Part shown: positions 1 through 64,000 of the stretch, in pieces
Layout: each line of letters opens with the position of its first letter
Numbering within the stretch: position 1 is the first letter of the stretch
Source of the DNA: Halocynthiibacter namhaensis
GTDB taxonomy: Bacteria; Pseudomonadota; Alphaproteobacteria; Rhodobacterales; Rhodobacteraceae
Assembly: GCF_000812685.1 (NCBI RefSeq)
Contig: NZ_JWIF01000063.1
Location: 1 to 64,000 of the forward strand
Length of the DNA stretch: 64,000 bases
Direction of reading: 5' to 3'
Made by a program: the position numbers and the translations under genes
The notes under the pieces: model-generated
The model's database searches: none
Seen by the model: only the letters and a program-made list of their open reading frames with translations
Told to the model about the DNA's origin: nothing

Positions 1-216
1 GGAACGGCATAGGTGCCGCTCGGTCCTTTTCGCAATTTCAGGCCCAAACTTCTGCACCCATCGAAAAACTGTTGAACGATCTAGGGCGATACCACGCTCT
101 GCCAAAAGGTCAGTAACATCATGACATGAAAGTGGATAACGGCAATACCAACGCACCGCCAAAAGAATGATGCCCTGCGGAAAACGATGGCGCTTGAAGG
201 GATTTCGACGTTTCAT
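1..216 (-). CDS. IS6-family transposase, N-terminal part (partial)
   Basis: Reverse-strand frame starting at an ATG at 214-216 and running off the left edge. Its 72 visible codons are identical to the start of the complete transposase at 4995. The visible part covers the N-terminal helix-turn-helix region (SCHDVTDLLAERGIALD, then STVFRWVQKFGPEIAKR) that recognises the element ends; the DDE catalytic residues lie beyond the window. Nothing in the visible part suggests inactivation. Confidence 0.85.
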   Translation of the reverse strand, partial: MKRRNPFKRHRFPQGIILLAVRWYCRYPLSCHDVTDLLAERGIALDRSTVFRWVQKFGPEIAKRTERHLCRS

Positions 217-270
217 CTCACACCTCAAAATACAAAGTTTGACCAAACAAGTCAGTTAATGCAACAGCCC
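1..270 (-). mobile_element. IS6/IS26-family insertion sequence, partial (cut by left window edge)
   Basis: These 270 bases are, by eye, an exact reverse complement of 4941-5210, the beginning of the complete IS6-family element further right. The terminal inverted repeat lies at 255-270 and reads, outward to inward, GGGCTGTTGCATTAAC. The rest of the element lies outside the window. With the right copy it bounds a 4.67 kb accessory segment in inverted orientation. Confidence 0.9.
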
Positions 271-369
271 GTTTGGGTGGCTCCGCGCGAGTTCTTGAAA
301 ATCGCTCCTACAATTCACCTTTCAGTTCGTCCGTTAACGCATCGGTAAGCGTAAAATTTCCTCCTAGGG

Positions 370-1473
370 CTACCTTTCCGCTTTTGTTTTATCATTTGCA
401 TATTCTTTTCTACGAAGACCGCCTTGTGGGCGAAACCCCATCCACGCGTTTGGATCATCCATAAAGGCGTCAAATTTGCTAGAGCAATGTACATACTTGT
501 TGCGGAGCCTTTTATGCACAACGAGATCAACAGGTTCCCCCGCCATTAATGCCTCTTTTGCCAGAACAATATCCGGATCATCCATGGGAAGATCGTAGTC
601 TGGACCCGAGAGCATGTCTGAAAATGGGAAGCCATCAATTTCCCGTGCTTGTTGGTGCATGTAGTGTAGCGGAATACGAGACAGTCTATTACTCAGCTCC
701 CGTGTCATTATGTATGCGATTTCAAATGAGTAATCTATTACTGGTGGCATTGTCGGAATAATAAATCGCTCAATACTCGATTCTTTAACTGATATTTGCG
801 ACTGTGTGGCCCACCCTTCATCCAACATTTTGGTGACTACGGGAGGTAAATCCTTATTGGCAGCCAGATCTAACTCCATTTGCGTTTTTTGACGCGTAAG
901 TAGAGTTTCAGCTCCTGTACGACTTCGGGAAATACCTGAGTATTTATACAATAATCGTTCTTCAGGCCCCGTGTGATACCCCCCGCCTACATCTGTATGG
1001 GCTCCAGGGAAAACCTTCTGAATACCTCCGTCTGGCGTATTGCAGTTCAGCCTGAAATTTGTTCTGAATTCATCATTTTCATCGGCCACGAGGTGGACAA
1101 TCTTTTCCGCGGAGACACCATCTTCTAGATGGACATTTACGTCATAATTGTACGAATTGGTTGCAAGGCCAATCGCGGCTACTGTGTCAAAGATACCAAC
1201 AAATCTGATTTTAATATTCCGTCCTTCGGGCACCTCAGCTTCATGCACTGTGGGCGAATTAAACAAAATATCCCACATGCTATATTCTGAATATGTCACG
1301 CTCCCTTTATTGAAACAGTTCACAAAATATCTGGCGGCTGCAGCACCTCGACTAAATCCAAAGACATCCAAGATTATTTCTTTTGGTTCTGCATCAGGTG
1401 AGAGTTCCCTCACTAATGTCCCGATCTCCAAGCAAGCCTTGTAAACTGTATTTTCAACGCCTGCCGGCCCCAT
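370..1473 (-). CDS. Tle1-like (DUF2235) phospholipase/alpha-beta hydrolase, N-terminally truncated
   Basis: The protein carries the T6SS lipase Tle1/DUF2235 signature: nucleophile elbow GFSRGAAAAR near residue 40, an acidic residue in VGIFDTVAAIG, and the histidine in FPGAHTDVGGGYH, giving a plausible Ser-Asp-His triad. The C-terminus (LSRIPLHYMHQQA, then YVHCSSKF) also fits the family. Family members in T6SS clusters are antibacterial phospholipases. The usual N-terminal FFDGT motif is absent. The frame stays open upstream to 1587 and encodes a further family motif (YQPGIGT, then FWGKLFGMGPAG), but no ATG, GTG or TTG precedes the Met at 1473. That extension overlaps the end of the upstream DUF4123 gene in another frame. 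Most likely a deletion removed about 100 N-terminal residues, so it may be a remnant. Confidence 0.6.
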   Translation of the reverse strand: MGPAGVENTVYKACLEIGTLVRELSPDAEPKEIILDVFGFSRGAAAARYFVNCFNKGSVTYSEYSMWDILFNSPTVHEAEVPEGRNIKIRFVGIFDTVAAIGLATNSYNYDVNVHLEDGVSAEKIVHLVADENDEFRTNFRLNCNTPDGGIQKVFPGAHTDVGGGYHTGPEERLLYKYSGISRSRTGAETLLTRQKTQMELDLAANKDLPPVVTKMLDEGWATQSQISVKESSIERFIIPTMPPVIDYSFEIAYIMTRELSNRLSRIPLHYMHQQAREIDGFPFSDMLSGPDYDLPMDDPDIVLAKEALMAGEPVDLVVHKRLRNKYVHCSSKFDAFMDDPNAWMGFRPQGGLRRKEYANDKTKAER

Positions 1474-2927
1474 GCCGAAAAGTTTTCCCCAGAATTTGTC
1501 ATCATCTCCCGAAATTGTTCCAATGCCAGGTTGGTACGTCGCCCTGTACCTAGTCTTGGGTCTCCGAATTTTTGATTTGATGGGAACTCAGAAACACATA
1601 TTTCAAATAGCGTGCCCTCTGGATCTTTCCTTTCAAATCCCTCTCCGAGCATGACATCTAAGTAGGAAAAAGTATAAATGTGATCCATTCGGGTAAACCC
1701 AAAGTTGCGGAATCGAGCTGCGCATTCTCTCACGATTTCAAGAGATTCTTGCATGGAAAGGCTTGGTTTTGAGGCTGATACCGCTTCAAAAACATTCGAG
1801 GCGATCACTTCTAAGTCACAATTATACTTGGCTCCGTTCAGCGCCTGATATTCTTCCTCTGTCAGAATGAAATTTCGAGATGTAGCTTTCCTACGGTCAC
1901 ATTCGAATATGGCACGGGTACATGTCGGTCCATGCATATCGTTTGACATTACACAGATCGAATGCACGGAACCCCTTCCCGAATATAGCACTTCCCAGCA
2001 CCAAACTGTATTCAGATTTTCACGTATTTTTTCAAAATATGCCCCAAGGGTTGCACCCTCCCAGAATCTGAATAGGAACCACTTTCCCTTTTCATTTTTG
2101 ATGCGTGTGAACTTTCTGAAGTGTCTCCATATATCATCGAAATTCGCACGTGATCTGATGTATATACCGGGATCGAGATCCCACATATTTGAAGCCATAC
2201 CCGCACTGGTGAATATATCGCGGGTGAAGGCGCTGTTCTCTTCCAGTTCGACCAAATAGGGCGCGACATTCTTAAGCTTATCAGCCGTCTCACCTTTGAA
2301 CAGGCACCGAAATTTCAAACCAGAGTTGGCTAGAAACAATGGCAAATGCAAGACCTTCGCCGCGTCTAGGATGGCGTAGGTTTTCATGGAGGGGACGTTG
2401 GCAACGCTTCCATGTTGTTCAACCTCTACTTCCGTCGGCGCGACAATCCCAAACAGCGGTTCTCTTAGCACTTCGGGAACTGATTTTTTTGGATGCGCAC
2501 CGAATTGATTGTCCAAAGGGGCAAAGCCTCTGATTTCTTTAATGGCTAGGTAGCATTCTGTTTCAATGCTACCGTTTTGCGCTTTCAGCGTAGACAATTG
2601 GACCAAATGCCCGGGATGCACTGCCCGCGCAAGTGGTCCAACGTTCTGCTGATGTCCATGTCTCCCGATATATTCTGGAGCAGCAAGGCATTCTTCCACC
2701 CAGAGGGTTCTAAACCCGATCCCCTCCAGGTGTGCGGCATTTCTTATGGCAGTCATGTGATCATTCACATTTTGCTCATAGATCATCGTTGGCCGTATTT
2801 TGGATACGTTTTGATCAAGCGCCACATGTACATTCCTGAACCGTGTTTTGCGCGTCACCTCGTTCCAATATTCTTGATCACCAGTTTTCAGCGTTTTGCC
2901 AGCCGTGTTGATTGATGCATATGTCAT
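1413..2927 (-). CDS. DUF4123-domain protein, probable T6SS effector adaptor
   Basis: A 504-residue protein. Residues about 180-300 resemble DUF4123 (YAILDAAKVLHLPLFLANSG, then APYLVELEENSAFTRDI and a W.FRFWEG segment); such proteins (Tap/TEC) load effectors onto VgrG spikes. The C-terminal third has the helical pattern usual after DUF4123. The first 175 residues are not recognised. The start is the ATG at 2925-2927, preceded by GAAGGGA. It lies directly upstream of the Tle1-like gene on the same strand and overlaps it by 61 bp (about 175 bp if the open Tle1 frame is counted), consistent with an adaptor-effector pair. No VgrG, Hcp, PAAR or immunity gene is visible. The domain assignment is by eye and moderate. 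Confidence 0.6.
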   Translation of the reverse strand: MTYASINTAGKTLKTGDQEYWNEVTRKTRFRNVHVALDQNVSKIRPTMIYEQNVNDHMTAIRNAAHLEGIGFRTLWVEECLAAPEYIGRHGHQQNVGPLARAVHPGHLVQLSTLKAQNGSIETECYLAIKEIRGFAPLDNQFGAHPKKSVPEVLREPLFGIVAPTEVEVEQHGSVANVPSMKTYAILDAAKVLHLPLFLANSGLKFRCLFKGETADKLKNVAPYLVELEENSAFTRDIFTSAGMASNMWDLDPGIYIRSRANFDDIWRHFRKFTRIKNEKGKWFLFRFWEGATLGAYFEKIRENLNTVWCWEVLYSGRGSVHSICVMSNDMHGPTCTRAIFECDRRKATSRNFILTEEEYQALNGAKYNCDLEVIASNVFEAVSASKPSLSMQESLEIVRECAARFRNFGFTRMDHIYTFSYLDVMLGEGFERKDPEGTLFEICVSEFPSNQKFGDPRLGTGRRTNLALEQFREMMTNSGENFSAWGRQALKIQFTRLAWRSGH

Positions 2928-3200
2928 TGGTTTTCCCTTCGTGACATGTTGATTTTTGGTCTATGTCCGTGCATCCCGCTAAAAAATGAAGGCGGGTCGG
3001 GGATGCCGAAGGCACCAGCTCTGCTGGGCGGAAAAGTTTTGGAATGACTAAGATCAACACAATCGGAACCCGCAAAAATCTGCGCAGCTTTTCAACCCAG
3101 CGATAGGTTTCCGAAAAGTTTTTCACTCCTTGACGCGGGTTTATTTTGGAGCCAATCCGGAGGATATAGTTCCAAATATCAGCAGAGCATTCCCGATCAG

Positions 3201-3330
3201 CCACCGGAGACGCACGACCGGGTTAGAGATTTTGGGAGACAGGATGTAACGCAGGAAACCAGATTCATCTGGGTGACGCAGTGCAATCGTGGATTTCTAA
3301 ATCTCTAACCCGAACTCGCGTGGCCTCGGT
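3201..3330. repeat. Long imperfect inverted repeat with perfect 14-bp core
   Basis: CGGGTTAGAGATTT at 3219-3232 is repeated exactly in inverse at 3299-3312, 66 bp apart. The similarity extends outward: reading toward the core, both arms begin GCCACCG and continue with a related GC-rich stretch, giving arms of about 32-36 bp. The 538 bp between the DUF4123 gene (start 2927) and the SOS-controlled gene (start 3466) holds no other gene I can support. The repeat could be ends of a small non-autonomous element, a recombination site, or an RNA hairpin; there is no T-tract, so a simple terminator is unlikely. Confidence 0.7.
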
Positions 3331-3411
3331 GGCGGGTACTGGATACAAGACGCGCGACTGCGCCACGGGCCAAAGGCACGTTCTATAACACCGCGCGCAT
3401 TGGCAGACACG

Positions 3412-3444
3412 TTGACATTTACCTAAAATGTTCTTATTTTGTTC
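3412..3444 (+). promoter_or_regulatory. Sigma-70 promoter overlapped by an alphaproteobacterial SOS (LexA) box
   Basis: TTGACA at 3412-3417 is followed after 17 bp by TATTTT at 3435-3440. Overlapping this -10 is GTTC (3430-3433), seven bases, GTTC (3441-3444), which is the LexA-binding consensus of alphaproteobacteria. A repressor here would block RNA polymerase directly. The gene starts 22 bp downstream at 3466. Confidence 0.8.
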
Positions 3445-3465
3445 TTATAGATTTTGGAGGATACT

Positions 3466-3831
3466 ATGCAAGCTGCCGCTCATATAATTCGCGAAGATAG
3501 CCCCGCACCATACGGCGGGCCCAACCCGATCTTGTTGGCCCCGACACAAAAGCAAATGGCCTATGCACGTAAGATTGCATCCAGCCGCGCGATCACACTG
3601 CCTTGGGACGTTCAGCAATCGCGCATCGCGCTTTCTCGTTGGATTGATCGCAATTTGCACACCTCGGCAAAAAGCAATCATTCATCCGATCTGCCGACAT
3701 CGAAACAAGTTGCCTTTGCCGAACGTGTCGCCACTATCAAGCGCACAAATGTTCCCCGTGAGTGCTTTAAAAGCCGCCAACTCATGAGCAGATGGATCAA
3801 CGAAAATAAGCCCGCACATCGCCACGCATGA
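3466..3831 (+). CDS. Small two-repeat protein, predicted SOS-regulated
   Basis: A 121-residue protein of unknown function. The start is the ATG at 3466, with GGAGG (about 3456-3460) just upstream. It contains two copies of a helical module of about 37 residues: PTQKQMAYARKIASSRAITLP then SRWIDRN near residues 27-65, and PTSKQVAFAERVATIKRTNVP then SRWINEN near residues 77-115. Similar T.KQ..FA..IA modules occur as C-terminal or stand-alone units in DNA-associated proteins such as some topoisomerases; that link is from memory. The SOS promoter in front suggests a role in the DNA-damage response or in mobile-element control. It sits within the IS6-bounded islet. Confidence 0.75.
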   Translation: MQAAAHIIREDSPAPYGGPNPILLAPTQKQMAYARKIASSRAITLPWDVQQSRIALSRWIDRNLHTSAKSNHSSDLPTSKQVAFAERVATIKRTNVPRECFKSRQLMSRWINENKPAHRHA

Positions 3832-3910
3832 CGCCTTTAGGTGTTCTTAGCGAAAGCGCCAGTCTGGTCCAATTTCGGCGTAGTCGGGATTTGGTCAGAC
3901 ACCTAATAAT

Positions 3911-3945
3911 ACCTTCAAATCAACCAATACACTTAATTTGAAGGT
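3911..3945. other. 10-bp perfect hairpin in the gap before the lipoprotein gene
   Basis: ACCTTCAAAT (3911-3920) and ATTTGAAGGT (3936-3945) can pair around a 15-base loop. No T-run follows, so it is not a classical terminator. It may act at the RNA level or be an operator dyad for the lipoprotein gene starting at 4024. Confidence 0.4.
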
Positions 3946-4023
3946 TAAGCGGCCTGTCCGCTTTGTTCCTTGATACAATGCGTTACCATCGATAGTGTGG
4001 ATTAAGATGGGGACGGACATAAT

Positions 4024-4350
4024 ATGAATATAACCAAATTTACGATATGTGGTTTGATAGCTTTACTTGCAGGATGTACAAACCCAATAAATCATGTTCC
4101 AATTGAACAACCTAGGCTGTACTCGCCACCTGCCGCATCGGGTCTGCTCTCTAATAAAACTTTTTTATCTCCGAATACAATTTGTGAACCCATAGGGGAA
4201 AACGAATTAACTGTTGATTATCTTGATCATACGGCGACTTTAATCGGATGCCCAGTACACGAAAGAATGGCAATTCAAGACCAACTAGATGCAGGTGCTG
4301 AGAAGCTAGATGTCGTTGGTCAGTGGCTGTTGCTTTCATTACCCGACTAA
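4024..4350 (+). CDS. Putative outer-membrane or periplasmic lipoprotein
   Basis: A 108-residue protein starting MNITKFTICGLIALLAGC, a lipoprotein signal peptide with lipobox LLAGC, so Cys18 would be the lipidated N-terminus of the mature protein. The mature part of about 90 residues has no domain I recognise; it contains two more cysteines (in TICEP and IGCPV) that could form a disulphide. Base composition is AT-rich compared with the chromosomal genes to the right, in keeping with the accessory islet. The ribosome-binding site is weak. Confidence 0.6.
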   Translation: MNITKFTICGLIALLAGCTNPINHVPIEQPRLYSPPAASGLLSNKTFLSPNTICEPIGENELTVDYLDHTATLIGCPVHERMAIQDQLDAGAEKLDVVGQWLLLSLPD

Positions 4351-4356
4351 TAATTC

Positions 4357-4386
4357 AAAAGGGCCGGATTAACTCCAGCCCCTTTT
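4357..4386. terminator. Bidirectional rho-independent terminator
   Basis: An AAAAGGG arm pairs with CCCTTTTT across a short GC-rich stem. It lies between the convergent lipoprotein gene and the ParB-like gene fragment, with A/T runs on both sides allowing use in both directions. Confidence 0.6.
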
Positions 4387-4405
4387 TCAATTGTCATTTC
4401 ACAGA

Positions 4406-4940
4406 TCAAAAGCAATTTGGCACCCAGCTATCAATAACCGCGCCCTGCTCTTTCGTGACCCCCGCTGCGTCACGATAATCTTGATCACTGATCAGCTTGT
4501 GCATGATGATGTTTTTCTCGCCCTTTTTCGATTTGGCAAACCCTTTGAAAATATCGCTGGTTTCATCCAACTCAAGCCAGCCCAAAAATATCACATCAAG
4601 CTGTGCTGATTTTAGACGTTTGAAACAGTTCTCAACCGTTGGCGTCCAGATTGCCCGAATGTCGGCTCCGGTCTCGGCTTCAATACGCGCCATGAAATTA
4701 CCGCGTGAGGTTTTTAGGGACTGCGCAAATGCTTCTGTGATCTGAGTATTGCGGTTCTTTTTGCCAAGTTCACGGAATGCTTTGAATGCTTCGCTTTGAT
4801 CCTCAAGCGCAAGTTCCCCAATAGCGTCATTTTCAATTTCCTGCGTCTCCGTCAGTTCGCCACCGATCCGGCCATCAAGCGTGAACCCATCGTCAATCTC
4901 TGGCTTGTTTTGCTCGTGATCAAAGCGCAGTGATAAAAGG
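4406..4940 (-). pseudogene. C-terminal fragment of a ParB-like partition protein, cut by IS6 insertion
   Basis: Reading the reverse strand inward from the IS end at 4941, one frame stays open for about 178 codons to the stop at 4406. It passes through KTSRGNFMARIEAETGADIR, a WTPTVENCFKR segment and a VIDSWVP tail, a pattern I associate with the C-terminal half of ParB/Spo0J-like proteins on Rhodobacteraceae plasmids. The N-terminal nuclease-like domain and start codon are missing and do not reappear right of the IS, where the nnrS region begins within about 40 bp. An IS-mediated deletion is therefore likely. An internal ATG at 4693 could start a 95-residue product, but a functional one is doubtful. 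Confidence 0.6.
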
Positions 4941-5756
4941 GGGCTGTTGCATTAACTGACTTGTTTGGTCAAACTTTGTATTTTGAGGTGTGAGATGAAA
5001 CGTCGAAATCCCTTCAAGCGCCATCGTTTTCCGCAGGGCATCATTCTTTTGGCGGTGCGTTGGTATTGCCGTTATCCACTTTCATGTCATGATGTTACTG
5101 ACCTTTTGGCAGAGCGTGGTATCGCCCTAGATCGTTCAACAGTTTTTCGATGGGTGCAGAAGTTTGGGCCTGAAATTGCGAAAAGGACCGAGCGGCACCT
5201 ATGCCGTTCCAGTTTGAATTGGCACGTTGATGAAACCTATCTCCGAGTAGGTGGGCAATGGCGATATCTGTGGCGCGCCGTCGATGCGAATGGTCAATTG
5301 GTTGATTTTCGTTTAACCGCAAGACGTGATGCCAAGGCCGCGAAATCCTTTCTAAGTAAGGCGATTGAGCGTGTTAGATTGCACCGACCTGTTTCAATCA
5401 TCACGGATAAAGCACCCAGCTATCGTAAAGTAATCCGCGATATAAATTTCCGGTATGATCCGCATTTCGACGGTATTAAGCACATCGATAAAAAGTGGCG
5501 AAACAATAGGATCGAAAGCGATCACGCCGCTTTAAAACGGTTGTTGGGTTACAGGCAAAGCTTCAGATCATTACGAACTGCCAAGGCCACTTTGCAAGGA
5601 ATTGAAACCATTCGAACGATCAAAAACCAACACATCCATTACCCGCGCCCCAGCATTCTGGGTGAGATGGAATTCGTGAAAAATCTGTCCATTATCAGCG
5701 CCTGATCGTGGAAGGATCCCGTTCTTCATAAGCCCGTGAAGTTAATGCAACAGTCC
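4941..5756 (+). mobile_element. Complete IS6/IS26-family insertion sequence (816 bp)
   Basis: The terminal inverted repeats are GGGCTGTTGCATTAAC at 4941-4956 and its inverse with one mismatch at 5741-5756. A single transposase gene fills the element, as is normal for IS6. The 8-bp flanks (4933-4940 and 5757-5764) do not match, so there is no simple target duplication; this fits later deletion or inversion rather than a fresh insertion. It is inverted relative to the copy at 1-270. Confidence 0.9.
4995..5705 (+). CDS. IS6/IS26-family transposase
   Basis: A 236-residue transposase, close to the 234 residues of the IS26 protein. The catalytic DDE triad is visible: Asp in WHVDETYLRV, Asp in IITDKAPSYRK, and Glu in NNRIESDHAALKR. 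The N-terminus has the family helix-turn-helix (SCHDVTDLLAERG). I start at ATG 4995 because this matches known family N-termini (MKRRNPFKRHRFP); an in-frame upstream codon at 4965 would add ten residues. No frameshift is seen, so it is probably active. IS6 elements move by replicative cointegration and commonly cause adjacent deletions and inversions. Confidence 0.93.
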   Translation: MKRRNPFKRHRFPQGIILLAVRWYCRYPLSCHDVTDLLAERGIALDRSTVFRWVQKFGPEIAKRTERHLCRSSLNWHVDETYLRVGGQWRYLWRAVDANGQLVDFRLTARRDAKAAKSFLSKAIERVRLHRPVSIITDKAPSYRKVIRDINFRYDPHFDGIKHIDKKWRNNRIESDHAALKRLLGYRQSFRSLRTAKATLQGIETIRTIKNQHIHYPRPSILGEMEFVKNLSIISA

Positions 5757-5798
5757 CCTGAGGCGTGGGTTCTGGGTGTTGCCTGAACCCGCTTCGGT

Positions 5799-6995
5799 CT
5801 ATTCCTTTGCTTTTGAAAACAAGACGGGTGCGTAAAGCACAGCAAATCCTGCGAATGCCATGATCCATGCGGTCGCTGCGATATGCAATAGGAATTCGGG
5901 CGTTGGGAAGGCCGCAATCACGCGAACGACCGAGGCGATCAAAATCATCCCGTAGATGAAAACCTCACGCCAAGTTGTGTGCAGCTCGCGCCCAGAATGT
6001 CCCAGGCTTGCGCGCGTCATAACGGCCAACATCATGCCGCCCATCGCGCCGCTAAGCCATGCGTGAAGCCCTGCAAGTGATGGCACAGTTTCGGGCGAAA
6101 TCATAGATAGGCCTTGCAGTAAAAAGCCAAGCGGAACAAAGCTATAAGCAATATGAAGGGCCATTACGATAGGTACAGATGCGGTCTTCTGGCCTTGCCA
6201 GCGGGACATGCGAATGATGTGCAGAATACCCGCAGTGAGAAATAAGAAACCCGTGATCAGGTTCGGCATGGCAACCACCCAGGTCAGCAAGGACACTGCC
6301 GAAATGCCAACTGTGACCTTGTCAAGCCCATTGAACATAATGGGCAGGTTTTCGGCGCTGTGTTTGATCAGCCAATTGCGTGTGAAGGCCGGGATAATCC
6401 GCCCCCCGATGAGGCTGAGGAGCAGAATAATGGCACCAACGGACAGCTTTGCGCCAGGGCTGACAGAGGCATATCCACCTGCCAGCGAAATCACATCAAA
6501 GAAGACCTGGCCCATCAAGAACAACAGGATGATCGCCAGAACGGGCATGTTCTTTTGATTGCCGGATTTTAGTAAAATTCGCGCGGAGATGATTAACAGC
6601 GCAAGCAAAAATGCGATGTCCAGAAGGATCACCACCACCAGGGGCAGTCCGCCTGACAGCCACACCGCAACCCGCCCCAAAGCCCAAAGCACGGCCAAAA
6701 GCGCAAGGGGGGTGCCTGTGATCATCTTGGTGTCGGTCCAATTGGGGATGGCGGTCAACAGAAATCCCCCCAGCACCGCCGGGGCAAATCCGTATAATAT
6801 GCTGTGCATGTGCCAGTCTTGCGGCAGCATTGCCCCGGATGGTAGCTCGGTTCCAGCTGCCCAAAAGCTGATCCAGGCGATCATCACATAAGCGGCCCAC
6901 AGTGCGGCCATGAAAAACATGATCCGAAAACCACCTTGCAAGATTGTCGGTGTGGTTTTGATAGGGGCTGTCTTGGGGGATTTGGGCGTGGTCAT
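5799..6995 (-). CDS. nnrS: NnrS family protein
   Basis: A 398-residue polytopic membrane protein with roughly 12 hydrophobic segments. The N-terminus (GGFRIMFFMAALWAAY) and WHMHSILYGFAPAVLGGFLL are characteristic of NnrS, a haem- and copper-containing inner-membrane protein that protects against nitric oxide in denitrifiers. AGGAG precedes the ATG at 6995. It is divergent from pheS. Its 3' end lies 42 bp from the right end of the IS; a hairpin (GGGTTC/GAACCC) lies between them, so the element landed just beyond the gene's end. No nitrite or nitric oxide reductase genes are in the window. Confidence 0.88.
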   Translation of the reverse strand: MTTPKSPKTAPIKTTPTILQGGFRIMFFMAALWAAYVMIAWISFWAAGTELPSGAMLPQDWHMHSILYGFAPAVLGGFLLTAIPNWTDTKMITGTPLALLAVLWALGRVAVWLSGGLPLVVVILLDIAFLLALLIISARILLKSGNQKNMPVLAIILLFLMGQVFFDVISLAGGYASVSPGAKLSVGAIILLLSLIGGRIIPAFTRNWLIKHSAENLPIMFNGLDKVTVGISAVSLLTWVVAMPNLITGFLFLTAGILHIIRMSRWQGQKTASVPIVMALHIAYSFVPLGFLLQGLSMISPETVPSLAGLHAWLSGAMGGMMLAVMTRASLGHSGRELHTTWREVFIYGMILIASVVRVIAAFPTPEFLLHIAATAWIMAFAGFAVLYAPVLFSKAKE

Positions 6996-7139
6996 TGGGT
7001 GCTCCTTGCGGCTGGGCCTATCTGAACCGCCGGGCAGGGGAAGTGCAATATGATAATCCGTCGCGCTTATATCCTTCGGCGCGCTTGCATTTCGGCGTTC
7101 ATGTGGTAGCAGAACAGCAACAAATTTCGGGAGCGCCAG

Positions 7140-8213
7140 ATGGACGATCTAAGACAAAAATACCTGACAGCCATTTCTGCCGCGTCTGATGAAGGCGGTC
7201 TTGAAGAGCTGCGCCTGCAAGCCGTCGGCAAAAAAGGCGAAGTCAGCCTAAAAATGCGTGAGCTGGGCAAGATGACTCCGGAAGAACGCCAGGTCTTTGG
7301 TCCCAAGCTGAATGCGCTGAAAGACGAAATCAATTCAGCCCTTGCCGCCAAGAAAGAAGCCCTTGGCGATGCCGCTTTGGAAGAACGTCTGAATTCCGAA
7401 TGGCTTGACGTGACCCTGCCGGGGCGCACGCGTGGTCAAGGCACCATTCACCCGATCAGCCAGGTGTCTGAGGAAATCGCAGCGATTTTTGCTGATCTTG
7501 GTTTTTCTGTCGCAGAAGGTCCGCAGATCGAAAACGATTGGTACAACTTTGATGCGCTCAACATCCCACCACACCACCCGGCGCGCCAGGAATTTGACAC
7601 CTTCTATATGCACCGCGATAAAGATGACGAACGCGCGCCACATGTTTTGCGCACCCATACGTCCCCCGTGCAAATCCGTGAGATGGAAAAAACCGGCGCC
7701 CCGATCCGGGTGATTGCGCCGGGTCGTGTGTATCGTTCCGACTACGACCAAACCCACACGCCAATGTTCCACCAGATCGAGGGCATGGCGATTGGCAAAG
7801 ACATTTCCATGGCGAACCTGAAATGGGTGCTGGAAGAATTCTTCGCGGCCTTCTTTGGCATCGAGGGCATTAAAACCCGTTTCCGCGCGTCGCATTTCCC
7901 GTTTACTGAACCTTCGGCCGAGGTCGACATTCAGTGTTCTTGGGTCGATGGACAGCTGCGCATTGGCGAAGGTGACGGCTGGATGGAAGTGCTGGGCTCC
8001 GGCATGATGCACCCGAAAGTTCTGCAAGCCGGTGGCGTTGATCCCGACGAATACCAAGGCTTTGCCTTCGGTATGGGCATCGACCGCCTCGCTATGCTGA
8101 AATACGGCATCCCCGACCTGCGCGCCTTCTTTGACAGCGACCTGCGCTGGCTGAAACACTACGGCTTCAACCCACTGGCGCAACCAAACCTGCATGGCGG
8201 CGTGAGCGGATGA
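7140..8213 (+). CDS. pheS: Phenylalanyl-tRNA synthetase alpha subunit
   Basis: A 357-residue class II synthetase subunit that charges tRNA-Phe as an alpha2-beta2 enzyme with PheT. The N-terminal coiled coil (residues 1-90) precedes the catalytic core, with [14 protein letters not shown], motif 2 ([12 protein letters not shown]) and motif 3 ([17 protein letters not shown]). GGGAG lies 6 bases before the ATG. The stop overlaps the next gene's start as ATGA. The usual partner pheT does not follow directly: three ORFs intervene before 9672. I see no obvious Phe-rich leader peptide or attenuator in front. Confidence 0.97.
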
Positions 8214-8731
8214 CTCCTGAAGCTCTTAAGCTAATCGAAACTTTTCTCCCTGCTGGAATCGCGATTCTGACGATTTTGGGTGGGGGGATAATGTATCAAT
8301 TGCAAAAGAGTGCAGACCGTAAGAATCAAATCTTGCAAGAAAGACGCGAGCTATACCGGAAGTTTATTGGTAGAGCTCAACAGCTTGAAATACATCGATT
8401 AACGAAGAATGAAGCAGCGGCTATTTCCGAGTATCCGGATTTTAAGGTGTTACTTTCCGAGTTGATGGTAACAGCACCCGACGAGGTAGTTGAGACCCTT
8501 CGAGAGCTGGACAAATGTGTGGCAGCCTTGCTAGCTAAAACGTTTCAAGCAAATCCAAAAGGCGCACATTTTGGGGATAGTACGGATGAGGCTACACTTC
8601 TGAACAATATGTCTAAGGCTTTCGAAACAGCGGTTGTGGCTATGAGGCGTGATAGCTTTAAAAATACAAATTTCACTGTATTGCTAGTAGGTGATTTATT
8701 GAAAATCAGCACTGGTATTGTGAAGCGATAA
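8210..8731 (+). CDS. Hypothetical single-pass membrane protein, translationally coupled to pheS
   Basis: A 173-residue protein not recognised. Residues 9-30 ([20 protein letters not shown]) form one transmembrane helix, followed by a charged helical cytoplasmic part. The start overlaps the pheS stop (ATGA), so it is almost certainly co-translated. Its base composition is clearly more AT-rich than pheS and pheT and it uses codons such as TTA, ATA and AGA that its neighbours avoid, suggesting it was acquired and inserted into the phe operon. Confidence 0.7.
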
Positions 8732-8750
8732 GTTGAGTGAAAGTAATCAA

Positions 8751-9185
8751 ATGACCGAAACTGAAAACGACGACTTCGAAGATCTTCAAAAGACCTATCC
8801 TGGCGCGGGCTCTTACCGTTTTGGCGGGTCTCAGGCGCAGTGTGAAAAGCTGCTGAAGCTTGTGCGCACGGGGAAGAAAACTGCGAATTGCGAGGCTTTG
8901 CGTGAATTTGCCCAGGAACCAGATGCCCTGCCGAAACCTGGCCGTTGCGATATCGCCACGCTGTGGGATGGCACGCCAACCCTGATCACCCGCACGGTCA
9001 GCGTGAACAACATTCGTTTTTGTGACGTGACTGAAGAACAGGCGCGCCAAGAAAGCGATCTGCCGTTGGACGATTGGCGCATGATGCAGCAAAAACATTT
9101 CAGTAAATCTGGCGGCTTTGACCCTGAAATGCTGTTGGTGTTTGAGGTGTTTGAAGTTGTCGAAGATCTGCGCGAACGCGTGTAG
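8751..9185 (+). CDS. ASCH-domain protein
   Basis: A 144-residue protein with the ASCH fold pattern: an N-terminal YRFGGSQAQCEKLLKLVRTG followed by GKKTANCEALREF, the central RCDIATLWDGTPTLITRT strand, and a C-terminal MLLVFEVFEVVEDL. ASCH proteins bind or process RNA or nucleosides (PUA-like; some hydrolyse N4-acetylcytidine). I start at ATG 8751, with GTGAAAG upstream; an in-frame TTG at 8733 is possible. It lies 19 bp after the membrane-protein gene, inside the interrupted pheS-pheT unit. Confidence 0.8.
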   Translation: MTETENDDFEDLQKTYPGAGSYRFGGSQAQCEKLLKLVRTGKKTANCEALREFAQEPDALPKPGRCDIATLWDGTPTLITRTVSVNNIRFCDVTEEQARQESDLPLDDWRMMQQKHFSKSGGFDPEMLLVFEVFEVVEDLRERV

Positions 9186-9203
9186 CAAAAAGGCGTGGGG
9201 CGG

Positions 9204-9419
9204 CTAGCGCCCGACGCTGACAAAACGGGTTGTGCGCCGCGCGCCGTCACAACCGGTAGGCCCAAGAACAGCTTTAAGCGTGGCCGTGTTGCAGCGGGAA
9301 AGCTGGCTTGCGAGGCTTGCGCGGAAATGGTTCGTTGGGTCACCAAGTTGGTTAAAGGCGATCACCGAGACCACAAGCCCAAGCGCGAATAAGATACGGG
9401 TCGGTCCGCTGAGTTCCAT
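9204..9419 (-). CDS. Small hypothetical membrane protein
   Basis: A 71-residue reverse-strand ORF. The ATG at 9417-9419 is preceded by AGGAAAT at a normal distance. The first 22 residues (MELSGPTRILFALGLVVSVI) form a hydrophobic helix that could be a signal anchor; the rest is basic and not recognised. It is convergent with the ASCH gene and divergent from pheT. It may not be real, but the ribosome-binding site and hydrophobic start make it better than a chance frame. Confidence 0.4.
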   Translation of the reverse strand: MELSGPTRILFALGLVVSVIAFNQLGDPTNHFRASLASQLSRCNTATLKAVLGPTGCDGARRTTRFVSVGR

Positions 9420-9671
9420 GGCGATTTCCTAACACTCATGATCAAGCTGAATTCATTACCCTTCAAATATGCTGAAATTTGAAAATTTCACGTGTTTTCT
9501 TAACAGCTGGTTAACGTGGCGCATTGGGTTTTACAGGGTCATTCTCCGTTAACCACGTGTGAATGTGACGAAAGATGAAGTCCCATAGCCCAGAAACGTA
9601 TTCTGCCCTTCCCTGCTTAGGCCCAATCGGATAAGCACGTTTCAACCATTAATGCGATGAAAGACTGACCC

Positions 9672-12068
9672 GTGAAATTCACTTTGTCCTGGCTGAAAAC
9701 ACACCTCGATACCGAGGCTTCTGTTGATGAAATCCTTTACGCTCTGACTGATCTTGGTCTTGAAGTGGAAGAGGTGTCCAATCCCGTTGACCGCCTGAAG
9801 GATTTCACTTTGGGGTATGTCGAAACCGCTGAAAAACATCCGGATGCGGATCGTTTGAATGTCTGTCAGGTGAAGACCGACGAAGGCATGAAACAGATCA
9901 TCTGTGGTGCGCCAAACGCACGCGCTGGCATCACCGTTGTTGTTGCGAAACCTGGCGTTTACGTGCCTGGCATCGACACAACCATTCAGATCGGTAAGAT
10001 CCGCGGCATCGAAAGTCACGGCATGATGGCCTCTGAACGTGAGATGGAATTATCCGAAGAACATGACGGCATTATTGAGTTGCCTTCCGGCAATGTTGGT
10101 GATCGTTTCGTCGATTGGCTGTCTGAAAATGATCCTGCCAAAGTTGACGTGATGATCGACATCGCCATCACGCCAAACCGTCCCGACGCCCTTGGTATCC
10201 GTGGCATCGCGCGTGACCTTGCGACCCGTGGTTTGGGTGTGTTGAAACCCGCCCCGACGGCCAATGTTGAAGGCACCTTCAAAGCGCCGTTTAACATCAC
10301 GATTGATGCGGATACCGCTGATGGTTGCCCTGTTTTCATGGGTCGTTTGATCAAAGGCGTGAAAAACGGGCCAAGCCCTGAATGGCTGCAACGCCAACTG
10401 AAAGCCATCGGGTTGCGCCCGATTTCGGCTTTGGTGGATGTGACCAACTTTTTCACCTATGATCAGAACCGTCCTTTGCACGTGTTTGACGCGGATAAAG
10501 TGCAAGGTGACCTGCGCATTCACCGCGCCAATGGCGGCGAAACCCTGGTTGCGCTGGATGAAAAAGAATACACAATGCGCGAAGGTATGGTCGTGATTTC
10601 CGATGACAATGGCGTGGAAAGCGTTGCTGGCATCATGGGTGGTTTGGCGTCCGGGTGTACGGACGACACGACCAATGTGATATTGGAAGCGGCCTTCTGG
10701 GATACCATCCAAATCGCGAAAACTGGGCGTGCGCTGAAGATCAATTCTGACGCGCGTTACCGCAATGAACGTGGCATTGATCCGGCGTTTAACGCCCCCG
10801 CGATGGAACTTGCGACCCAGATGATCATCGACCTTTGTGGGGGAGAAGCCTCTGAGGTTGTGATCGCGGGCGAAGTACCCGACGTGGCGCGTGCCTATAA
10901 GCTGGACACCGATCGCGTTCAAAGCCTTGTTGGTATGGAAATTTCCCCTGAAACCCAACGTAAGACCCTGACAGACCTTGGTTTTGTCATGGAAGGCGAT
11001 ATGGCCCATGTGCCAAGTTGGCGCCCTGATGTCTTGGGGTCTGCGGATCTTGTGGAAGAAGTCGCACGGGTTGCGTCCCTGACCAAACTGCAAGGCAAAC
11101 CTATGACACGTGAGAACGTGGGTGTGCCAAAACCGATCCTGACGGCCATGCAGAAACGCGAAGGCATGGCGCGGCGCACAATCGCCACGCTGGGCTATAA
11201 TGAATGCGTGACCTACAGCTTCATTGACCAGCCAACTGCTGAATTGTTTGAGGGTGGCGCGGATGCGACCAAACTCGACAACCCGATCTCATCTGAAATG
11301 AGTCACATGCGCCCGGATCTGCTTCCTGGCCTTCTGCAAGCTGCCAATCGCAACCAAGCGCGCGGTTTCGCGGATATGGCTTTGTTCGAAGTTGGTCCTG
11401 CCTTCCATGGTGGTGAACCCGAAGAACAGCACTTGCAAGCCGTAGGCATTTTGATCGGTCACACGGGACCAAAAGACGTGCATGGTGAACGTCGTGCTGT
11501 TGATCTCTATGATGCCAAAGCCGACGCCGAAGCCGTGCTGTCCGCGATTGGCGCCCCCGCCAAAGCCCAGGTTCTGCGCAGCGCGCAATCTTGGTGGCAC
11601 CCTGGTCGTCACGGTAAAATCTGCCTTGGCCCGAAGAAGGTTCTCGCGACCTTTGGTGAAGTTCACCCGAAAATCCTTGCGAAAATGGGCGTCAAAGGCC
11701 CAGCCGTTGCTTTCACAGTTCTGCTGGAAGCCGCCCCTTTCGCCAAGAAAAAATCATCTACCCGTGACGCGTTGAAGATCTCTGATCTGCAAGCCGTTGA
11801 ACGTGATTTCGCCTTTGTGGTGGATGCAGGTGTTGAGGCGCTGAGTATCGTGAATGCGGCGACTGGCTCAGACAAAGCACTGATTGAAAGCGTGCGTGTA
11901 TTTGACGAATTCATTGGTGGGTCTTTGGGGGATGACAAGAAATCCATCGCAATCACAGTGCGTCTTCAGCCCGGCGAAAAGACCCTGACCGAGAAAGAAA
12001 TCGAGGCGGTTTCTGAAAAGGTCGTGGCGAAAGTCGCGAAAGCTACGGGCGGCATTCTGCGAAGCTAA
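9672..12068 (+). CDS. pheT: Phenylalanyl-tRNA synthetase beta subunit
   Basis: A 798-residue beta subunit of normal bacterial length. In order: N-terminal module (MKFTLSWLKTHLD), EMAP-like tRNA-binding domain (VETAEKHPDADRLNVCQV, about 40-150), B3/4 editing domain (about 215-390), B5 DNA-binding-like domain, the inactive synthetase-like core (about 480-690), and the C-terminal ferredoxin-fold anticodon-binding domain ending TGGILRS. It forms the alpha2-beta2 enzyme with PheS. It has its own 250-bp upstream gap and so probably its own promoter, unlike the usual pheST operon. Confidence 0.97.
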   Translation: MKFTLSWLKTHLDTEASVDEILYALTDLGLEVEEVSNPVDRLKDFTLGYVETAEKHPDADRLNVCQVKTDEGMKQIICGAPNARAGITVVVAKPGVYVPGIDTTIQIGKIRGIESHGMMASEREMELSEEHDGIIELPSGNVGDRFVDWLSENDPAKVDVMIDIAITPNRPDALGIRGIARDLATRGLGVLKPAPTANVEGTFKAPFNITIDADTADGCPVFMGRLIKGVKNGPSPEWLQRQLKAIGLRPISALVDVTNFFTYDQNRPLHVFDADKVQGDLRIHRANGGETLVALDEKEYTMREGMVVISDDNGVESVAGIMGGLASGCTDDTTNVILEAAFWDTIQIAKTGRALKINSDARYRNERGIDPAFNAPAMELATQMIIDLCGGEASEVVIAGEVPDVARAYKLDTDRVQSLVGMEISPETQRKTLTDLGFVMEGDMAHVPSWRPDVLGSADLVEEVARVASLTKLQGKPMTRENVGVPKPILTAMQKREGMARRTIATLGYNECVTYSFIDQPTAELFEGGADATKLDNPISSEMSHMRPDLLPGLLQAANRNQARGFADMALFEVGPAFHGGEPEEQHLQAVGILIGHTGPKDVHGERRAVDLYDAKADAEAVLSAIGAPAKAQVLRSAQSWWHPGRHGKICLGPKKVLATFGEVHPKILAKMGVKGPAVAFTVLLEAAPFAKKKSSTRDALKISDLQAVERDFAFVVDAGVEALSIVNAATGSDKALIESVRVFDEFIGGSLGDDKKSIAITVRLQPGEKTLTEKEIEAVSEKVVAKVAKATGGILRS

Positions 12069-12100
12069 GTCCACGACGAAACACGATGATGCGGGGCAGT

Positions 12101-13036
12101 TTACGGATGTAACTGTCCCGGTGGCAGGTCCGCTTTTTGATCCCAACGGTCAGATAACACTTCGGCCAAGACGTCGAAGACAAGCCGTATGCGGCGGCTG
12201 CTGTGTAACTCACTATGTGTGACGAGCCAAACCGGATACTTTAGCGCGGGGCGATCTTCAAGCAGTGGCACGACGTCGGGGTGCAGGCGTGCAAGCTCTT
12301 CTGACATCAGGGCGATGCCGTGACCTCGGCGCACAAATTCCCACGCGACAAGCGGCGTTTCACAGCACATTGCGATCTGGTTTTCCTGAACAGTAATGCC
12401 AGTTTCTGCTTTCAATACGTCAATCATCTGGGCAGGATTGTCGAAGCCAACGAAGCGGTGGTTGATTAAGTCCAACTCTGTCTGGGGGGTGCCATGGCGG
12501 GCAAGATATGCGTGTGATGCAAAAAATCGGGCATTTGCTTCCCGGATTAGACGGGCAAACAACCCGGGCTGGGTTGGCCTGACATGACGTATCGCGATGT
12601 CTGCTTCGCGGCGGCTGATATCCTGAACTTCGTTTTCTGCAATGATATCAATGCGTAGGTCAGGGGCCAGCTGTTGAATTTTTTCGACAGCATAGGGCAG
12701 CACCCAAGCGGCCATCAAATCTACGGCGGTTATGCGTACAACACCTGAAATGGATTGCGTTTGGCCTGATGCCACGAGAGATACTTGACCTGCGGCTTCC
12801 CCCATTGGGCGAATTTTCGCAAGAAGTGCGCGGCCTGGATCTGTCAGAATGAGTGACTTTCCGACCCTTTCAAAAAGTTGAATATTTAGATCGTTCTCAA
12901 GCGCTGCAACTTGCCGGCTTAGCGTCGGCTGAGACGCACCTAACACGCGGGCGGCAGCTGATAATGTTCCTTCCTCAGCAGTTACCAAAAAGGCGCGTGC
13001 ATGGTTCCAGTCAAAGTTTATGTTTTTCCAGTTCAT
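12101..13036 (-). CDS. LysR-family transcriptional regulator
   Basis: A 311-residue LysR-type regulator. The N-terminal winged helix covers residues 8-68 (WNHARAFLVTAEEGTLSAAA, then ASQPTLSRQVAALENDL); a substrate-binding domain follows (AAWVLPYAVEKIQQLAPDLR). It is divergent from the methyltransferase gene across an 85-bp gap with a 10-bp inverted repeat, the classic arrangement for a regulator controlling its neighbour and itself. The effector cannot be predicted. Confidence 0.9.
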   Translation of the reverse strand: MNWKNINFDWNHARAFLVTAEEGTLSAAARVLGASQPTLSRQVAALENDLNIQLFERVGKSLILTDPGRALLAKIRPMGEAAGQVSLVASGQTQSISGVVRITAVDLMAAWVLPYAVEKIQQLAPDLRIDIIAENEVQDISRREADIAIRHVRPTQPGLFARLIREANARFFASHAYLARHGTPQTELDLINHRFVGFDNPAQMIDVLKAETGITVQENQIAMCCETPLVAWEFVRRGHGIALMSEELARLHPDVVPLLEDRPALKYPVWLVTHSELHSSRRIRLVFDVLAEVLSDRWDQKADLPPGQLHP

Positions 13037-13090
13037 GCAAATATGTATAACATCTCTGCATTTTTTGCCAATTTGTATTTATATTTGCAT
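13035..13090. promoter_or_regulatory. Inverted repeat in the LysR/methyltransferase divergent promoter
   Basis: ATGCAAATAT at 13035-13044 and ATATTTGCAT at 13081-13090 are perfect inverse copies, 36 bp apart. They sit in the only gap between the two divergent genes; the left arm overlaps the LysR start codon. The arrangement suggests an autoregulating operator, but no site was tested. Confidence 0.45.
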
Positions 13091-13121
13091 GTGTATGCTG
13101 CCTGTCACAAAGGAGAGCAAC

Positions 13122-13790
13122 ATGGTTGATGCGGAGAAATTTTGGGATGGCGTGGCAGCTTCCTATGTGAAAGGCAAAATTGGGGATATGTCGTCCTACG
13201 ACATGACGCTTGAGCGGGCAGCGGCACATCTGAAGCCAGAAGACAGGGTGATTGAACTGGGTTGTGGTACGGGCATGACCGCGCGGATCTTGGCACCTGG
13301 TGTGAAAACTTACATAGCAAGCGACATCTCGGCAGAAATGTTTGCGCAAGGGCAGCGGACGGCACGTGAACACCCCTCAAACATTAACTTTGCCAAGGGG
13401 GATACGTCGCAGGTATTGGGAGAGCAGAAAGATTTGAATGCGGTCTTGGCGTTCAATGTGCTGCATTTACTAAAAGATCCAGGAGATGCAATTCGCGCCG
13501 CTCATACTGCGCTGAAACCTGGTGGCGTTTTTATTTCAAAAACCCAATGCAATGCGGATGGATTTCAGCTTTTTCATGGCCGAACATGGGTTCTGCGTTT
13601 GATGATGTGGATCGCTTTGCCTGTGATGCAGCTTGTTGGGAAGGCGCCTTATGTGAAGCTGCGCAGCGTTCAAGCACAAGAGGCGTTGTTCACCGAAAAT
13701 GGGTTCGAGATCATCGAAAGCGGTGACTATCCCGCGCAACCACCACGTCGTTTCATTGTCGCCCGTCGCGTGTCGCAAAAAGCCCGCTGA
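13122..13790 (+). CDS. Class I SAM-dependent methyltransferase
   Basis: A 222-residue methyltransferase. The SAM-binding motif I is VIELGCGTGMTARIL; further motifs are ASDISAEMF and VLAFNVLHLLKDPGDAIRAA, and GGVFISKTQC resembles motif III. I choose ATG 13122 because AAGGAGAG lies 6 bases upstream; a longer frame from 13020 would run through the operator region. The substrate is unknown: the fold (methyltransferase type 11/25-like) covers quinone, lipid and small-molecule methylation. A bidirectional terminator follows at its stop codon. Confidence 0.85.
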   Translation: MVDAEKFWDGVAASYVKGKIGDMSSYDMTLERAAAHLKPEDRVIELGCGTGMTARILAPGVKTYIASDISAEMFAQGQRTAREHPSNINFAKGDTSQVLGEQKDLNAVLAFNVLHLLKDPGDAIRAAHTALKPGGVFISKTQCNADGFQLFHGRTWVLRLMMWIALPVMQLVGKAPYVKLRSVQAQEALFTENGFEIIESGDYPAQPPRRFIVARRVSQKAR

Positions 13791-13809
13791 TCACAGCGGG
13801 CTTTTGTTT
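13781..13809. terminator. Bidirectional terminator between methyltransferase and clpB
   Basis: AGCCCGCTG (13781-13789) pairs with CAGCGGGCT (13794-13802), followed by a T-rich run on the + strand and, read on the other strand, by TTTTTGC. It overlaps the methyltransferase stop and sits at the clpB stop, so both convergent genes can use it. Confidence 0.85.
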
Positions 13810-16423
13810 AGTGGACTATTGTTTCATCTGGCGGCGTTTGATTGCTTTCAGAGATCCTGTCGCCGACAACCAGCCCATCTGCGCCAGCGCTGACGGGAAT
13901 GGTCGTGCCATCCATGACATCCCCAGACAGGATCATTTCGGCCAGCCTGTCTTGCAAGGCACGTTGAATCACGCGTTTCAGCGGACGTGCACCAAACACC
14001 GGATCATAGCCTTCATCCGCCAGCCAGGTTTTGGCCGCTTGGTCAAGTTCCAGCTTGATCTTGCGCCCTGCCAAACGTTTGCCAAGACGGTTCAACTGGA
14101 TGTCGACGATGCCGTCCATATCCACCCGGGCAAGTCGATCAAAGATGATGGTTTCATCCAAGCGGTTCAAGAACTCAGGGCGGAAATGGGCGCGTACAGC
14201 ATCCATGACATCACGTTTCGCATCGACCGCATCCGCGCCCTCAGGCAGTTGCGAAAGCGCCTGCGCCCCAAGGTTTGATGTCAGAATGATCAACGTCTGT
14301 TTGAAATCAACAGTCCGTCCTTGCCCATCGGTCAGCACCCCATCGTCAAGCACTTGCAGCAAGATGTTGAACACATCTGGGTGGGCTTTTTCGACTTCGT
14401 CAAACAGCACAACCTGATAGGGTTTGCGCCGCACGGCCTCGGTCAAAACGCCGCCCTCATCATAACCAACATAACCGGGAGGGGCGCCAATCAAACGCGA
14501 CACGGCGTGTTTTTCCATGAATTCGGACATATCAATACGCACCATCGCGCTGTCGTCATCGAACAGAAATTCGGCCACCGCTTTCGTGAGCTCGGTTTTG
14601 CCCACGCCTGTCGGCCCAAGGAACAAGAAGCTGCCTAAGGGGCGGCCTTCGTCATTCAGGCCCGCACGCGCACGGCGCACAGCATTGGAAACCGCGGTCA
14701 CAGGTGATCGTTGTCCGATCACACGTTTGCCCAACTCATCTTCCATACGCAGCAGTTTTTCACGTTCGCCTTCCAGCATCCGCGACGTTGGAATACCTGT
14801 CCAGCGTTCCACCACCTGGGCGATCTGTTCCGGGCGGACCGCTTCGGAAACCATCTTGGCATCTTCCAAACCATCGGCCTCTGCGAGGGCTTTTTCGAGA
14901 TCAGGGATGACGCCGTAAGACAGTTCGCCTGCGCGGGCAAGATTGCCTTCACGTTTGGCGATTTCTAGATCCGCGCGAGCACGATCAAGGCTTTCTTTCA
15001 TGTTCCGCGCCGAGTTCATCTTATCGCGTTCACCCTGCCATTGTGCTGTCATCTCAGCCGAGCGTTGCTCAAGATCGGATAGCTCCTTCTCAAGCGTATT
15101 CAAACGATCTTTGCTGGCGACGTCATTTTCCAAACGAAGGGCTGCTGCTTCGATTTTCTTTTGCAAGATTTCGCGATCCAGCGCGTCCAGTTCTTCTGGC
15201 TTGCTGTCGACCTCCATGCGCAAACGCGACGCGGCTTCATCCATCAAATCGATGGCTTTATCGGGCAGAAAGCGATCCGTGATATAGCGATGGGAAAGCG
15301 TCGCCGCAGACACCAGCGCATTGTCGGAAATACGCACGCCGTGGTGCATTTCGTATTTTTCCTTGATGCCACGCAGGATGGAAATCGTATCGGAAACAGT
15401 GGGTTCCTCGACAACAACGGGCTGAAAGCGCCGCGCAAGGGCTGCGTCTTTTTCCACATGTTTGCGATATTCATCCAATGTCGTCGCACCGACACAGTGC
15501 AACTCACCACGCGCCAAAGCAGGCTTGATCAGGTTCGCCGCATCCATTGCGCCGTCGCCCTTGCCCGCGCCCACAAGCGTGTGCATCTCATCAATGAACA
15601 GGATGATTTCACCGGCGGCTTCGGTCACTTCTGTCAATACAGACTTCAGGCGTTCCTCAAATTCACCGCGATATTTCGCACCGGCAATCAAAGCGCCCAT
15701 ATCAAGCGACAACAGCTTCTTATTCGCGATGCTTTCCGGCACGTCCCCATTCACAATGCGCAGGGCAAGACCCTCGGCAATCGCGGTTTTCCCGACGCCA
15801 GGTTCACCGATCAGAACCGGGTTGTTCTTGGTGCGCCGTGACAGAACCTGCATCGTGCGCCGAATTTCTTCGTCACGACCAATAATAGGGTCTATTTTAC
15901 CCGCTCGCGCGGCTTCTGTCAGGTCACTGGCGTATTTTTTCAACGCATCATACCCGTCTTCGGCACTGGCAGAATCCGCCGTGCGCCCTTTGCGAATATC
16001 ATTGATCGCTTCGTTCAGTTTTTGGGCAGACACCTTGCCGGCATCCAATGCGTCTTTCGCCTTTGATTTCACAAGGGCAAGCGCCATCAGGATGCGTTCG
16101 ACAGGCACAAAGCTGTCACCTGCCTTGGTCGCGATTTTTTCCGCTTCCGCAAGGACCTTGCTGGTTTGTCCGTCCATGTAAACTTGGCCAGAATCACCGG
16201 TCACTTTGGCGATTTTTCCCAGCGAAACTTCAAGCATTTCACTGACGCGTTTGGCATCGCCAACGGCAGCCGTAATAAGGTTAGACGCCAGCCCTTGGTC
16301 ATCATCCAGCAGGGCCTTTAGCAGGTGTTCAGGCCCAAGCCGTTGGTGGCTTTCACGGGTGGCGATTGTTTGGGCCGCTTGCAAAAATCCGCGCGACCGC
16401 TCAGTGAACTTTTCGAGGTTCAT
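13808..16423 (-). CDS. clpB: ATP-dependent chaperone ClpB (Hsp100 disaggregase)
   Basis: An 871-residue ClpB. In order: Clp N domain ([18 protein letters not shown], residues 1-145), AAA-1 with Walker [10 protein letters not shown] and Walker [11 protein letters not shown], the coiled-coil M domain (about 400-520), AAA-2 with Walker [10 protein letters not shown] and Walker [16 protein letters not shown], and the C-terminal D2 small domain. It works with DnaK to dissolve protein aggregates in the cytoplasm. I use ATG 16423 with GGAGAG upstream; the GTG just before it is less likely. A good sigma-32 promoter lies about 80 bp upstream. Confidence 0.97.
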
Positions 16424-16501
16424 CACTCTCTCCTTTATCTAAGCGCCCCAAGGAAGATGCCCGCTGTGCGGCACATCCATAGTGGAGCCTCACCCTATAA
16501 A

Positions 16502-16527
16502 ATGGGGTGAAAAATGGAAAACTCAAG
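16502..16527 (-). promoter_or_regulatory. Sigma-32 (RpoH) heat-shock promoter of clpB
   Basis: On the reverse strand, CTTGAG (-35, at 16522-16527) and CCCCAT (-10, at 16502-16507) are separated by 14 bp, matching the alphaproteobacterial heat-shock consensus CTTGAA-N13-17-CCCCAT. Its position in front of clpB is what known RpoH control predicts. Confidence 0.8.
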
Positions 16528-16646
16528 GGGTGTTAAAATGTTGGTGAAAAAAATACGAAAGAAACAGTCTGTCTCAAAATTGTTCAGAGGATCTTTACCG
16601 TTTTCTGTTGGATTAGGGTTAATTCGTCACCTCAGTGGAGCCAGCC

Positions 16647-16862
16647 ATGCCTTTCGACAGCCGGGTTAAAACCGTTTCCCAAAACCAAGGTAAACATCAG
16701 TATGAAGGAGAGATCCTATTCACTTCACCGCGTGGGGGCAGGCGGGGTATCCGCATCGCGATTACTGACACCATAATGTGGCCGATTCAGCGTGTAAGCA
16801 GAGAGGCATTAAACGTGTCTCGTTTTCGCCGCGTCGCAAAGCGGAATGGGGGGGCGACATGA
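16647..16862 (+). CDS. Small basic protein of unknown function
   Basis: A 71-residue ORF starting at ATG 16647, with GGAG about 8 bases upstream. The product is strongly basic in its second half (ISRGGRRGIR-like and RFRRVAKR stretches) and has no recognised domain. Its stop overlaps the start of the next small ORF as ATGA, which is the best sign that both are real. It is divergent from clpB. Confidence 0.45.
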   Translation: MPFDSRVKTVSQNQGKHQYEGEILFTSPRGGRRGIRIAITDTIMWPIQRVSREALNVSRFRRVAKRNGGAT

Positions 16863-17083
16863 ACGTCGAAATCAATGTAAAACCGGTTCCCATGGTTGTT
16901 GTTCGCGCTAAGGAAGGCACACCAATACGCCGTGTTTTACCGCGTGCGGTAAGGGAGTTTTTGCAATCGCCAGTCTCGGTGGTGCGCGTGTCAGAGAAAC
17001 CGTTTTCCGCCATCACACCTGATCGCGGGCGTGTGGCCGACGATTGGATTGTCCCCTTTCCTGGAGATCCGGGTCCGTTCTAA
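16859..17083 (+). CDS. Small hypothetical protein, coupled to the upstream small ORF
   Basis: A 74-residue ORF beginning MNVEINVKPVPMVVVRAKEG and ending in a proline/glycine-rich tail. It overlaps the preceding ORF by four bases (ATGA), implying coupled translation. No domain is recognised and it has no transmembrane segment. It is followed 120 bp later by pyrF on the same strand, which could be in the same transcript. Confidence 0.5.
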   Translation: MNVEINVKPVPMVVVRAKEGTPIRRVLPRAVREFLQSPVSVVRVSEKPFSAITPDRGRVADDWIVPFPGDPGPF

Positions 17084-17203
17084 ATTGCAACTGATGCGGC
17101 AGCGCAATATTGATTTTGGATGGAAAGCAGATTTCCATCGCTGACCTTGCCCGCTGTCGTCGAAATCCGTATGAGAGGGAAATCCCCTTATACGGAGCGC
17201 CCC

Positions 17204-17914
17204 ATGTCCCATTCCCCAGTCGCAGATGATCGCCTAATCGTGGCCCTTGATGTTGCCAATGCAATTGCCGGAATGGAGGTCGCCGCGAAAATCGGTGACG
17301 CCGTCAGCTTTTACAAAATTGGCTTGGGCTTGTTGTCTAGCGGCGGCATGGCCTTGGCCAATGAGTTAAAAGCAGAGTTCGGCAAAAAGATTTTCATGGA
17401 CCTTAAGCTGTTCGACATCGGTGCGACCATCGAAAACGCAGTGCGTGGTCTGACCCAATTTGATCTCGATTTCTTGACCGTTCATGGCGATCCCTATGTG
17501 GTGCGTGCAGCGCAGGAAGGAAAAGGGGGCAGTGAGATGAAAATCCTTGCGGTGACGATCCTGACCTCTCTTGATCGTCAAGACCTTGATGGCGCGTTGA
17601 TTAAGTCTGGCGACATCAAAGACCTGGTGCAGGAACGTGCGGGCAATGCATTCTTGGCGGGTGCCGATGGTGTGATTGCGTCACCACACGAAGCTGCGGT
17701 CATTCGCGCGTTGCCAGAAGCCAATGGCAAACTGATCGTGACGCCAGGTGTGCGCCCAATTGGTGCTGACGCAGGTGATCAAAAACGCATCGCGACACCC
17801 GCGCAGGCGATCAGCAATGGCGCAAATCATGTGGTGGTGGGGCGCCCAATTTGGCGCGCCGAAGATCCACGGATTGCCGCACAAGACATCATTTCTGAGA
17901 TCGGGTCTCTCTGA
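17204..17914 (+). CDS. pyrF: Orotidine 5'-phosphate decarboxylase
   Basis: A 236-residue enzyme catalysing the last step of UMP synthesis. The active-site DxKxxD motif is DLKLFDIGATI near residue 65; the phosphate-binding strand is VTPGVRPIGADAGDQKR and the end VVVGRPIWRAEDP is typical of the family. Start at ATG 17204 with GGAG upstream; an in-frame upstream Met at 17120 would add 28 unusual residues. Length is normal for a bacterial PyrF. Confidence 0.95.
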   Translation: MSHSPVADDRLIVALDVANAIAGMEVAAKIGDAVSFYKIGLGLLSSGGMALANELKAEFGKKIFMDLKLFDIGATIENAVRGLTQFDLDFLTVHGDPYVVRAAQEGKGGSEMKILAVTILTSLDRQDLDGALIKSGDIKDLVQERAGNAFLAGADGVIASPHEAAVIRALPEANGKLIVTPGVRPIGADAGDQKRIATPAQAISNGANHVVVGRPIWRAEDPRIAAQDIISEIGSL

Positions 17915-17934
17915 ATAAAATGTATTAAAGCAAT

Positions 17935-17968
17935 AAAGGCCGGGGCAGTGCAATCTGTCCCGGCCTTT
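17935..17968. terminator. Terminator hairpin between pyrF and the NfeD gene
   Basis: AAAGGCCGGG (17935-17944) pairs with CCCGGCCTTT (17959-17968). The A and T runs at the ends of the stem make it usable in both directions; the genes on either side converge. The T-tract is short. Confidence 0.65.
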
Positions 17969-17986
17969 AGCATTCTTCGAACGATC

Positions 17987-18271
17987 CTAATCGTTGATGT
18001 CGGTTTCCCAGATCTTAGGTTGGTTGTACCGTTTGCCGATCACCCGACGTAGAACCACCCAAGCCAAAAGGGACGCAACAGCAAAGATCACTAAGGTCAG
18101 TGGAAAAGACGCCGCAAGCCATCCAGCAATCGGCCCGCCGATGCCGAACAACAATCCGACGAACGCCGCGCCAAGGGCAAAGCCCAATAAGATTACGCCT
18201 GGGGCGAGGATCTCAAGGATCCCAAGGATTAACCCGCCCGCAAGCCATGCCCACCAGGTCGTCCAAATCAT
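17987..18271 (-). CDS. NfeD-like membrane protein
   Basis: A 94-residue protein with about three transmembrane segments (WWAWLAGGLILGILEILAPG, GFALGAAFVGLLFGIGGP, and a third near residues 52-73) and a very short soluble tail, so it is the compact NfeD1b-type form without a long OB-fold domain. NfeD proteins are encoded with SPFH proteins and are thought to scaffold membrane microdomains. Its start overlaps the SPFH gene's stop by four bases. Confidence 0.85.
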   Translation of the reverse strand: MIWTTWWAWLAGGLILGILEILAPGVILLGFALGAAFVGLLFGIGGPIAGWLAASFPLTLVIFAVASLLAWVVLRRVIGKRYNQPKIWETDIND

Positions 18272-19167
18272 TTTTTGATTCCTTTCAACATTGCAAAGGC
18301 GTCGCCAAACGCATCAAGCGCATTGGACGGCAGCAGAACGGTCTGCTTGCCATCGCCCTTGGCGATATCAGCCAAAGCTTCGACTTGCTTCAATGCAACC
18401 TGATATTGCGCCGCTTCGATACCGTTGTCTTTGATGGCTTTTGCCACAACTTCGGTTGCGTAGGCTTCCGCATCGGCGGAGACGCGGCGCGCCTTTGCCT
18501 GTTGTTCAACGGCATAAAGTTCGGCGTCCGCATTTAGTTCAACAGAGCGTTTTGTGCCTTCGGCCTCGGTCACCTGTGCGCGGCGCGCACGTTCTGCGTT
18601 CAACTGCTGCATCATCGCGTCGCGTGTTGCCTGGTCAAGATTTACGTCAATTATCTCAGCGCGGGTCACTTCAATGCCCCAATCATCCACAGCGCCTTCA
18701 ACAGCGAGTTTGATTTGCGAAATCAGCTGGTTACGGTTTGATTGAACTTCGTCCAATTCCATTTTGCCAATTTCAGCACGCACGATCCCGGTGACCGTTG
18801 TGGCGATCGCAGCGTCTACATCGCGGATACGGTAAACAGTGCGTTCAGGTTCTGTGATGCGGTAAAACACCGATGTTTCGACACGAACCAACACGTTGTC
18901 GGTGGTGATTGCATCCTGGCTGGCGTTGGGCAATTGGCGTTCTAGAATCGAAATCTTGTGGGCGACGCGATCAAGGAATGGGATGACAAAGTTGATCCCA
19001 GGCCCAAGCACCGAACGTAGACGACCAAACCGTTCAACCACATATTTTTCAGACTGGGGCACGATGCGTACGCCCAGAAAAATACAGAGAATAAGAAAGG
19101 CTGCGATCAGCAAGCCAACGATGCCATTGCCGCCGATTGCAGCAAAAATTTCCATTACAATATCCAT
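18268..19167 (-). CDS. SPFH/band-7 protein (paraslipin, QmcA-like)
   Basis: A 299-residue protein with an N-terminal membrane anchor (IVGLLIAAFLILCIFLGVRI), the SPFH domain (about 28-190, beginning VPQSEKYVVERFGRL), and an Ala/Glu-rich coiled coil (AERARRAQVTEAEGTKRS). Members oligomerise at the inner membrane and influence FtsH-type proteolysis and membrane organisation. It is co-transcribed with the NfeD gene. The final residues (DAFGDAFAMLKGIKK) match the QmcA/stomatin-like group. Confidence 0.9.
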   Translation of the reverse strand: MDIVMEIFAAIGGNGIVGLLIAAFLILCIFLGVRIVPQSEKYVVERFGRLRSVLGPGINFVIPFLDRVAHKISILERQLPNASQDAITTDNVLVRVETSVFYRITEPERTVYRIRDVDAAIATTVTGIVRAEIGKMELDEVQSNRNQLISQIKLAVEGAVDDWGIEVTRAEIIDVNLDQATRDAMMQQLNAERARRAQVTEAEGTKRSVELNADAELYAVEQQAKARRVSADAEAYATEVVAKAIKDNGIEAAQYQVALKQVEALADIAKGDGKQTVLLPSNALDAFGDAFAMLKGIKK

Positions 19168-19276
19168 TTTATGTCCCTCATAGTGTACACTTTATATAGG
19201 TCAGAATTGCTGACTTTCAAGGTTGCGTCGATTTCCAGCAATTGTTTTCGCGCCAGTTTCCACATAAATACGGGAC

Positions 19277-20539
19277 ATGCCAGCTCTATGTCGTGACTGC
19301 CTTGCACAATTTGATGACCCTGATTTGGGCTTGCGTTGCCCTGCCTGTGGGCGGCCGTCTTTGCTTGCGCATCCTGAATTGTTTTCGCTGTCCATTGCGC
19401 ATATGGATTGCGATGCGTTTTATGCTTCTGTTGAAAAACGCGACAATCCTGAATTGCGTGATAAGCCAGTTATCATTGGCGGAGGCGAGCGCGGCGTCGT
19501 ATCAACCGCTTGTTATATTGCGCGAATTCGCGGCGTGCGCTCGGCGATGCCAGCGTTCCAAGCGCGCAAGCTTTGCCCGGATGGGGTGTTCGTTCCCCCC
19601 AGAATGGAGGCATATGCTGCTGCGTCGCGGCAAGTGCGCGCGATGATGGATGAACTCACGCCCAAAATTGAACCTTTGTCTCTGGACGAAGCTTTTCTGG
19701 ACCTGACAGGCACGCAAAAACTGCATGGTGCGCCTCCGGCTGTGATGTTGGCCCGCCTTGTGAAGCGGATGAAGGACGAGATCGGGATCACCGGGTCCAT
19801 CGGTTTGTCACATAATAAGTTTCTCGCGAAAATCGCGTCTGACCTTGATAAACCGCGCGGATATTCTGTGATTGGCAAAGCTGAAACAGCGCAGTTCTTA
19901 ACCGGTAAATCTGTGCGGATGATTTGGGGGATTGGCCCGGCTGGGCAGCGGTCGCTTGAAAAAGCTGGGGTGCGGATTTTCGATGATCTTCTGCGTTGGG
20001 ATAAAAGTGACCTGATTGCGCGTTTTGGCAGTATGGGCGAGCGGCTTTACCACCTTGCCCGCGGGAATGATCGGCGCAGTGTGTCCACCAATGACCCCGT
20101 CAAAAGTATTTCCAAGGAAACAACTTTTGCGAAAGATAGCAATGACATAGATTTGCTGGATGGACATCTGTGGCGATTGTCGGAGCAGGTGGCGGATCGT
20201 GCTAAAGCCCGTGATTTGGCGGGAAGTGTCGTGACCCTGAAGCTGAAACGTTCAAATTTTTCTGCCTTGTCCCGGCGTGTGACCTTGCCCGGTTCGACGC
20301 AATTGGGGGATCGAATTTATCGCACAGCACGTGGGTTGTTCGATCAGGTGGCTCAAGAAGGGCCATTTCGTTTGATTGGGGTTGGCATCAGCAATTTGGA
20401 TGCGGCGGAAGGCGCGGATCAATTCGCTGATCTGTTGGATCCTGATGCTGGAACGCGCGAGAAAGTAGAGCGCGCATCAGATGCGATCCGGGAACGTTTC
20501 GGAAAAGATGCGATCGTTAAGGGGCGCTCGCTGAACTAA
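19277..20539 (+). CDS. dinB: DNA polymerase IV with N-terminal zinc-ribbon-like extension
   Basis: A 420-residue Y-family translesion polymerase. The core starts at SIAHMDCDAFYASVEKRD near residue 36, with the second catalytic motif LSLDEAFLDLT; the little-finger domain occupies about 260-380. Ahead of the core is a 38-residue extension with two CxxC pairs (CRDC and CPAC) that resembles a zinc ribbon; I recall similar extensions in other Rhodobacterales DinB proteins. No GTTC-N7-GTTC SOS box is visible in the 110 bp before the gene. It is divergent from the SPFH gene. Confidence 0.93.
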   Translation: MPALCRDCLAQFDDPDLGLRCPACGRPSLLAHPELFSLSIAHMDCDAFYASVEKRDNPELRDKPVIIGGGERGVVSTACYIARIRGVRSAMPAFQARKLCPDGVFVPPRMEAYAAASRQVRAMMDELTPKIEPLSLDEAFLDLTGTQKLHGAPPAVMLARLVKRMKDEIGITGSIGLSHNKFLAKIASDLDKPRGYSVIGKAETAQFLTGKSVRMIWGIGPAGQRSLEKAGVRIFDDLLRWDKSDLIARFGSMGERLYHLARGNDRRSVSTNDPVKSISKETTFAKDSNDIDLLDGHLWRLSEQVADRAKARDLAGSVVTLKLKRSNFSALSRRVTLPGSTQLGDRIYRTARGLFDQVAQEGPFRLIGVGISNLDAAEGADQFADLLDPDAGTREKVERASDAIRERFGKDAIVKGRSLN

Positions 20540-20540
20540 G

Positions 20541-21431
20541 CTATTCAGCCGCCAGCAAAGCGCGTGGATCGCGTGCAATATCGGCAATGTCTGAGATGAC
20601 GTTGTTTAGGATTGCTTTGAATTCATGAAAGTTGGCATTGGGGGTGATATGGGCCTCATTCATGTACAGGCTGCGGTTGATTTCAATTTGCAACGCATGC
20701 TGACCCTGTGATGGCCGCCCATACTGTTGCGTAATATATGCGCCTGCAAAGGGAACATTATGCGCAACGGCGAAACCCGCGTTGCGAAACCCTTCAGCAA
20801 CATGTTTGGTGATTTGGCCAGAACAGGTCGAGCCAAATCGATCGCCGATAACGATGTCTGGGCGTTTGTTGTCATTGCCGGCAACCGAATCAAGGGCCTC
20901 GTGGGGCATGGAATGACAATCGATCAACATGGCCTGCCCAAACTTATGCAATGTGTCGCCCATCAGCGAGGCAAGCGCATTGTGATAAGGATACCAATGA
21001 TCTCGCAGCCGTTGTTCGGCTGTGATCAGCTGCATCTTCCCATGATAAATCGCACGGCCATTTGCAACGACGCGGGGAATCACCCCAAGACCCGAAGCCA
21101 CGCGCGGGTTGCTGCGCGTTTTGGGCACGTTATGTATTAAGGCGCCATCAAGTTCATCGACGGCTCTGTTCAAATCCACATAAGCGCGCGGGGTGTTTGC
21201 GCATAGCAAAGGCGCACCAAATTCGGGTGCATCTTCAAACAATACATCAACGAAGGCATCTTCAGAGCTGCGCAGGCGGAGTTGATCCAAAACACTGCTT
21301 TGTAAGAAGCTATTCGTATATGCACGCCCCGAATGTGGCGACGCGAAAATCACAGCGGTGGATTGTGACCTTGGGCGTGTGATGTGGAATGGTAAGTCGC
21401 TCATGCTGAAATCAATATCATTAATTTGCAT
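20541..21431 (-). CDS. N-formylglutamate amidohydrolase family protein (paralogue of hutG)
   Basis: A 296-residue protein of the FGase family: IFASPHSGRAYTNSF, DVLFEDAPEFGAPLLCANTP, YVDLNRAVDELDG and MLIDCHSMPHEA (metal/active-site region) are all family features. I start at ATG 21431 with GGAG nine bases upstream. A second FGase at 35568 sits in the hut operon, so this one is probably used for another N-formyl or N-acyl amino acid. It is convergent with dinB, 1 bp apart. Confidence 0.85.
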   Translation of the reverse strand: MQINDIDFSMSDLPFHITRPRSQSTAVIFASPHSGRAYTNSFLQSSVLDQLRLRSSEDAFVDVLFEDAPEFGAPLLCANTPRAYVDLNRAVDELDGALIHNVPKTRSNPRVASGLGVIPRVVANGRAIYHGKMQLITAEQRLRDHWYPYHNALASLMGDTLHKFGQAMLIDCHSMPHEALDSVAGNDNKRPDIVIGDRFGSTCSGQITKHVAEGFRNAGFAVAHNVPFAGAYITQQYGRPSQGQHALQIEINRSLYMNEAHITPNANFHEFKAILNNVISDIADIARDPRALLAAE

Positions 21432-21578
21432 GTGATAAAACTCCTTTGCCAAAAGCCCTTGATCCCCAGATCGACTCCTTTTATAGACACCGGACAGACG
21501 CGGCCCAATCCGCGTCCCTTTTGTTTTATACAACACTTGTCATTGTTGTTCTAAGGGGCTAGATGGGGCGGCAACGGC

Positions 21579-21653
21579 GGATGATTAGCTCAGCGGTAGA
21601 GCACTTCGTTGACATCGAAGGGGTCACTGGTTCAATCCCAGTATCGTCCACCA
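21579..21653 (+). tRNA. tRNA-Val (anticodon GAC)
   Basis: A complete cloverleaf: acceptor GGATGAT (21579-21585) pairs with ATCGTCC (21643-21649), the D-arm is GCTCAGCGGTAGAGC, the anticodon loop is TTGACAT with GAC at 21611-21613, the T-loop is GGTTCAATCCC, and a 3' ACCA is encoded. Length 75 nt. Confidence 0.95.
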
Positions 21654-21760
21654 TTCCCCTCCTGGGAATAAAACAAGGTACAGTCATCGGATGAGCCGAT
21701 GATGCAGAGATTTAACCCGAGGCGCACGTTTCTTGCGCGCCGCGATATGAGGATAGACTT

Positions 21761-21886
21761 ATGAAAGTCAAGAACTCGCTCCGCTCGCTCAAGAACCGTC
21801 ACCGCGATTGCCGCGTTGTACGTCGTAAGGGCCGTGTTTATGTGATCAACAAAACACAGCGCCGGTTCAAAGCTCGTCAGGGCTAA
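21761..21886 (+). CDS. rpmJ: 50S ribosomal protein L36
   Basis: A 41-residue protein, [17 protein letters not shown] at the start and [12 protein letters not shown] at the end, which is the standard alphaproteobacterial L36. It is very basic. Only one cysteine remains, so this is the zinc-independent (C-minus) form. GAGGATAG lies before the ATG at 21761. A strong terminator follows at 21910. Confidence 0.95.
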
Positions 21887-21909
21887 GCTGAACCAGCTTT
21901 AGAATTTAG

Positions 21910-21941
21910 AAGGTCGTTCCTACAAGGGAGCGGCCTTTTTT
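21910..21941 (+). terminator. Terminator of rpmJ
   Basis: AAGGTCGTTCC pairs (with one bulge and wobble) with GGGAGCGGCCTT, followed by a run of T (21936-21941). It lies 23 bp after the rpmJ stop. Confidence 0.8.
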
Positions 21942-21993
21942 GTGCTTTCCGCTGAAAATCTTGCGTTATGATTGCCATGGAATACAACGCATC

Positions 21994-22308
21994 TCACTCT
22001 TGATCTGTCAGAAGGCGAAGGCCAGCAAGGCCAAAAAATGTGCCAAGCGTGCCTTGAATGGCTCGGCGCGCCCGCCCGTAAATGCGAACCATTGCGGGGG
22101 TCGAGAAAGCCAAGGCATATAGGAAGTGAATCACTACGGACAGAATGAATGTGCCACAGACAATCGCTCCGGCAACCCAAAGTGGGGCGCCTGGCACTAG
22201 GCCGAGCGAGATAATAGCGATCCACGCCAACGCTGCTTTTGGGCTGGTATCGGATGTGATCAGTTGGTCGCGTGATAGTGTGTTTAAATCGAAAATGACC
22301 GCATCGTC
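21994..22308 (-). pseudogene. LysE/RhtB-type amino-acid exporter, C-terminal remnant
   Basis: The reverse-strand frame is open for about 105 codons and encodes SPKAALAWIAIISLGLVPGA, then two hydrophobic segments and RRAIQGTLGTFFGLAGLRLL, the signature C-terminal half of LysE-family exporters (the usual NPKAALFW motif is recognisable). The N-terminal half is missing: the frame closes at a stop near 22309 and no start with a ribosome-binding site precedes it. A partial product from a TTG near 22230 would be 78 residues. Most likely a decayed gene. Confidence 0.65.
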
Positions 22309-22325
22309 CCTTTAGGCGGCCTTCA

Positions 22326-22772
22326 TCATTGATGCATTCGATATGCTTCGACGGCCATGCGCACACCAGCTGCCGCCCCGCTTAAGGGGGTGGGGCCAAT
22401 GTTGTTTGCCCCAATTCGGTAGGTGACGCTGGTTTGACTGCCGCTGGTTTCTTCAAAGAAAACGACAACTTCTTCACCGTGTCGCGCAAAGGCGCTTTGC
22501 AGCAATTCCCGTGTGTCTTCCTGAGTGAAGCGGCGATTTCCGCTGTTTCCCCAAGATACCATCGCCAGGATTGCGACCTGTTTTCCGGTGCCTTCCAGCG
22601 CTTGTTGTTCGCGGGTGATTGCCAAGGGGGCGGCCGTTCCGGTGAAGTAATACCATGCCCCACTGATCGTTGCGGGCGCTGCGAGCACCACAAAGATGAT
22701 CGCAAGCGTCAGAACCCGGTGTTCCGAGCGTTTGATAACGATCTTTGGGGGGGATGACTTTACTTCTGACAT
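22326..22772 (-). CDS. Hypothetical membrane-anchored protein
   Basis: A 148-residue protein with one N-terminal transmembrane helix (VLTLAIIFVVLAAPATISGA, about residues 20-40) and a soluble domain of about 100 residues outside the membrane (VAILAMVSWGNSGNRRF, then VVVFFEETSG). No domain is recognised. I start at ATG 22772; an in-frame TTG at 22784 is less likely. It is 80 bp upstream-oriented from the ilvE end on the same strand and could be read through from ilvE. Confidence 0.6.
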   Translation of the reverse strand: MSEVKSSPPKIVIKRSEHRVLTLAIIFVVLAAPATISGAWYYFTGTAAPLAITREQQALEGTGKQVAILAMVSWGNSGNRRFTQEDTRELLQSAFARHGEEVVVFFEETSGSQTSVTYRIGANNIGPTPLSGAAAGVRMAVEAYRMHQ

Positions 22773-22852
22773 AGGCGCTCTCAATGTTGGCTTATGTCTA
22801 TCTGTACCCCGAGGCCATTTGGATTAGGTTAATGGCCCCGGAGTTATTTTAT

Positions 22853-23719
22853 TTAAGCACGAACGAGTTTCTCGTAACTCTCTGAAATATCACGTGCAAT
22901 GTCGCCCACTTCAAAGGTGTGCTCGCCGATTTGACCCACTGGCGTCACTTCGGCAGCGGAACCGGTCAACCAGCATTGTTCAAAATCAGCCAGTTCTTCG
23001 GGCATGATGTGGCGCACGTGAACCTTGATGCCTTTTTCTTCCAACATCTTGATCACGGTTTGACGGGTCAGGCCGTTCAAGATCGCATCCGGCAGGGGCG
23101 TGTGCACTTCGCCGTCTTTCACGAAGAAGATATTCGCGCCGGTCGCCTCAGCAACATAACCGCGATAATCCATGAACAGCGCGTCAGAACAGCCTTTGGC
23201 CTCAGCTGCATGTTTGGACATGGTGCAGATCATGTAAAGACCAGCAGCTTTGGCAGCCGTTGGAATGGTTTCCGGGCTTGGTCGCTTCCATTTCGCGATA
23301 TCAAGCTTGGCGCCCTTCATCTTGGCGTCACCGTAATAATTGCCCCAAGACCAAGCAACAACAGCCATGCGCACAGGGTTACGTGCCGCTGAGACACCCA
23401 TGTCTTCACCTGACCCACGCCATGCAACAACACGCACGTAAGCATCGGTCAGACCATTGGCTGCGACGACTTCTGCCTTCGCAGCTTCGATTTCATCAAC
23501 AGTGTATGGGATGGGCATATCCATCAACTCACCGGATTTGTGAAGCCGTTCTGAGTGCTTGCGCGACAGGAAGATTTTGCCGCCATAGACGCGCTCGCCT
23601 TCAAACACAGAAGAGGCATAGTGCAAACCATGGGTGAGGATATGGACGTTGGCATCGCGCCATTCAATCAGCTTGCCATCCATCCAGATTTTGCCGTCGC
23701 GGTCATCATAGCCGGTCAT
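22853..23719 (-). CDS. ilvE: Branched-chain amino acid aminotransferase
   Basis: A 288-residue class IV PLP aminotransferase that makes Leu, Ile and Val from their 2-oxo acids and glutamate. Features: RDANVHILTHGLHYASSVFEGERVY at the N-terminus, of which the core is GLHYASSVFEGERVY, the lysine region in PTAAKAAGLYMICTMSKH, and LPDAILNGLTRQTVIKML and LTGSAAEVTPVG near the C-terminus. Length and motifs are typical of the alphaproteobacterial short-form IlvE. It is divergent from the petP-like gene. Confidence 0.92.
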   Translation of the reverse strand: MTGYDDRDGKIWMDGKLIEWRDANVHILTHGLHYASSVFEGERVYGGKIFLSRKHSERLHKSGELMDMPIPYTVDEIEAAKAEVVAANGLTDAYVRVVAWRGSGEDMGVSAARNPVRMAVVAWSWGNYYGDAKMKGAKLDIAKWKRPSPETIPTAAKAAGLYMICTMSKHAAEAKGCSDALFMDYRGYVAEATGANIFFVKDGEVHTPLPDAILNGLTRQTVIKMLEEKGIKVHVRHIMPEELADFEQCWLTGSAAEVTPVGQIGEHTFEVGDIARDISESYEKLVRA

Positions 23720-23908
23720 TGCTTTGGTCCTTATTGTCTCTCCGACGTATCGGAATTTGCAAAAATTACGTTTAAAGGTCCGTATCGGACATTTTATTGC
23801 GTAAAAAGTGATGATTGGTACGAATTGATTCTTGGAAAGTCAACATAGCTGACATAAAATCGGGAAAAATGTGAAGAGACGCCATCTAGGCATCGAAAAG
23901 GGGCAGGC

Positions 23909-24424
23909 ATGGACGACAGATCAGGATCGGATGCGTTGGATGGCGGGGGGCTGCTGTTTCTGACGGATGAGCAGCTTCTCAAAGGCAGCGAGGCGATGTT
24001 TTTCGCCTATCGTGGCTTCACTGCGGATCCGGACCGGATTTTGGCCGATAGCGGCTATGGTCGCGCACATCACCGGGCGATTCACTTTATCGGGCGCACA
24101 CCTGGGACCACGGTGAACAATCTGCTCGCTATTTTGGGGGTGACCAAGCAAAGCCTGAATCGCGTATTGCGGTCTCTGATCGAAGACGGTTTGGTGGAAA
24201 GCCGCGTTGGCACCAAGGACAAGCGCGAGCGGCATTTGTTTTTAACCGATACAGGCGATGCGTTGGATCGATCTTTGTCAGATGCGCAGCGGGCACGTAT
24301 GCGCGCTGCCTATTCAGCGGCAGGGCCTGAGGCTGTGCAGGGGTTCCGTAAAGTGCTAGAAGCCATGATGGACCCAGATATGAAACGACGGTTTAACCGT
24401 ATGCGGGAAGGCGAAAAACGATGA
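23909..24424 (+). CDS. petP: MarR-family regulator, PetP-like
   Basis: A 171-residue winged-helix regulator: VNNLLAILGVTKQSLNRVLR is the recognition helix region, DGLVESRVGTKDKRERHLFL the wing. It overlaps the next gene by four bases (ATGA), a pairing known as petP-petR in Rhodobacter, where it lies near the cytochrome bc1 genes; here no petABC is in the window. The N-terminus (MDDRSGSDALDG) is acidic. The name rests on the pair and on PetR similarity from memory. Confidence 0.8.
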   Translation: MDDRSGSDALDGGGLLFLTDEQLLKGSEAMFFAYRGFTADPDRILADSGYGRAHHRAIHFIGRTPGTTVNNLLAILGVTKQSLNRVLRSLIEDGLVESRVGTKDKRERHLFLTDTGDALDRSLSDAQRARMRAAYSAAGPEAVQGFRKVLEAMMDPDMKRRFNRMREGEKR

Positions 24425-25119
24425 ACACTGACGCCCATTTGTTGATCGTGGATGACGATGAACGCATACGCACCTTGCTGCAGAAATTTTTGATTCGGAA
24501 CGGGTTTTTAGTTTCGACCGCCCGTGATGCCGCACATGCACGTAAGATCCTGTCTGGCTTGGAATTTGATTTGATCATCATGGATGTGATGATGCCCGGC
24601 GAGGATGGAACCACCCTTACGCGCAGTCTACGTGAACATTTGAAAACGCCGATCATTTTGCTGACGGCAAGGGGTGAAACGGAAGACCGTATTCAAGGGC
24701 TTGAGGCCGGTGCGGATGACTATCTTGCAAAACCATTTGAGCCGCGAGAATTGTTGCTGCGGGTGAATGCGATTTTGCGCCGTGCGCCTGCCACTCAGGT
24801 GCAAAATCAGGGGCCGAAAGTTTTGAATCTTGGTCCCGTGCGTTACGATGTGGATCGCGGTGAAATGTGGCAGGGCGAGGGGCTTGTGCGGTTGACCGCG
24901 ACCGAAAGCCAGTTGATGCGGATTTTCTCAGAGAAGCCAGGGGCTGCCGTTAGCCGCGCGCAATTGGTGGAAGATCTTGGTCGTTCTGGTGGGCAAGCCC
25001 AGGAACGCGCCGTGGATGTTCAGATCACCCGTCTGCGCCGTAAAATCGAAGCCGATCCCAAGCAACCCCGTTACCTGCAAACCGTGCGCGGCGAAGGTTA
25101 TATGTTGGCGCCGGACTGA
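24421..25119 (+). CDS. petR: OmpR/PhoB-family response regulator, PetR-like
   Basis: A 232-residue response regulator. Receiver domain at 1-120: acidic pocket DDD near residue 11, phospho-acceptor Asp in LIIMDVMMPGEDG, Thr in IILLTARGE and Lys in YLAKPFEP. The OmpR-type DNA-binding domain (about 135-232) ends RYLQTVRGEGYML. No histidine kinase is adjacent, as in the Rhodobacter petR-petP pair, so its phosphodonor is unknown. Confidence 0.87.
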   Translation: MNTDAHLLIVDDDERIRTLLQKFLIRNGFLVSTARDAAHARKILSGLEFDLIIMDVMMPGEDGTTLTRSLREHLKTPIILLTARGETEDRIQGLEAGADDYLAKPFEPRELLLRVNAILRRAPATQVQNQGPKVLNLGPVRYDVDRGEMWQGEGLVRLTATESQLMRIFSEKPGAAVSRAQLVEDLGRSGGQAQERAVDVQITRLRRKIEADPKQPRYLQTVRGEGYMLAPD

Positions 25120-25126
25120 GGCTGGG

Positions 25127-25549
25127 ATGTCTGAAATCGCACGACACAAACCCACCAGTATTTTGGCAGTGTTACTGACGCTGACAGAAATCGGAATGCT
25201 GGGATATTGGGCGTTGGCGGGTGCATTGGTGGCCGGTTGGGTCACTATTGCGCCAGAATACATGTATTCTGATTATGAAAACCCGGTGATCGTGGCGTGG
25301 AATTGGTCTTTTTTCCCAATTGACGTCGCCTTCGCCCTTTGTGGCTTAACGGCACGTTTTGCACCCTTACGACAATCTGTTGCAGAGCAGCTTTCAATTA
25401 TCGGCGCAACGCTGATGTTTTGTGCTGGCGTCATGGCGATTTCGTTCTGGGTGATCCAACGAGAGTTTGATCCTCTATGGTGGGGGTTGAACATTTGGCT
25501 GTGCCTCCTGAGCATCCTTTTTCTTTTCCATCTCATGAGGCAGAAATGA
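25127..25549 (+). CDS. Four-helix membrane protein (DUF5360-like)
   Basis: A 140-residue protein with four hydrophobic segments (ILAVLLTLTEIGMLGYWALA, a second near WNWSFFPIDVAFALCGL, then two more). The pattern APEYMYSDYENPVIVAWNWS resembles DUF5360/YvaD proteins of unknown function. It starts 7 bp after petR and its stop overlaps the next start (ATGA), so it belongs to the petPR transcript and is co-translated with the deacetylase. Confidence 0.7.
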   Translation: MSEIARHKPTSILAVLLTLTEIGMLGYWALAGALVAGWVTIAPEYMYSDYENPVIVAWNWSFFPIDVAFALCGLTARFAPLRQSVAEQLSIIGATLMFCAGVMAISFWVIQREFDPLWWGLNIWLCLLSILFLFHLMRQK

Positions 25550-26472
25550 AAACAGCGTTTATCACTCATCCCGATTGTGATGGTCACGTCACGCCCCCCG
25601 GTCATCCAGAACAGGTGGCGCGTTTGGATGTCATTCGCAAAGCTTTGGCAGGGTTTGACCTGTTGCGCGAAGACGCCCCCCTTGGCCGTGCCGAGGACAT
25701 CCTGCGTTGTCACCCACAGCATTATATTGACCGTATCGAGGCCTCTGTGCCTGAAAACGGGTGGAATACTTTGGATGGCGATACGCATATGGCACCTGGG
25801 TCTTATCAGGCGGGCCTACGCGGTGTCGGTGGTGTGACTCGGGCCGTTGATATGGTTGTGAACGGTGATGTTGGCAACGCCTTTGTCGCCGCACGCCCGC
25901 CGGGCCATCACGCGGAAACCGAAACGGCCATGGGGTTTTGTCTGTTTGGCAATGCGGCGATTGCTGCGAAATATGCGCTTGATCATCACGGGTTGTCGAA
26001 GGTCGCCGTTTTGGATTTTGACGTGCATCACGGAAATGGCACCCAGGACCTTCTGTGGCATGAACCCCGTGCGATCTTTGTATCGTCGCATCAAATGCCG
26101 CTGTATCCCGGATCAGGGGCGCGTGGGGAACGTGGGGCACATGGGCAGATGCTAAACATCCCATTGGAAAGCGGCACAGGCAGCGTGGAAATGCGCGCGG
26201 CGTGGGAACATCGCGTGATGCCAATGCTGCGCCGTGAAGCCCCGGAATTGATCATCATTTCCGCAGGGTTTGATGCTCATGGGAATGATCCTTTGGCCGG
26301 TTTGAACTGGACGACAGAAGATTTTGCATGGCTCACCCGTGAAATTTGCACAGTTGCGGCCGAAGTCTGTTCTGGCAGGGTGGTATCCACTTTGGAAGGT
26401 GGTTATGATCTGGAGGCGCTGGGCGCGGCAACCGCTGCCCATGTACAGGAATTAATGGAGCACGCGACATGA
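25546..26472 (+). CDS. Histone-deacetylase family amidohydrolase (acetylpolyamine/acetoin-type)
   Basis: A 308-residue zinc deacetylase of the HDAC class II/AcuC group. Catalytic and metal residues are visible in RPPGHHAETETAMGFCLFGN, VAVLDFDVHHGNGTQDLLWH and IISAGFDAHGNDPLAGL. Bacterial members deacetylate acetylpolyamines or other small N-acetyl compounds. I start at ATG 25546, overlapping the preceding gene by 4 bp. It overlaps xseB in turn by 4 bp. Confidence 0.9.
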   Translation: MKTAFITHPDCDGHVTPPGHPEQVARLDVIRKALAGFDLLREDAPLGRAEDILRCHPQHYIDRIEASVPENGWNTLDGDTHMAPGSYQAGLRGVGGVTRAVDMVVNGDVGNAFVAARPPGHHAETETAMGFCLFGNAAIAAKYALDHHGLSKVAVLDFDVHHGNGTQDLLWHEPRAIFVSSHQMPLYPGSGARGERGAHGQMLNIPLESGTGSVEMRAAWEHRVMPMLRREAPELIIISAGFDAHGNDPLAGLNWTTEDFAWLTREICTVAAEVCSGRVVSTLEGGYDLEALGAATAAHVQELMEHAT

Positions 26473-26702
26473 GCGAAACCCCCGTTGCAGAGATGAGCTT
26501 TGAAGAAGCTATGGCCGCCTTAGAAGGCGTTGTTGGACAATTGGAACGCGGTGATGTGCCGTTGGATCAGTCCATCACGCTGTATGAACGCGGTGCTGAA
26601 CTTAAGAAGCATTGTGAATCAAAGCTACGTGAAGCCGAGGAAAAGGTTGCGAAAATCACCCTCGGGCCGGAAGGTTCCCCACAGGGAACAGAGGCGCTTT
26701 AA
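26469..26702 (+). CDS. xseB: Exodeoxyribonuclease VII small subunit
   Basis: A 77-residue all-helical protein: MSFEEAMAALEGVVGQLERG, then LDQSITLYERGAELKKHCE, the XseB family pattern. It assembles with XseA (not in the window) to degrade single-stranded DNA. The xseB-ispA-dxs order is common in proteobacteria. It ends immediately before the ispA GTG. Confidence 0.93.
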   Translation: MSETPVAEMSFEEAMAALEGVVGQLERGDVPLDQSITLYERGAELKKHCESKLREAEEKVAKITLGPEGSPQGTEAL

Positions 26703-27569
26703 GTGTTTCAAGCCCAGCTTCAAGAAGATGCCGCCCGTACGCAGGCCTGTCTGCGTGCAGTAATGGGGGGACTGCATTCCGTGCCGGTAAATGCCGGGAT
26801 GCATTATGCCGTGGATGGGGGCAAAGGTCTGCGTGGTTTCTTGGTGCAAGAAAGCGCCCGGATGCATGGGATTGATCCCGCGCAATCGGTCTATGCGGCC
26901 GCCGCGATCGAGGCGATGCATGCCTATTCGCTGGTGCATGATGATCTGCCTGCCATGGACGATGATGACCTGCGCCGTGGTCGCGCAACCGTACATGTGA
27001 AATGGGATGATGCGACCGCGATTTTGGCTGGGGATGCCTTGCAGACTTTGGCATTTGAATTGCTGACCTGGGCTGAAATTGGATCCGCCAAAGTGCGTCT
27101 GAACTTGGTAATGGAATTGGCGCGCGCAGCCGGTGCGCGGGGCATGGTTTTGGGGCAGGCACAAGACATTGCCGCTGAAACCGCCGCGTTGCCTTTGACC
27201 TTGGCTGAGATCACTGAGTTGCAGGGCAATAAGACGGGTGCTTTGATCGGATGGTCTGCTCAGGCTGGTGCGATCATGGCGGGCAAAGATACCGAGGCGC
27301 TGCGCAGCTATGCCAATGCGCTGGGCCTGGCTTTTCAAATCGCCGACGACATCCTTGATGTGGAAGGCGATGCGGTCAAAACTGGTAAGCGCGTGAACAA
27401 AGATGCGGATGCTGGGAAGGCCACTTTCGTTTCACTTTTGGGACTTGAGGGCGCAAAGACCCGGGCGCGTGACCTTGTCGCAGAAGCTTGCAGCGCCCTT
27501 GACGGATATGGTGATAAGGCCACTTGCTTGCGGCAAGCGGCTGAATTCGTTATTTCCCGCGACAGCTGA
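26703..27569 (+). CDS. ispA: Farnesyl diphosphate synthase (geranyltranstransferase)
   Basis: A 288-residue trans-isoprenyl diphosphate synthase. First Asp-rich motif DDLPAMDDDD near residue 80, second motif IADDILDVEGD near residue 215; KGLRGFLV and GKATFVSLLG are also family features. It condenses DMAPP and IPP to farnesyl diphosphate for quinones, carotenoids and undecaprenyl phosphate. It starts with GTG directly after the xseB stop and precedes dxs, which supplies its precursors. Confidence 0.94.
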   Translation: MFQAQLQEDAARTQACLRAVMGGLHSVPVNAGMHYAVDGGKGLRGFLVQESARMHGIDPAQSVYAAAAIEAMHAYSLVHDDLPAMDDDDLRRGRATVHVKWDDATAILAGDALQTLAFELLTWAEIGSAKVRLNLVMELARAAGARGMVLGQAQDIAAETAALPLTLAEITELQGNKTGALIGWSAQAGAIMAGKDTEALRSYANALGLAFQIADDILDVEGDAVKTGKRVNKDADAGKATFVSLLGLEGAKTRARDLVAEACSALDGYGDKATCLRQAAEFVISRDS

Positions 27570-27599
27570 TCCATCAGGATAAACGCCAGGATAAACCGC

Positions 27600-29522
27600 A
27601 TGAGCGACCAGACCACCAACCCACGCCCTGTGACACCGCTTTTGGATCGGGTGCATACGCCCGCCGACATGAAGAGCTTGTCCGATGGCGAGCTAAAGCA
27701 ACTGGCACATGAATTGCGTCAGGAAACGATTTCGGCTGTGTCAGAAACCGGTGGGCATCTTGGGGCCGGTCTTGGTGTGGTGGAATTGACCGTCGCTTTG
27801 CATGCGATTTTTGACACCCCAAAAGACCGCCTGATCTGGGATGTGGGCCACCAATGTTACCCACATAAGATCATCACGGGACGGCGCGAACGCATTCGTA
27901 CCTTGCGTATGGAAAGTGGCCTGTCCGGTTTCACCAAACGCACGGAAAGCCCTTATGACCCGTTTGGTGCTGGGCATTCATCGACTTCGATTTCCGCTGC
28001 CCTTGGCTTTGCCGTGGCGCGGGATCTGGGTGGTGCGCCTGAACATGGCCTGGGTGACGCAATCGCCGTGATTGGTGATGGGTCGATCTCGGCTGGCATG
28101 GCGTTTGAAGCGATGAACAATGCTGGTCACCTGGGCAAACGTCTGTTTGTGATCCTGAATGACAATGAAATGTCGATTGCCCCGCCGGTTGGCGCGATGT
28201 CATCTTACCTGTCGCGGCTTTATGCTGGTGCGCCCTTTCAAGACCTGAAATCAGCCGCCCGTGATGCCGTTAGTTTCCTGCCTGAACCTTTCCGTGAGGG
28301 GGCGAAACGTGCCAAAGATATGCTGAAGGGCATGACGGTTGGCGGCACCTTGTTTGAAGCGCTGGGCTTTTCTTATGTGGGTCCGATTGACGGGCATGAT
28401 CTTGACCAACTGTTGCCTGTTTTGCGCACCGTGCATGATCGCGCCACCGGACCAATGCTGATCCATGTTACGACCAAAAAGGGCAAAGGTTATGCCCCGG
28501 CGGAAACGGCCGCTGACAAAGGCCATGCCACAGCGCAGTTTAACGTATTGACCGGAAAACAGAAAAAATCCCCTTCCAACGCACCTAGTTATACAAAAGT
28601 GTTTGGCGACGCTTTGGTGAAACATGCGGCAGAAGATGATAAAATTTGCGCGGTAACCGCCGCGATGCCGGATGGAACGGGCTTGAACTTGATGGCGCAA
28701 CGCTATCCCAGCCGGTGCTTTGATGTGGCGATTGCCGAACAGCATGGGGTGACGTTTGCGGCGGCTTTGGCTGCGGGGGGCATGAAGCCATTCTGCGCGA
28801 TGTATTCGACATTTTTGCAGCGCGGCTATGACCAGATCGTGCATGATGTTGCGGTGCAAGGATTGCCCGTACGCTTCGCGATTGATCGGGCGGGGTTGGT
28901 TGGCAATGATGGCGCCACCCACGCGGGCAGTTTTGACGTGGCGTTCTTGGCGAACTTGCCTGGATTTGTTGTCATGGCGGCCGCAGATGAAGCCGAACTT
29001 ATGCATATGGTGGCGACGGCGGTGGCGCATGACACGGGGCCGATCGCGTTCCGTTATCCGCGCGGCGAAGGCGTCGGTGTGGACCTTCCCGAACGCGGTG
29101 AGGTGCTTGAGATCGGCAAGGGCAGGATGATACAGCAGGGCAAACGCGTGGCAGTCCTGTCGTTTGGTACGCGTCTGTCTGAGGTCATGAAAGCCTGTGA
29201 ATCCTTGGCGCAACAGGGGATCACCCCGACCGTTGCGGATGCGCGTTTTGCCAAACCTTTGGACAAAACGATGATCCTTGATCTGGCTGCAAACCACGAT
29301 GTTCTGATTTCCATCGAGGAAGGCTCTATTGGTGGTTTCGGCAGTCATGTGGCGCAGATGTTGCTGGAAGAAGGCGCATTGGATGGTGGTGTGAAATACC
29401 GTTCCATGACTTTGCCCGATGTCTTTGCCGAGCATGCATCCCCCAATGCGATGTACGAGGCCTCGGGGTTGAATGCGAAGGGCATTGAAGCAAGAATTCT
29501 AGAGCTGCTTGATATCACGTGA
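27600..29522 (+). CDS. dxs: 1-deoxy-D-xylulose-5-phosphate synthase
   Basis: A 640-residue thiamine-diphosphate enzyme making DXP from pyruvate and glyceraldehyde 3-phosphate, the first step of the MEP isoprenoid pathway. Motifs: GHQCYPHKI, ThDP-binding [16 protein letters not shown], the catalytic Glu region [16 protein letters not shown], the transketolase motif [18 protein letters not shown], and the C-terminal domain ending [12 protein letters not shown]. Normal length. It follows ispA by 30 bp in the same operon. Confidence 0.96.
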
Positions 29523-29784
29523 CGGCGATTTGACGTGATCTTCGCCGGTGTTGTTCAGTATGTGTGATTCGGTTCATGGCTCGCATCGGTTACTTGGGTT
29601 GGGTCGCAGGGGGGAGAGTTTTGACCAAAACATCAAAAATGCGATGTTTTGGGGTGAAATTCACGATTTTGTAGCGTCGCTGCAACGGTTTTGACCCAAA
29701 GCGCCTAAATGCCCTGTCGTTATTGGACTTCGTTGCTGTAAGGCAGGTACCAGCACAACCAGATACACATAGATAAGGTAAGTC

Positions 29785-29979
29785 ATGAAAAATATCGTTT
29801 TGTCCGCCGCTTTCGCACTCTCCGCAACAAGCGCATTTGCAGGTGGTTTGAACCAACCTGTTCCTGAAGCAGAAATTATGCCAGTAGACGTTGTAGAAGC
29901 TGGTTCTTCTTCTTCAGGTTCTGGCATTCTTGTTCCATTGTTCGCATTGGTTCTGTTTGCAGCAGCTGCATCTAACTAA
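29785..29979 (+). CDS. Small secreted or membrane-attached protein
   Basis: A 64-residue protein: signal peptide MKNIVLSAAFALSATSAFA, a short acidic middle with a serine run (GSSSSGSG), and a C-terminal hydrophobic helix ILVPLFALVLFAAAASN. I recall similar short proteins in other roseobacters, sometimes misnamed ferrochelatase; function unknown. It has its own 260-bp upstream region and a strong terminator, suggesting a monocistronic, possibly highly expressed gene. The clean signal peptide and ribosome-binding site (AGGTAAG) support it. Confidence 0.75.
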   Translation: MKNIVLSAAFALSATSAFAGGLNQPVPEAEIMPVDVVEAGSSSSGSGILVPLFALVLFAAAASN

Positions 29980-30000
29980 TCGTTAGATACGTCTAACGAA

Positions 30001-30034
30001 AAACCCCGCGGGCTTGCCTTTGCGGGGTTTTTTG
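30001..30034 (+). terminator. Terminator of the small secreted protein gene
   Basis: AAACCCCGC (30001-30009) pairs with GCGGGGTTT (30022-30030), followed by TTTGTT. It begins 22 bp after the stop. Confidence 0.88.
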
Positions 30035-30076
30035 TTGTCCAAATGTTGGTGTTCGGGTTGGGGGACGCGGCTTATT

Positions 30077-30778
30077 TTAATAACGCGTGCTCATTTGATA
30101 CCCCTGATGAAACGTCATGCGAACGAATGTGACCGGCGTGTCTTGAAACCAAGTTGTGCGTTCCATTTGAAACAGCGGTGTGCCTGTCGGGGTCGCCAAA
30201 AAATCTGACAATTTGCTATCTGCTGACACGGCAGTAAATGCGATTTCTGCATTTGAGAACGGGATCTCGGTGAGAAGCCATTCATTGGGACCAGTGTCGG
30301 TTAGATCGGCGTCGACCACGGAAGGTACAGCAGCAGTATTGATCCACCGTTCCTCGAATTGAAACGGCCGATTGTCTGAGTAATGCATGCAATTCAGGTG
30401 TAAGACCTGTGCCGCGTCTTCTAGATCCAATTGGGCGCGCAACCACGCGGGAGCCTGGTTTAGGCTGCGGTGCACCAAGGAATAGCGGTAGACGGCGTTC
30501 ATGTCCTCGATTGTTTGACGCACAATTGAAATCTCAAAGGTGGCTTGTTTGACTGGTGAGATATTCACGCGGGTTCCGCTTTTGCGTTTCCGATCAATGA
30601 TGCCCCGATCTGCAAGTTCTCGCATAGCGCGGTTCACAGTGGCACGGGCACAGCCAAATTCTTCGGCCAATTCATGCTCTGTGGGAAGTAAACTGCCGGG
30701 CACCCAAACGCGCTGTTGGATGCGCGCCAAGACTTCGTTGCGAATATCTTGGAAACTGACTTTTTGCCCCGTCGTCAC
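30077..30778 (-). CDS. hutC: GntR-family histidine-utilisation repressor
   Basis: A 233-residue GntR/HutC regulator. Winged helix at 1-75 (FQDIRNEVLARIQQRVWVPG, then LPTEHELAEEFGCARATVNRA), followed by the UTRA effector domain, which binds urocanate in HutC proteins, ending with TFVRMTFHQGYQMSTRY. I choose the GTG at 30776-30778 with GAGG just upstream; a longer frame from 31021 would run through the divergent hutD. Neighbouring hut genes in both directions support the name. Confidence 0.9.
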   Translation of the reverse strand: MTTGQKVSFQDIRNEVLARIQQRVWVPGSLLPTEHELAEEFGCARATVNRAMRELADRGIIDRKRKSGTRVNISPVKQATFEISIVRQTIEDMNAVYRYSLVHRSLNQAPAWLRAQLDLEDAAQVLHLNCMHYSDNRPFQFEERWINTAAVPSVVDADLTDTGPNEWLLTEIPFSNAEIAFTAVSADSKLSDFLATPTGTPLFQMERTTWFQDTPVTFVRMTFHQGYQMSTRY

Positions 30779-30854
30779 ATTGGCCTCATTTCTTACATCT
30801 GTACAATACTGTGTTATGATAGTGCTTAACAGAAGTGACGAGGGAAAGCTATCG

Positions 30855-31388
30855 ATGCGCTTTGATGCGAATGAATGCCGCGCAGTGCCGTGGAAGAATG
30901 GCGGTGGGGTTACCCGTGAACTCGCCGCGCATGAAGACGATGTGGGCATTATCTGGCGTTTAAGTCTTGCTGATATTGAGCGCGACGGTCGGTTTTCGGT
31001 TTTTCCAGGACTGGCACGCATTCATACGATTGTGTCTGGGTGTGGATTGATCTTGTCGGGAACGGATGTATCGTTAGAGGCAAAACCGTTGCGACCGGTT
31101 TCGTTCGATGGCGGCCTTGCATTGACGGGGCAACTGCATAATGGCCCCAGCCAAGCTTTGAACCTGATATACGACCCTCACAAAATACGGGCCCATGTGA
31201 ATGTCCATCAGGCTGAGGGGCGGATTCGACTTGGGCGAGAAGCGCTGATTTTTGTTGTCTCGGGTACTGCAGTTTACAGCGGTCATGATGTCTTTCACAC
31301 GGGCCAAGGGGCGGCCCTATGTGGCGATTTTGAACTCAGCATATCTGGCGGTTCACAGATAATCGTCGTGACGTTAGAGCCGATCTAA
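30855..31388 (+). CDS. hutD: HutD family protein
   Basis: A 177-residue cupin-like HutD: start MRFDANECRAVPWKNGGGVT, then WRLSLADIERDGRFSVFPG and a GQLHNGPSQALNLIYD stretch, all typical. HutD is found in hut loci and is thought to limit or fine-tune hut expression, possibly by binding formylglutamate or urocanate. Start ATG 30855 with GAGGGAAA upstream; the longer in-frame extension overlaps hutC and is rejected. Confidence 0.85.
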   Translation: MRFDANECRAVPWKNGGGVTRELAAHEDDVGIIWRLSLADIERDGRFSVFPGLARIHTIVSGCGLILSGTDVSLEAKPLRPVSFDGGLALTGQLHNGPSQALNLIYDPHKIRAHVNVHQAEGRIRLGREALIFVVSGTAVYSGHDVFHTGQGAALCGDFELSISGGSQIIVVTLEPI

Positions 31389-31394
31389 ACCACC

Positions 31395-32762
31395 CTAAAT
31401 GGACGCCAAAAGATCAGTGATGGCTGTTTTATACGTCGCAATAATCGCATCGCGGTGAATGTGTTTGCGGTCTTTCACTTGGTGGCGACCGGCGGACCAA
31501 AGGTCTGTGACGATGGTGTCGTCTGCGGCAAAGCATAGACCATCTAAGATCTGATCATCGCGCAGTGCAAACATGGCAGGTGCGGTGCTGTCGATTGCGA
31601 CGAGATCTGCCAAGGCCCCGACTTCGATGCGTCCGCTGTTGCGGCGCATCGCGCGTGCCCCGCCCACTGCGGCGCCCATGTATAATGCATCTCCGACGGA
31701 CCCTTCAGATGGGATAATCACGTTGCGCCCGAGGTCGCGTAGGCGTTGTGAGTATTCGAGGGTTCGTAGTTCTTCAGTAAGTGAAATCCTCACGTTAGAG
31801 TCTGATCCAAGCCCAAAAGCACCACCATGCGCAAGGTATTCAACGCCATTGAACGGCCCATCGCCAAGGTTGGCCTCGGTGATAGGGCAAAGCCCCGCGA
31901 TGGCCCCGCTGCGTGCCATATCCTGTGTTTCTTGACTGGTCATATGGGTTGCATGGATTAGGCACCATTGGTCGGAAACAGGCGCATTTTGCAGCAACCA
32001 TTCGACAGGACGTGCGCCAAGCCAAGCTTGGATATCAGTGACTTCTTTTGGTTGTTCTGAGATGTGAATGTGGATCGGATTGCTGTCTGCGATCGTCAAC
32101 ACCTGTCTCAAATCTTCAGGCGATGTCGCGCGTAGGGAATGGGGGGCGATGCCGACACAGGCGTCACTGGGAAGTGTATCGGCCGCGCGGGTTCGCGCAT
32201 TGGCCACCAAGGTACAAAAACTGTCGACTGTATTGCCAAATCGCATTTGCCCGCCTGCCAATTCCGCCTTTCCTGCACCGCCATAACTGTACAGCACGGG
32301 CAAATGGGTTAGGCCAATTCCGGTGTGGTGGGCAGCGGCAAAGACACGTTCACTGAGTTCAATCTGGTTGTCGTATTTCTGGCCGCCATGTTGGTTGTGC
32401 ACATAGTGAAATTCGCCAACGGCAGCATAGCCTGCTTCCTGCATTTCCATGAATGTCAGGGCGGCGATGGCCTGATATTGTTCCGGCGTGACATGTTCCA
32501 TGAAGCGATACATTAGGTCGCGCCAGGTCCAGAAACTGTCTTTGCCTGCTGCGCGCACTTCGGTCATTCCGGCCATGGCACGCTGAAAGCTATGCGAATG
32601 CAAATTGCTTAGAGAAGGCAGTAAAGTGTCTACTAGAATGTCGCTAGGTTGTGCTGTGGTCGCGGCTTCTAGGTTTGTGATTTTTCCTCCGACACAAGTG
32701 ATCCTTACGTTTTCGGTCCAGCCGTCGAATGTCCGGGCGCGTTTGGCGAAGATAACCTGCAT
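31395..32762 (-). CDS. hutF: Formimidoylglutamate deiminase
   Basis: A 455-residue amidohydrolase that converts N-formimino-L-glutamate to N-formyl-L-glutamate and ammonia, the step preceding HutG. Metal-binding HxH is in [19 protein letters not shown] near residue 56; [12 protein letters not shown] and [16 protein letters not shown] carry further ligands; [18 protein letters not shown] near residue 320 has the last Asp. It is convergent with hutD and divergent from hutI across a promoter with a 16-bp palindrome. Confidence 0.92.
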
Positions 32763-32771
32763 GTGTGATCC

Positions 32772-32787
32772 TTATGTCTAGACATAA
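32772..32787. promoter_or_regulatory. 16-bp perfect palindrome, probable HutC operator
   Basis: TTATGTCTAGACATAA is a perfect palindrome in the gap between hutF and hutI. GntR/HutC-family operators have a similar ATGT..ACAT or TGTATATACA-like form. Placed between two divergent hut genes with hutC nearby, it is the best candidate for HutC binding. A less perfect TGTACA-centred site lies between hutC and hutD. Confidence 0.75.
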
Positions 32788-32836
32788 TACCTATAATGCC
32801 ATACATACATTTCAGCAAGTTCAATATGAGGCAGCA

Positions 32837-34051
32837 ATGACCGACAGTTTTAACTATGTGCTGACACAAGCAAATTTGGCGACAATGCAGCAATCTGACG
32901 TGCCCTACGGTCTGGTTTCTGGTGGCGCAATTGTGATTCGCGATGGGGTGATTTCTTGGGTTGGGTCGGCTGATATGCTGCCCAAAGAACACGCTGATTT
33001 GGCTGTGATCCCTATGAATGGCCGGCTTGTGACGCCTGGCTTGATCGATTGCCACACGCATATTGTGTTTGGAGGCGACCGGGCCCGTGAATTCGAAATG
33101 CGTCTTGAAGGTGCGAGTTATGAAGAAGTCGCGCGTGCGGGTGGGGGCATTGTGTCCACCGTAAAGGCGACGCGTGAGGCGGATGTCGATGCTTTGATTG
33201 CGGGCGCATTGCCGCGTTTGGATGCTTTGTTGGCCGAGGGCGTAACTGCTGTTGAGATCAAGTCGGGATACGGCCTTGATCGCGAAACAGAGCTGAACAT
33301 GTTGCGTGCAGCACGTGCTTCGGCAACGCTGCGTGATGTTCAGATCAAAACGTCATTTCTGGGGGCGCATGCTGTGCCTGCGGAATATGCTGGGCGTGCG
33401 GATACTTATATTGACGAGGTCTGTATTCCCGCGTTGCGCGCCGCCCATGCCGAAGGTTTGGTTGATGTGGTCGATGGGTTTTGTGAAGGCATTGCTTTTG
33501 ATGCCACACAGATCCGACGGGTGTTTGAGGCGGCGCAAGAACTTGGCTTGCCGGTGAAGCTACACGCAGAACAATTGTCCAACATTGGCGGCACGAAGCT
33601 GGCCGCAGAATTCGGGGCCTTGTCGGCGGATCATGTGGAATATGCCAATGATGATGACGCGGCTGCGCTTGCGAAATCAGGCACTGTCGCGGTGATTTTG
33701 CCTGGCGCGTTTTACACGTTGCGCGAAACACAAATGCCGCCGATTGACAGCTTTCGCAAACATGGTGTGCCGATGGCCTTGGCGACGGATTGCAATCCTG
33801 GATCATCCCCGATGACGTCACTTTTACTGGCGATGAACATGGGCTGCACCCTGTTTCGCATGACCCCGGAAGAAGCATTGATCGGGGTCACCCGCAATGC
33901 GGCCCAAGCTTTGGGCCTTGCGAATTGCGGTCAAATAGCGCCGGGGATGCGCGCGGATTTGGCTGTGTGGGATGTGAAGCATCCCGCTGAATTATCATAC
34001 CGGATTGGGTTCAATCCACTGCACAAACGAATTTTAGGAGGGGCGTTATGA
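32837..34051 (+). CDS. hutI: Imidazolonepropionase
   Basis: A 404-residue zinc/iron amidohydrolase converting 4-imidazolone-5-propionate to formiminoglutamate. HxH is in [18 protein letters not shown] near residue 75; [16 protein letters not shown] and [15 protein letters not shown] are hutI signatures, and [15 protein letters not shown] carries the catalytic Asp. I start at ATG 32837. The stop overlaps the hutH start (ATGA). Confidence 0.95.
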
Positions 34052-35571
34052 TCACGCTTACACCCGGCACCGCAACGCTTTGCGTGCTTGAAGATATCTA
34101 TCGCAACATGCCTGAAGTACGGTTGGACGACAGTGCGCGTGGGCCAGTTCAGGCTGCCGCAGATATGGTCGCTGACGCCGCAGCAGGCACGGTTGCCGTG
34201 TACGGGATCAACACGGGTTTTGGGAAGCTTGCCAGTAAGAAAATCGCCCCGGAAGACACGGAAACTTTGCAGCGAAATTTGATCCTGAGCCATTGTTGTG
34301 GTGTGGGCGAAGCGCTTGCGGAAGACAAGACCCGTCTGATGATGGTGCTAAAGCTTTTGTCTCTGGGGCGTGGTGCATCTGGCGTGCGTTGGGACATTAT
34401 CAAGCAGATTGAAGACATGCTTGCGAAAGGCGTTATTCCGGTGGTGCCCTCGCAGGGTTCTGTGGGCGCTTCGGGCGATCTTGCACCGCTTGCGCATATG
34501 GCAGCTGCGATGATTGGCGCGGGTGAAGCAACCCATCAGGGCGTGCGGATGCCTGCGGCGGATGCGCTGAAAAGCGCTGGAATAGACCCTGTTATTTTGG
34601 GGCCGAAGGAAGGTCTTGGGCTGATCAACGGCACGCAATTCTCTACCGCTTGTGCCTTGGCTGGCTTGTTTGATGCCTGCCGCATGGCAAAAGCGTCTAT
34701 GACGATTGCGGCTTTGACGACGGACGCGATCATGGGGTCCACAGCGCCGCTTTTGGCGGATATTCACAGCCTGCGGGGGCATGCCGGCCAGATCGATGTG
34801 GCATCGGAAATGCGGGCGATTATGGACGGGTCTGAGATCCGCGAAAGCCATCGTGACGATGATCACCGCGTGCAAGACCCCTATTGCATTCGTTGTCAGC
34901 CACAGGTGGTTGGGGCGGCTTTGGATGTGATCCGAATGGCGGCCCGCACCTTAGAAATTGAAGCGAATGCGGTGACCGATAATCCGCTTGTGTTGGTCAA
35001 TGAAGGCCGCATTGTTTCGGGTGGGAATTTCCATGCGGAATATGTTGGTTTTGCCGCCGATCAACTGGCTTTGGCGATTGCTGAAATCGGCGCGATTGCC
35101 CAACGTCGTGTGGCCCTGATGGTGGACCCGACTCTGTCTTATGATTTGCCACCGTTCTTGACGCCAAACCCTGGTTTGAATTCAGGCTTTATGATTGCTG
35201 AGGTCACGACAGCGGCTTTGATGAGCGAGAACAAACATCTTGCCAATCCTTGTGTCACGGATTCCACGCCGACAAGCGCGAACCAGGAAGACCACGTGTC
35301 GATGGCGGCACATGGTGCATTTCGGTTGAAGCGGATGAATGACAATTTGGCTGTGATTTTGGGTGTTGAATTGCTGTGTGCAGCCCAAGGTATTGAGGCG
35401 CGCGCGCCGCTGCAAACATCATCCAAATTGCAAGCCGTGGTCGCGTTATTGCGCACGCAAGTGGAGACATTGGGAGAGGACCGTTACCTTGCCCCAGACA
35501 TCGAAGCGGCGACGCAAATGGTGCGCGATGGAGTGATATCCGAAACTGCGGGTGTTGAGGTCGCATTGTGA
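34048..35571 (+). CDS. hutH: Histidine ammonia-lyase
   Basis: A 507-residue MIO-dependent lyase that deaminates histidine to trans-urocanate. The MIO-forming Ala141-Ser142-Gly143 lies in [46 protein letters not shown] and [15 protein letters not shown] are further family motifs. AGGAGG lies before the ATG. Length is normal. It overlaps hutI and hutG by 4 bp at each end. Confidence 0.96.
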
Positions 35572-36350
35572 TTGAAGTGGCCCAAGGCAACAGCCCGCTT
35601 GTGTTGGGTTTACCGCATACGGGAACGGATGTGCCGGATGAAATTCTGGCATCATTCAACGAGACCGGGCGGGATCTGGCGGATACGGATTGGCACATCC
35701 ACACGCTTTATGAAGGGCTTGTGCCTGAAATCACAACTGTGCATACGCCTGTGCATCGGTATGTGATTGATGTGAACCGCGACCCGGGTGGAATTAGTCT
35801 CTATCCCGGGGAAAACACCACGACTTTATGTCCGCTGACGGATTTTGATGGCAATGGCATCTATAAGACCGGGATGGAACCGGATGAGGCTGAGGTCGCA
35901 AGCCGCCGCGAGAAGTTTCACAAACCTTATCACGAAGCCCTTGCGGCGGAGCTGGATCGTGTGCGTGCGCTGCACGGTTTTGCGTTGCTTTATGATTGCC
36001 ATTCAATCCGTTCAGGTATTCCGTTTTTGTTTGATGGCACACTGCCTGATTTCAACACGGGCACCAATCTTGGCACGACCTGTGACGCGTCGATTGAAAC
36101 CCTCGTTGTTGAGCGTTGCAAACGCGCCGACGGCTATACATCGGTTTTGAATGGGCGTTTCAAAGGCGGATGGACCACGCGGCATTATGGGCGGCCAGCC
36201 GAAGGGTTGCATGCGATACAGATGGAATTGGCGCAATCCACCTATTGTCTTGAGCGCGCGCCTTGGATTTGGGATGCCGGGAAAGCCGACAGGTTGCGAG
36301 CGCATTTGCGTGACATCGTGACGGACCTGCAGAATTGGAAACCCGCGTGA
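35568..36350 (+). CDS. hutG: N-formylglutamate deformylase
   Basis: A 260-residue FGase: [49 protein letters not shown] and [18 protein letters not shown] are all typical. It releases formate and glutamate from N-formylglutamate, the product of HutF, completing the five-step pathway. It starts with GTG overlapping the hutH stop and ends overlapping the next small gene. Confidence 0.94.
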
Positions 36351-36691
36351 AATTCATTGCTTTTATCACAGCACTTTTTGCCACGCCGTGCTTTGCGCAA
36401 GAAGTGCGTTTGACGGGCGATGAGATTCAGGAACTGCTGCCGACGATCGTTGTAACGGGCAATCAGACCTGGCAGAATTTCGACCTGAACGGCGACACGC
36501 GTTACGATGACGCGCGCGGACCATCCCATGGTTGGTGGGAGGTGCGCGGCAATCAATATTGCTCGGCCTGGGGTTCACGCGAGCCATCCTACTGGAGCTG
36601 TTATCAAGTTTGGCGCGATGGCGAGACCTTGATTTGGTCCAATGATTCCGGTCACCGCACCGAAAACCACATACAAAATCGACAGAATTAA
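36347..36691 (+). CDS. Small periplasmic protein embedded in the hut operon (DUF995-like)
   Basis: A 114-residue protein with signal peptide [17 protein letters not shown] and a mature part of about 95 residues including [15 protein letters not shown] and [16 protein letters not shown]; two cysteines may form a disulphide. The pattern resembles DUF995-type exported proteins. I choose the GTG at 36347, overlapping the hutG stop as GTGA; an in-frame ATG at 36335 also exists. Its place between hutG and hutU implies co-expression with histidine degradation. No role is known. Confidence 0.6.
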
Positions 36692-36704
36692 CAGGAGACC
36701 CCAC

Positions 36705-38384
36705 ATGAGCGATCCACGCAAAAATACCCGCGACGTCTTCCCTGCAACGGGCACTGAAATCACCGCGAAATCTTGGATGACAGAAGCGCCGATGCGGATG
36801 TTGATGAACAACCTGCATCCAGATGTCGCCGAAAACCCACATGAACTGGTGGTTTATGGCGGCATTGGGCGGGCTGCACGGACCTGGAAAGATTTTGACC
36901 TGATCGTTGAGACGTTGAAGACGCTGGAAGAAGACCAGACCTTGATGGTGCAATCGGGCAAACCCGTTGGTGTGTTCCAAACCCACAAAGACGCGCCGCG
37001 CGTGTTGATCGCGAACTCAAACCTTGTGCCGCATTGGGCGAATTGGGATCACTTCAACGAGCTCGATAAAAAAGGCTTGATGATGTACGGTCAGATGACG
37101 GCTGGGTCTTGGATTTACATTGGCACCCAGGGCATTGTTCAGGGCACCTATGAGACATTTGCAGAAGCAGGGCGTCAACATTTTGGCGGCGATCTGACGG
37201 GCAAATGGATCTTGACCGGTGGTCTTGGTGGCATGGGGGGCGCGCAACCTTTGGCGGCCGTTTTTGCCGGTGCCTGTTGCTTGGCTGTTGAATGTAACCC
37301 TGACAGCATCGATTTCCGTCTGCGCACGAAATATCTTGATGAAAGGGCCGAAACGCTTGATGAGGCCCTTGCGATGATCGACGCCTGGACCAAAGCGGGC
37401 GAGGCAAAATCTGTGGGTCTTTTGGGTAATGCGGCGGATGTTTTCAAGGAACTTGTGGAACGTGCAAATGCGGGTGGCATGCGCCCTGACATCGTGACCG
37501 ACCAGACGTCTGCACATGATCCTGTGAACGGATACCTGCCGCAGAATTGGACTATGGCGCAGTGGAAAGATAAGCGTGAATCAGACCCTAAAGCGGTGGA
37601 TAGAGCCGCTCGTGCCTCGATGAAGGTCCAAGTGAAGGCGATGTGTGATTTCCACGCGATGGGCATTCCAACCGTGGATTACGGCAATAACATCCGCCAG
37701 ATGGCGCTGGAAGAAGGTCTGGAAAATGCCTTTGATTTCCCAGGATTTGTGCCGGCCTATATTCGTCCATTGTTCTGCAAAGGCATCGGCCCATTCCGTT
37801 GGGTTGCCCTGTCTGGTGATCCGGAAGATATCCGCAAAACCGATGCGAAGATGAAAGAATTGTTCCCAGATAATCACGATCTGCACCGCTGGCTTGATAT
37901 GGCATCTGAACGGATTGCCTTCCAAGGTTTGCCTGCGCGGATTTGTTGGATCGGCTTGGGCGATCGTCATAAAGCGGGCCTTGCGTTTAACGAAATGGTG
38001 CGCACGGGCGAACTTTCCGCACCGGTTGTGATTGGACGTGATCATCTTGATTCAGGCTCTGTTGCGTCACCAAACCGCGAAACAGAATCCATGATGGATG
38101 GGTCTGATGCGGTGTCGGATTGGCCACTTTTGAATGCGCTTTTGAACACGGCTTCTGGTGCAACTTGGGTGAGCTTGCATCACGGCGGCGGCGTTGGTAT
38201 GGGCTTTTCGCAGCATTCAGGTGTTGTGATTTGCGCCGACGGCACGGATGACGCGGCGCGCCGTTTGAACCGCGTGTTGTGGAACGATCCGGCAACCGGC
38301 GTGATGCGCCATGCGGATGCGGGATATGAGATTGCAAAAGATCATGCACGTGAACACGGTCTGAACCTGCCAGGTATCCTTTAA
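36705..38384 (+). CDS. hutU: Urocanate hydratase
   Basis: A 559-residue NAD-dependent enzyme adding water to urocanate to give imidazolone propionate. NAD-binding [14 protein letters not shown] near residue 178; [14 protein letters not shown] carries the active-site Cys; [17 protein letters not shown] near the end is diagnostic. Start ATG 36705 with CAGGAGA upstream. It is the last gene of the hut operon, with a terminator at 38413. Confidence 0.96.
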
Positions 38385-38412
38385 CCCTATACGTAACCTG
38401 GCACGTGAGGTG

Positions 38413-38446
38413 AGAGCGTCCGAATTTCGGGCGCTCTTATTTTTTG
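38413..38446 (+). terminator. Terminator after hutU
   Basis: AGAGCG (38413-38418) plus CCG pair with CGG plus CGCTCT (38432-38437), followed by TATTTTTT. It closes the hut operon. Confidence 0.85.
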
Positions 38447-38537
38447 CACGATTGGTCACAACACTGTGAGGCGGGCTTTCACGATTTGGCAATTCCTGTA
38501 GCACTAGAAGAAACGGCGTAACCAAAGGATACCTGTC

Positions 38538-39056
38538 ATGAAGAACCTTCTTATCTCTCTGTCCGCATTGGCGATTTCCACGACGGCTACATTTGCGGGC
38601 GACCAATATGTAGATGAAACCGGATATGCGGTTTCTGGCTATGATGTTGTTGCCTATTTCGATCTTGAGCAAAACGCGATTGGAACACCTCAGACAGAGG
38701 CGGTTCCGGGGAATGCATCTATCACCGCGGAATATAACGGTGCGAACTGGGCGTTCTCGTCCGAGGAAAACCGCGCGCGTTTTCTGGAGAACCCTGCCGC
38801 CTTTGCGCCGCAATATGATGGGCATTGTGCTTATGGCGTGTCCCGTGGCGGTAAAGTTCCAGGCAATCCCAACCTTTGGCGCATTGTGGATGACAAGCTT
38901 TATGTGAATATCACGCCCGTTGTTGTGGGTTTCTTTGAGAAAGACATTCCGGGCAATATTAACTTGGCTCAGGGTAATTGGCCTGCGATAGAGCCAGATG
39001 CCGCATCGACATCTACCATCCCGCAGTGGTTATCTGAGGCACCCATTCAGAACTAA
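38538..39056 (+). CDS. Exported YHS-domain protein
   Basis: A 172-residue protein: signal peptide MKNLLISLSALAISTTATFA, then a YHS-like domain (AVSGYDVVAYF near residue 32; WAFSSEENRARFLENPAAF; PQYDGHCAYGVSRG). YHS domains bind metal, usually through a Tyr-His-Ser or Cys cluster; secreted versions occur widely in roseobacters next to thioredoxin- or rhodanese-type genes. AAAGGA lies before the start. The next gene, a rhodanese, begins 15 bp later. Confidence 0.85.
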   Translation: MKNLLISLSALAISTTATFAGDQYVDETGYAVSGYDVVAYFDLEQNAIGTPQTEAVPGNASITAEYNGANWAFSSEENRARFLENPAAFAPQYDGHCAYGVSRGGKVPGNPNLWRIVDDKLYVNITPVVVGFFEKDIPGNINLAQGNWPAIEPDAASTSTIPQWLSEAPIQN

Positions 39057-39070
39057 CGATAGGTTAACCC

Positions 39071-39520
39071 ATGCCCCACCCGTTGATGTCCCGTCGCAAT
39101 GTCATTCTTGCAGCCGTTGCGATTGGGGGCGGTGGGGTATGGTATGCCAAGCGCCTGCCCTTTGAAGGGCAACAGATCACCCCAATTGAAGCCCATGCGC
39201 GTGCCAAGGCGGGTGAAATTACATTGGTCGATATTCGTAGCCCTCGTGAATGGGCCGCGACAGGTGTTGGCGAAGGCGCTTGGGCGATTGATCTGCGCGA
39301 TGATGGTTTTATCGCGAAGCTTGAAAATCTGGTCGACCATGACCGCGCCGCGCCGGTCGCTTTGATTTGCGCAAGTGGCGTCCGGTCCAATCGGACCAGT
39401 CAACGCCTGCTGGATGCAGGCTTTACCAATATCATCGATGTGCCTGAGGGCATGTTGGGATCAACAGCTGGGCCGGGCTGGCTTGCGCGTGACCTGCCAA
39501 CAGAAAGCGTTCAGAGATAA
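39071..39520 (+). CDS. Rhodanese-like sulfurtransferase, exported or membrane-anchored
   Basis: A 149-residue protein with an N-terminal twin-arginine-like or anchor segment (MPHPLMSRRNVILAAVAIGG) followed by one rhodanese domain. The active-site loop is LICASGVRSNRTSQRLLDAG, with Cys as persulfide carrier. VDIRSPREWAATGVG matches the N-terminal rhodanese motif. It follows the YHS gene by 15 bp and precedes the esterase by 4 bp, an operon. Confidence 0.87.
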   Translation: MPHPLMSRRNVILAAVAIGGGGVWYAKRLPFEGQQITPIEAHARAKAGEITLVDIRSPREWAATGVGEGAWAIDLRDDGFIAKLENLVDHDRAAPVALICASGVRSNRTSQRLLDAGFTNIIDVPEGMLGSTAGPGWLARDLPTESVQR

Positions 39521-39523
39521 ACC

Positions 39524-40336
39524 ATGCTGAAACAAATGACATTCACGGGCCTTTTTTTATGTGCGGCCACCGGGGCGCAGGCCGCATGCGGCGGGGCGGA
39601 TACGCCATGTATCACCGAAAACGGCGACTATCATGTTTCAATGCCAGATGCGGCCCAGGATGCGCCCGTAGTGGTTTTTCTGCATGGTTATGGCAGTCAT
39701 GGGATGGCATCGCAGAATAATCCAAATATTGCCGGTGACATCCTTGATCGCGGTTATGCGTTGATCAGTCCGAACGCTTTGAAGGAAGGGCGCGCGACGG
39801 CTTGGAATTTCCATCCGAATTCTGTTCAGGGCCGTGATGAGGCCAATTTTCTGTCCGAGGTCATCCAAGATGCGGTTGACCAATTTGGCCTAGACGCGGA
39901 TCGGGTTCTTTTGGCGGGGTTCAGTCTTGGCGGATCAATGACCAGTTATGTTGCCTGTAACGATCCTGACGGATATGCCGCTTTCGCGCCCGTAGCAGGC
40001 AGTTTTTGGCGTCCCGAACCCGCGTATTGCACGGCGCCCATACGGCTGCTGCACACCCATGGTTGGGCGGATAAAACCGTACCGATCGAAGGGCGCGAAG
40101 TCGGATCAGGCTTTATCCAGGGGAACGTGTTTTCGGCGTTTGAAACCCTGCGTTTGGCAAATGAATGCCAACAACCCCACGCGGGGGAAATGCGCGAAGA
40201 CGGGATATTCATGCGCCGGAAATGGACGGATTGCGCCCCAGGCTCAGCGCTGGAATTGGCGTTGTTTCCTGGTGGTCATACGGTGCCTGCGGGTTGGGCG
40301 GATATGGCGCTTGATTGGTTTGAAGCGCTTCCCTGA
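39524..40336 (+). CDS. Secreted polyhydroxybutyrate-depolymerase-type esterase (LpqC family)
   Basis: A 270-residue alpha/beta hydrolase: signal peptide ending TGAQAACGG, oxyanion-hole VVVFLHGYGSHG, nucleophile GFSLGGSM, Asp in HGWADKTVPIEGR, and His in LALFPGGHTVPAGW. Family members cleave feruloyl or short polyester substrates outside the cell. It forms one transcript with the YHS and rhodanese genes and is convergent with opgH. Confidence 0.87.
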   Translation: MLKQMTFTGLFLCAATGAQAACGGADTPCITENGDYHVSMPDAAQDAPVVVFLHGYGSHGMASQNNPNIAGDILDRGYALISPNALKEGRATAWNFHPNSVQGRDEANFLSEVIQDAVDQFGLDADRVLLAGFSLGGSMTSYVACNDPDGYAAFAPVAGSFWRPEPAYCTAPIRLLHTHGWADKTVPIEGREVGSGFIQGNVFSAFETLRLANECQQPHAGEMREDGIFMRRKWTDCAPGSALELALFPGGHTVPAGWADMALDWFEALP

Positions 40337-40337
40337 T

Positions 40338-42245
40338 TTATTCTGCGGCTTTGGGTTGATGGTGTAAGCTGTCTCGCAATTCTGCCCGCCAGGTTTTCGC
40401 CTGCGTGATGATCTGCGGGGTTGAGAATTCAATCGGTGTGCCCAGATGTGGCCAATTGCGTGAGCGGAAATTCAAGCCTGACAGTGCGGACAGTGGCACA
40501 GCACCTGCAAGGCTGATTGCGATGGGCAGCAACCATAAAGACACAAGCCCGGACGCGATCCCAACCAAAAGTGCTATGCCAATGCAGGTTTCCAACAGGT
40601 GGAATTTTAGCAGAACCTGCCAAGAATAAGATTCGGCCTCGCGGCGTTGTGGTTCCCATTGTTCCCGAAATCCAACTGCTGTGCGCAGCACGGCGACGGT
40701 TTGCTGCACCATCATAATCGGCGCGTATAGGACAGAGGCGAAGATTTCAGCGATGAACGAAATAAAGAACTGACGGTGGCCGCCATACGCTTTGCGCACA
40801 TTGGGTTGGGCCCAGACGGTCATGGCACCCATGAATTTTGGCGCCAACAACATCGCATACATGAAGATCAGGATCAAAATGGAATTTACTGTGCTCATAT
40901 GTGGCCAAACTGGCATGGTGGGGTTGCTGTCACTGAAATAAGAAACGAGGTTTTCACCCTCGCCATTGGCCAGCAGCGCCCAGACCAAAAGCAGGGCGAA
41001 CCAAGCCGGAGACAACAGATAACTGATCGCGCCATGTAGCATGTGAAACCTAGACACAGCATGCAAGCCACGGGTCGGGATGATGCGTAGATGTTGCAAA
41101 TTGCCTTGGCACCAGCGCCGGTCGCGCAGGGCGTAATCGACAAGGGTGGGGGGTGTTTCTTCAAAACTGCCTTTGATCTGTGGCATAAAACGAACCGCCC
41201 AACCGGCGCGGCGCAGCAGGCCCGCTTCGACATAGTCATGTGACATGATCAAACGATCAGCCCCCCGCAAACCACGCAGGCGGGGCAGGCCAGCAGAGGT
41301 GGCAAACGCGCGGGTGCGGATGATCGCATTATGACCCCAATAGTTGCTTTCGCGGTTGGACCACATGGCAAGTCCAACAGACAAAGGACCGCCATAGGTG
41401 GTGCCGGAAAACTGCTGAAGTCGGGCAAAAAGCGTTTCTGCGCCAATAAGTTCCGGGGCCGATTGGATCAGGCCAGCGGATGGATCACAGGCCAGCTCAT
41501 CGGACAATGCAATAATGGCCTCACCACTCATCAGACTGTCGGCATCCAACACAAGCATGGCGTCATATCCGCCACCCCAACCTTCAATCCAATCTGCTAG
41601 GTTACCTGTTTTGCGGTCGGAATTCGTCGCGCGTCGGCGATAGAAAATATTGCAATCTGTGGGCAGTTTGTGGCGCAATCTGGCAAAGGCGCGCAATTCC
41701 GCATCCGCGATGTCATCCATGCGGGTGTCTGACAAGACAAACAAGCTGAAGTTATGTTGGGAGGGCAAGACGTCCAATTCGGACAGCATCGCTGCGGCAT
41801 TCCCGAACACATCGTTTGGGTTCTCGTTATAGATCGGCACCAAGAGGGCGACGTTTTGGGTCGGAATTTGATTTTTCGGCAGACCTTGGGTGGTCATGCG
41901 GTTCGAGGTCAGGAAGAACCCGATCAAGCCCAGGGATGCCGTGGCCACGGACAGTGAAATCCAGAAAAATGTAAGGCCGACCAATGCGATCAATAGATAT
42001 TCGAGCCAACCAAAGCCCCCGGTGGAAAGCCAATCGGTGAAGGCCGTCAACAAAAGCGCTGTCGTCACCATTGCGGGCAGGAACGTGGCCAATTTCCACA
42101 ATCGGGCACGCGTGCGTCGCCAACCGGGCGCATCCCCGTCGCTATAAGACGCACGTAGATTTTGCACCGGCATATCAAGTGGCGCACGCGCTGGCATAAA
42201 CGCCGGCATATCGATGTGTTTCACGCTGTCCATCGATAGAGCCAT
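40338..42245 (-). CDS. opgH: Glucans biosynthesis glucosyltransferase H
   Basis: A 635-residue inner-membrane GT2 glucosyltransferase that polymerises UDP-glucose into the backbone of osmoregulated periplasmic glucans. Two N-terminal membrane helices precede the catalytic domain: VALLVPIYNENP, LVLDADSLMSGEAI (DxD-type), and the R-RRW-type motif RDRRWCQGNLQHL; about five more helices follow. Start could be the ATG at about 42233 (MDSVKHIDMPAFMP). It overlaps opgG by 25 bp. Shorter than E. coli MdoH, as usual in alphaproteobacteria. Confidence 0.92.
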   Translation of the reverse strand: MALSMDSVKHIDMPAFMPARAPLDMPVQNLRASYSDGDAPGWRRTRARLWKLATFLPAMVTTALLLTAFTDWLSTGGFGWLEYLLIALVGLTFFWISLSVATASLGLIGFFLTSNRMTTQGLPKNQIPTQNVALLVPIYNENPNDVFGNAAAMLSELDVLPSQHNFSLFVLSDTRMDDIADAELRAFARLRHKLPTDCNIFYRRRATNSDRKTGNLADWIEGWGGGYDAMLVLDADSLMSGEAIIALSDELACDPSAGLIQSAPELIGAETLFARLQQFSGTTYGGPLSVGLAMWSNRESNYWGHNAIIRTRAFATSAGLPRLRGLRGADRLIMSHDYVEAGLLRRAGWAVRFMPQIKGSFEETPPTLVDYALRDRRWCQGNLQHLRIIPTRGLHAVSRFHMLHGAISYLLSPAWFALLLVWALLANGEGENLVSYFSDSNPTMPVWPHMSTVNSILILIFMYAMLLAPKFMGAMTVWAQPNVRKAYGGHRQFFISFIAEIFASVLYAPIMMVQQTVAVLRTAVGFREQWEPQRREAESYSWQVLLKFHLLETCIGIALLVGIASGLVSLWLLPIAISLAGAVPLSALSGLNFRSRNWPHLGTPIEFSTPQIITQAKTWRAELRDSLHHQPKAAE

Positions 42246-43732
42246 ACTTCGCTGATGGACCGGCCATCAAGCAGAATTTGGGCGCGCAGTTCGGCTGAAG
42301 TTGCCTCGCCTGCGTGGAAGGTGAAGGCCGCGCGTAGGCCGCCGGTTTGGGGGTTGCGTTGCAAGATCGCGGGCGTCACTTCACCGGTGCTTGTGTTGGC
42401 CTGCACAGTTAGGTTCGCGAGGTCTTCAGGAAAATCGACACTGTCTTCAAAATCAATCGTGGTGATCCGACCACCGCCAAAACGTTCCCCCATACGTGTG
42501 TTCACAACACGCGACACTGGGTTTTGCAAAGCAGGGTCTTCCCCCCAGCTGAGTTGATAGCTGAAGCGATGCATCTGCCCGGCCTCTAGGGGTGTTTGCG
42601 GTTGCCAATAGGCCACGATGTTGTCGTATATTTCGCGATCCGCTGGGATTTCAACAAGGGTTACAGCGCCCTTGCCCCAATTCTCGCCGGGTTCAACCCA
42701 CAGCCCGGGGCGCGTGTGATAATGCGCTTCGAGATCGGCGAAATCGGCCAGATCACGGGCGCGCTGCATCAGGCCAAACCCTTGCGGATTGTCGTCAACA
42801 AAGCTTGAGACCTGCAAAGATTTCGGATTTGCCAGTGGGCGCCACAATGTTTCGCCTGCACCATTGCGCATCAACAGGCCATCTGTGTCGTGCACGGCGG
42901 GGCGGAAATCATCAAACATCGACCGGTTGGTTTCGTCAAACAGGAACATACTGGTCAACGGGCCAAGGCCAAAGCGTGACAAGGCCACGCGAGGATAGAT
43001 CTGGGCGCGCACATCCATCAGGGTTGGCGTGCCAGGGGATATATCAAAGCTGTAGATCCCGGCGACAGAGGGTGAATTCAACAGGGCGTGTATTGTGATT
43101 TGTTGCCGTCCAGGGGCTGCGCGTTCGATCCAGAAATGTGTGAAATCCGGGAACTCTTCGCCTTCAGAAGATGCGGTGCCAATGGCCAGCCCACGCGCGG
43201 ATTGGCCATAGTTTTGGTCACGGGCCACTGCGCGGAAATAGCTTGCGCCTTGCATCACAAAAAACTCTTGGAAAACGCCGGGCCTTTTCAATTCCGTCGT
43301 CAAGCGAAAGCCGGAATATCCAAGAGTTTCATCCACAGGAAGATCTGGGACCTGGTCGGTTTTATCGAAGGCAGATAAATCGAATTTCAACTCGCGGGCC
43401 AAGCCATCTTCGACCAGTGAAATTTTCACCGGGCGGGGGAAATACAGACCAGGGTGGAACATCTCGACTTGGAAGGGGCTATCGGTGTTGCGCCAAACCG
43501 CATCTGCGCCGCGAAACCAAATGCTTTTGTATTGGTCGTAGGACAGGTCTTTCCAAGCTTGGGGAACCTCGGCCATGGGTTGATAGGCGCTGGTGGCCAG
43601 TTCTTGGGCCATGTCATATAAAGCAGACACCGAAAATGGCTGAGCATCGCCCAGTTCGGGACCTGAAACAGCAGGGCGGGGCATTGCGGCGGCTGCGGCC
43701 AAGGCGGTGAGAAAACCACGTCTGTGCATCAT
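42221..43732 (-). CDS. opgG: Periplasmic glucan biosynthesis protein G/D
   Basis: A 503-residue periplasmic protein with a Tat-type signal peptide (MMHRRGFLTALAAAAAMPRP). OpgG/OpgD features: FSVSALYDMAQELA, YDQYKSIWFRGADAVWR, FTHFWIERAAPG, and a C-terminal Ig-like domain. It branches or trims the glucan made by OpgH. The Tat signal is closer to OpgD. Start ATG 43732 with GGAGG upstream; its start overlaps the opgC stop. Confidence 0.92.
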   Translation of the reverse strand: MMHRRGFLTALAAAAAMPRPAVSGPELGDAQPFSVSALYDMAQELATSAYQPMAEVPQAWKDLSYDQYKSIWFRGADAVWRNTDSPFQVEMFHPGLYFPRPVKISLVEDGLARELKFDLSAFDKTDQVPDLPVDETLGYSGFRLTTELKRPGVFQEFFVMQGASYFRAVARDQNYGQSARGLAIGTASSEGEEFPDFTHFWIERAAPGRQQITIHALLNSPSVAGIYSFDISPGTPTLMDVRAQIYPRVALSRFGLGPLTSMFLFDETNRSMFDDFRPAVHDTDGLLMRNGAGETLWRPLANPKSLQVSSFVDDNPQGFGLMQRARDLADFADLEAHYHTRPGLWVEPGENWGKGAVTLVEIPADREIYDNIVAYWQPQTPLEAGQMHRFSYQLSWGEDPALQNPVSRVVNTRMGERFGGGRITTIDFEDSVDFPEDLANLTVQANTSTGEVTPAILQRNPQTGGLRAAFTFHAGEATSAELRAQILLDGRSISEVWLYRWTA

Positions 43733-44895
43733 GCTTTCCTCCGCCAAGGTTGGGATTTGAACCAGCCCGCCAAATAAGCGACGCCAATGATCAGGGCAAA
43801 ACCGATGATGTTTGCAGCGAACATGTCAAAGGCGGTTTTGTGGGTTTGATCCAAGGCAAAACCCAACATCCGCGCCAGCACCATTGAGAAGACGAAGACG
43901 GCCAAAGATTGCTGGCCAACTTTCAGGATCAACGTTAGCACAACGCGCCATGCTTTTGCGGCCATGCTTTGGCCGGTTGCCATGATGCGGTGACCATTTT
44001 CGCCCGCAACCCACCAACCAAGATAGGCCAATGCGAGGAAGTGAAGATATCTGAACAGGCCAAAGTCGGTTTTCTCGGTGAGAAAGCGGATAGAACCGGC
44101 AATATCGCGCAGGCTTTCATATTCACGCAAAAACCGGAAGTAGGCGAAGGGCACTGTGCCCAAGATGATGATCACCGACAAGCCTGCCAGTAAGATATGC
44201 CGTGGGGGGGCTGGGATCCAACCTGCCATCCATGCGAAACCTGTGAAAAAGATCAGTTGCCAACCGAAGGGGTTGAAGAACCATTCGCGTTGGCTCCAGG
44301 GCTCGGCTGGGAATTGTGCCATGTCGAAATTCGCCAAAAGCCAGACGGCGATCACAAAGGCGATCGCCACCGACAGGTGAATGTTGCGCAGGCCAACGAC
44401 AATCGGCATCATCAACAGGATGCCGATATACATGGGCAACACATCGAAATAATTCGGCACGTAGGTTAAGGTCATCAAGGCGGGCAGTTGGCTTTGGGGC
44501 GTGTTGAAAAACGGCCAAAGGTTCAGCGACCCGATATAGCTTTTCTCAAACAACGCGCTGTTGTCGATCATTGCCATGAGCAAAGCGATCACAAGAAATG
44601 TGCCGATATGCGCCCAATAGACCTGCCAGCAGCGAAACAGCACACGCGCCGTGCCGAGAAACCAACCACGATTGGCAAAACTGCGACCGAAAGCAATGGC
44701 CGAGGCCATGCCAGAACAGAAGACAAAGATCTCGGTTGCATCGGAGAAACCAAAACGCGCGGGGATCCAAAGGGTCCAGGTGTTGCCGGGAATATGGGCG
44801 ACGAGAATGATAAACATCGCAAGGCCACGATAGAAATCGAGCCTTGGGTCACGCAGGGTTGGGGCCTGGACGATGGGGGCGGGTTGGGCGCTCAT
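43729..44895 (-). CDS. opgC: OpgC protein (glucan-modifying membrane protein)
   Basis: A 388-residue protein with about ten transmembrane helices. RDPRLDFYRGLAMFIILVAH is the OpgC start, a relative of acyltransferase-3 proteins; in Rhodobacter it succinylates periplasmic glucans. Later motifs are FSDATEIFVFCSGMASA and LFRYLHFLALAYLGWW. I use ATG 44895; an in-frame ATG at 44949 would overlap the upstream TPR gene. It precedes opgG in the same transcript. Confidence 0.9.
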   Translation of the reverse strand: MSAQPAPIVQAPTLRDPRLDFYRGLAMFIILVAHIPGNTWTLWIPARFGFSDATEIFVFCSGMASAIAFGRSFANRGWFLGTARVLFRCWQVYWAHIGTFLVIALLMAMIDNSALFEKSYIGSLNLWPFFNTPQSQLPALMTLTYVPNYFDVLPMYIGILLMMPIVVGLRNIHLSVAIAFVIAVWLLANFDMAQFPAEPWSQREWFFNPFGWQLIFFTGFAWMAGWIPAPPRHILLAGLSVIIILGTVPFAYFRFLREYESLRDIAGSIRFLTEKTDFGLFRYLHFLALAYLGWWVAGENGHRIMATGQSMAAKAWRVVLTLILKVGQQSLAVFVFSMVLARMLGFALDQTHKTAFDMFAANIIGFALIIGVAYLAGWFKSQPWRRKA

Positions 44896-44923
44896 AATAT
44901 GTGTGGGTTCTTTTGTAATGTGC

Positions 44924-46279
44924 TTATTCGGCAGGTTGTTTTTGTGCATCGCCGCGCGCGTCGGAGATCATTTGAAAGCGTACTGACGCAAAATTATCTT
45001 CAGCGCCACCACGATTCGTCTGGCGATCTTTCAAAATGGCTTCGGCTTGTGCAAATGCGCCGCTGCGAATGCCGGCATCAATGGTGATACGTTCAAAAAT
45101 ATCGCGCTGGGCGTGACTGCCACCGGCCAATTGCATTTGACTGCGCGCCGCGGATAGGTTGGCGAATGCACCGGTGAAATCGGCCTCAGAAAAGGCTTCG
45201 AGACCGGACATGGCAGACAGCCCAGGTGAGGCCATCACGCGATCACTGTCAGACCCATTGCGTGCGGCATCACGTTGCATCCGGGCCATGATCTTGCGGA
45301 TGGCGTCCTTGCGATTGCCGCCCATCAGGGCCAGCATGTAATGAAGGTCAGCAAAGATCAGGCAACCATCTTCGGTGCGATTTTCGGAAAAAGCCGCCAG
45401 TTCTTCCCAGCGATTGCCGACATTGTGACCGTAAAGTTCAAGGCGGGACAACAGGGCCGTCGCGTTGGAAATATCACGATAATCATCTGTTTTATCCGCG
45501 CGAATTTCGGTGTCATATAGATCCATCACTTGGTCAATATGGCCCGATTCAAGCAGCATTAGAGCCTTGTGCCACCAAACGTGATAGCGGAAATTGTTGC
45601 AATGCGCCCAGGATTTTTCGCGCCCTGTGAGCCAATCAAGACCTTTGGTGGTTTGTGCGGTCATGTCATAAACATGGGCGACAGCATGCAAGCCCCAAGC
45701 GTCATCGGGGGCTTGCAAAACGCCTTCGCGACCGATTTCTTCGGCGCGGGTGTAGTCGCCTGTTTCTTCCAACGCAAAAGCGTAACAGCCCTTGATATAA
45801 CCGCTGGCTTTATGGGTGGGGTCATAGGATGGAAGCACGCTTTCAAGCGAGCGGCGCATCATTTGACGATCGCCCATGATGAAGGACATTGCGTGGGAGA
45901 TTTTCATCGCCAGGCTGTCGGTTGGTGTCGCGATTAAGATTGTTTCAACTTCATCGCGCGCCTGGATCATATGCCCGGCAAGCCACAGGTTAAGCGCGCG
46001 GACGAAGGATCGCTCGCGTTTTAGGGGCGATTTTGGACAGGATTGCGCGGTTTTATTGGCCTCAATCGCGACCTCGATCAATTCGCGTTTGCCAAGCATC
46101 ATATAGAAAAGGCCCTTCACCGCATGCGCAGCGGCAAACCCAGGTTCACGTTCCAAGACATCTGCCAAATGGTTCGGGGTCGCGGCGGAATGCGCCAGAA
46201 AGGCCATCTGCATTTTATTCCAGCTGTCGCGAGCTGCGGTGGTTTCCAGGGAAACCTCGGTGCCGAAAATGTCGTTCAT
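44924..46279 (-). CDS. TTC38-like tetratricopeptide repeat protein
   Basis: A 451-residue all-helical protein resembling the TTC38 family: AFLAHSAATPNHLADVLERE, FAAAHAVKGLFYMMLGKR, DAWGLHAVAHVYDMTAQTTK, and YHVWWHKALMLLESG. Function is unknown in bacteria. No signal peptide, so cytoplasmic. It is the first gene of the opg operon, 28 bp before opgC, which suggests a link to glucan synthesis or its control. I start at ATG 46279. Confidence 0.85.
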   Translation of the reverse strand: MNDIFGTEVSLETTAARDSWNKMQMAFLAHSAATPNHLADVLEREPGFAAAHAVKGLFYMMLGKRELIEVAIEANKTAQSCPKSPLKRERSFVRALNLWLAGHMIQARDEVETILIATPTDSLAMKISHAMSFIMGDRQMMRRSLESVLPSYDPTHKASGYIKGCYAFALEETGDYTRAEEIGREGVLQAPDDAWGLHAVAHVYDMTAQTTKGLDWLTGREKSWAHCNNFRYHVWWHKALMLLESGHIDQVMDLYDTEIRADKTDDYRDISNATALLSRLELYGHNVGNRWEELAAFSENRTEDGCLIFADLHYMLALMGGNRKDAIRKIMARMQRDAARNGSDSDRVMASPGLSAMSGLEAFSEADFTGAFANLSAARSQMQLAGGSHAQRDIFERITIDAGIRSGAFAQAEAILKDRQTNRGGAEDNFASVRFQMISDARGDAQKQPAE

Positions 46280-46474
46280 GGTTTGGGTTACTCTCAGGGT
46301 AAAAAACTTTGGCCATTGTAGGGGGGGACAACGCGGGCGCATACCCGATGTTGCAGCAGGTAACGTCCATTTGACCAAAGGTGTAATGAATCCCGAAGAA
46401 CAGTGTGAAACCAGCGAAAATCAGCCTTGAAGCGGATTTCTTTTGGTGTGGTTTTGCTGATTTTTCGTTTAAAG

Positions 46475-47329
46475 TCAGTCCATCAACGCTTGAAGGCAGG
46501 ATTTGTAATCGGGATATTTTAAGGTGACGCCAAGTTCAGATGTGATGCGCTTATTGCTTACACGTTTGCTGGTCGCATAAAAACTGCGCGCCATCGGTGT
46601 CATTTCGGCGGTTTCGAAGTCTTCTTCGGGGGGCACGTCACGCCCCAGTAGGCGCGCGGCATGGGCCAGTACGTCTTGGGGTGGTGCGGGATCATTGTCA
46701 CAGACATTATACACACGCCCTGGATTGGGGGCGTTTAGTGAGGCCAGCAAAACCTGTGCGATATCGTCGACATGGATGCGGGAAAACACTTGGTTTTTCT
46801 TGATGATACGACGCGCGGTGCCGTTCAGGATCTTGGCGATCGGGCCGCGCCCTGGGCCATATATCCCGGCAAGGCGAAAGATGTGCACGGGAAGGCCGTG
46901 ATCCGTGGCCAGTTTCAGCCAGGCGTTTTCAGCGTCTTTACGCCATTGTCCACGGCGGGTGGCGGGCTCAATCTTGGTATCCTCGGTCACCCATCCGCCT
47001 TGGTGGTCGCCATAGACGCCCGTGGTCGACAGATATCCAACCCAGGTCAGATGCGGGGCGCGTTTGATGATCGCTTTGGTGCTGGTGGTCAGCACGGGGC
47101 AACCCTCTGCAGAGGGGCCGCTGGAAATCAGGATTGCATCCGCCTGCGCAATGGCCGCGTCAAGATCGCCCGTGGGCCAAATCAAAGGGGTGACGCCGGT
47201 TTTCGCGATGATTTCGGCTTTCTCGGCGCTGCGTGTGGTGCCAGTTATGGACCAACCCTGTGCCTGAAGCAGAGGCGAAAATGTACGCGCGGAAAGACCG
47301 TGCCCGATGCTGAGAAGATGTTTTGTCAT
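46475..47329 (-). CDS. NAD-dependent epimerase/dehydratase (SDR, YeeZ-like)
   Basis: A 284-residue extended short-chain dehydrogenase: dinucleotide fold start LLSIGHGLSARTFSPLL (a variant of GxGxxG), and substrate region LSTTGVYGDHQGG with the Tyr of YxxxK replaced in part; IFRLAGIYGPGRGP and RIHVDDIAQVLLASL follow the usual epimerase plan. Its reaction is not predictable. Start ATG 47329 rather than an upstream codon. It is divergent from the sodium-channel gene. Confidence 0.82.
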   Translation of the reverse strand: MTKHLLSIGHGLSARTFSPLLQAQGWSITGTTRSAEKAEIIAKTGVTPLIWPTGDLDAAIAQADAILISSGPSAEGCPVLTTSTKAIIKRAPHLTWVGYLSTTGVYGDHQGGWVTEDTKIEPATRRGQWRKDAENAWLKLATDHGLPVHIFRLAGIYGPGRGPIAKILNGTARRIIKKNQVFSRIHVDDIAQVLLASLNAPNPGRVYNVCDNDPAPPQDVLAHAARLLGRDVPPEEDFETAEMTPMARSFYATSKRVSNKRITSELGVTLKYPDYKSCLQALMD

Positions 47330-47475
47330 GCGCCTATTTTGTGCCCAGCACAGATTGGACACAAGAGAAGATCCGCCGAAATGCGCAATATTTGCATTAC
47401 ATCAGCCTGAGTAAGGGGTTGAATGATTGGGGGCTGGGCGTCAGTAAGGCGCGGGAAAAGCACAAAGGCAGGGTT

Positions 47476-48246
47476 ATGCAACAGACCATCCGCAACATCG
47501 TTGAAGGCGTAAAATTTCAGAACTTTATTCTGGCGGTTATTCTGCTGAATGCGGTTTTATTGGGTTTGGAAACCTATGATGCGGTGATGGCGAGTATTGG
47601 CGGTCTTATCCGGCTTTTGGATGGGCTGTGTTTGGCGATTTTCATTGTGGAAATCAGTTTGAAGCTATTCGTGCATCGTTTGGCGTTTTTCCGCAATGGT
47701 TGGAACTTATTCGACTTTACGGTTGTGGGCTTGGCCTTGGTTCCCGGTGGTGGGGATTTCCGGGTGTTGCGTGCGTTGCGCATTTTGCGTGTGCTGCGTG
47801 TGATTTCTGCTGCCCCGCGCCTGCGTCGCGTGGTGGAAGGTTTTCTGTCAGCCTTGCCGGGGATGGCGTCTGTGTTTTTGTTGATGGCTTTGATCTTTTA
47901 CATCGGGGCGGTGATCGCAACACGTTTGTTTGGCCCAGAATTTCCTGAATGGTTTGGCACACTTGGCAGTTCTGCTTACACATTGTTTCAGATCATGACG
48001 CTGGAAAGCTGGTCCATGGGCATCGTGCGTCCGGTGATGATTGAACAACCCTATGCGTGGGTTTTCTTTGTACCGTTTATCTTGCTTACCACTTTTGCGG
48101 TGGTGAACTTACTGGTCGGCCTGATCGTGAATTCCATGCAAGATGCGCACCACGAAGACGACGTGGAACGCACTGATAATCACCGCGACGAGGTCATGGC
48201 GCGTCTTGAAAGCATCGAGAAAATGCTGAAAGAACAACGCAAATAG
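47476..48246 (+). CDS. Bacterial voltage-gated sodium channel (BacNav/NaChBac family)
   Basis: A 256-residue six-helix channel subunit, close to the 258-274 residues of NaChBac, NavAb and NavSp1. S4 is FRVLRALRILRVLRVI, five arginines every third residue, i.e. a voltage sensor. The selectivity filter is TLESWSM (at about residue 175), identical to NavAb as I recall it. S6 (VPFILLTTFAVVNLLVGLIV) is followed by a charged C-terminal coiled coil (HRDEVMARLESIEKMLKEQ) that tetramerises the channel. Start ATG 47476 after AGGCAGGG. Confidence 0.93.
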   Translation: MQQTIRNIVEGVKFQNFILAVILLNAVLLGLETYDAVMASIGGLIRLLDGLCLAIFIVEISLKLFVHRLAFFRNGWNLFDFTVVGLALVPGGGDFRVLRALRILRVLRVISAAPRLRRVVEGFLSALPGMASVFLLMALIFYIGAVIATRLFGPEFPEWFGTLGSSAYTLFQIMTLESWSMGIVRPVMIEQPYAWVFFVPFILLTTFAVVNLLVGLIVNSMQDAHHEDDVERTDNHRDEVMARLESIEKMLKEQRK

Positions 48247-48252
48247 GCCTGA

Positions 48253-49095
48253 TTAAAGCGTGCTATAATCTTCCAGCCGGTCCTTTAGGAAGGTGTAATC
48301 TTCACGCACCTTGGGGATGTCAGATGGATCCAAAGTGATGAATTGGAAGTCCTCAGCTGCGTCCTTGAAATGGATCGGATGCGTGTTTTCATCCATCCAT
48401 GGTTTACAGAACAGTGAGTTGCCATAGGTTTCGCCGGCGCGGTTCAGCGACAGGAAGAAGACTTGGTTTTCCATTGCGCGTGTGGTGGCGAAAGCATGCC
48501 AAGTGGCGAAGGATTCATCGCGATAATAAGCGCCGCAATGCAAGATCAGATCAACGTCGTGGTCCAGGGTCAGCGTGCGCGACAGTTCTGGGATGCGAAT
48601 GTCGTAACAAATGATCGGTGCTATGGTCAGGCCGCCGACTTTGAAGGTGAAGATGTGGTCGCCACGGTCAAAGTAATCTTTTTCCATCGAGGCACCGTAT
48701 TGGCACATATGCAGCTTGTCGTAATGGCCAACCAAAACGCCGTCCGGCCCGACAACCGCGATGGCGATATAGGTGCCTGTCTCATCGCGCCGGGCGAAAC
48801 TGTAGGAAATATGAGCGTTGAATTCCTGGGCAACCGCACGCCAGGTTTGGAAGGATGCGCCATCCAATGGTTCGGCAATGACATCGAGTTGATCGAAGGT
48901 GGCACGGGAATAATCAATGCTGGACAGTTCGGGCAACACCACAAGATCCGCGGATTTCGCCTGTAGCTGGGCGCGCAGTTTGTCGGCGGATTTTGAAAGA
49001 TGCGCATCACGTTCGGCGGCACTGGTCATGGTCGGAATGTCAATCTGACAGGCAAGCAGTGTCAGTGGTTGGGTCGCGGCGGTGATGGTGTGCAT
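48253..49095 (-). CDS. Nitrilase-family carbon-nitrogen hydrolase
   Basis: A 280-residue nitrilase-superfamily amidohydrolase with the Glu-Lys-Cys triad: LVVLPELSSIDYSRA (Glu), VLVGHYDKLHMCQYG (Lys) and TIAPIICYDIRIPELSR (Cys). C-terminal YGNSLFCKPWM is typical of branch members acting on aliphatic amides or N-carbamoyl compounds. Start ATG 49095; an upstream in-frame codon would overlap the regulator. It follows the RpiR regulator by 1 bp on the same strand. Confidence 0.88.
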   Translation of the reverse strand: MHTITAATQPLTLLACQIDIPTMTSAAERDAHLSKSADKLRAQLQAKSADLVVLPELSSIDYSRATFDQLDVIAEPLDGASFQTWRAVAQEFNAHISYSFARRDETGTYIAIAVVGPDGVLVGHYDKLHMCQYGASMEKDYFDRGDHIFTFKVGGLTIAPIICYDIRIPELSRTLTLDHDVDLILHCGAYYRDESFATWHAFATTRAMENQVFFLSLNRAGETYGNSLFCKPWMDENTHPIHFKDAAEDFQFITLDPSDIPKVREDYTFLKDRLEDYSTL

Positions 49096-49096
49096 T

Positions 49097-49981
49097 CTAT
49101 GTTTCCTTATTCGTCCAATATTCGCCAAGTTGGATCCGATCCGCTTCGATCCGTTCGATCCGGGCAACAACATCTGCGGTCTGTTCCAAGGTGAAGAACC
49201 CAATGATGGCCTCGATGATGATTGTGGCCGAGACGTAGGATTCGAAGAACATCGGGCTTTGATTTGGGGTGAGTACCGTGAAATCAGCAAGCAAAGCTAG
49301 GGGGGAAATCGGGCTGTCTGAAATGGCGATGACGGTCGCATCGCGGGCCTTGGACAGTTGCGCCAACTGGATTGTGGCATGTGCGCTGGGCTGTTGACTT
49401 AGGACGACCACGGCATCTTCAGCCCCAAGATCTGTGATGTCATCGGCAAAAACGCCGCCTTCGGAACGAATAAGCTGGAATTTATCGCTGGCCATGCCGC
49501 CCAGAAAGTTCAGGTGCATCATAAAGCTGTGGGACGCCTGCATGCCAACAAGATAGACCCGTCTGCATTTCGTCAAAACCTGTGCAATTTCTTCCAAATA
49601 ATCCGAATCGAGCTGGCTGAACAGCTGCTGGGTGTTTTCGATGACCGATTCCTGCATCGCAGCCAGGAAGGCAGCACTGTCATTCATGCGGTTGGGTTTG
49701 TGTAAAGTTTCGGCGCGCAGATGATAGTAACTGGCGTCGTGCAACTGAACCTGCTTTCGATAGATTTCGCGCAATTCCCCATATGTTTCATAACCCAGCA
49801 TCTTAGCCAGTCGTGAAAAGTTGGGCAGTGACACGCCAGCATTTGTCGCGACTTGTCGCATTGAAAGCGTCGCGACATCCCCAGGATGTTCGAGCAAATA
49901 GGCGGCGACAACCTTCAGGGCGCGCGGCAAATCGGGGTGCATTTCCCGAAGTGAATCATTGATCTGCAGAAAGTCTTTCAT
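49097..49981 (-). CDS. MurR/RpiR-family transcriptional regulator
   Basis: A 294-residue regulator: an N-terminal HTH_6 domain (DLPRALKVVAAYLLEHPGDV, then MRQVATNAGVSLPNFSRLAK) and a C-terminal SIS sugar- or ligand-binding domain (RRVYLVGMQASHSFMMHLN; AVVVLSQQPSAHATIQLAQ). It lies between the amidohydrolase and a divergent TRAP operon whose upstream gap contains four TTGCRAA heptamers. It probably controls both. Confidence 0.9.
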   Translation of the reverse strand: MKDFLQINDSLREMHPDLPRALKVVAAYLLEHPGDVATLSMRQVATNAGVSLPNFSRLAKMLGYETYGELREIYRKQVQLHDASYYHLRAETLHKPNRMNDSAAFLAAMQESVIENTQQLFSQLDSDYLEEIAQVLTKCRRVYLVGMQASHSFMMHLNFLGGMASDKFQLIRSEGGVFADDITDLGAEDAVVVLSQQPSAHATIQLAQLSKARDATVIAISDSPISPLALLADFTVLTPNQSPMFFESYVSATIIIEAIIGFFTLEQTADVVARIERIEADRIQLGEYWTNKET

Positions 49982-50352
49982 GGGTGTTGCGTTCTCTCAG
50001 TCATGCGATCGGGTTGCGAAAATTTGGTGTTCGTACAACTTTTGCGGTAAAAGTTAGCGTTTGCAACATATGATCATTGGTGAACGACCACAGTAGGAAG
50101 GTGCAGCTATAGCTATTTGATTTTATTAGTTCTTATTCCAACACGGGCCCCTGGTTTTTGAATGGGCAACCCTGTGACAGTATTTGATTTTCTACGCTGC
50201 TCACTAAGCAAAGTGTTGCAAATGATAAAAAATGTCAAAAGAAATTGCGAATGTTGATTTTATTCCCTAGGGTGCCTGACTAACACTGATGATGTCGCCG
50301 CAAGAACGGCACTTCAGATCGTTAATGAAGAACACTCTATAGGGAGACTATT
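49982..50352. promoter_or_regulatory. Divergent regulatory gap with four TTGCRAA repeats
   Basis: The 371 bp between the RpiR gene and dctP contain no gene. TTGCGAA at 50014-50020, TTGCAAA (inverse) at 50060-50066, TTGCAAA at 50216-50222 and TTGCGAA at 50245-50251 are two pairs, one near each divergent start. AGGGAGA precedes dctP. They are candidate binding sites for the adjacent RpiR regulator. Confidence 0.5.
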
Positions 50353-51363
50353 ATGAAATTTTCGACACTGGCCAAAGGTCTGACAATTGGTGCTGTAAGC
50401 GCTCTTATGTCTACAGCTGCAATCGCAGAAGACATCACGCTGCGTTTTGCAGGCGTGTTCCCAATCGATCACCAGGGCACAAAAATGATGGAACAGGTTG
50501 CTGCTGACGTTGCTGCGGCTGGCGTTGGTCTGTCAATCGACGTATTCCCAGCGAACCAATTGGGTTCCGGCGAAGCGCTGTTTGAAGACGTTGCACGTGG
50601 TAACATCGATCTGGCCGCTGCGTTCATCTACGCTGACACCGATCCACGCCTTGAGTTCCTGTCCATGCCATTCCTCGTTGGTGGCTGGGATGACATGGAC
50701 AACATCATGCGCAACCTAGATTCTGAATATAACACAATTCTGCAAGAAATCGTAAGCGACTACGGCGTGCAGGTTCTGGCACAGAACCCTGAAGGTTTCG
50801 TTGGTATCGTGGCAACAAAAGAGCCAACCAACTGGAACAACTTCGGTGACAAAGGCATGAACATCCGTGTTTGGTCTTCTAGCGTTGTAAAAGGCATGGT
50901 TGAATCACTGGGCTTCAAAGCGACAACAATGGCATGGGGCGACATCTTCCCAGCGATCCAATCCGGTATTGTTGACGGCGCGATCTGCTGTACCAAGACT
51001 GCGACTTATTCAATCTTCGCACAATCTGATGTTGGGTCTCACTTCATTGAGTATAACTCAATCTCTGAGCTGACAACGTTCTACGGTTCAACGCGTTCTA
51101 TGGATAAGTTGAACGACGAGCAGAAAGCTGCTCTGCAGGCTGCTATGACCAAAGCGTCTGACGACTTCTTTGCTTACAATCGTGAAAATGACGCGATATT
51201 CGGCGAGAAGCTGGTTGAAAGCGGCTACACCATCCTGAGCCTGAACGACGAAGAGCAGGCTGCAATGGCGGCACACGTTCAAGAAAACGTCTGGCCCTTG
51301 ATGGCTGAGAGCGTTGGCCAGGACGTCATCGACCGTCTGCTGGCTGCAAAAGCAGCTAACTAA
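50353..51363 (+). CDS. dctP: TRAP transporter periplasmic solute-binding protein (DctP family)
   Basis: A 336-residue binding protein: signal peptide ending STAAIAED, then the DctP fold: LRFAGVFPIDHQGTKMMEQV, AANQLGSGEALFEDVARGNI-like stretch, MNIRVWSSSVVKGMVESLG with the conserved Arg that ligates a substrate carboxylate, and AWGDIFPAIQSGIVDGAI. It delivers an organic acid to the DctQM membrane part. Substrate unknown. AGGGAGA precedes the ATG. An intercistronic hairpin follows, which would favour its higher expression. Confidence 0.93.
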   Translation: MKFSTLAKGLTIGAVSALMSTAAIAEDITLRFAGVFPIDHQGTKMMEQVAADVAAAGVGLSIDVFPANQLGSGEALFEDVARGNIDLAAAFIYADTDPRLEFLSMPFLVGGWDDMDNIMRNLDSEYNTILQEIVSDYGVQVLAQNPEGFVGIVATKEPTNWNNFGDKGMNIRVWSSSVVKGMVESLGFKATTMAWGDIFPAIQSGIVDGAICCTKTATYSIFAQSDVGSHFIEYNSISELTTFYGSTRSMDKLNDEQKAALQAAMTKASDDFFAYNRENDAIFGEKLVESGYTILSLNDEEQAAMAAHVQENVWPLMAESVGQDVIDRLLAAKAAN

Positions 51364-51376
51364 TCGATAGTTTCTG

Positions 51377-51407
51377 AAAGGGCCGGCAAATAAGCCGGCC
51401 CTTTTTC
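51377..51407 (+). terminator. Intercistronic hairpin/attenuator between dctP and dctQ
   Basis: AAAGGGCCGGC (51377-51387) pairs with GCCGGCCCTTT (51393-51403), followed by TTCT. Such a hairpin after the binding-protein gene is common in TRAP operons and gives partial termination or RNA stability. Confidence 0.85.
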
Positions 51408-51444
51408 TATGTACTGAAACATATAAAATAAGATAGGGGGGGGA

Positions 51445-52008
51445 ATGTCGCATACACATATAACGGACGAACTGCCAACCATCATTGGTGCACCGATGCG
51501 GTGGATGCTGGGGGCCATGCGGGCTATCACCACGTTTTCCGGTTTTCTAATGGCGTTCACTTTTGGCCTGGTTGTGATCAGGCGCTACATTTTTGGACTT
51601 GATGTTTTCGCTTATGAAGAATGGCTTTTGGCCGTCAGTATCGTAGGCTATTTCACAGGTGCTGTGTTGGCTTCTGAACGTAAGCTTCACATTAACGCCG
51701 ATATTCTTGGCATTATCATCAAAGACCCGCGCTTGATTTGGTGGCGTGGTTTTGTGGTTTTGCTGATCGAACTTCTGGTAACGGTTTTTGTCGTATACGC
51801 CTGTTACGTCTCGCTTGCGGATGACTTTTCATTCCCGCGCCTGCGTGCGACGCCTGTGCTGCGCATTCCATTCGTGTCCTGGCGCATTGCCATCATGGTT
51901 GCGTTTACCTTCATGTCGATGTTCTCAGCGGCTTATCTCTATGTGCACATCCGTCAGGGCCTGGGCTTGTCCCCGACGCCTGATAATTCAGGGGAGATCG
52001 CAGAATGA
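51445..52008 (+). CDS. dctQ: TRAP transporter small permease (DctQ family)
   Basis: A 187-residue protein with four transmembrane helices: ITTFSGFLMAFTFGLVVIRR, the EEWLLAVSIVGYFTGAVLAS helix with the DctQ signature, then LLIELLVTVFVVYACYV and MVAFTFMSMFSAAYLYVH. It partners DctM. Its stop overlaps the dctM start by 4 bp. Confidence 0.9.
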   Translation: MSHTHITDELPTIIGAPMRWMLGAMRAITTFSGFLMAFTFGLVVIRRYIFGLDVFAYEEWLLAVSIVGYFTGAVLASERKLHINADILGIIIKDPRLIWWRGFVVLLIELLVTVFVVYACYVSLADDFSFPRLRATPVLRIPFVSWRIAIMVAFTFMSMFSAAYLYVHIRQGLGLSPTPDNSGEIAE

Positions 52009-53297
52009 TCATCACAGGAAGTCTACTTATCGTCTGCGTGATGCTTCTTTTGGGCGTGAGCGTCTATGTGGCATTTGGATCGGTCTTGATCTTTATCGCA
52101 ATGGTTGGGGATCAATCGATTTCTGGCTATCTGCCAACAGGTGCAACAGGGATTCGATCCTTGGTGTTGCTGGCCATTCCCTTGTTCATGATCGCCGGTG
52201 GCATCATGGAAAAAGGCAAGATCGCGGCACCGCTCGTGGCCTTGGCATCGATGTTCATCGGTCACATCAAAGGTGGCCTGAGTGCCGCTGCGGTTCTTGC
52301 TTGTGGTGTCTTCGGATCCATCTCTGGTTCTGCGAACGCGACCCTGACCTGTATCGGTGGCATCATGATGCCGCATTTGAAAAAGGCGAAATATCCTAAG
52401 GGTCAATCCGCAGCTTTGATTGTTTCTGCAAGCCCCTTGGGCCTGTTGATCCCGCCAAGTTCGTCACACATCCTTTATGGCTGGGTTGCACAACAACACG
52501 TGTTGAAATGTTTCCTATCCACGGTGATCCCTGCGATTATTTTGATCACGCTGTTGATCATCACCAATCAGATCATGCTGCGTAAATATGACAATATTGA
52601 GCTGTCTGAGCGTCCAAAACCCTTTATGCCGACCTTTGGTCGTCAGGGTCGTTTGGCGGGGCCTGCCTTGTTAATGCCCATCATCATTTTGGGTGGCATC
52701 TATGGCGGCATCATGACCCCAACTGAGGCTGCTGGTATTGCGGTTGTCTATGCGATCCCCGTTGCGATCTATATCTACAAAGGTCTGACGTGGAAGACTT
52801 TGGCACAGACGATCTGTAACTCAGGTGTGACCATCGGTGTGGTTATGACCATGATCTTCATGGTTCTGATCGTATCCGATAACTTGATCGCGCAGGGTGC
52901 ACCACAGATCGCCAAAGACATGGTTTATTCCGTATCTGATAACCCGATTGTTATCCTTCTGATGATCAATGTTGTTATGATCCTGATCGGTATGTTGATG
53001 GATGATATCTCTGGCCTATTGCTGGCGACACCTATCTTGCTGCCAATCGCACAAAGCACCGGTATGGACCCGATCCATTTCGCGGCGGTTATCGGTGTGA
53101 ACCTTGGCATGGCGAATATCACGCCACCGACAGCACCTTTGCTATACCTTGGTGCGCAGGTCTGTGACACGCCGGTTGCAAAGATGCTTTGGCCAACTCT
53201 GTTGTTCATCGTGTTTGCTTGGTTGCCAACATTGATGTTGACCACATTCGTCCCCCAGCTGGCATTGTTCTTGCCTGATCTGCTTTTGGGCAAGTGA
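52005..53297 (+). CDS. dctM: TRAP transporter large permease (DctM family)
   Basis: A 430-residue protein with about 12 transmembrane helices. Family signatures include LAIPLFMIAGGIMEKGKIAA, CGVFGSISGSANATLTCIGG, and SPLGLLIPPSSSHILYGWVA; the sodium-coupled transport path lies in these helix-hairpins. The C-terminus PTLMLTTFVPQLALFLPDLL is typical. Last gene of the dctPQM operon, with a terminator at 53316. Confidence 0.94.
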   Translation: MIITGSLLIVCVMLLLGVSVYVAFGSVLIFIAMVGDQSISGYLPTGATGIRSLVLLAIPLFMIAGGIMEKGKIAAPLVALASMFIGHIKGGLSAAAVLACGVFGSISGSANATLTCIGGIMMPHLKKAKYPKGQSAALIVSASPLGLLIPPSSSHILYGWVAQQHVLKCFLSTVIPAIILITLLIITNQIMLRKYDNIELSERPKPFMPTFGRQGRLAGPALLMPIIILGGIYGGIMTPTEAAGIAVVYAIPVAIYIYKGLTWKTLAQTICNSGVTIGVVMTMIFMVLIVSDNLIAQGAPQIAKDMVYSVSDNPIVILLMINVVMILIGMLMDDISGLLLATPILLPIAQSTGMDPIHFAAVIGVNLGMANITPPTAPLLYLGAQVCDTPVAKMLWPTLLFIVFAWLPTLMLTTFVPQLALFLPDLLLGK

Positions 53298-53315
53298 TCT
53301 TAACATTATAGAATT

Positions 53316-53345
53316 AAAGGCGTCCGTTTTTCGGGCGCCTTTTTT
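53316..53345 (+). terminator. Terminator after dctM
   Basis: AAAGGCG plus CCG pair with CGG plus CGCCTTT across a short T loop, followed by TTTT. It ends the TRAP operon. Confidence 0.85.
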
Positions 53346-53485
53346 ATGCGCATATGGCACGATTTTCATCGTGGCTTTCTACCGTTGATATGCGAAGGCG
53401 GTTGTTAAATATCGGCGCAAGGCTGGCTATTTCTGTCCCTCTCGCGTATGGGCGTGACAAACGCGAACTGACCGGAGATTGACCT

Positions 53486-54988
53486 GTGCAAACTGATTTT
53501 ATGAGCAGCCTAAAGCAAGATTGGCTGGGCAACATCCGCGCCGACCTGCTGGCGGGCCTTGTTGTGGCGCTGGCGCTGATCCCGGAAGCCATCGCTTTTT
53601 CGATCATTGCGGGTGTTGACCCAAAGGTTGGCCTATACGCGAGTTTCTCAATCGCTGTGATCACCGCGATTGTTGGTGGACGTCCCGGCATGATTTCAGC
53701 CGCCACCGCTGCGACGGCGGTTTTGATGATTACGCTCGTGAAAACCCACGGGCTTGAATATCTTCTCGCGACCACGGTTTTGGCTGGTTTGCTACAAATT
53801 CTTGCGGGGCTTTTGAAGCTGGGCAATGTCATGCGCTTTGTTTCAAACTCTGTGATGACCGGCTTTGTGAACGCGCTTGCGATCCTGATTTTTATGGCGC
53901 AATTGCCCGAACTTGATTTCGGCACCGAGGGCGTCAACATGACGACCTATATGATGGTTGCGGGTGGTCTGGCGATTATTTATCTCTTTCCATACATCAC
54001 CAACGCCATTCCTTCCCCGCTGGTGACCATCGTTGTTTTGACGGCGCTTTACCTTTGGTTGGGCCTTGATGTGCGCACGGTCGGTGACATGGGCGCACTG
54101 CCGGATACATTGCCGATCTTCCTGATCCCGCAAATTCCGCTGAACTTTGAGACCCTGCAAATCATCTTCCCTGTTGCGGCTGCGATTGCTGTTGTGGGCT
54201 TGCTGGAAAGCTTGATGACTGCGAAATTGGTTGACGATCTGACAGACACGAAATCTGACAAAAACCAAGAATGTATCGGCCAAGGCATCGCCAACACGGC
54301 GACTGGTTTCATCGGTGGCATGGCGGGTTGTGCGATGATTGGGCAATCTATGATCAATGTGAAATCTGGCGGGCGCGGGCGTTTGTCCTGTTTCGCAGCC
54401 GGTGTTTTCCTGTTGTTCCTGATCGTGGTTCTGGGCGCTTGGGTTGCTGTGATTCCGATGCCAGCGCTTGTCGCGATCATGATCATGGTGTCCATCGGGA
54501 CGTTCTCCTGGTCTTCCATCACCGACCTGCGTGAACATCCGCGTGCCTCTTCCATCGTGATGTTGGCCACGGTTGTGGTTACGGTTTACACGCATAACCT
54601 GGCGCTTGGCGTTTTGACCGGCGTGCTTCTGTCGGGCATCTTCTTTGCTTGGAAAATCGCGGCGGTCTTCCGTGTGACATCAAAACTGTCCGAAGACGGT
54701 CGGCAACGTGATTACCTTGTGGAAGGGCAGCTGTTCTTTGCAACTGCCCCCGATCTTGCCGAAGCCTTTGATTTCGGCGAAGTTTTGGAACGTGTGACAA
54801 TTGACGTCAGCACCGCGCATATTTGGGATATTTCATCTATCTCAGCAATTGATATGGTGGTTCTGAAGTTCCGTCGTGACGGGGCCGAGGTCGAGATCAT
54901 CGGCATGAATGAGGCCAGCGAAACCCTGATGGGTCGCCTGTCTGAACATGATAAACCGGGCGCGCTTGAACGCCTGATGGGCCATTAA
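53486..54988 (+). CDS. SulP-family anion transporter with STAS domain
   Basis: A 500-residue membrane protein: about 12-14 helices followed by a C-terminal STAS domain (about 430-500; [20 protein letters not shown]). Signatures: [37 protein letters not shown], and [19 protein letters not shown]. SulP proteins move sulfate, bicarbonate or related anions. I start at GTG 53486, with GGAG nine bases upstream; ATG 53501 is the alternative. It precedes the universal stress gene by 12 bp. Confidence 0.93.
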
Positions 54989-55000
54989 GGGAGCAGAGAT

Positions 55001-55864
55001 ATGAGCAAGATTATCGCATTGGTGGATGGATCCGCTTACTCTGAAAGCACCTGTGATTACGCCGCTTGGATTGCCGCGCGCGAAGGTCACAGTGTTGAGG
55101 TTCTGCATATTATCACACGCAAATTGGATGCGGATAGTAACCTGTCGGGAAACATCGGTTTGGGCGCACGTTCTAAGTTGATGGATCAACTGGCGGATCT
55201 GGACGCGCAGCAGGCGAAACTGGCCAATGAACGCGGTCGCGCGATTTTGGAAGACGCTGAGGCGCGTATCAAAGCCGCGGGTGTTGCTGATGTGACCACC
55301 CGCTTGCGCCATGGTGATTTGCTTGAAGAACTGCTGGAAGCTGAGAAAACCGCAAGCCTGGTTGTCATCGGCAAACGCGGTGAAAACGCTGATTTCGCGA
55401 CCATGCATCTTGGGTCAAACCTTGAACGTGTTGTGCGCACCAGCATGATCCCGGTGCTGGTGGCGTCGCGTGCGTTTGTTGAACCCAAAAGCTTCCTTTT
55501 GGCTTTTGATGGTGGCAAGACGGCGATGAAAGCTGTGAACCATCTGGCAGAGGCGAAGACTTTCGTGGGCCTTGAGGCACGCATTATTAGTGCTGGCAGT
55601 GACGGCACAAAACACGCGATTGAAGGCGCTGCGGCCACGTTGAAAGCCGCTGGTTTTGAGGTCTCTCACGAGATCACAGAAGGCACCCCAACCGAGGTCA
55701 TCGCACAGCGTATCCACGTCGCGGGCCAGGACGCAAACCCTGATGGGGCTGATATGCTGGTCATGGGCGCTTACGGCCATTCCCGTATCCGTCGCCTGAT
55801 CATCGGTTCGACCACCACCGAAATGATCCGCACTTGTCAGGTGCCGCTTTTGTTGGTGCGTTAA
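55001..55864 (+). CDS. Tandem universal stress protein (UspA family)
   Basis: A 287-residue protein with two USP domains, about 1-150 and 155-287. The second has the nucleotide-binding GAYGHSRIRRLIIGSTT-type motif (G-2x-G-9x-G-S/T); in the first, IGKRGENADFATMHLGSNLE is a degenerate version. USP genes next to SulP transporters are common in alphaproteobacteria and may regulate the transporter. Cytoplasmic. A bidirectional terminator follows. Confidence 0.9.
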   Translation: MSKIIALVDGSAYSESTCDYAAWIAAREGHSVEVLHIITRKLDADSNLSGNIGLGARSKLMDQLADLDAQQAKLANERGRAILEDAEARIKAAGVADVTTRLRHGDLLEELLEAEKTASLVVIGKRGENADFATMHLGSNLERVVRTSMIPVLVASRAFVEPKSFLLAFDGGKTAMKAVNHLAEAKTFVGLEARIISAGSDGTKHAIEGAAATLKAAGFEVSHEITEGTPTEVIAQRIHVAGQDANPDGADMLVMGAYGHSRIRRLIIGSTTTEMIRTCQVPLLLVR

Positions 55865-55882
55865 GCTTTCGACATTGAATAG

Positions 55883-55918
55883 AAAAAGAGCCGCGAGATG
55901 ATCGCGGCTCTTTTTGTT
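55883..55918. terminator. Bidirectional terminator between usp and aminotransferase genes
   Basis: AAAAAGAGCCGCGA (55883-55896) pairs perfectly with TCGCGGCTCTTTTT (55902-55915) around a five-base loop. Both strands end in T-runs and the flanking genes converge here. Confidence 0.92.
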
Positions 55919-57244
55919 TTAGGAAGGAATGATCTGCGCCATCGCCCGTTTCAGGGGCTCGATGATGTCGGGGATCTGTTCCTCGGTCATGATGTAGGGC
56001 GGGGCAAGCAGGATGTGGTCGCCGTTTTTACCGTCACGTGTGCCTGCCATTGGATAGCAAGCCAGACCTTCGGCAAAACACGCTTTCTTCAGCTTCCCAG
56101 CCAGACCAAGGGCCGGGTCAAAGGGTTCTTTGGTTTCGCGATCTTTGACGATCTCGATGCCGCGAAACAACCCGCGACCACGAATATCACCGACATTTGG
56201 ATGTTGACCAAATTCTGCAACCAGTGCCGCTTGCAGCCTTTCGCCCATGTCTTTCACACGCGCCAGAAGGTCACGTTCCAAGATCGCTTTCACCACGGCA
56301 AGACCAGCAGCCGTTGCGCAGGGGTGGGCCAGATAGGTGTGGCCATGTTGGAAAAACCCGGTGCCATTGGCGATCGTGTCATAGATTTCACCTGAACAGA
56401 GCATCGCGCCAATTGGCTGATAGCCCGCGCCAAGGCCCTTGGCGATACAAAGGATGTCGGGGCGGACGTTGTCAGCTTCACACGCATAGAGATGCCCAGT
56501 GCGACCCATGCCGCACATGACCTCATCCAAGATCAAAAGCACACCGTATTTGTCACAGATTTCGCGGATGCGGGTGTAGTAGCCTTCCACCGCAGGCACC
56601 GCCCCAAGGGTCGCGCCGACGACGGGTTCTGCCATGAAGGCCATGACAGAACCCTCACCCAAACGTAGGATCTCATCTTCAAGTTCTTGGGCGGCGCGTT
56701 GACCGTATTCAAAGGCGCTCTCACCGTCTTGGCGCAGGGTGTATTCATAGCAGGGCGCGATATGGCTGACATCAACCAAGATCGGGGCGAATTGTTGGCG
56801 ACGCCATTCATTACCACCAGCAGAAAGTGCGCCAATGGTGTTGCCGTGATAGCTTTGCTTGCGGGCAATCAGGTGGCGGCGTTGGGGTTCGCCTTTCTCC
56901 ACGTGGTACTGACGCGCCAGCTTGATCGCGGCTTCGGTTGCCTCAGATCCGCCTGACACGAAATAGACGCGGTCGATCCCCTCGGGGGCATGTTCGACCA
57001 GTAGATCCGCGAGGTCTTCGGCGGGTTGGGATGTGAAAAAGCTGGTATGCGCAAAGGCCAGTTGGTCGAGTTGCGTTTTCACGGCTTCGGTCACTTCTTT
57101 ATCGGAATGGCCAAGGCACGACACGGCCGCGCCGCCGGACCCATCAAAGTACCGTTTGCCATTGGTGTCGATCACGTAGCAGCCATCGCCTGAGGCCGCG
57201 ACAGGGGGCTGGATTTTGCTGTGGCGGGGGAAAACATGGGTCAT
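55919..57244 (-). CDS. Class III PLP-dependent aminotransferase
   Basis: A 441-residue omega-type aminotransferase. GGSEATEAAIKLARQYH, the Asp-containing LLILDEVMCGMGRTG, and the PLP-lysine region LCIAKGLGAGYQPIGAML (Lys in IAKGL) are visible. It should move an amino group from a beta-, gamma- or terminal-amino compound to pyruvate or 2-oxoglutarate. It is the last of three tightly linked reverse-strand genes, 1 bp after the beta-keto-acid cleavage enzyme. The exact substrate is unknown. Confidence 0.9.
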   Translation of the reverse strand: MTHVFPRHSKIQPPVAASGDGCYVIDTNGKRYFDGSGGAAVSCLGHSDKEVTEAVKTQLDQLAFAHTSFFTSQPAEDLADLLVEHAPEGIDRVYFVSGGSEATEAAIKLARQYHVEKGEPQRRHLIARKQSYHGNTIGALSAGGNEWRRQQFAPILVDVSHIAPCYEYTLRQDGESAFEYGQRAAQELEDEILRLGEGSVMAFMAEPVVGATLGAVPAVEGYYTRIREICDKYGVLLILDEVMCGMGRTGHLYACEADNVRPDILCIAKGLGAGYQPIGAMLCSGEIYDTIANGTGFFQHGHTYLAHPCATAAGLAVVKAILERDLLARVKDMGERLQAALVAEFGQHPNVGDIRGRGLFRGIEIVKDRETKEPFDPALGLAGKLKKACFAEGLACYPMAGTRDGKNGDHILLAPPYIMTEEQIPDIIEPLKRAMAQIIPS

Positions 57245-57245
57245 T

Positions 57246-58040
57246 TTAAGACACTTTCTGTAGATCAGATGTGGGCGTCAGGCCAAGGGCACGGCCTTCG
57301 TTTACGGTAAGGGTTACAAGGTCGGCATTGTCTTTGGCAAGGCTGCCGTCCGGGCGGTGCAGGTTGTTTTCAAAGCCGATCCGCAAGTTGCCGCCCGCTT
57401 GCATGCCGGCGCGCGCACAGGCGAGTTCATTTTGACCAAAAGCGCAGATTGTCCAATCCAGATCAAGCATCTCGCTGGCGTTAAGATAGGATTGCAGATC
57501 ACCTGGCTGCGCCAGAATCTGGGGCGAATATTGCCCAAGAACGAAGATTGCGGATTTCATGTCGGGCGGTACAATCCCTTGTTCCATCCAATGGGCAAGC
57601 TGCGCGATGTCATCGGCATTATACAAGATATGTTGCACATCAATTTGGGCCTCTGCGCCAAATGCGTAGAGACGTTTGGCGATGTCCATATCCCGTGCCA
57701 TTTCACGCACGGATACGCTGGCGGCCTTCGGAATGATCTGGGTTAGACACTGATATTGCGCCGAGGCGTCATAAATTCCCGCAGCTTCGGTAGTGATCTG
57801 GATATCCATTTGCGGAACCAGTTGGGCGATCGCCGCCATGGCATCGCGATAACGTCCGGCGTCAAGGGAATGCACACCGGCATCATCGCGCACATGCAGA
57901 TGGATCCCGTCCGCGCCAGCATTGAAACAGGCCTTTGCCGTTGCGGCGATCTCATCTGTGGTCATGGGCAGAGCGGGGTGGTCTGCCTTGGTCCGACGTG
58001 CGCCATTTGGCGCGACGGTGATTTTGAAACTATGGGTCAT
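57246..58040 (-). CDS. Beta-keto acid cleavage enzyme (BKACE, DUF849)
   Basis: A 264-residue zinc enzyme of the 3-keto-5-aminohexanoate cleavage family. FKITVAPNGARRTKADHPALP at the start (core VAPNGARR), ADGIHLHVRDDAGVHSLD with the metal HxH, QITTEAAGIYDA, and NLRIGFENNL near the end are typical. These enzymes split a beta-keto acid with acetyl-CoA to acetoacetate and a new CoA ester; the first specificity is set by the acid tail. Four-base overlap with the upstream dehydrogenase gene shows tight coupling. Confidence 0.88.
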   Translation of the reverse strand: MTHSFKITVAPNGARRTKADHPALPMTTDEIAATAKACFNAGADGIHLHVRDDAGVHSLDAGRYRDAMAAIAQLVPQMDIQITTEAAGIYDASAQYQCLTQIIPKAASVSVREMARDMDIAKRLYAFGAEAQIDVQHILYNADDIAQLAHWMEQGIVPPDMKSAIFVLGQYSPQILAQPGDLQSYLNASEMLDLDWTICAFGQNELACARAGMQAGGNLRIGFENNLHRPDGSLAKDNADLVTLTVNEGRALGLTPTSDLQKVS

Positions 58041-60439
58041 CTTTGTGCCTTACGCATCCGTTCACCTTTGGGATCAAAGGCAGGGCCGACCATCAGGCGG
58101 CCTTTGTACATTTCACGTGCGATATCGAGTTCGACTGCAATGCCATCCGGTTGATCAATATGGACATATCCCAGCGCGATAGGTTTCCCGATGCGATATC
58201 CGAAAGCCGTGGTGGTGGTATGGCCGATGATATCACCGTTCAGATAGATCGGTTCATGGCCAAGCGGCACGGCGGTTTCATCTTCAAGCACAAGGGTGAT
58301 AACGCGCGCCTTCGCACCTTCTTCACGGCGCTGATCCACGGCGGTTTTCCCGATGTAGTCGATGGTTTTCTTGCACATGCCATCCATGCGGGCCTCGATT
58401 GGGGTGGTGTCGCTGTCCAGCTCATGGCCCATTGCACAGAAGCCTTTTTCCACCCGCATTGAGGTTTGGGCAAACAAGCCCGCAGGCGTTGCACCGGCTT
58501 TGGTCAAAGCGTCATAGATCACGCCGACGTTTTCTGTCTTGCAGGTGATCTCCCAGCCGGCTTCTCCGACATAAGACATGCGCATGGCGCGGACATGTTT
58601 GCCCGCGATATGGGCGGGGCCAACTTTGAAATATCCGATGTCATTGAGTTCAGGCGCACCAACGTCACGGGCAATGCGCGCCGCTTCGGGGCCCATCAGA
58701 CCAAGAACCGCGTAATCTTCGGTGCTGTCGGTCAGGGTCACGTCGTAGCCTTCTGAATGTCGCGTGAACCAAGACAGGTCGCGTTTGATGGCATTGGTGC
58801 CGACAAACAGGCGGTAGTGATCAGGCGCAATACGCTGTGCAGTGATGTCGCTTTCATAGGTGCCACGGCTATTCAGGATGGCGGTGTACATGACGGAACC
58901 AGGCGCTTTGCCCATATTGCCTGCGCAGACATATTGCAGGAAGGCTTCTGCATCAGGGCCTTGGACTTCGATCTTACCGAAAGGGGATGCGTCAAAAATC
59001 GCGGCTTTTTCATGGGCGGCCATGACTTCAAGCTTCACATTTTCAAACCAATCGGGTTTGCCAAAGGTCATCGCCGGGGGATTGGAGGCGCCGAAATACT
59101 GCGGGCGTTCCCAGCCATAAGTTTGGGTCATGACAGCACCTGCTTTGCGATATTGCGCGTCCAATGGCAGACGTTTGAGATCACGTGCGGTTTTCAATTG
59201 GCGACCGGGATAGGCGATTTCGTAATGGGTGCCGAGGATCTCAGGTGCGCGCGCCATCAGATGTTCAATGCGGTTGTAGACAGGGGCGAAGCGTTTCGCG
59301 TCGGTTTCGCCAAGATCATAGGCCGTGTGCCCATGAACGATGCAATGCGCAAGGTTCATGCCAGCGCCACCACCAGATGCCATGCCAACGGAATTCATAC
59401 CGCAACCGTAAAACAGCCCTTTGGTTTCGGAGGCTTCGCCCAACATGAATGTGCCATCAGGAGTGAAGCTTTCTGGACCGTTCAGCAGCATCTTGACCTC
59501 AGCCGTTTCAAGGGCGGGCAGGCGGTGCAGGGCGTTCATCATCATGGGTTCAAAGTGATCCCAATCCTCAGCCAGCAGGCCGAATTCGAAGCTTTCATCC
59601 AAGATCGCGGGGTCGATTGCTTTGCCCATGGGTTCAAAACAGCCGACCAGCAAGCCGCCACTGTCATCGCGAATATAGAGGTGGCTGTCGTGATCAGAGA
59701 GGGTGGGCATGTTGCCGGTGATGCCGTCGATAGGTTTGGTTAGAAGGTAGAAATGTTCACAGGGTTGCAGTGGGGCTTCGGCCTTGGCCATGCCGGCGAC
59801 TTCACGCGACCAGAGACCGGCGCAGATTGCGACGGCGTCACACATCACAGTGCCTTGGCTGGTTTCGACGCCTGTGATTTTGCCATTCTTGGTTAAAATC
59901 CCGGTGACGCCTGTGTTCTCAAAGACCTTCGCGCCGCGGTTTTTCGCGCCTTTGATCAAAGCTGCACAGACATCAGACGGGGACACGCGCCCATCGTCTG
60001 GTGACCAAACCGCGCCCAGCACATCATCGGTGTTCATCAAGGGCCAGCGTTCTTTGGCCTCGGCCGCGCTGATGGACGTGGCATCTATGCCATAAGCATG
60101 GGCAAGTGATTCTTGGCGTTTCACATGGGTCAAACGATCAGGGGTGGTGGCGATAGACAGGGATCCTTTCTGGATCCAGCCCACATTTTGCCCGGTCTCT
60201 TGTTCCAACTGACTGTATAGATCGACCGAATATTGGATCATTCGGGTCAGGTTTCGCGAGTGACGCAAGGCGCGCACTTGGGCTGCGGAATGCCAGGTTG
60301 TGCCGCTGGTCAGCTTGTTGCGTTCCAAGAGAATCGCATCGCTCACACCCATCTTCGCCAAGTGGTAAAGGGTAGAGCACCCCATGATTCCACCGCCAAT
60401 AACGACGACAGATGCATGAGAAGGAAGAGATTTCGGCAT
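58037..60439 (-). CDS. Dimethylglycine/sarcosine dehydrogenase-like FAD enzyme with GcvT domain
   Basis: An 800-residue two-part enzyme. N-terminal FAD-binding DAO domain (VVVIGGGIMGCSTLYHLAK), with TSGTTWHSAAQVR, where the His normally binds FAD covalently; then a FAO-M domain; then from about 430 a GcvT-type aminomethyl/folate domain (VEKGFCAMGHELDSDTTPIE; C-terminal LMVGPAFDPKGERM). Such proteins oxidise N-methyl amines or glycines and pass the methyl to tetrahydrofolate. First gene of its reverse-strand operon; divergent from the RpiR gene. Confidence 0.9.
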   Translation of the reverse strand: MPKSLPSHASVVVIGGGIMGCSTLYHLAKMGVSDAILLERNKLTSGTTWHSAAQVRALRHSRNLTRMIQYSVDLYSQLEQETGQNVGWIQKGSLSIATTPDRLTHVKRQESLAHAYGIDATSISAAEAKERWPLMNTDDVLGAVWSPDDGRVSPSDVCAALIKGAKNRGAKVFENTGVTGILTKNGKITGVETSQGTVMCDAVAICAGLWSREVAGMAKAEAPLQPCEHFYLLTKPIDGITGNMPTLSDHDSHLYIRDDSGGLLVGCFEPMGKAIDPAILDESFEFGLLAEDWDHFEPMMMNALHRLPALETAEVKMLLNGPESFTPDGTFMLGEASETKGLFYGCGMNSVGMASGGGAGMNLAHCIVHGHTAYDLGETDAKRFAPVYNRIEHLMARAPEILGTHYEIAYPGRQLKTARDLKRLPLDAQYRKAGAVMTQTYGWERPQYFGASNPPAMTFGKPDWFENVKLEVMAAHEKAAIFDASPFGKIEVQGPDAEAFLQYVCAGNMGKAPGSVMYTAILNSRGTYESDITAQRIAPDHYRLFVGTNAIKRDLSWFTRHSEGYDVTLTDSTEDYAVLGLMGPEAARIARDVGAPELNDIGYFKVGPAHIAGKHVRAMRMSYVGEAGWEITCKTENVGVIYDALTKAGATPAGLFAQTSMRVEKGFCAMGHELDSDTTPIEARMDGMCKKTIDYIGKTAVDQRREEGAKARVITLVLEDETAVPLGHEPIYLNGDIIGHTTTTAFGYRIGKPIALGYVHIDQPDGIAVELDIAREMYKGRLMVGPAFDPKGERMRKAQR

Positions 60440-60518
60440 TGGATCAGACCTTTGTCCGGGGGATGTGATTTGCGCCCAACACTGAGGGAAACGCAGAATT
60501 AGTCAATCGACGCCCGAA

Positions 60519-60532
60519 ATAACAAATGTTAT
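60519..60532. promoter_or_regulatory. Dyad in the divergent promoter, candidate RpiR operator
   Basis: ATAACA and TGTTAT flank two bases (60519-60532) within the 124-bp gap between the dehydrogenase start (60439) and the RpiR start (60564). No other dyad stands out. The regulator next to it is the natural candidate to bind it. Confidence 0.5.
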
Positions 60533-60563
60533 CATATTTTTGGCGAATCAAAAGGCGTGCTTG

Positions 60564-61438
60564 ATGGATCCCACCGTTAAAATTAAAATGATTTCAAAGC
60601 TAAGGCCGATTATGAAGGGTTTTCCCCTCGGTTAAGAGTCGTAGCGAAATACATCGTCGACAACCCAGGGGACTTTGGACTTGACCCTATTCGGGTGACC
60701 GCACGTAAGGCTGGAGTTAGCACATATACGCTTGTTCGGATGGCGCAGTATCTTGGTTTTGAAGGCTTCGAAGATCTGCGTGCGCCCTTTAGAACGGCCT
60801 TGGTTTCGAGGTCAGAAACCACCGATAATCTTGAATGGTTGGAAGCGGTCGCACAATATCCCGGAACAGGCAAAGCACAGGTGGATGCGACCCGAAATTC
60901 CTTGGCAATCACACAGCGATCGCTGCACCAATTGTCGCCTGACAAGTTGCAGCGTGTGGTCGATCTGATGTTCGGTGCGCGCAATGTGTACCTGACCGGG
61001 GTTCGTGCGAGCTACGGACTGGCCTACTATTTTCACTATGTTGGACGTATGGCATTGCCAACATTGCAGTTAATCCCAAGACATATGAACAGTTCTATCG
61101 ATGAACTGAACTATGCAAATGAAGAAGATATCCTGATCGTCATCACGGTCACGCCCTATTCAAAGGAAACAATACACGCCTGTCAGTTTGCGAAGTCACG
61201 TGGAATTAAACTGATCATGATTTCGGATTCCGAAGTCATCGCGTCTGAATTAAAACCGGAAGAAGTTTTGGTCGTTTCCACAATTACGACACATTTCTTT
61301 GCATGTTATTCGGGGGCCATGGCTGTGATCGAAAACATACTCGCGCTGCTTGTAAAACGTGGTGGTAAAGAGGCTGAGAAACGCATTGAATCCTACGAAG
61401 ATCTTCGTAGCGATGTGGATGCCTATTGGTCTAAATAA
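60564..61438 (+). pseudogene. MurR/RpiR-family regulator with a one-base frameshift
   Basis: An ATG at 60564 opens MDPTVKIKMISKLRPIMKG, the proper start of an RpiR regulator, but this frame stops at 60633-60635. A second frame carries the rest: PRLRVVAKYIVDNPGDFGLD then VTARKAGVSTYTLVRMAQYL (HTH) and the SIS domain (ARNVYLTGVRASYGLAYYFH), ending at 61438. Joining them needs one extra base in the TTTTCCCC run at 60620-60627. A GTG at about 60692 could start a 248-residue product lacking the first helices of the DNA-binding domain. Either a real inactivation, a sequencing slip in the run, or recoding. It lies just before the TAXI genes. Confidence 0.75.
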
Positions 61439-61548
61439 AAAAACATTAGTTTTTGCATGACAATCCCGTGACCGTCCGACATTTTATGCAAAGCTCAGAG
61501 GGGCGAAGACCCTTCTTACGGCTAATAATATGTATAGGGAGTTATCAT

Positions 61549-62520
61549 ATGACATCGATGAAATTTATGTTCGGTCTCGCGACCGCAGCGGCAATGACAG
61601 CTGGCGGCGCATTTGCAGAAGAACAGCAGTTCATCACAATCGGCACCGGCGGCGTGACCGGCGTTTATTACCCAACTGGTGGCGCGATCTGCCGTCTGGT
61701 AAACAAAGGCCGTCGTGACCACGGTGTACGTTGTTCCGTAGAATCCACTGGTGGTTCTGTGTACAACATCAACACCATTCGCGAAGGCGAGCTGGAATTC
61801 GGCGTTGCACAGTCTGACTGGCAGCACCACGCGTTCCACGGCACATCCAAGTTTGAAGATGCTGGTGCATTCGAAGGCCTGCGCGCTGTGTTCTCAGTTC
61901 ACCCTGAGCCCTTCACAGTTGTTGCACGTGCCGACGCTGGCATCACATCTTTCGCTGACCTTGCTGGTAAGCGCGTAAACATCGGTAACCCAGGTTCCGG
62001 CGCACGTGGCACCATGGAAGTTCTTATGGAAGCTTCTGGCCTGACCACTGACGATTTCGCTTTGGCAACTGAGCTGAAGCCTGCTGAGCAATCTGCAGCG
62101 CTTTGCGACAACCAAATCGACGCAATGGTCTTCACTGTTGGTCACCCTTCCGGAACCATCCAAGAAGCAACAACAGCATGTGATTCTGTGATTGTTGAAG
62201 TTTCTGGCGAAGCTGTTGACGGTCTGATCAACGACAACGCTTACTACCGTACAGCAACCGTTCCTGGTGGCATGTACCGTGGCAACGATTCTGACATCGG
62301 CACATTTGGTGTTGGCGCGACTTTCGTGTCTTCCGACGCAGTGTCTGAAGAAGTTGTTTACGTTCTCGTGAAATCAATCTTTGAAAACTTCGACGACTTC
62401 AAAGGTCTTCACCCTGCATTCGCAAACCTGAAACCAGAAGAAATGGCGACTGCTGGTCTGTCTGCTCCTCTGCATGATGGCGCTGCGAAATACTACCGTG
62501 AAATGGGCTGGATCGAGTAA
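61549..62520 (+). CDS. TAXI-family TRAP transporter solute-binding protein
   Basis: A 323-residue periplasmic protein with signal peptide (MTSMKFMFGLATAAAMTAGG, cleaved after FAEE-like AFA). The TAXI pattern is clear: ITIGTGGVTGVYYPTGGAIC, SVESTGGSVYNINTIREGEL, KRVNIGNPGSGARGTMEVLM, then VSGEAVDGLINDNAYYR. Family members bind glutamate, 2-oxoglutarate and other acids. Start ATG 61549 with AGGGAG upstream; ATG 61558 is possible. Terminator hairpin follows, then the fused permease. Confidence 0.92.
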   Translation: MTSMKFMFGLATAAAMTAGGAFAEEQQFITIGTGGVTGVYYPTGGAICRLVNKGRRDHGVRCSVESTGGSVYNINTIREGELEFGVAQSDWQHHAFHGTSKFEDAGAFEGLRAVFSVHPEPFTVVARADAGITSFADLAGKRVNIGNPGSGARGTMEVLMEASGLTTDDFALATELKPAEQSAALCDNQIDAMVFTVGHPSGTIQEATTACDSVIVEVSGEAVDGLINDNAYYRTATVPGGMYRGNDSDIGTFGVGATFVSSDAVSEEVVYVLVKSIFENFDDFKGLHPAFANLKPEEMATAGLSAPLHDGAAKYYREMGWIE

Positions 62521-62545
62521 TCGACCAGATCTGATCTGAGTATCA

Positions 62546-62569
62546 GGGGGCGGGTAACTGCCCCCTTTT
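62546..62569 (+). terminator. Intercistronic hairpin between TAXI binding protein and permease
   Basis: GGGGGC (62546-62551) pairs with GCCCCC (62560-62565) followed by TTTT. As after dctP, it probably lets the binding-protein message exceed that of the permease. Confidence 0.8.
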
Positions 62570-62676
62570 CTACACCTGATACATGAAATCCGCATATAAG
62601 ACGGCGCATAGGTGGTGTATTAAGTTTTCCAAAATTCCGGCCGCATCTGACATTGCGGCATGTCCGGGAGGGACAT

Positions 62677-64000
62677 ATGTCACAAAACACCGAAAATTCC
62701 AGCGCGCTAAGCGAGGAAGAGCTCCAGGAACTGGTCGCTTCTTCTGACGCAGGCGCACGCAGCCCGGCAGGCGCGGTTGGCACGATGATGGCGGTTGTCG
62801 CCATTGTCTGGTCGCTGTTCCAGATTCTGCTGGCATCACCTTGGGCCCCGTATATTTTGCCGGGTTCAGTTATTAACAACTCGCGTCTATTCCATCTCAG
62901 CTTTGGTCTGTTTATGGTATTCTTAGCCTACCCACTGACCGCTACCAGCCCGCGTGACCGCATTCCTGCCTATGACTGGATTTTGGCGATATTTGGCGCT
63001 GCTGTCGCGCTATATGGCTTTTTCTTTTATCAGAAAATTGTGGATGCTGGTGGACTAGCCGATAACCTGGATAAAAAAGTCGCTCTGGCTGGACTAGTCG
63101 TTTTGTTCGCAGGCGCATGGCGGGCCCTTGGTCCGGCTATGGCAGTTCTGGCTTCAGTGTTTTTGGGCTATGTCTTCCTCGGAGACAGCAGTGGGATCGT
63201 GTACTTCCTGGAAACACGCTTGGAGATGGAAGTCTCATCAGGCTTGATCTCCGTATTGGAATGGGGTGGACTAATTCTCCTGCCAATCATTGTATTTGTT
63301 GCTTATCGGACTATTGGGATTGCCCCAGCAGTTTTGATTTTTCTTCTTGGCTTGATGTTTGTGGTCGGCGTACCTGAAGTCATCCAGTGGAAAGGCGCAT
63401 CCCTGAAGAAAGCCATGTCGCATATGTGGATCACCTCTGAGGGTGTGTTCGGTATTGCGCTGGGTGTTTCGACCAAATTTGTGTTTCTCTTTGTTCTGTT
63501 CGGCGCATTGCTGGATAAAGCGGGTGCGGGCAACTATTTCATCAAGATGGCCTTTGGTGCCCTAGGCCATTTGCGCGGTGGTCCGGCGAAAGCGGCTGTT
63601 GTGGGTTCTGCGGCGACAGGTCTGATTTCCGGATCCTCCATCGCCAATGTTGTGACAACTGGTACATTCACCATTCCTTTGATGAAGCGTGTTGGGTTCT
63701 CGTCTGAGAAAGCCGGTGCGGTTGAAGTTGCGTCCTCTGTGAACGGTCAAATCATGCCCCCAGTTATGGGTGCTGCGGCCTTCTTGATGGTGGAATATAC
63801 ATCAACACCGTATATCGACGTGATTACCCATGCCTTCCTGCCTGCTGCAATTTCTTATATCGCGCTTGTGTATATTGTGCACTTGGAAGCGGTTAAGAAG
63901 AATATGCCTGCACTTGGCGAAAGTGACACCAGCTTCTTGAAGATGCTTCTGTCATTCATCTTGTCATTTGGCATTATGTGGGGCGTTAGCAAAACATGTG
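62677..64000 (+). CDS. TAXI TRAP transporter fused permease (partial, runs off the right edge)
   Basis: An open frame of 441 codons from ATG 62677 (GGGAGGG upstream) to the window edge, begins MSQNTENSSALSEEELQELV. The N-terminal DctQ-like part (about four helices; WILAIFGAAVALYGFFFYQK) is fused to a DctM-like part, recognised from GLISGSSIANVVTTGTFTIP and SVNGQIMPPVMGAAAFLMVE. The fused DctQM form is usual for TAXI transporters. It follows the binding-protein gene on the same strand. The rest of the gene is outside the window. Confidence 0.92.
   Translation, partial: MSQNTENSSALSEEELQELVASSDAGARSPAGAVGTMMAVVAIVWSLFQILLASPWAPYILPGSVINNSRLFHLSFGLFMVFLAYPLTATSPRDRIPAYDWILAIFGAAVALYGFFFYQKIVDAGGLADNLDKKVALAGLVVLFAGAWRALGPAMAVLASVFLGYVFLGDSSGIVYFLETRLEMEVSSGLISVLEWGGLILLPIIVFVAYRTIGIAPAVLIFLLGLMFVVGVPEVIQWKGASLKKAMSHMWITSEGVFGIALGVSTKFVFLFVLFGALLDKAGAGNYFIKMAFGALGHLRGGPAKAAVVGSAATGLISGSSIANVVTTGTFTIPLMKRVGFSSEKAGAVEVASSVNGQIMPPVMGAAAFLMVEYTSTPYIDVITHAFLPAAISYIALVYIVHLEAVKKNMPALGESDTSFLKMLLSFILSFGIMWGVSKTC

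Follow-up and report, generated by a model that had tools for sequence, protein, structure and literature searches.

A small two-module protein related to type IA topoisomerase tails and its predicted LexA control in Rhodobacteraceae

According to section 7 of PMC3323433, the LexA regulon of alphaproteobacteria comprises lexA, recA, uvrA, imuA-imuB-dnaE2 and other genes, and the text of that section, leaving aside Figure 4 with its entries for Paracoccus denitrificans and Rhodobacter sphaeroides, does not name among them the gene described here. The same article offers a precedent for an SOS-controlled topoisomerase III, namely the topB promoter of Vibrio parahaemolyticus, which was shifted by purified LexA. 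Plasmids that steady prophages are described in PMC9044938. Here, a gene preceded by a LexA box was analyzed in a stretch of 64,000 nucleotides from Halocynthiibacter namhaensis (contig NZ_JWIF01000063.1), referred to as the window, together with its relatives in other genomes; loci fetched for the comparison carry numbers beginning with L. No published account of such a protein was found by title or beginning of the abstract within a partial coverage of the literature. On balance, we favour the reading that its product is an accessory protein that LexA represses and DNA damage induces, that probably binds DNA, and that corresponds to a topoisomerase tail standing on its own; as such, it would belong to the SOS regulon of Rhodobacteraceae.

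The gene, its promoter and the predicted LexA operator

The two-module gene was found as a single copy in a search of the host genome, and its ATG is preceded by a GGAGG ribosome site at 3456-3460 (Table 1). The preliminary description had noted a promoter TTGACA-N17-TATTTT overlapped by a perfect GTTC-N7-GTTC box 22 bp before the gene: both motifs were found in place, the -10 element of the promoter falling inside the box, and the close spacing to the ATG holds, although the gap measures 21 bp. In the family as a whole, the promoter consensus is TTGATT-N17-TATATT with the LexA box occupying the whole 17-bp spacer, and the TTGACA/TATTTT pair of the window is a variant located 10 bp upstream of the family consensus position.

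Table 1. Positions of the promoter, operator, coding and mobile-element features in the window.
Feature	Position	Strand	Basis
TTGACA-N17-TATTTT promoter, sigma-70-like	3412..3440	+	Sequence; -35 at 3412-3417, -10 at 3435-3440
Predicted LexA operator GTTCTTATTTTGTTC, perfect GTTC-N7-GTTC	3430..3444	+	Sequence and conservation in relatives
Small basic two-module protein, 121 aa	3466..3831	+	ORF; ATG 3466, stop ends 3831; relatives
Module 1	3541..3657	+	Residues 26-64; profile match, shuffle test and AF2 helices
Module 2, closest to a topoisomerase tail module	3694..3810	+	Residues 77-115; profile match and AF2
Diverged copy of conjugative-plasmid non-coding element, candidate oriT relic	2993..3174	.	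DNA similarity to plasmids
IS with IS240-type transposase, right islet border	4938..5759	+	DDE_Tnp_IS240 E 1.9e-48; terminal inverted repeats 4938-4957 / 5740-5759
Partial second copy of same IS, left islet border	1..273	-	1-270 repeats 4941-5210 in inverted orientation, 100% identity

The single box of the window was rejected as evidence of SOS control: GTTC-N7-GTTC occurs three times in the window as compared to 1.95 expected, and its 123 genome-wide occurrences (51+72) are fewer than the 187 (107+80) of the reversed control pattern. As a lone box is thus not enriched, the conservation of the operator across relatives was taken as evidence instead. The loci counted were those fetched, which are mostly best matches rather than all homologues listed in the two genome draws described below; they made up 117 rows and 105 distinct proteins, from which three truncated ones were excluded (L096 and L100, with a box, and L101, without), leaving 102 full-length relatives for which 100 bp or more of upstream sequence was available. 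A perfect box lies within 200 bp upstream of 96 of these 102 genes, as compared to a mean of 0.28 and a maximum of 2 in 50 rounds of dinucleotide shuffling of the same upstream regions, and to a single box among the 1022 further ORFs of these loci. Since one cluster at 80% identity, the largest, holds 38 of the 102 proteins, the count was also made per cluster, and a boxed member was present in 53 out of 56 clusters. Inspection by eye of the six unboxed genes showed a box on the opposite strand in L110, a single mismatch from the perfect box in each of L006 and L119, a lost 5' end in L089 and L113, and no box at all in L033 of Octadecabacter arcticus. The boxed relatives include PDEN_RS25350 on plasmid 1 of Paracoccus denitrificans PD1222. 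In a separate observation on L033, the gene at 10447-11796, annotated as 'type VI secretion protein ImpB', was identified by Pfam as a Y-family polymerase (IMS, PF00817), and the label is an annotation mix-up.

The host itself possesses lexA and recA, with two overlapping boxes of the same type upstream of the former and one upstream of the latter. The SOS control claimed in the preliminary description is strongly supported by the operator kept among the relatives, which is of the type of this clade and sits in the promoter, and by the matching box upstream of lexA and recA in the host; judged from these sequences, the two-module gene is very probably under LexA control.

The duplicated module and its kinship to topoisomerase tails

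The preliminary description had further recognized a duplicated helical module in the 121-residue product, and this was confirmed. Modules 1 and 2 of the window protein are 37% identical over 41 residues (BLOSUM62 score 80), and the mean score between the two modules across 56 family representatives is 64, far above the 10.6 ± 4.8 (maximum 37) obtained when module 2 was shuffled. The profile by which the two modules were placed contains both of them, so its E-values are no test of them. AlphaFold modelled the protein as two three-helix modules with a mean pLDDT of 83.9 and a pTM of 0.47, the helices of module 1 covering residues 28-40, 47-51 and 53-69; module 2 modelled alone reached a pLDDT of 94.9 and a pTM of 0.70. 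The mutual arrangement of the two modules in the model is uncertain, in keeping with the pTM of 0.47. Strong basicity is a feature of the family: in 102 proteins, each taken from where the family match begins up to the stop codon, the pI ranges from 9.4 to 11.6 with a median of 10.4 and the net charge is at least +5.

The remote-homology and structure check proposed in the preliminary description was carried out and left the module with neither a Pfam nor a PDB match. The window protein had no match better than E 0.07 in Pfam, NCBIfam, PHROGs or PADLOC, and 0 PADLOC families of anti-phage defence were matched at E up to 1. The Pfam family TfoX_N was matched at E up to 1 by 7 of 19 family members (best E 0.0068) as well as by the tail of the topoisomerase L038 (E 0.0041), in both cases under the curated cut-off. 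Among solved structures, the best E-values by sequence were 0.37 for the whole profile and 1.5 for the module profile, and comparison by fold gave no E below 2.6 and Z values of at most 3.2; the module alone had no Foldseek match. Among HeH/SAP/LEM-like folds, residues 118-157 of T4 endonuclease VII gave a weak match with a Z of 2.2 over 38 residues.

Kinship to enzymes emerged from searches in both directions. With the small protein as query, tblastn led to type IA topoisomerases of Agrobacterium, Variovorax and Campylobacter plasmids, and the tail of the Agrobacterium topoisomerase as query led, among the best 50 of 240 matches, to topoisomerases of Campylobacter, Xanthomonas and Phaeobacter as well as to small proteins. 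Since module-profile scores are circular for the rows of its own alignment (the window protein, L038, L103 and others), we relied on a profile built from small proteins only and on the module shuffle test. The small-protein-only profile matched the fetched loci L103 (E 4.3e-26), L038 (E 1.3e-20), L106 (E 8.1e-9) and L102 (E 1.6e-5). The module profile, of which L163 and L164 are not rows, matched these two as single sequences with domain E-values of 7.4e-19 and 7e-14. Pfam confirmed Toprim and Topoisom_bac domains in L038, L102, L103, L106, L163 and L164. These six topoisomerases carry one to three modules of about 40 residues in their C-terminal region, covered by no Pfam model in the six scanned, and the last module ends at most 17 residues from the C-terminus in five of them, the exception being L102, in which a DUF5710 domain follows the module. 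L103 comes from another member of the Rhodobacteraceae, the family of the host, and its last module shares on average 64% identity, and at most 77%, with module 2 of the 56 representatives. The reciprocal matches and the identity of L103 to module 2 lead us to read the small protein as a free, doubled topoisomerase tail; on the strength of its homology to the C-terminal repeats of type IA topoisomerases, that is what it is.

Further carriers of single modules were found in L105 (1486-3021), which encodes a protein of 512 aa, and in L125 (153 aa), both without a Pfam match, while L126-L128 and L146 resemble topoisomerase tails by eye; L148 and L151 look like chance matches and were rejected as carriers. 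Separately, a gene annotated as hypothetical in the Dolichospermum phage Dfl-JY45 (L164, 1153-3297) was found to encode a type IA topoisomerase whose C-terminus bears a single tail module.

Proposed function, distribution and the plasmid alternative

We propose that LexA, sitting on the box within the promoter, would keep the two-module gene off. Upon DNA damage, RecA on single-stranded DNA would bring about LexA cleavage and the release of the near-consensus promoter, and the cell would then make a small, soluble, strongly basic protein, as suggested by the operator, the promoter and the composition. The modules may hold single-stranded or branched DNA or dock on a replication or repair partner, as they may do in topoisomerases, which are enzymes acting on single-stranded DNA, so that the free protein might act in trans at recombination intermediates or at forks that have suffered damage; plasmid-borne copies might also act during plasmid entry or recombination. 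By analogy, given its charge and the company in which tail modules occur, the protein more likely than not binds nucleic acid, and its direct partnership with a topoisomerase seems rather unlikely. Among the three roles guessed in the preliminary description, that of a DNA-damage effector fits best.

The gene is scattered across its clade. At E 0.001, a match was present in 92 of 394 sampled Rhodobacteraceae genomes and in 94 of 292 genomes of a second, overlapping draw over the order; the draws share genomes, and a few matches in both are fragments or topoisomerases. The 302 family genomes without a match, among them the one same-genus genome, indicate that the gene is dispensable to the clade. 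Two or more matches occur in 17 of the 92 positive genomes, some of them being fragments or topoisomerases. Class-wide, 7 of 385 genomes gave a match, of which three belong to the host's family; none of the remaining four is a small protein with two modules. Likely remnants were recognized by eye in L107, L145 and L150, whose genomes contain no intact copy. The family is under purifying selection, as judged by a median dN/dS of 0.13 over 940 non-independent pairs, and the tree shows the window protein as a divergent family member, on a long branch whose placement is uncertain. No tblastn match to the small protein was found in phage records at E 1, and none of 33 pattern stretches in viral contigs was confirmed.

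The gene occurs on chromosomes and plasmids alike, and its presence on the latter is the starting point for the first alternative, a plasmid or mobile-element function in which the protein would be an SOS-timed aid to the establishment, spread or maintenance of incoming single-stranded DNA. Leading-region genes such as psiB, ssb and ardA provide the comparison here, in role and not in sequence. We regard this alternative as unlikely, and it may coexist with the main SOS reading. In its favour, a plasmid-type member used as query matched 150 plasmid records at E 1e-5, of which 76 are typed conjugative, 62 non-mobilizable and 12 mobilizable; Pseudosulfitobacter accounts for 73 of the 150, and the set includes at least one topoisomerase. 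Another plasmid search returned 187 records, including topoisomerases of Campylobacter and others. Plasmids of Hyphomicrobiales are represented by Martelella pMM259, which carries the gene with a perfect box, and Pseudorhizobium NT26_p1, which carries a gene fragment with its 5' end missing.

Comparison of 65 loci, with neighbour gene names assigned by eye, revealed no neighbour or operon partner common to all, so that the gene works alone as far as context tells. Three settings recur nonetheless. On plasmids, the gene lies divergent from a large methyltransferase-helicase gene in 8 loci; 12 loci have shared neighbours; and 6 loci share one other neighbour. Also in line with the plasmid alternative, radC, DUF932 and toxin-antitoxin genes were annotated near the gene in four plasmid stretches, three of which additionally contain ssb. 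Against it, 11 of the 12 shared-neighbour loci fall into one clade of 13 sampled proteins (support 99/98) and 7 of the 12 lie on contigs over 1 Mb, which makes chromosomal inheritance and a host role likely there; moreover, two plasmid copies sit among metabolic genes. As for the linkage to topoisomerases raised in the preliminary description, the connection that emerged is homology to the C-terminal modules of these enzymes, found by tblastn and profile.

In the window, the gene lies within what the preliminary description called a mobile islet, which is supported by the inverted IS copies at both ends and by the comparison with the single same-genus genome, in which the gene is absent: that genome matches window positions 5767-8209 and 8769-9178 and has no DNA match to 1-5766. 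The left IS copy is cut by the contig end, window position 1 being base 1 of the contig, and pheS, pheT and clpB adjoin the islet and place it on the chromosome. Among the other contents of the islet, a DUF4123 gene stands beside a Tle1-like phospholipase gene (370-2927), and the two are likely an effector pair of type VI secretion; ORFs 4024-4350 (108 aa, lipoprotein-like by eye) and 4406-4693 (95 aa) matched no credible Pfam or PADLOC family. An inverted repeat, GGGTTAGAGATTT ... AAATCTCTAACCC, is located at 3220-3311, and the single-strand DNA fold of 3200-3330 has a z-score of -3.95.

Between the DUF4123 gene and the two-module gene, 0.3 kb upstream of the ATG, the islet contains a diverged copy of a plasmid element with 69% identity over about 180 bp to one plasmid and 84% over 64 bp to others. 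The full element of about 320 bp (L160, 3860-4180) is non-coding and recurs in 162 plasmid records, with an identity of at least 80% in 161; 149 of the 162 are typed conjugative, and mostly Roseobacter-group genera appear in the counts listed. It lies upstream of a DUF2493 gene in three plasmid records, with a relaxase gene following in the one from Phaeobacter, and we infer that this conserved element is a candidate transfer origin. Its proximity to the gene, at 0.3 kb in the window and about 1.3 kb in L115, speaks for the plasmid alternative, whereas distances of about 20 and 39 kb between gene and element on the plasmids NZ_CP139700 and NZ_CP086874 speak against it. On plasmid pow42 of Octadecabacter sp. 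SW4 (L161, 4001-5258), the same element adjoins a gene for an SRAP (SOS-associated peptidase) protein with a perfect LexA box upstream, an arrangement that also fits the plasmid alternative; farther along the plasmid there is a gene for an error-prone DNA polymerase.

A bolder form of the preferred SOS reading would have a topoisomerase tail cut loose, doubled and put under LexA as a portable SOS effector whose trans-acting targets are branched DNA or single-stranded DNA that enters the cell; carried on chromosomes and conjugative plasmids of Rhodobacteraceae, sometimes beside a transfer origin, it would let a plasmid that enters a damaged or SOS-induced cell bring a repair or anti-damage factor of its own. 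We consider this version doubtful. If it were true, the tail module would be a general, unnamed DNA-handling domain of mobile-element topoisomerases.

Further alternatives and comparison with described systems

A second alternative is that the protein is an SOS-induced inhibitor or modulator of a topoisomerase, in which the free tail would compete with the DNA- or partner-binding tail of the enzyme and slow it during repair. GyrI/SbmC, an SOS-induced gyrase modulator, is the known case, and the possible likeness is that of a small SOS protein acting on DNA topology. The protein consists of a duplicated enzyme tail only, with no Pfam match to the catalytic domains Toprim and Topoisom_bac, and a free binding domain is the classic design of a competitor. 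Against this, as well as against the preferred SOS reading, stands the host genome, in which one PF01131 topoisomerase (a frame of 898 aa resembling TopA by eye) was the sole type IA topoisomerase found; the module is absent from its C-terminus, and thus the search gave no partner with a tail. In addition, the two-module protein has no Pfam match to a known modulator or to any other family, unlike GyrI/SbmC, and the shared role would be an analogy only. We hold this alternative to be quite improbable.

It appears very unlikely that the protein is an SOS checkpoint factor delaying division, a local counterpart of SulA, SidA or YneA. Its small size, lineage-specific occurrence, lack of an operon partner and promoter overlapped by the operator would suit such a factor. 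SOS division inhibitors of the SidA/YneA type are membrane peptides, whereas the maximal 19-residue hydropathy is 0.19 for the window protein and 1.01 for the family, no transmembrane segment or membrane-like stretch was found across the 102 family proteins, and these are strongly basic. The kinship to tails of DNA-handling enzymes, the presence of the gene on many plasmids and the two or more matches in some of the positive genomes, fragments and topoisomerases included, argue in the same direction. Finally, a local transcriptional regulator of the islet, which a small basic helical protein adjoining cargo genes might suggest and which the preliminary description had also considered, is extremely improbable and unsupported because the gene recurs in unrelated contexts, a whole-islet DNA search matched plasmids solely at the non-coding element (best 10 of 147 matches), and the window protein has no match to an HTH family of Pfam.

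If the reading of a LexA-controlled, DNA-binding accessory protein is right, a recurrent, conserved and apparently undescribed gene would be added to the DNA-damage response of a major bacterial group, and there would be a first lead to the tail module that type IA topoisomerases of mobile elements carry. DNA damage, the tails of topoisomerases and conjugative plasmids would be linked by one short gene, in a manner testable in laboratory strains such as Paracoccus denitrificans PD1222.

Compared with known systems, the gene shares with the alphaproteobacterial LexA regulon the GTTC-N7-GTTC operator found at host recA and lexA, whereas its two-module product carries no known repair domain. The best match among viral models was protein A0A5B9N7N5 of Aeromonas phage 4L372XY (Foldseek E 9.4e-5), which is 25% identical over 95 columns to the two-module model but is an uncharacterised phage protein of 183 aa with a TM-score of only 0.38. 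With the plasmid and phage type IA topoisomerases (TopB-like), the protein has in common the same module of about 40 residues, present there in one to three copies, and differs in that its modules are free of Toprim and topoisomerase domains. Furthermore, the small-protein gene is preceded by a LexA box, in contrast to the four tail-bearing topoisomerase genes checked (L038, L103, L163 and L164), which have none within 250 bp upstream.
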